This document shows, piece by piece, positions 1 to 16,905 of a DNA stretch of 16,905 nucleotides (positions are counted from its first letter, which is position 1; each line of letters opens with the position of its first letter). A model generated the notes under the pieces. The model ran no database searches. It was not told where the DNA came from and was given only the letters and a program-made list of their open reading frames with translations. The position numbers and the translations under genes are program-made. The stretch is from the NCBI GenBank assembly GCA_937876495.1, contig CALEGL010000180.1, positions 1 through 16,905 of the forward strand, given 5' to 3'. Origin of the DNA: an uncultured Bifidobacterium sp. GTDB lineage: Bacteria > Actinomycetota > Actinomycetes > Actinomycetales > Bifidobacteriaceae.

Positions 1-282
1 CCCGGTCGAGACTGCGAGGTGGCGGAGCGTCGCGGGGCCGAACTCCGGCGAGTGGAGGATCTTCACCGTCGTTTACGGAACGCAGACTACGGACTGGACC
101 TCCTCGTCGCGGAAGGCCCCCGAACGGGGCGCGGGCGGTCCTGGGGGGGCGAAGGGATCGGCGGCGGACCCCGGTTCGCCTGGCGTCCGGCCTTCACCGG
201 GTCCCGTCGCGTCCTCGCCCGTGGGGGAGACGCGGCCTCTGGCATCCGTGGTCTGATTGATGTGCGGCGTCGGTGAGGTCAT
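1..282 (-). pseudogene. IclR-type regulator 5' part (LtbR/NdgR-like), interrupted by an in-frame stop; runs off the left edge
   Basis: Reading leftward from ATG 282 gives 69 codons, then TAA at 75-73, then an open frame to the window edge. After the stop, the run GPATLRHLAVSTG resembles the first helix-turn-helix of actinobacterial IclR regulators such as NdgR (GPATLAGLVAATG). The preceding VP*TTVKIL fits the VLDKxxxxL start of helix 1 in that family, so the stop would fall inside the DNA-binding domain. Divergence from leuCD is the usual place for LtbR/NdgR, which control leucine genes in actinobacteria. The roughly 60 residues upstream are Gly/Pro-rich and probably disordered. A good promoter ends exactly at ATG 282, which argues that this start is used. 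Alternatives are a sequencing error, or a true start at GTG 66-64 that would drop the first residues of helix 1 and has no Shine-Dalgarno sequence. Only 24 residues follow the stop, so the family call is tentative. Confidence 0.42.
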
Positions 283-288
283 AGCCGG

Positions 289-317
289 ATTATGTCATCT
301 CATATGCTGAAACGCAA
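289..317 (-). promoter_or_regulatory. Promoter of the divergent IclR-like gene, leaderless geometry
   Basis: On the minus strand TTGCGT (317-312) is followed after exactly 17 nt by CATAAT (294-289). Six nt later comes the ATG at 282. Transcription starting about 7 nt after the -10 box would begin on the A of the ATG, giving a leaderless mRNA. There is no Shine-Dalgarno sequence before this ATG. A regulator bound in the 283-421 gap could affect both this gene and leuC. Confidence 0.5.
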
Positions 318-390
318 AAGTCCGCGAATGGACACCCCTGCCCATACTCGGGGGAAGAAGCGGTTCGCGCATCGGCGCGACCGGATCGTC

Positions 391-416
391 CGCGGGTTAG
401 GCCCGCGTCGAAGGAG
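391..416 (+). promoter_or_regulatory. leuC leader hairpin and ribosome binding site
   Basis: CGCGGG (391-396) and CCCGCG (402-407) form a 6-bp stem with the 5-nt loop TTAGG. The stem ends 3 nt before the strong Shine-Dalgarno AAGGAG (411-416), which sits 5 nt before the leuC ATG. A weak -10-like CATACT lies at 343-348 without a clear -35. The leader has no run of leucine codons, so a classical leader-peptide attenuator is not supported. The hairpin could modulate ribosome access, but that is inference. Confidence 0.35.
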
Positions 417-421
417 CACGC

Positions 422-1825
422 ATGGGAAGCACACTCGCCGAGAAGGTCTGGGCCGATCATCTGGTGCGGCGCGGAGAGAACGGCGCGCCCGACCTCATCT
501 ACATCGACCTCATGCTCATGCACGAGGTCACCAGCCCACAGGCGTTCGAGGGGCTGCGGCTGGCCGGTCGTCGGCCCCGCCATCCGGAGCTGCTCATCGC
601 CACCGAGGACCACAACACGCCCACGGTCGACATCGACAAGCCCAATCCGGACAAGACCTCCGCGGTGCAGCTGAGCACCTTGGAAAGGAACTGCAAGGAG
701 TTCGGGGTGCGGCTGCATCCGCTGGGCGACGCCGACCAGGGCATCGTCCACGCCTTCGCGCCCATTCTTGGCCTCACCCAGCCCGGCATGACCATCGTGT
801 GCGGCGATTCGCACACCTCCACGCACGGAGCCTTCGGCGCCCTCGCCTTCGGCATCGGCACCTCCGAGGTCGAGCATGTCATGGCCACGCAGACGCTGTC
901 CCTCAAGCCCTTCAGAACCATGGCGGTCAACGTCGAGGGGAGTCTGCCCGAAGGCGTGAGCGCCAAGGACGTCATCCTCGCCATCATCGCGAAGATCGGC
1001 ACCGGCGGCGGCCAGGGGCACGTCATCGAGTACCGCGGCGAGGCCATCCGGAACATGTCGATGGACGCGCGCATGACCATCTGCAACATGTCCATCGAAG
1101 CGGGCGCCAGGGCCGGCATGATCGCCCCCGACGAGACCACCTACGAGTATCTCAAGGGCCGTCCGCACGCCCCCGAGGGGGAGATGTGGGACCGCGCCAT
1201 GGAGTACTGGAGGACGCTGCGCACCGACGACGACGCCGTGTTCGACCGTTCGGTCGACATCGACGCCACGAAGCTCGCGCCCTACGTCACCTGGGGCACC
1301 AACCCCGGCCAGGGCCTGCCCATCACGGGGGCCGTCCCCGACCCCGCCGACATCGCTGACGAGGAGAGGCGCGCCGCCACCGAATCCGCCATCCGCTACA
1401 TGGGTCTGAAGCCCGGTATGCCCCTCAAGGACATCGCCGTCGACACCGTGTTCATCGGCTCCTGCACCAACGGGCGCATCGAGGATCTTCGGGCCGCGGC
1501 CTCCGTCATGAAGGGCCATCACAAGGCCAAGTCCATCCACCGCGTGCTTGTCGTGCCGGCCTCCTCCCGCGTGAGGCTGCAGGCGGAGCGCGAGGGACTC
1601 GACAAGGTGTTCCGGGACTTCGGCGCCGAATGGCGCAACGCCGGATGCTCGATGTGCCTCGGCATGAACCCCGACAAGCTCGTCCGCGGCGAGCGGTCCG
1701 TCTCCACCTCCAACCGCAACTTCGAGGGGCGCCAGGGCAAGGGGTCCCGCACCCATCTGGCCTCGCCCGTCGTCGCCGCGGCCACCGCCATCCGAGGGAC
1801 CATCAGCAGCCCCGCCGACCTGTAG
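422..1825 (+). CDS. leuC: 3-isopropylmalate dehydratase large subunit
   Basis: LeuC is the catalytic subunit of the LeuCD isomerase, which converts 2-isopropylmalate to 3-isopropylmalate in leucine synthesis in the cytoplasm. The protein has 467 residues, the usual length for LeuC. It carries the aconitase-family motif GDSHTSTHG at residues 128-136. The three cysteines that ligate the [4Fe-4S] cluster are C348 (in GSCTN), C409 and C412 (in CSMC). The C-terminal stretch with [12 protein letters not shown] is typical of the family. The start is set by AAGGAG 5 nt upstream of the ATG. leuD follows after 135 nt, and a probable IclR-type regulator is divergent, as in other actinobacteria. Nothing is truncated and all cluster ligands are present. 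Confidence 0.97.
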
Positions 1826-1900
1826 AGGTCCGTCCCCGCCACCGGCGCCCGGCGTCTCACGGGCGGCGGTCCTCACTGCCATCGGCCCGCACGTCGTATC

Positions 1901-1940
1901 GCAATCGTCGCAATCGTCAGTCGTCGCCGCCCTGGGCGGC
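1901..1940 (+). repeat. leuC-leuD spacer: 9-bp tandem duplication and hairpin
   Basis: The 135-nt gap between leuC and leuD holds two adjacent copies of GCAATCGTC (1901-1909, 1910-1918). They are followed by the 6-bp inverted repeat GCCGCC/GGCGGC (1926-1931, 1935-1940) with a 3-nt loop. The hairpin ends 20 nt before the leuD ATG and has no T run after it, so it is not a clear terminator. It might tune leuD translation or mRNA stability. Confidence 0.35.
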
Positions 1941-1960
1941 AGAAAGCACAGGTTCCCGAC

Positions 1961-2644
1961 ATGGAGAAACTTACCGTCGTCACCGGCGTGGGCGTTCCGC
2001 TCCGCCGCTCGAACGTGGACACCGACCAGATCATCCCCGCCGTCTTCCTCAAGCGCGTCACCAAGACGGGGTTCGAGGACGCGCTGTTCTACGCGTGGCG
2101 CCGCGACCCGGCCTTCATCCTCAACCAGCCTGAGTACAAGGGCGCGCGCATCCTCGTCGCCGGGCCGGACTTCGGCATCGGCTCCTCGCGCGAGCACGCC
2201 GTGTGGGCGCTGCGCGACTACGGCTTCCGCGTCATCATCAGTCCCCGCTTCGCGGACATCTTCTACGGCAACACGGCGAAGAACGGCGTCCTCGCGGCCA
2301 TCATGCCCCGGGAGAGCGTCGAGCTGCTGTGGAAGCTGCTTGAGGAGGAGCCCGGCCGCTCCATGACCGTCGACCTCGGGGCGCGCACCGTGACCTGCGG
2401 GGACGTGACCCTGCCCTTCGAGGTCAACGACTACACGCGGTGGCGCCTGATGAACGGCTATGACGACATCGACCTGACGCTTCAGCACGAGGACGACATC
2501 GTCGCCTACGAGAGGATGCGGGCCGAGCGCTTCCCCTTCAAACCGAAGACCCTTCCGGCGCGGCATCTCCCCGAACAGCCGATCGTCTCGGCCCGTGCTC
2601 CCAAGGAGGACGACTGGGCCGGTCCGCTGAGCGGCAGGTCCTGA
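1961..2644 (+). CDS. leuD: 3-isopropylmalate dehydratase small subunit
   Basis: LeuD is the swivel-domain subunit that combines with LeuC to form isopropylmalate isomerase. The protein has 227 residues, somewhat longer than the roughly 200-residue E. coli LeuD. The extra length is mostly a C-terminal tail after about residue 200. Family motifs are visible: [10 protein letters not shown] near residues 19-28, GIGSSREHA near 73-81, and [15 protein letters not shown] just beyond it. The start is the ATG that yields MEKLTVVTG, a normal LeuD N-terminus. The Shine-Dalgarno is weak, only ACAGG about 8 nt upstream, so translation may depend on the leuC transcript and nearby hairpin. A GC-rich stem-loop follows the stop. 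Confidence 0.96.
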
Positions 2645-2654
2645 GGCATCCCGC

Positions 2655-2676
2655 GCCCGGGCTGGAACGCCCGGGC
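2655..2676 (+). terminator. Stem-loop after leuD, probable terminator without T tract
   Basis: GCCCGGGC (2655-2662) is repeated as its own complement at 2669-2676, giving a perfect 8-bp stem with loop TGGAAC. It begins 11 nt after the leuD stop. The following bases are CCAAAG, not a T run. It may therefore be a weak intrinsic terminator or an mRNA 3'-end stabiliser. The next gene has its own -10 box 30 nt later, which supports a transcript boundary. Confidence 0.5.
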
Positions 2677-2705
2677 CCAAAGCGGTCCGGCATGACCGCG
2701 GACCC

Positions 2706-2742
2706 TATAATGAATCCGGCAGCACAGGAACGGGCTAAGGAG
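2706..2742 (+). promoter_or_regulatory. Consensus -10 box and Shine-Dalgarno of the Lrp-like gene
   Basis: A perfect TATAAT lies at 2706-2711. No good -35 or extended -10 TG is visible upstream. The predicted start of transcription is near 2718. The Shine-Dalgarno AAGGAG (2737-2742) lies 6 nt before ATG 2749. This fixes the start at 2749 and excludes the in-frame ATG at 2692, which lies upstream of the -10 box. Confidence 0.6.
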
Positions 2743-2748
2743 CGTCTT

Positions 2749-3027
2749 ATGGCCGATGCGGTTGTTCTCATCAATACGGAGGCGGACAGGATTTCCGAGG
2801 CGGCGCAGCGCATCGTGGAGATTCCCGGGGTCTCCGCGGTGTACTCGGTGGCCGGCGAGGTGGATCTCGTCGCCATCGTCTCCACGCCGAACTTCGACGA
2901 TCTGACGACGGTCATCCCCGATGGCATCGCCAAGGTCGACGGCGTCGTCGGCACCCAGACCCTCATGGCCTTCCGCCAGTACTCGGCCAAGGACGAGGCC
3001 GCGGCCTACGACCTTGGCGCGGACTGA
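2749..3027 (+). CDS. Stand-alone Lrp/AsnC ligand-binding (RAM) domain protein
   Basis: This 92-residue protein matches the C-terminal regulator domain of Lrp/AsnC proteins and has no helix-turn-helix. The RAM-type beta-alpha-beta-beta-alpha-beta pattern is visible: AVVLINTEA, a helix around residues 12-24, VSAVYSVAGEVDLVAIVST (about 28-46) and a second helix. The GxxDLVAIV stretch is characteristic. Full Lrp proteins are about 150 residues, so this is the domain alone, not a truncation: it has its own promoter and ribosome site. Stand-alone RAM proteins bind amino acids and can assemble as rings or pair with full Lrp regulators. Its place right after leuCD suggests sensing of leucine or a related amino acid, which is inference. 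The next gene starts 4 nt after the stop, so the two are probably co-translated. Confidence 0.85.
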   Translation: MADAVVLINTEADRISEAAQRIVEIPGVSAVYSVAGEVDLVAIVSTPNFDDLTTVIPDGIAKVDGVVGTQTLMAFRQYSAKDEAAAYDLGAD

Positions 3028-3031
3028 CGGC

Positions 3032-4333
3032 GTGAAGGCGGACGGCGTCCTTCCCTCGGGAGGCGCGCACCGCGATGGCGGCGACGGCGACGACTCCGCA
3101 TCCCGCTCGCCGTCGCCCTCGTCCTTCCCGCCGGCCACGTTCTACGACGTGACCCGCACCTACGAGGACAACTACGTCAACGGCCCCTTCGGGGCCTTCG
3201 CGGACTCCGGTCGGGCATCGACCGCGGCGGCCGCGCCGATGCCATCAGCTGGGGCGTATTCGCAACCGGTTTCGGTGGATGAGGCCTCCCCGAATGAGGC
3301 CTCCGTGGCGACGTTTCCCGCATCGTCGTCCTCCATGACGCATCTGCTCGGATTCCCCGTGCGCGTGCCCTTCGGCATCCCCGCGGGGCCTCTGCTCAAC
3401 TCGCGCTTCACTACCGCGGCCTTCCGGCACGGCTTCGACGTCGCCGTGTACAAGACCGTGCGTTCCCGCGCATGGCCATGCAATCCCTTCCCCAATGTGC
3501 TGGCCGTCCACCCGGCCGCCGCTGACGGGCAGCTCGACCCGCGCGGTTCCGAACCCGACGCCGGCGTGCTCGCCGACCGCTCCTACGCGAATCCTCCATC
3601 CATCTCGAACTCCTTCGGCGTGCCCTCGCGCGACCCCGACGTCTGGCAGCCCGACATGCGCGACGCCATCGCCGCCGCCGGCTCTGGGCAGCTTCTCGTT
3701 CCCAGCTTCCAGGGCTCCCGCACCCCCGACATGGACGCCGATGACTACGTCGCCGACCATGTGCGCACCGCGCGCCTGGTCTGCGAGACGGGCGCGCGTC
3801 TCATGGAGATGAACACCAGCTGCCCCAACGAGGGCCACAATCGTCTGCTGTGCCACGATCCGCGGCTGGTGGGCCGCATCGCCGAGGATGTGAAGAACGA
3901 GATCGGTGACCGGCCTCTCGTCGTCAAGCTCGCGTGGCTTCCCGACGACGCCTCGCTGGAGCTTATGGTCCGGTCCACCGCCGCCCGCGGGCTCGTCCAG
4001 GGCTTCGCCACCATCAACACCATCTCCGCCCGGCTGATCGATTCCCGAGGAAGGCAGGCGCTTCCGGGAGATGGCCGCGAACGAAGCGGGGTGTGCGGGG
4101 ACGCCATCCGCGATGCGGGACGGGACATGGTGCGGCGCCTCGCCGCCATCCGCGAGCGGCTGGGCCTCGACTTCGTTATCGTCGGCGTCGGTGGGGTCGT
4201 CTCCGCCGGCGATTATCTCGATTACCGCCAAGACGGCGCCGACGCGGTGATGAGCGCCACCGGGGCCATGGCCGATCCGGAGCTCGGGCATCGGGTGGCG
4301 GCCGTCGCGGGCGTCGCGCACGGCGGGCGGTGA
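3032..4333 (+). CDS. Dihydroorotate-dehydrogenase-like FMN flavoprotein (class 1 type)
   Basis: The family is FMN-binding TIM-barrel oxidoreductases of the dihydroorotate/dihydropyrimidine dehydrogenase group. Visible landmarks, counted from GTG 3032, are FYDVTRTYEDN (from about residue 37), K141 in YKTVR, NTSCPNEG with N261 and C264, K299 in VVKLAW, TINTIS, and the phosphate-binding glycines G387-G388. A cysteine as catalytic base (C264) is the class 1 pattern; class 2 quinone-linked enzymes use serine. The protein would have 433 residues, longer than the roughly 310 of class 1A. The excess is an N-terminal tail and an Ala/Ser/Pro-rich insertion at about residues 61-103. GTG 3032 was chosen because it lies 4 nt after the preceding stop and no ATG precedes the conserved N-terminus, but no Shine-Dalgarno is clear. 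The true substrate may not be dihydroorotate, so no gene symbol is given. Confidence 0.82.
   Translation: MKADGVLPSGGAHRDGGDGDDSASRSPSPSSFPPATFYDVTRTYEDNYVNGPFGAFADSGRASTAAAAPMPSAGAYSQPVSVDEASPNEASVATFPASSSSMTHLLGFPVRVPFGIPAGPLLNSRFTTAAFRHGFDVAVYKTVRSRAWPCNPFPNVLAVHPAAADGQLDPRGSEPDAGVLADRSYANPPSISNSFGVPSRDPDVWQPDMRDAIAAAGSGQLLVPSFQGSRTPDMDADDYVADHVRTARLVCETGARLMEMNTSCPNEGHNRLLCHDPRLVGRIAEDVKNEIGDRPLVVKLAWLPDDASLELMVRSTAARGLVQGFATINTISARLIDSRGRQALPGDGRERSGVCGDAIRDAGRDMVRRLAAIRERLGLDFVIVGVGGVVSAGDYLDYRQDGADAVMSATGAMADPELGHRVAAVAGVAHGGR
3279..3304 (+). repeat. 15-bp-period duplication inside the flavoprotein insertion
   Basis: ATGAGGCCTCC occurs at 3279-3289 and again at 3294-3304, a period of 15 bp. 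In frame it encodes EAS-PN-EAS within the low-complexity insertion of the dihydroorotate-dehydrogenase-like protein. Because 15 is a multiple of three, copy-number change would alter length without breaking the frame. Confidence 0.5.
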
Positions 4334-4357
4334 TCGCGGGGAATGATGCGCTGAGGA

Positions 4358-4384
4358 CGGATGGTTCCATCCGAATCATCGGAT
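4358..4384 (+). terminator. Overlapping alternative hairpins after the flavoprotein gene
   Basis: CGGATGG-TT-CCATCCG (4358-4373) is a perfect dyad beginning 25 nt after the stop. ATCCGA (4369-4374) can instead pair with TCGGAT (4379-4384) across the loop ATCA. The two hairpins share ATCCG and so exclude each other. No T run follows. The site may be a weak terminator or an attenuator ahead of murA. The rest of the 308-nt gap to murA holds only the motif listed at 4515-4539. Confidence 0.35.
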
Positions 4385-4514
4385 TGCGCGCGATCGTCTT
4401 CCGAACCATCTCGCCGCTGGATCATAGGCATGCGATTCGGGTTCCGTCCTCCCGAGATGCGCAGCGCCGCGACCCTCCTCCGCCTGCGGCTCAAAAACGG
4501 CATTTCACGGGGTC

Positions 4515-4539
4515 GCCACAACCCATGTGGCACGATAAC
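4515..4539 (+). promoter_or_regulatory. Candidate murA promoter with adjoining 6-bp dyad
   Basis: GCCACA (4515-4520) and TGTGGC (4526-4531) form an inverted repeat around ACCCA. A -10-like GATAAC (4534-4539) lies 2 nt further on. There is no convincing -35 at 17 nt. The arrangement resembles an operator overlapping a promoter and would leave a 5' leader of about 95 nt before murA. The call is weak. Confidence 0.3.
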
Positions 4540-4641
4540 CGTAGTGAGGTCGCGCCTGAGTGGGACGCGACGACGCCGTGTCCGGCGGCCGCGTGGCGGC
4601 ACGGCACGGCACGCAGCGAGACGAAGAGGGGTTCGAGACAG

Positions 4642-5967
4642 ATGGTCGACACCGACAGCGATGTGCTTCACGTCGAGGGCGGCAAGCCGCTTCAGGGCAC
4701 GATCAAGGTGCGTGGGGCGAAGAACTTCGTGAGCAAGGCCATGGTCGCCGCGCTGCTTGCCCCCGGTGTGTCGGTGCTGAGGAACGTCCCCGAGATCCGC
4801 GACGTCCACGTCGTCTCCGACCTGCTCCGCCTGCACGGGGTCGATGTGGCCTTCGATGGCAAGGCGGGGGTCGTCACGATCGACGCCACGCATGTGCAGC
4901 TCGCCGACGTCGCCGACGTCGACACGCTGTCCGGATCCTCGCGCATCCCCATCCTCTTCTCCGGACCGCTGGTCCACCGCCTTGGCGAGGCCTTCATCCC
5001 CGCGCTCGGCGGATGCAACATCGGCGGACGGCCCATCGACTTCCATCTTGAGACGCTGCGCAAGCTGGGCGCCACCGTCGACAAGGAGCACACCGACGGC
5101 ATCCACATCACCGCCCCCAACGGCCTGCACGGCGCCAAGATCCACCTGCCCTACCCGTCGGTGGGCGCCACCGAGCAGACGCTGCTCGCCGCCGTCCTCG
5201 CCGACGGCAAGACCGAGCTGTCGGGCGCGGCCATAGAGCCCGAGATCATGGACCTCGTCGCAGTGCTGCAGAAGATGGGCGCCATGATCTCCGTGGACGT
5301 CGACCGCACCTTCCGCATCGAGGGCGTCGAGAGGCTGAAGGGCTTCACTCACACGGCCCTCACCGACCGCATCGAGGCCGCGTCCTGGGCGTCGGCGGCG
5401 CTCGCCACCCACGGCGACATCTTCGTGCGCGGCGCGGAGCAGGCCGACATGATGACGTATCTCAACGTCTTCCGCAAGGTCGGGGGCGAGTTCGACGTCA
5501 CCGACGACGGCATCCGCTTCTGGCATCCGGGCGGCGACCTGCATCCCGTCGCCATCGAGACCGACGTGCATCCCGGCTTCATGACCGACTGGCAGCAGCC
5601 GCTCGTCGTGGCCCTCACCCAGGCGCACGGCCTGTCGATCGTGCACGAGACCGTCTACGAGAACCGATTCGGCTTCACCGAGCCCCTGGTGGCGATGGGC
5701 GCGACCATCCAGCTGTACCGCGAATGCCTGGGGTCGCTGCCGTGCCGTTTCCAGCAGCGCAACTACAAGCATTCGGCCGTGATCTTCGGACCCACCCCGC
5801 TCACCGGGCGGGACATCGACGTGCCCGACTTGCGCGGCGGGTTCAGCCACCTCATCGCCGCCCTGGCGGCCTCCGGCCCCTCGAACGTCCACGGCATCAG
5901 CCTCATCGACCGCGGCTACGCCGACTTCCGTGGCAAGCTCGAGGCCCTCGGAGCCGACATCGACTGA
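4642..5967 (+). CDS. murA: UDP-N-acetylglucosamine 1-carboxyvinyltransferase
   Basis: MurA transfers enolpyruvate from phosphoenolpyruvate to UDP-GlcNAc, the first committed step of peptidoglycan synthesis in the cytoplasm. The protein has 441 residues, close to E. coli MurA (419), with a slightly longer N-terminus. Conserved residues include K27-N28 in RGAKN, C125 in GGCNIGGRPID, D316 in TDWQQ and R398 in DLRGGF. C125 is the loop cysteine that fosfomycin alkylates. Mycobacteria and chlamydiae have Asp there and are resistant, so this enzyme should be fosfomycin-sensitive at the target level. The start ATG follows a GAAGAGG sequence about 12 nt upstream, which is a long spacing. No gene follows on the same strand for 2.5 kb. 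Confidence 0.96.
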   Translation: MVDTDSDVLHVEGGKPLQGTIKVRGAKNFVSKAMVAALLAPGVSVLRNVPEIRDVHVVSDLLRLHGVDVAFDGKAGVVTIDATHVQLADVADVDTLSGSSRIPILFSGPLVHRLGEAFIPALGGCNIGGRPIDFHLETLRKLGATVDKEHTDGIHITAPNGLHGAKIHLPYPSVGATEQTLLAAVLADGKTELSGAAIEPEIMDLVAVLQKMGAMISVDVDRTFRIEGVERLKGFTHTALTDRIEAASWASAALATHGDIFVRGAEQADMMTYLNVFRKVGGEFDVTDDGIRFWHPGGDLHPVAIETDVHPGFMTDWQQPLVVALTQAHGLSIVHETVYENRFGFTEPLVAMGATIQLYRECLGSLPCRFQQRNYKHSAVIFGPTPLTGRDIDVPDLRGGFSHLIAALAASGPSNVHGISLIDRGYADFRGKLEALGADID

Positions 5968-6411
5968 GGTCGGTCGGGCCGCGACCCGCCCGGACGTCGT
6001 CTCGTCGGTCTCCCTGTCCTCTCCGTCCCACCGGTCTTGCCGTTTCCGAATCGGCAATGAAGCCTCCCGCCCACCTCTTCTGACTCGCTGACTCGGCCCG
6101 TGGCATCCTCGCCTTCCTGGGCCAGCGATGGGCCAGCTCACCTGTGACGGGCATGGCGTCGGATTCCGCTCTCTGGCGGGCGGAGGTCGTTTCCCGGTTC
6201 CTGGGAATCGTTCGCGGCGGACGCGGTCATCGGCGCACGGAGAGAGGGCGTATGGAGAGGGGTCGACGGCGTGCCGGGCGTTCCGTGAAATCCGGTTCCC
6301 GGAAGGTCGGTGGCTTCACGGGTTGTGGCGGCGTATGGGGGACGTTCGACGGCTATGAATCCGATCATGCGGTCATCCGTCGGGTCCCCGCCTCGTACGG
6401 TGGACGTTCGT
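5968..6411. other. Non-coding stretch after murA
   Basis: No open frame here has family features or a ribosome site. Two weak inverted repeats are visible: TTGCCG/CGGCAA (6037-6042, 6052-6057, loop 9) and TTCCC/GGGAA near 6191-6207. GGACGTTCG occurs twice (6340-6348, 6402-6410), the second copy ending just before the heptamer array at 6412. I see no tRNA and no strong terminator for murA. Confidence 0.5.
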
Positions 6412-6569
6412 TGGGCAGAAAAAACACCGTGTGGGCAGCCGTGTTCTGTTCTGGGCAGACTTCCCGGTAGACGAGGCATGGCGGCCTTGACAATCCAGGG
6501 TTCTTCCGTGAGAAGAAGGGACATTTCCCGGTTGAACTGCCCAATGAATGAAGGATTGGAGTCGGTACC
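6412..6569 (+). repeat. Left copy of an unrecognised element: three TGGGCAG at 20-nt period, spacer, CTGCCCA box
   Basis: TGGGCAG occurs at 6412-6418, 6432-6438 and 6452-6458, exactly 20 nt apart. A 78-nt spacer follows, holding the hairpin TTCTTC/GAAGAA (6501-6506, 6512-6517). Then CTGCCCA (6537-6543) opens a 33-nt box ending at 6569. The right copy at 8220-8041 is in the opposite orientation and shares the array, its period and 24 of 33 box positions, including the first 13 (CTGCCCAATGAAT). The spacers are not alike. The 20-nt period is not a multiple of three, which argues against coding in the array. It could be a structured RNA, a DNA operator set or a mobile-element end. I do not recognise the family. 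Confidence 0.75.
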
Positions 6570-6830
6570 CCGCTGATCGTCCCGTTGTCGGTGTTTTGGT
6601 TCCGGGTCGGTGGGGGTTTCCTGGTTGCGATTGTTTCCTGGTTGTCCCGGTTACGGGCGGTGAGGCCGCTGCCGGTTCGTGCGAATCCGGGTCATGCGCA
6701 ACTCTCGGAACTCTCCGTCGGAATTCCTGTGGCATGATCCCGGCTTGAGGAACTCTGCTTCAGACACCGCCGAACCATCGGACAGCCGGATGCGGAGGAA
6801 GGGGACGTGACGCTGCGATGCGGCCATGCA
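6570..6830. other. T-rich non-coding stretch with a 12-bp direct repeat
   Basis: No credible gene is present. GTTTCCTGGTTG occurs at 6616-6627 and 6633-6644 (17-nt offset). The plus strand is G/T-rich here, unlike the neighbouring genes. The stretch lies downstream of the minus-strand nuclease gene, whose end carries the short palindrome AGGAGCTCGCTCCT (6833-6846). That could act as a weak 3' hairpin. Confidence 0.45.
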
Positions 6831-7655
6831 TCAGGAGCTCGCTCCTCGAAGCCGCGCATGGATGATCATAAGAAGGAACTCGGTGAATCTTCTTTCGTCA
6901 TTCAGGACATCCTTCACTGCGACGAGGACGGTCCATCCCAGATCCTGCAGCCTGTTGCGCTTGCGCAGATCGCTTCTCCAGCGATGCCGGTCATAGTGGT
7001 ATTCGCCGTCGTATTCGATGGCGACGCGTTCCGGCGGATAGGCCATATCAACGCGCCAGACGGTCGAGGCGTCGATGTCGGGAATCTCATGGTTGACAAG
7101 TGGACAGGGAAGACCTGCGCCGATCATTCTCAGACGAAGCAACGTCTCCTGAGGGGAGTCCGTACCCGGGACGCTTCTGGACAGCGCCGCTCGGCACCGG
7201 CGGATTCCCGGGAAGCGTCCGAAACCGTCAATGGCCTCCCGGAGCCGCTGGGGGGTGCTTTGTCTCAGATCGGCGTTCGCACAGGTCAGCCAATCCATGA
7301 TCATCGTCAGGGAATCCTGGTCCGTATAGCGGGCCATCTGACAGACCGCCTGCTCCACCGAGACGCCGTCGATGAGATCGTCTATGACGGTTCTCTCCAT
7401 GCGATTCGTCCAGAGGTGATTCTGCACCCCGTAGAGATGGGATTTGCCTCCCATGGAATTCGAGGTGATATGCAACCGACTCGTGTCGAGTTCTGTGGAA
7501 GGTCTCAGCGTCATACCTCGGAGTTCCAGAAGCGTGAGATGGCTGAAGACGAGCCGCCTATGCGTGCGTTGTGCCGCGGCGCGGCAGAGCAGGTGAGTCC
7601 GGGCGGCGTGTTCGCGAGCGACGTCCAGAGTGAAGAATCCCGTCGTGGCTGGCAT
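6831..7655 (-). CDS. AbiEi-like / DUF559-type PD-(D/E)XK nuclease-domain protein
   Basis: This 274-residue protein matches a common actinobacterial family. The N-terminal half resembles the AbiEi antitoxin-type regulator core (VFSHLTLLELRGMTL, then RMERTVIDDL). The C-terminal half is a Vsr/DUF559-like endonuclease fold. Candidate catalytic residues are E170 in SPQE, D203 in VDMAYP, E214 and D216 in EYDGEYH, and H220. A basic stretch, RWRSDLRKRN, follows. The usual N-terminal winged helix appears shortened. The start ATG 7655 lies 7 nt after a -10-like TACCAT; GTG 7661 is in frame but sits too close to it. No partner toxin gene is adjacent, so it is an orphan. It is the only credible gene in the 5968-8516 island and is flanked by the inverted heptamer elements. 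Its biological role is unknown; defence or a selfish element is inference. Confidence 0.78.
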   Translation of the reverse strand: MPATTGFFTLDVAREHAARTHLLCRAAAQRTHRRLVFSHLTLLELRGMTLRPSTELDTSRLHITSNSMGGKSHLYGVQNHLWTNRMERTVIDDLIDGVSVEQAVCQMARYTDQDSLTMIMDWLTCANADLRQSTPQRLREAIDGFGRFPGIRRCRAALSRSVPGTDSPQETLLRLRMIGAGLPCPLVNHEIPDIDASTVWRVDMAYPPERVAIEYDGEYHYDRHRWRSDLRKRNRLQDLGWTVLVAVKDVLNDERRFTEFLLMIIHARLRGASS

Positions 7656-7662
7656 CGGCACG

Positions 7663-7668
7663 ATGGTA
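7663..7668 (-). promoter_or_regulatory. -10 box of the nuclease gene, leaderless geometry
   Basis: TACCAT (7668-7663, minus) lies 7 nt before ATG 7655, so the transcript would start at or next to the start codon. No Shine-Dalgarno and no clear -35 are seen. Confidence 0.35.
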
Positions 7669-8040
7669 GGCGATGACGGATTCCGGAGGATCGGATCGTG
7701 CCGTCGGTGGATGAGAGCGGGATTGAATCATGTCATCGGGGACGAGTGCGAGCCGGATTCGCGTGGTCGGCCGAAGGGCGGCGCTTTCTGGTGTTTCTGC
7801 GAATCCCGGTTTCTTTGTTCGTCTGTGTTTCTATGGCCCCGTGGTTCTTGCCCTGTGAACAGAGGCTGTTGCTGCAGATACGGTGATGGCTTTGCGGGGG
7901 TCGTCGCCTTGTCCCTCGCGTCCTTTTCAAGTTTCCCCGTTCCTCCTCCGTCCGTCCCCGGAAGAGCACCCCCGAAGAAGTTTCTTCGAAATCCGCTGTG
8001 GTGGGGTTCAGGGGATGATTATCTTGCTTTGGTGAGGCGT
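7669..8040. other. Non-coding, lower-GC stretch upstream of the nuclease gene
   Basis: The plus strand is T-rich and visibly lower in GC than the flanking genes from about 7780 to 8060. Open frames here show no recognisable protein features. One clear palindrome stands out, CGAAGAAGTTTCTTCG (7973-7988), with 7-bp arms and a 2-nt centre. It looks more like a protein-binding dyad than an RNA hairpin. It lies 53 nt beyond the conserved box of the right-hand element. Confidence 0.45.
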
Positions 8041-8220
8041 GGTTCCGACCTTTCACCCTTATTCATTGGGCAGCCGAATGGTGGGTATGCGAAGACGTGG
8101 ATGGTCATGAGATGCAGAATCGTTGGAATCTCGCCATTCCAGGAATCGTGGATTCTAATGATACTTGGGGATGCCGCCCAGGAGGCGTTTGGACTGCCCA
8201 ATGGATGCAAGGACTGCCCA
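8041..8220 (-). repeat. Right copy of the heptamer element, inverted relative to the left copy
   Basis: On the minus strand TGGGCAG (8220-8214), TGGGCAG (8200-8194) and TGGGCGG (8180-8174) are spaced exactly 20 nt apart. A 100-nt spacer follows, then CTGCCCA (8073-8067) opens the 33-nt box that ends at 8041. The spacer contains nested inverted repeats: AGAATC (8116-8121) with GATTCT (8151-8156), and inside it TGGAAT (8124-8129) with ATTCCA (8136-8141). The A-to-G change in the third heptamer still pairs with CTGCCCA in RNA through a G-U pair. The element lies upstream of the nuclease gene on the same strand, with its box about 390 nt before that start. Confidence 0.75.
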
Positions 8221-8294
8221 GCTTGTGCTGATGTGGGCCGGCGATGCGTGCGGGGGGACATGCGGCGATGGGTTCGCCTGCAACCACAACAAAC

Positions 8295-8392
8295 GGGTCG
8301 GTGATGCGCGGGTCGGTGATGCGCGGGTCGGCGATGCATATGAGGGATGCGCGGGTCGGTGATGCGCGGGAGCATGCGGGTCGGTGATGCGC
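8295..8392 (+). repeat. 15-bp tandem/dispersed repeat upstream of plsC
   Basis: The unit GGGTCGGTGATGCGC occurs perfectly at 8295, 8310, 8353 and 8378, with a degenerate copy at 8325 (three mismatches). The first three are contiguous; short spacers separate the others. The array ends about 125 nt before plsC. No credible protein uses it, although 15 bp keeps any frame open. It is a likely variable-number tandem repeat. Confidence 0.8.
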
Positions 8393-8504
8393 TGGTGTGT
8401 GGGCGTGCGGGATGCCGGCATATATCGATCATCGACGGATGACGCCGGTCGTGGGCCGGACGGGGACAGAGGCGACGACGGACCCTGCCATCGACGGCGT
8501 GCGG

Positions 8505-8510
8505 CACAAT
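8505..8510 (+). promoter_or_regulatory. -10 box of plsC, leaderless geometry
   Basis: CACAAT (8505-8510) is followed by 6 nt and then ATG 8517, placing the expected transcription start on the A of the ATG. GGGGG at 8511-8515 is only 1 nt from the ATG, too close to serve as a Shine-Dalgarno. No strong -35 is seen. Confidence 0.4.
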
Positions 8511-8516
8511 GGGGGC

Positions 8517-9410
8517 ATGACTTCCAAAGGCAGACCCTCGCCGCGGTCCTCCGTCAGCCCGCTGTCCGACGCGCAGGTGCGACGGCTCGCCGAACGCCAT
8601 GACCTCGTCGATCCGACCCGCTACTACCCGACCGGGCCCCGCACACCGAACGCGACGGAGATCGAGGCCCAGAACCCCGGGGCGACGCGCTTCCTCCTCG
8701 GAGCCGTCTCCGTCACGCTGCGCTCGCGCAGCCGGATCCGCGCCTGGGGACTGGAGAACGTCCCGGAGACAGGCCCCTTCATCACGGCCGCCACGCATGT
8801 GACCATGTACGACGTCTTCGTGCCGATGATGGCGCTGTTCCATATGGGTCGCCGCCCGCGCTTCATGGCCAAGGCGGAGCTCGGCCACTGGCCGGTCGTC
8901 GGCCCATGCCTGGGGCTCGTGGGCATGCAGTCGGTGCCGCGCCGCAGCGGGAAGGCGAAGGCCATCGAGGAGGAGTCGGTCCGGATTCTCACCTCCGGTC
9001 GCCCCCTGACCATCTGGCCGGAGGGGACCCTCACCCGCGACCCGAAGAAATGGCCGATGAGCCTCAAGGACGGCGTGGGCTTCATCGCCCTCGAGGCCTC
9101 GCGTCGCCTCGGTCGCCAGATTCCGCTGTTCTGCTCGATCACCTGGGGGGCGGCGAGCATCAACCAGTGGTGGCCGTGGCCACGCAGGAACATCGTCATG
9201 TGCTACGACGACCGGCTGGACTACGCCGATCTTCTCGGCGACGTCGACGCCTGGGGCGCCGAGCCTCCCGTCGAGGCGGTCCGCGAGCTCACCTGGCGCA
9301 TCCGAGAGCGGATGGAGGCTGTGGAGTCCGAGATCCGCGGCGAGGAGCCGCCGGCCGAGGGGTACTGGGACTACCGGACGATGAGCCGGGCGCCGAGGCG
9401 TCGTCCCTGA
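8517..9410 (+). CDS. plsC: 1-acyl-sn-glycerol-3-phosphate acyltransferase family protein
   Basis: PlsC-type enzymes add the second acyl chain to lysophosphatidate, making phosphatidate at the inner face of the membrane. The 297-residue protein shows the acyltransferase signature HX4D with H94 and D99 (HVTMYD). It also has the substrate-binding EGT motif at E169-T171 (PEGTLTR). PRRSGKAKAIEEE between them fits the family. A region around residues 50-65 may be a membrane-associated helix. The N-terminus (about 45 residues, basic and Ser/Pro-rich) is longer than in minimal PlsC. ATG 8517 was chosen because a -10 box ends 6 nt upstream. gpsA, which makes the glycerol-3-phosphate substrate of this pathway, follows after 151 nt. 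Acyl-chain and acceptor specificity cannot be read from the sequence. Confidence 0.9.
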   Translation: MTSKGRPSPRSSVSPLSDAQVRRLAERHDLVDPTRYYPTGPRTPNATEIEAQNPGATRFLLGAVSVTLRSRSRIRAWGLENVPETGPFITAATHVTMYDVFVPMMALFHMGRRPRFMAKAELGHWPVVGPCLGLVGMQSVPRRSGKAKAIEEESVRILTSGRPLTIWPEGTLTRDPKKWPMSLKDGVGFIALEASRRLGRQIPLFCSITWGAASINQWWPWPRRNIVMCYDDRLDYADLLGDVDAWGAEPPVEAVRELTWRIRERMEAVESEIRGEEPPAEGYWDYRTMSRAPRRRP

Positions 9411-9561
9411 TGCGTCCCGGCCGCATCCCGACGGCCTCGACGTCCGACCCACGTACAGGCCGTCGGCGTAGCATGGCCAAGGCGTCGCCGAGGCCGACGA
9501 GACGGATGAACGGCGACGGCGTGATGACCACGGCATCGTCCATCGAAGGAGCGGAGACGGC

Positions 9562-10557
9562 ATGAGGGTGACGGTTCTGGGCGCGGGCGCCTGGGGAACG
9601 GCGTTCGGACAGGTTCTGGCCGATGCGGGCAACGAGGTCGTCATGTGGGCCAAGGAGCCCGAGATCGTCGCCGCGATTCGTGACGGGCATGGCAACCCCT
9701 TCCGCCTGCCCAGCGTGGATCGGCTGCCGGACGCCATGACGGCCACCGGGGATCGCGCCGAGGCGGTCGAGGGGTCCGAGCTGGTCGTCGTGGCCATCGC
9801 CGCCCAGTTCGCGCGCGTGGCGCTGGAGCCCTTCCGAGGACTCATCCTCGGGGACGCCGTGGTGGCGTCTCTGATGAAGGGCATCGAACGCGGGACCGAC
9901 AGGCGGATGGACGAGGTCGTGCGCTCGGCGCTTGACCTGCCCGTCGAGCGCTTCGCGGCTATCTCGGGGCCGAATCTCAGCAAGGAGGTGGCCGCGCGCC
10001 AGCCGGCCGCGACCGTGGTCGCCTGCGCCGACATCGACGTCGCCCGCCGCGTGGCCGAGGCCTGCACGACGGACTACTTCCGCGCCTTTGTCAGCCGTGA
10101 CGTCATCGGCCTGGAGATGTGCGGGTCGCTGAAGAACGTCGTCGCGCTCGCCGTGGGCATGGTGCGCGGCGCCGGATACGGCGAGAACACCGCGGCGATG
10201 GTGGAGACCCGCGGCTTGGCCGAGCTCACGGCCCTCGGCACCGCGGCGGGCGCCGATCCGCGCACCTTCGCGGGCCTTGCCGGCGTCGGCGACCTCGTCG
10301 CGACCTGCGGGTCGCCGCTGAGCCGCAACTACACCTTCGGCGCCAATCTCGGACGCGGGATGAGCGTCGAGGAGGCCACGAAGGCCAGCAACGGCGTGGC
10401 GGAGGGCGTGCCGACCACTGCGGCGGTCATTGGACTGGGCGACCGTCTCGGCGTTCCCACGCCTCTGGCCTCGGCCATGGGCCGCGTGCTGGAGGAGGGC
10501 ATCCCCTGCTCTCGGATGCTCTCGCTGCTTTTTGATGAAGGCATAGGGGAGGAGTAG
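9562..10557 (+). CDS. gpsA: NAD(P)-dependent glycerol-3-phosphate dehydrogenase
   Basis: GpsA reduces dihydroxyacetone phosphate to sn-glycerol-3-phosphate, the backbone for phospholipids, in the cytoplasm. At 331 residues it has standard length. The Rossmann dinucleotide motif GAGAWG is at residues 7-12. SGPNLSKEVA near residues 134-143 is the family signature. The catalytic lysine is K191 in CGSLKNV. GLAGVGDLVATC near 234-245 and SRNYTFG are also typical. The Shine-Dalgarno GAAGGAGCGGAG begins 17 nt before the ATG. A -10-like TAGCAT lies at 9469-9474 in the gap after plsC, so gpsA may have its own promoter as well as read-through. No key residue is missing. Confidence 0.97.
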   Translation: MRVTVLGAGAWGTAFGQVLADAGNEVVMWAKEPEIVAAIRDGHGNPFRLPSVDRLPDAMTATGDRAEAVEGSELVVVAIAAQFARVALEPFRGLILGDAVVASLMKGIERGTDRRMDEVVRSALDLPVERFAAISGPNLSKEVAARQPAATVVACADIDVARRVAEACTTDYFRAFVSRDVIGLEMCGSLKNVVALAVGMVRGAGYGENTAAMVETRGLAELTALGTAAGADPRTFAGLAGVGDLVATCGSPLSRNYTFGANLGRGMSVEEATKASNGVAEGVPTTAAVIGLGDRLGVPTPLASAMGRVLEEGIPCSRMLSLLFDEGIGEE

Positions 10558-10683
10558 CGCGGCTTCCGTTCCGGGAATCGCGCCGCGAGTAGGCTTCTTC
10601 TCGAGTGGATCCGATGCACGGGACGGACGGGAAGTCTTACGGGCCGTGCACGGGTCGAGCCGGTCGGATGGGTCGAACGGGTC

Positions 10684-10728
10684 AAAGGTCATAGGGTCAT
10701 AAGGCCATAAGGCCATAAGGCCATAAGG
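10684..10728 (+). repeat. 8-bp tandem repeat in the ddl leader
   Basis: The unit ATAAGGCC is repeated from 10699 to 10728 (3.75 perfect copies). Degenerate copies precede it (ATAGGGTC 10691-10698, AAAGGTC 10684-10690). It ends 13 nt before ddl. Each unit contains CATAAG, which resembles a -10 box, and the last copy overlaps the ribosome-binding region with GAGG at 10734-10737. Slippage would move promoter or leader elements in 8-nt steps without touching the coding frame. Confidence 0.8.
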
Positions 10729-10741
10729 AAGCGAGGACGAC

Positions 10742-11875
10742 ATGGTCACCAAGCGGATCGCGGTGCTGTACGGCGGGAGAAGCGACGAGCATTCCATCTC
10801 CTGCATCTCGACGGCAGGCGTGCTGGGAGCCATGGATGCGTCACGATTCGAGGCCGTTCCCATCGGCATCACGAAGTCGGGTCGCTGGCTGGTGGGTGGC
10901 CCCGATCCGCGCGGTTTCCGCATGGATGGTGATGCTCTCCCCGTCGTGGAGCCTGGTGAGGGCACCCGCGACGTGGTGCTCGACCCGTCGCGAGGCCGCG
11001 ACGGATTCCTCGTCAGAGGGGATGACGGCTCACTGGATTCGCTGGGGCATATCGACGCCGTGTTCCCCGTGCTCCACGGACCCTACGGGGAGGACGGAAC
11101 CATCCAGGGTCTGCTGGAGATGATGGGGGTGCCCTACGTCGGCTGCGGCGTATTTGCCTCGGCGGCCTGCATGGACAAGCATTTCACGAAGCTGCTGCTT
11201 GCGGCTGCGGGGATTCCCGTGGCGCCGGGCATTACCGTGGACACCCGCGAGCTGAACCTCCATGACCCCGCGACGGGTGAGGGCCTGGTCGCCCGCGTTC
11301 GTGAGGCGTGTCTGCATTACCCGTTGTTCGTCAAGCCCTCACGCGCCGGATCAAGCTTCGGCGTGACGAAGGTCGACGTTGAGGATCCGGCCGCCCTGGC
11401 CGCGGCCGTGCGCACCGCCGCCCCCCATGACTGGAAGGTGCTCGTCGAGCAGGGGGTGGCCGGCCGCGAGATCGAGTGCGCGGTGCTGGCGCCCCGGTCC
11501 ACGGACGAGCCCGCGGCCAGCTGGCCCGGCGAGATCGTCCTTGACCGTCGCTCCGCCGACGCCGACCAGTTCTATGACTTTGACAGCAAGTACGTCGACT
11601 CCGCCGCCTCGCATGTCGAAGTCCCCGCCCATCTGCCCGAGGAGACGCTCCGGCGCGTCCAGGAGGTGGCGGTCAGGGCCTTCCGCGCGGTGGACGGCTC
11701 GGGGCTGAGTCGCGTGGACACTTTCGTGTCCTCCGACGGCACGGTGACGGTCAACGAAATCAACACCATGCCCGGCTTCACGCCGATCTCCATGTATCCG
11801 CAGGCCTGGCAGGCCACGGGCGTAGACTACACCGAGCTCATCAGCCGCCTGCTGGACGGCGTCCTGAAAGGGTGA
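10742..11875 (+). CDS. ddl: D-alanine--D-alanine ligase
   Basis: Ddl joins two D-alanines using ATP, giving the dipeptide for the peptidoglycan stem. The ATP-grasp protein has 377 residues, in line with actinobacterial Ddl. Motifs in order are LYGGRSDEHSIS (residues 9-20), VFPVLHGPYGEDG, the nucleotide-binding PLFVKPSRAGSSFGV, the omega loop with K283-Y284 (FDSKYVDSA), and the metal-binding NEINTMPGFTPISMYP near the C-terminus. A lysine-tyrosine pair in the omega loop is typical of true D-Ala-D-Ala ligases rather than VanA-type D-Ala-D-lactate ligases. This predicts vancomycin-sensitive precursors. The ATG is preceded by GCGAGG 5 nt upstream. The next gene starts 7 nt after the stop. The leader carries an 8-bp tandem repeat. 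Confidence 0.97.
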   Translation: MVTKRIAVLYGGRSDEHSISCISTAGVLGAMDASRFEAVPIGITKSGRWLVGGPDPRGFRMDGDALPVVEPGEGTRDVVLDPSRGRDGFLVRGDDGSLDSLGHIDAVFPVLHGPYGEDGTIQGLLEMMGVPYVGCGVFASAACMDKHFTKLLLAAAGIPVAPGITVDTRELNLHDPATGEGLVARVREACLHYPLFVKPSRAGSSFGVTKVDVEDPAALAAAVRTAAPHDWKVLVEQGVAGREIECAVLAPRSTDEPAASWPGEIVLDRRSADADQFYDFDSKYVDSAASHVEVPAHLPEETLRRVQEVAVRAFRAVDGSGLSRVDTFVSSDGTVTVNEINTMPGFTPISMYPQAWQATGVDYTELISRLLDGVLKG

Positions 11876-11882
11876 TGCCTTC

Positions 11883-12980
11883 GTGAGCGAAGCGATGCCG
11901 CCGTCGATGCAGCCGGATCAGCCGCCAAGGAACCAGCGGCAGGAGTCGCAGGACGATTCGGCGCAGCCCGCGCCCATGGATGCATCCCGCCCTCGTCGTC
12001 CCGACTGGTGGTTCGTCATCCATCGTCGGTTCTCCCTGGTCGGCGTGGCGCTGTGCGTGATGCTGCTCGTCTGGATCGCCCTGCAGCTGCTGGCGCTGGG
12101 AGCGATGAAGCTGTGGCTGCCTTCCACGTCGACGGTTCCGACATGGCTGACCCTGCTGTCCTCCAGCGGGCCGCTGTATCTCATCGCGATGCCGCTGGCC
12201 ATCGCCGTGCTGGCCAGGGTTCCGAAGGCGCGCACACGGTCGTTCTCCATGCCCGCCGGGGAGTTCCTGCGTCTGCTCGTCGTCTGCCTTCCGCTGATGT
12301 ACGCGGGGAGCCTCATCGGCACCACGCTGTCCGACCTGATCACCGGGGGAACGGCGGTCAATGGCGTGGCCGACCTCATCACCGGATCCGACACCCTCAC
12401 CTCGCTGGTGTTCATGGTGCTGCTGGCCCCGGTCTTCGAGGAGTGGATGTTCCGCCGGCAGATCATCGACCGTCTGCGGGCCTACGGCGAGCGCACGGCC
12501 ATCCTCGTCTCGGCGCTGGCGTTCGCCCTGTTCCATCTCAACCTCTACCAGTTCTTCTACGCCTTCGCACTGGGTCTCGTGTTCGGCTACGTGTACACGC
12601 GAACCTCGAAGCTGCGCTATTCGGTGGCCATGCATATGATCATCAATCTCAACGGCTCCGTCGTCGCGCCGTGGATCGTCTCGCTGCTGGGCGGGAAGGT
12701 CCTCAAAGCCCTGGACTCCGGGTCGATCGAGGAGATGGAGGCTGCCGTGATGGCGAACGGGTCCGGAGTGGCGGCCTACATGGCCTATGCGCTGGCGATG
12801 ATGGCCCTGGTCGTCCTGGGCATCGTGGTTCTGGTCCGTGACCGCCGGCGCGTCGAGTTCTATCCGGCTCCCCTGGAGCTGCCGAAGGGGCTGCGGCTGC
12901 GCACGGCGCTGCTCAACCCGGGCATGGTGACCTATGCGGTGCTGTGTGTGACTGTGACGGCGATCGTCCTGTTCGTGTGA
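11883..12980 (+). CDS. CPBP-family (CAAX-like) intramembrane metalloprotease
   Basis: This is a polytopic membrane protein of the CPBP/Abi family (365 residues). The metal-site motifs are complete: E186-E187 and R191 in FEEWMFRR, H218 in FALFHL, and H251 with N255 in MHMIINLN. About eight hydrophobic segments span residues 48 to the C-terminus. The first 45 residues are hydrophilic, rich in Gln, Pro and Ser, and probably cytoplasmic. The start is GTG 11883, 7 nt after the ddl stop, with GAAAGGG within the end of ddl as a ribosome site. ATG 11895 is an alternative. Family members cleave or process peptides and membrane proteins, some for bacteriocin self-immunity; the substrate here is unknown. 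Coupling to ddl suggests a cell-envelope role, which is inference. Confidence 0.88.
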   Translation: MSEAMPPSMQPDQPPRNQRQESQDDSAQPAPMDASRPRRPDWWFVIHRRFSLVGVALCVMLLVWIALQLLALGAMKLWLPSTSTVPTWLTLLSSSGPLYLIAMPLAIAVLARVPKARTRSFSMPAGEFLRLLVVCLPLMYAGSLIGTTLSDLITGGTAVNGVADLITGSDTLTSLVFMVLLAPVFEEWMFRRQIIDRLRAYGERTAILVSALAFALFHLNLYQFFYAFALGLVFGYVYTRTSKLRYSVAMHMIINLNGSVVAPWIVSLLGGKVLKALDSGSIEEMEAAVMANGSGVAAYMAYALAMMALVVLGIVVLVRDRRRVEFYPAPLELPKGLRLRTALLNPGMVTYAVLCVTVTAIVLFV

Positions 12981-13029
12981 CGATGTCCTCGCGTCCCTGA
13001 GCCTTCGGCCGCCGACGTCGTCTTGCCCG

Positions 13030-13052
13030 ATCCGAAGGACGCCGAATCGGAT
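13030..13052. terminator. Inverted repeat between convergent genes, possible bidirectional terminator
   Basis: ATCCGA (13030-13035) and TCGGAT (13047-13052) form a 6-bp stem with an 11-nt loop. It sits in the 207-nt gap between the convergent CPBP protease and MscS genes, where termination is expected on both strands. No T run is seen in either direction, so the call rests on position and symmetry only. Confidence 0.3.
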
Positions 13053-13187
13053 GGCCGCGTTCCTCGGATCCGGCGTCCATTCGTGACGATTCCCGAGGCA
13101 TGCCGGATTGCGGGGATCATGGCCGCCGGGCCGTGGGCGCTGCGACGACCGGGATGATGATGGTGATGGACCGGAACCGCGGCGGTT

Positions 13188-13973
13188 TCAGGCGCCTGTC
13201 GCCGCCCTCTGCTCGATGAAGTCGCAGTCCGCCAGCGCTCGCACGACCGCATCCCTCACGGTGGAGGGCAGCACGCCGGGGCGCGCGAAGACGAGCACCT
13301 TCCCTTCGATGCCATAGGGGGAGAAGCCGGAGAAGCGCACCAGCGGCGGGTTCTTCTCCTCGGCGATGTCCTTCGTGGCGGCCTGCGCGGCGGCGATGAC
13401 CTTCGCTTCGATGTCGGAGACGCTGCTGCCGGCCCTGGCCGTGAACGGGATGTCGACGTAGGCCTCGTTGCCGGGGATGAGACGCTCGAGCGCGGCTTTG
13501 TTGATCACGGAGTTGGGGATGACCAGCCGGTTGCCGTTGCGTTCGACGAGCACGGTCTGCCGCCAGGTGATGTCGCGCACGACGCCCGTCGAGCCGGCCA
13601 CGCTCACCAGGTCGCCGGGATGGATGACATGCCCCATCATGAGGCCGAATCCGCCGATGATGTTGGCGATGGTGTCCTGCAGACCGAGGGAGATGGCGAG
13701 ACCGCCTATGCCGAGGGCCGTGACGAGGGTCGTGGGGTTGATCCCGAACACCGGCTGAAGCACGATCGCCACGGCCAGCGTCCAGATGAGCACCCTGGCG
13801 AGATTGATGAAGATCGACACGCTGGGGATTTGCGATCGGTCGAGAGCTCGTCGCAGCAGACGGCTGACGATCTTCGCGACCACCGCCGCGGCGATGATGA
13901 CGATGACCAGCATGAGCAGCCGGTCCGCGTGGGAGGACAGCCAGGAGGCGATCCGTTCCGTTGTCTTTTCCAT
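13188..13973 (-). CDS. Small-conductance mechanosensitive channel, MscS family
   Basis: MscS channels open under membrane tension and release solutes on hypo-osmotic shock. The protein has 261 residues, near the 286 of E. coli MscS. Hydrophobic segments lie at about residues 18-36 and 50-75. The pore-lining helix follows at about 82-112 and is rich in Gly and Ala (TALGIGGLAISLGLQD, then IIGGFGLMM). The beta domain follows with IHPGDLV and VERNGNRLVIPNS. The ATG overlaps the stop of the upstream deaminase gene by one base (TGATG), so the two are translationally coupled. The C-terminal alpha/beta domain is present though short. It is the last gene of a three-gene minus-strand operon. Confidence 0.92.
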   Translation of the reverse strand: MEKTTERIASWLSSHADRLLMLVIVIIAAAVVAKIVSRLLRRALDRSQIPSVSIFINLARVLIWTLAVAIVLQPVFGINPTTLVTALGIGGLAISLGLQDTIANIIGGFGLMMGHVIHPGDLVSVAGSTGVVRDITWRQTVLVERNGNRLVIPNSVINKAALERLIPGNEAYVDIPFTARAGSSVSDIEAKVIAAAQAATKDIAEEKNPPLVRFSGFSPYGIEGKVLVFARPGVLPSTVRDAVVRALADCDFIEQRAATGA

Positions 13974-15136
13974 CAGTCCCGTGCCGTTCCCTTCCGGTCG
14001 GCTCCGTTCGGGGACGAGCCGCCGTCGGATTCTTCCTTTCCGGATTCTTCCTTTCCGGATTCCGCTGAGCCCGCTCCTCCGAAGGATTCTCCCGGAATGA
14101 AGCGCCGGCTCCAGTCGTCGAATTCGCGCAGCAGACCGGCCTTGGCATCCTCGTCGAGGAAGGTCGCCTCCAGCGAGTTGCGGGCGATGAGGGCGAGCCT
14201 GTCAAGGCCCATGCCAAGGTCGGCCAGCGCCTGGTAGTTGTCGCCGATGTACCCGCCGAAGTACGCGGGGTCGTCGGAGTTCACGGTGACCTTCACACCG
14301 GCGTCCAACAGAGACAGCAGCGGCAGATCCTTCAGGTCATGCACCACCTGCAGACGCCGGTTCGACAGAGGGCACATCGTCAGAGGCACGTCCTCGCTGG
14401 CGAGACGCCTCACCAGCGCCGGGTCGTCCGCCGCATGCACGCCGTGGTCGACGCGTTCGACATGCAGCAGATCCAGCGCCTGCGTCACGTAGTCGGCCGG
14501 CCCCTCCTCCCCGGCGTGGGCCACGCGGTGCAGGCCCATGTCGGCGGAGCGCGAGAACACGTCGGCGAACAGGGACGGCGGATATCCGACCTCGGCCGAG
14601 TCGAGCCCGATGCCCAGGATGTCGTCCTTCCGGTGGGAGACCGCATCGAGGATGGCCTGCGCCGAGGAGACGGGCATGTCCCGCACGATGCACAGGATGA
14701 GTCCGCCGCCGATGCCCAGGCGCTCGCGGCCGAGACGCAGACCCTCCAGCAGACCGTCCATCACCATGTCGAGGTCGAGCCCGTTGTTCACATGCACCTG
14801 GGGGTCGAAGAAGATCTCCGCGCGCCGCACCCCGTCCGCGGCCGCCCGGGACAGGTAGGCGAGCATGAGGTCGCGGAAGTCGCGCGCGGTGCGCAGGGTC
14901 GACATGAGCCGGTAGTAGAGGTCGAGGAAGGACTGAAGATTGGAGAAGTCGTACTGGCGCCTCAGCTCCTTGAGGCTCGTCCAGGGCAGTCGGACGCCGT
15001 TGCGGTCGGCGAGCTCCAGTGCGAGCTCCGGCTCCAGGGTCCCCTCGATATGCAGATGCAGCTCCGCCTTCGGCAGGGTGCGCAGCGCCTTGGCCATCTC
15101 CGTCGGGGATTGATCCCCCTCGTTCCGAATCGTCAT
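13973..15136 (-). CDS. Adenine/adenosine deaminase family protein
   Basis: This zinc amidohydrolase deaminates adenine or adenosine in purine salvage. Counted from ATG 15136 it has 387 residues. Zinc and catalytic residues are all present: H27 and H29 in ELHLHIEG, H207 and E210 in HAGEE, and D288-D289 in NSDDP. The motif HIEGTLEPE, together with EIFFDPQVH and MCPLSNRRL, is closer to the adenine-deaminase branch (yeast Aah1, Pseudomonas PA0148) than to classical adenosine deaminase (HLDG). Adenine is therefore the more likely substrate, by inference. The start is uncertain. ATG 15136 has AGGAAGGA upstream at a long 13-nt spacing. In-frame ATG 15244 lies 1 nt after the preceding stop but has no ribosome site and adds 36 charged residues. 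The C-terminal tail is low complexity and contains GKEESGKEES. Confidence 0.9.
   Translation of the reverse strand: MTIRNEGDQSPTEMAKALRTLPKAELHLHIEGTLEPELALELADRNGVRLPWTSLKELRRQYDFSNLQSFLDLYYRLMSTLRTARDFRDLMLAYLSRAAADGVRRAEIFFDPQVHVNNGLDLDMVMDGLLEGLRLGRERLGIGGGLILCIVRDMPVSSAQAILDAVSHRKDDILGIGLDSAEVGYPPSLFADVFSRSADMGLHRVAHAGEEGPADYVTQALDLLHVERVDHGVHAADDPALVRRLASEDVPLTMCPLSNRRLQVVHDLKDLPLLSLLDAGVKVTVNSDDPAYFGGYIGDNYQALADLGMGLDRLALIARNSLEATFLDEDAKAGLLREFDDWSRRFIPGESFGGAGSAESGKEESGKEESDGGSSPNGADRKGTARD
14027..14056 (-). repeat. 15-bp tandem duplication in the deaminase C-terminal tail
   Basis: GGATTCTTCCTTTCC (plus strand) occurs at 14027-14041 and 14042-14056, followed by a partial third copy. 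On the coding strand it encodes GKEES twice. The repeat lies beyond the catalytic domain in a disordered tail, and gain or loss of a unit keeps the frame. Confidence 0.8.
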
Positions 15137-15245
15137 GATTCCATCATCGTCCTTCCTGGGAGGCTTGACGGATCGGTTCCCCTCCGCCGGCCCTTCACGC
15201 CGCCTCCCGCCGCCGGAGCGGTCCGTCGATTCCGTGCCGTCCATA

Positions 15246-16448
15246 CTACGGTCGGCGGCGGCGGGGGGTGTTGCGCGCCCATGCCGCGCGGGCGAGGATG
15301 TTCGTCGCGGTCAGGAGGTTGCGCCGGTCATCGGACGACAGTCCCGCGAAGGAGGAGATCATCTCGGGGATGACGCGCGGCAGCGAGCCGCGGACGGCCG
15401 AGAGGTTGTCGGACCCGCCGGCCTTGAGGATGGTGAACAGGGCGTCGACGGTCCGCCGTCTCTGGTCGAGGGACAGCCCGGCCAGCCATTCGTTGAGCGT
15501 CCGGTTGAAGTACTGCGAGCTGGGCGCCACCTCGGGCACGCGCACGAAGCGGCCGTTGTGCACCTGCCAGGACAGGGCGTCGTGCTGCATGAGCCCCTTC
15601 TGCGTGGAGGCGACGACGGTGCAGGGCTCGGGTGTGTCGAAGATCATGCCGATGATCGAGGAGTCCGGGATGATCTTGTCCATCCGATTCATGAAGCCCT
15701 GATAATCGTCGCCGTTCACCACCTCCTGAGGGAATCCGGGGCCGTCGAGGCTGTAGGCCCGTCCTATGCGCAGTCGGACGGAACGGGGGGCCGTCATGGC
15801 GGCGTACACGGCGAGGTTGCCGCCCTTGGAATGACCGGTGACGAGGATGCGTCCTCCCCAGATTCCCGCCACCCGGCGCAGATACTCGGCCGCTTCACGC
15901 TGGGCGGGAACCGGGTACTGGAACGTCATGGCGAAGTTCTCGCGCCATCCCACGAAGGAGTCATCCGTCCCCCGATACGCGACGACCAGCGTCCCGTCCG
16001 GCAGCCGGAAGGTCTCGGCGGCGAACTGGGTTCCGTTCTCGACGCTGAGGATCTCGCTGACGGCGCCCACGCGGATGGGGGCGTACCGGGGGCTGGCCGC
16101 GGCCGCCTGGAGCAGTTGGACCGAGGCGGCGGCGTCCCCCAGCCCGGTATGCGCTGCTACGGGGTCGAAAGCGCCGTTTGCCGCCCATGTGCCCACGTCC
16201 GCCAGCGTGGGTCCCTCGAAGGGCGCATGGACCACATGGACGAGGGAGGTGAAGGGGTGTGCGGCCTGCCATCCCCTGATTCGCCTCCAGGGATTCGAGA
16301 GTCGGGACTCCTGGTCCGTCAGACTCGGGGTGCGGGAGTCGGGGCTTTCGTAGGCCAGGCAGGACAGCACCAGCGCGTCGATCTCACCGAACGGACGGGA
16401 GTCGAACCCCTCCGTCGTCGAGGTCACGTAGTCGATGACCGTGCCCAT
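15246..16448 (-). CDS. DUF2974 (Mbeg1-like) alpha/beta hydrolase
   Basis: This 400-residue protein belongs to the lipase-like alpha/beta hydrolases annotated as DUF2974/Mbeg1-like. It has the nucleophile elbow GHSKGG with S207, preceded by the LVVAYRGTDDS strand typical of lipase class 3 proteins. The pair IIPDSSIIG and LMQHDALSW supplies the likely acid and histidine of the triad. No signal peptide or membrane segment is seen, so it is probably cytoplasmic. The ATG follows GGAAGG at 9 nt spacing, a good ribosome site. It is the first gene of the operon with the deaminase (stop and possible next ATG 1 nt apart) and MscS. The substrate of this family is not established. A -10-like TACGAT lies on the minus strand at 16585-16580. 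Confidence 0.88.
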   Translation of the reverse strand: MGTVIDYVTSTTEGFDSRPFGEIDALVLSCLAYESPDSRTPSLTDQESRLSNPWRRIRGWQAAHPFTSLVHVVHAPFEGPTLADVGTWAANGAFDPVAAHTGLGDAAASVQLLQAAAASPRYAPIRVGAVSEILSVENGTQFAAETFRLPDGTLVVAYRGTDDSFVGWRENFAMTFQYPVPAQREAAEYLRRVAGIWGGRILVTGHSKGGNLAVYAAMTAPRSVRLRIGRAYSLDGPGFPQEVVNGDDYQGFMNRMDKIIPDSSIIGMIFDTPEPCTVVASTQKGLMQHDALSWQVHNGRFVRVPEVAPSSQYFNRTLNEWLAGLSLDQRRRTVDALFTILKAGGSDNLSAVRGSLPRVIPEMISSFAGLSSDDRRNLLTATNILARAAWARNTPRRRRP

Positions 16449-16663
16449 GCGCCTGAGCCTTCCGATGCGTTGTCCGTTTTCGTCAGTCTGCGGTTCGGGC
16501 GGCCGCCCCTCGTCGGCGAGGGCGTTCGGCGGCCGTGGACCGTATCCCTCCCATGGTGTCGGAGGACGGTTCCTTCATCATCGTATCCGTGTTGCGCAGT
16601 CCGGAACGGTGAAGCGTCAGTGGGCTTTCGCCCGGCGGGAAGACTCCGCACGGCGAAGGTCGA

Positions 16664-16669
16664 TACAGT
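16664..16669 (+). promoter_or_regulatory. -10 box of the right-edge gene, leaderless geometry
   Basis: TACAGT (16664-16669), then 6 nt, then GTG 16676. Expected transcription would begin on the GTG. No Shine-Dalgarno precedes this GTG or the in-frame ATG 16682. No clear -35 is visible. Confidence 0.35.
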
Positions 16670-16675
16670 TGTCGC

Positions 16676-16905
16676 GTGACGATGGACGGCGATTCGAAGG
16701 ATGGGACAGTGGATGACGGTACGGCGAGGAAGGGGTCGACGATTCGGGGCGTTGGCGTGGGCCAGGGAGTCTCGGTGGATCTTCTTGTGGGCGGGTTCGG
16801 GCCTCTTGCGGGCGAGACGAGCCCCGGCATCGGATGGCTGCATCTGACGCGGGTTCCGCAGGACGACGGGTCCCCGGCCGCCACCCTCGCCGCGGCCCGG
16901 CCCGG
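16676..16905 (+). CDS. N-terminal part of an unidentified protein, weakly PTS enzyme I-like; cut by the window edge
   Basis: The frame is open from GTG 16676 (or ATG 16682) to the end, about 76 residues. After a hydrophilic lead of about 22 residues comes TIRGVGVGQGVSVDLLVGG. This resembles the glycine-rich start of PTS enzyme I (PtsI), usually IxGxGxGxGxxxG. The following part is not clearly conserved with that family, so the identity is a guess. The gene is divergent from the DUF2974 operon across a 227-nt gap. That gap holds the GNRA-type hairpin GGGCTTTCGCCC (16623-16634), which gives a GAAA loop on the minus strand. Confidence 0.4.
   Translation, partial: MTMDGDSKDGTVDDGTARKGSTIRGVGVGQGVSVDLLVGGFGPLAGETSPGIGWLHLTRVPQDDGSPAATLAAARP

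What the first reader, a model, noticed from the sequence alone, without database searches (positions are those of the whole stretch)
6412..8220. Two inverted copies of an unrecognised element flank an orphan nuclease gene
Seen directly: the left copy (6412-6569, plus) and right copy (8220-8041, minus) share an architecture of three TGGGCRG heptamers at exactly 20-nt period, a spacer, then CTGCCCA opening a 33-nt box with 24 of 33 matches. The first 13 box bases are identical. The spacers differ in sequence and length (78 and 100 nt), so only the array and the box are conserved. The copies face each other around the AbiEi/DUF559-like nuclease gene, inside an island that splits a housekeeping block. 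Conserved landmarks with drifting spacers suggest selection on a structured RNA or a protein-binding array. Inference: these could be ends of a non-autonomous mobile element, a pair of regulatory RNAs, or the partner of the nuclease protein.
Basis: partly seen in the sequence, partly recalled or inferred. Interest (0 to 1): 0.85.

Follow-up and report, generated by a model that had tools for sequence, protein, structure and literature searches.

The report
Paired DNA arrays flanking a nuclease
Two mirror-image clusters of a short DNA word sit on either side of a DNA-cutting enzyme gene; closely related enzymes in other bifidobacteria carry the same kind of clusters with their own version of the word, so gene and clusters look like one system that resembles known repeat-plus-enzyme selfish elements but is built on a different enzyme.

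Summary
In detail: three TGGGCRG heptamers at exactly 20-nt spacing at 6412-6458 (+) and 8220-8174 (-), each followed by an inverted heptamer, flank a 276-aa nuclease gene (6831-7661, -). It is not unique to this window. The nuclease is Vsr/homing-endonuclease-like (DUF559/MTES_1575), perhaps with an AbiEi-like N-terminal half. All 8 sampled members of its subclade (support 1.0; 7 other loci in 6 other genomes) have at least one flanking element with 20-nt-spaced units and inverted partners, while the unit differs (TGGGCRG, TTAAGCA, TAGGCAG, TTAGGTA, TTAGGCA, CCGTAGG). In the wider family, matched flanks occur in 24 of 49 nuclease loci of a first set but only 3 of 28 of a second (0 of 30 for a control gene). 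Gene-less elements share flank sequence with nucleases of the same or sister genomes. Many hold a genus-wide ~20-bp core. Two of seven elements of one species are absent from the syntenic site in its sister. Best reading: a REP/RAYT-like pairing of an enzyme with its own dispersed repeats, using a PD-(D/E)XK nuclease instead of a Y1 transposase. Linkage is well supported for the subclade; binding, cutting and mobility are inferred. A structured RNA is weakly supported.

The parts
6412..6458 (+). left array: three TGGGCAG units, start-to-start 20 nt
   Evidence: 0 in 200 shuffles
6537..6549 (+). left inverted unit CTGCCCA opening the box CTGCCCAATGAAT (box to about 6569)
6831..7661 (-). nuclease gene, 276 aa: C-terminal Vsr/homing-endonuclease-like domain (DUF559 / MTES_1575), N-terminal half possibly AbiEi-like
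   Evidence: Pfam PF18741 5.4e-05 and PF04480 0.0013, both below their curated cut-offs; AF2 pLDDT 91.7; structural matches
8061..8073 (-). right inverted unit CTGCCCA opening the box CTGCCCAATGAAT (box to about 8041)
8119..8138 (-). core-like near-palindrome AATGGCGAGATTCCAACGAT in the spacer of the right element
   Evidence: 3 mismatches to AAYGKYGGAATTYCAACGTT
8174..8220 (-). right array: TGGGCAG, TGGGCAG, TGGGCGG, start-to-start 20 nt
4642..5967 (+). left neighbour murA-like gene (EPSP synthase fold)
   Evidence: PF00275 3.7e-63 (on the longer frame 3934-5967); start chosen by eye in a script
8517..9410 (+). right neighbour plsC-like acyltransferase gene
   Evidence: PF01553 6.9e-20

Best explanation
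The two copies are cognate DNA elements of the nuclease they flank. Each is a set of 20-bp-spaced units facing inward, a spacer of about 60-116 bp that often holds a conserved near-palindromic core, and one or more inverted units. Shown: every sampled member of this nuclease subclade is accompanied by such an element, the unit diverges along with the nuclease, and similar gene-less elements lie elsewhere in genomes of the same clade. Inferred: the variable N-terminal half binds the units on one face of the helix, two sets of protein meet over the core, and the Vsr/homing-type domain cuts or nicks at or near the core. Repair or copying of the cut then duplicates elements, so the gene ends up between copies and gene-less copies disperse. 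It works like a REPtron (a REP-associated Y1 transposase with its REPs) but is not a member of that family.
Against: Second sample of genomes: only 3 of 28 nuclease loci had matched flanks at 25 or more (Fisher p 0.11 against the control), so pairing is not a rule for the whole family; the first set included genomes chosen because they had many elements. The window's own left/right flank score is 18, below my thresholds, and its elements do not pass the two-plus-two scan. 4 of the 8 subclade members have elements on one side only. The core also occurs without clear arms at recurrent chromosomal places (near tRNA-Ser genes, and upstream of an ABC-F gene by eye), and G019 has armed cores but no detected nuclease. 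The protein-element correlation rests mainly on three pairs. Loci were fetched for only part of the nuclease hits (20, 30 of 43, 30 of 62). No binding or cutting was tested. The empty sites could be losses instead of pre-insertion states.
Confidence: 0.6

Rival explanations
1. Operator arrays. The AbiEi-like N-terminal half is a repressor that binds the 20-bp units to control its own gene and, through gene-less elements, other genes. The nuclease domain acts elsewhere (defence or plasmid control) and nothing moves.
Confidence: 0.23
2. Sites of a tyrosine recombinase (att-like core plus arm sites), akin to the mobile integrase cassettes (MIC) or RIT elements.
For: Core shape (7-bp inverted repeat, 6-bp middle), symmetric arms, cores beside integrase genes in some loci. 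MIC ends have a 20-bp palindrome plus a repeat-containing inverted repeat (PMC2430713, passages).
Against: PF00589 gave 2 hits in this genome, both on contig C107, none on the window's contig. The MIC palindrome has a different sequence. Arm identity follows the nuclease in the cases tested; it was not tested against integrases.
Confidence: 0.07
3. A pair of structured regulatory RNAs, one per copy.
For: Inverted units can pair; folding is slightly better than shuffles (z -1.95 and -2.13; 7 and 4 of 200 shuffles as good).
Against: No Rfam match above threshold. Core half-sites read as two variants that combine without keeping complementarity (the search pattern fixes one half, so this is limited). 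Unit spacing is kept while unit sequence changes with the nuclease. Covariation was not tested.
Confidence: 0.04
4. Chromosome-architecture or general regulatory sites built on the genus-wide core; the nuclease link is secondary (nucleases accumulate beside such sites).
For: Core present in 109 of 112 genus genomes at up to 2 mismatches; armless cores at recurrent places.
Against: Several subclade elements lack a clear core but keep the arrays; the unit tracks the nuclease lineage.
Confidence: 0.06

Closest known systems
REPtron / REPIN-RAYT (REP-associated Y1 transposase TnpA-REP with its REPs; PMC3116915 and PMC8266576, abstracts and outlines seen)
   Same: An enzyme associated with its cognate repeats, inverted pairs forming the unit, gene-less copies dispersed, repeats co-evolving with the enzyme.
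   Different: The enzyme here is a Vsr-like PD-(D/E)XK nuclease, not an HuH Y1 transposase. Elements are about 100-500 bp with 20-bp-spaced unit arrays and often a shared core, not 20-40 bp palindromes.
Mobile integrase cassette (MIC) of B. longum and RIT elements (PMC2430713, PMC3414803, passages seen)
   Same: 20-bp palindrome plus inverted repeats; MIC is from Bifidobacterium.
   Different: Three tyrosine recombinase genes; MIC palindrome TTAAACCGACATCGGTTTAA is unlike this core; no integrase detected on the window's contig.
Homing endonucleases with a Vsr-like fold (I-Bth0305I, PDB 3r3p)
   Different: Different N-terminal half; repeats beside the gene; no intron or intein was looked for.
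Type IV AbiE antitoxin (AbiEi)
   Different: No AbiEii-like partner gene recognised in the gap between the neighbours; fused nuclease domain.

Membership tests
REPtron / RAYT-REPIN | HuH Y1 transposase gene | tested here: not met
   Gene is a DUF559/MTES_1575, Vsr-like protein
REPtron / RAYT-REPIN | gene flanked by its cognate inverted repeats | tested here: met
   8 of 8 sampled subclade members have at least one flanking element, 4 of them on both sides; not general in the family (3 of 28)
REPtron / RAYT-REPIN | dispersed gene-less copies | tested here: met
   One pair, L021, in this genome; 35 of 343 same-clade pairs for other nucleases. Dispersed copies of the other subclade members were not searched for
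REPtron / RAYT-REPIN | GTAG/GGAG tag beside a short hairpin | not tested
   tag partly recalled; not searched for
Mobile integrase cassette / RIT | three adjacent tyrosine recombinase genes | tested here: not met
   PF00589 search of the own genome: 2 hits, both on contig C107, about 13 kb apart; genome 82.7% complete
Mobile integrase cassette / RIT | MIC palindrome TTAAACCGACATCGGTTTAA | tested here: not met
   by comparing the printed sequences; not searched for in the window
MITE of a DDE insertion sequence | short fixed target-site duplication | tested here: inconclusive
   L056 empty site with about 4 bp shared; L052 with about 55-bp direct repeats
Type IV AbiE toxin-antitoxin | adjacent AbiEii nucleotidyltransferase toxin gene | tested here: inconclusive
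   ORF list shows other mechanical frames between murA and plsC besides the nuclease; those frames were not scanned by profile
Known RNA family (Rfam 15) | match above gathering score | tested here: not met
   two weak matches in the window, at 5853-5927 and 9493-9552, both below gathering and outside the elements

The most novel reading that the evidence does not exclude
A new class of selfish or domesticated bacterial element: a Vsr/homing-type PD-(D/E)XK nuclease that recognises its own 20-bp-spaced arrays through a fast-evolving N-terminal domain, acts at a core shared across the genus, and spreads gene-less copies through the chromosome, with nuclease paralogues each maintaining a separate element family in one cell.
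Probability: 0.4. Interest if true: 0.9.

Novelty: new variant of a known kind. Interest (0 to 1): 0.78.

Why it matters
DUF559-type nucleases occur in several copies in many of the genomes searched here, and their role is unknown to me. Finding that every sampled member of one subclade is accompanied by lineage-specific DNA arrays gives these proteins candidate recognition sites and a direct test. If confirmed, REP-like enzyme-plus-repeat populations would have arisen with an unrelated enzyme chemistry, and a set of intergenic palindromes of this genus would have a likely source.

Tried and rejected
Rfam scan: nothing in the elements. Plasmid search with the island, blastn 'distant': no match. 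One genome contigs pattern scan: two stretches, in a Gemmatimonadetes MAG and in Siculibacillus, taken as chance and not inspected. A typed 30-base core query in named phages and plasmids: 51 and 40 records, best E 0.6 and 2, taken as chance; one Bifidobacterium plasmid is counted among the 40 but was not listed or inspected. Viral contigs: 16 stretches hold the exact core, several beside tRNA fragments or integrase genes; I followed an att-site reading and dropped it when arm identity followed the nuclease. A loose 7-mer period scan was not discriminating (43 of 100 nuclease and 15 of 56 control flanks at period 20) and was replaced by a two-plus-two scan. There 9 of 100 nuclease flanks and 4 of 56 control flanks passed at period 20 (at the other periods 14-27: nuclease 0-5, control 0-5). 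Of the 4 controls one is G077's own element, one is a run of N, one looks like a solo GTTAAGT element near plsC in G101 and one is a weak match. The null was inflated by orthologous flanks of sister genomes; two searches were used instead. The matched flanks counted were not each inspected for palindromic build. Core in nuclease flanks at 3 or fewer mismatches: 12 of 98 against 0 of 56 plsC flanks (L242 and L243 left out of that control because they hold known elements); in the second set 3 of 56. In one search two of the 30 loci were dropped as short (L368, L384; the length limit there was 3,300, in the first set 3,000). Five translations first failed because loci on the minus strand were read on the plus strand; this was corrected. 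No paper naming such elements with DUF559 was found, nor the 15-letter core string; one search found 4 papers with a 12-letter piece, none about bifidobacteria by title; one search found no mention of DUF559 or Bifidobacterium in the RepRanger paper.

Full report
Observation. Spacers are 78 and 100 nt. Between the copies lies one recognisable gene, the 276-aa nuclease at 6831-7661 (-), in the gap between murA-like and plsC-like genes.

Another pair in this genome. With one mismatch allowed, contig C76 shows a second inverted pair of the same build: TGGGC-type units at 20-nt period, about 100 nt of spacer, then CTGCCCAA. No evident gene lies between the two halves. The genome is a fragmented assembly, 343 contigs and 82.7% complete.

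Relatives with the same unit type. A three-unit search of 189 family genomes with YGGGCRG found 4, this genome included. G044 and G055, which I take as sister species from flank identities of mostly 88-98%, carry arrays of up to six CGGGCGG units at 20-nt period, a spacer of about 116 bp, and an inverted array. The hit in G124 looks like a different tandem repeat.

The core. The spacers of these elements share a near-palindrome, AAYGKYGGAATTYCAACGTT. It is found with up to two mismatches in 109 of 112 genus genomes, with few hits for the reversed control. In an order-wide draw with one mismatch it is in 28 of 396 genomes: by my count of the rows 18 of 22 of the genus, 0 of 13 of other genera of the family, and 10 of 361 others. 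Of 125 core sites that I collected (not a random sample), 63 have left/right inverted flank matches above the 95% point of a cross-genome null and 35 above the 99% point, often at equal distance from the core. The inverted arms differ between genomes and between loci.

Link to the nuclease. The 54% identical nuclease of G077 lies in the same murA-plsC gap and is flanked on both sides by inverted GTAGGCA units at 20-nt period. A 48% identical nuclease of G017, elsewhere in its genome, has CCTAGG/CTTAG arrays on both sides; a second one in G017 has TCCGTAG arrays on one side. In a tree of the sampled nucleases eight form a clade with support 1.0. All eight have at least one such element: G000, G077, G017a and G110 on both sides; G030c, G017b, G014 and G115 on one side within the flanks looked at, in each case downstream of the gene. 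G030c, G014 and G115 were looked at because of their place in the tree; the G115 elements were read by eye (its scan has 4 mismatches). The window's own elements have three direct and one inverted unit, so they do not pass the two-plus-two scan.

The wider family. Comparing the two flanks of each nuclease gene, 24 of 49 loci score 25 or more against 0 of 30 for plsC. That set includes genomes chosen because they had many elements. In a second set of 20 genomes (62 hits, 30 loci returned, 2 dropped as short) only 3 of 28 pass (Fisher p 0.11). So matched flanks on both sides are common in some lineages and absent in others. Gene-less cores match the flanks of a nuclease of the same clade in 35 of 343 comparisons above the 99.9% cross-clade level: CGGGCGG elements of G044 and G055 with one G044 nuclease; TCGCATGCAATTC and TCGCACGTAATTC elements with nucleases of G436 and G495, which belong to another family; and others. 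At least two of the 35 are the syntenic L051 locus and not dispersed copies. Similar nucleases have similar elements (31 elements, 436 pairs, r -0.36, permutation p 0.0002), mostly through three pairs.

Gain and loss. Of seven G055 elements, three lie at syntenic sites in G044 with changed arrays, two are missing from an otherwise aligned site (L052: about 395 bp, flanked by about 55-bp direct repeats; L056: about 513 bp, with about 4 bp shared), one site has other sequence (L054), and one lies at a rearrangement (L055). This shows turnover. It does not show which state came first or what enzyme did it.

Mechanism. The linkage, and the change of unit along with the nuclease, are shown here for one subclade. 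That the N-terminal half reads the unit, that the nuclease domain acts at the core, and that copying follows cleavage are inferences from anatomy and from the REPtron analogy. Operator control of the gene is the main rival; it has trouble with elements found only downstream of the gene.

Verdict. A real, recurrent two-part arrangement, resembling REP/RAYT systems in logic but with an unrelated enzyme. I file it as a new variant of a known kind, not as a member of that family.

Noticed in passing
L063, L070, L077, L090, L150, L160, L169: In seven genus genomes the core sits just upstream of a gene that reads by eye as an ABC-F ATPase (ettA-like), without clear arms; possibly a conserved regulatory site.
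   Followed up: partly
L079, L080, L096, L110, L134, L088, L097, L159: In eight loci the core lies close to the 3' end of a tRNA-Ser gene (anticodons GGA, GCT, CGA); some have an integrase gene beside it.
   Followed up: partly
L164, L165, L166 (G014): Three near-identical cores in a shared sequence context that looks by eye like an rRNA operon leader.
   Followed up: no
L116 1006-1429 (G495): Three near-identical copies of a core element in tandem at 202-bp spacing.
   Followed up: no
L176-L191 (viral contigs): The exact core occurs in 16 viral or proviral stretches with G+C from 0.28 to 0.65, so perhaps beyond Actinobacteria.
   Followed up: partly
window 8288-8395: Short degenerate tandem repeats GATGCGCGGGTCGGT just outside the right array.
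   Followed up: no
L243, L272, L288, L289 (G021, G027, G113): A core element with GGGAGTTTA arms lies upstream of plsC in three genomes; no nuclease match was found in those stretches. The gene in between reads by eye as an HAD-type hydrolase in G021.
   Followed up: partly
L254 about 1219-1510 (G101): A gene-less array element with GTTAAGTGGGTGC units at 20-nt period just upstream of plsC.
   Followed up: no
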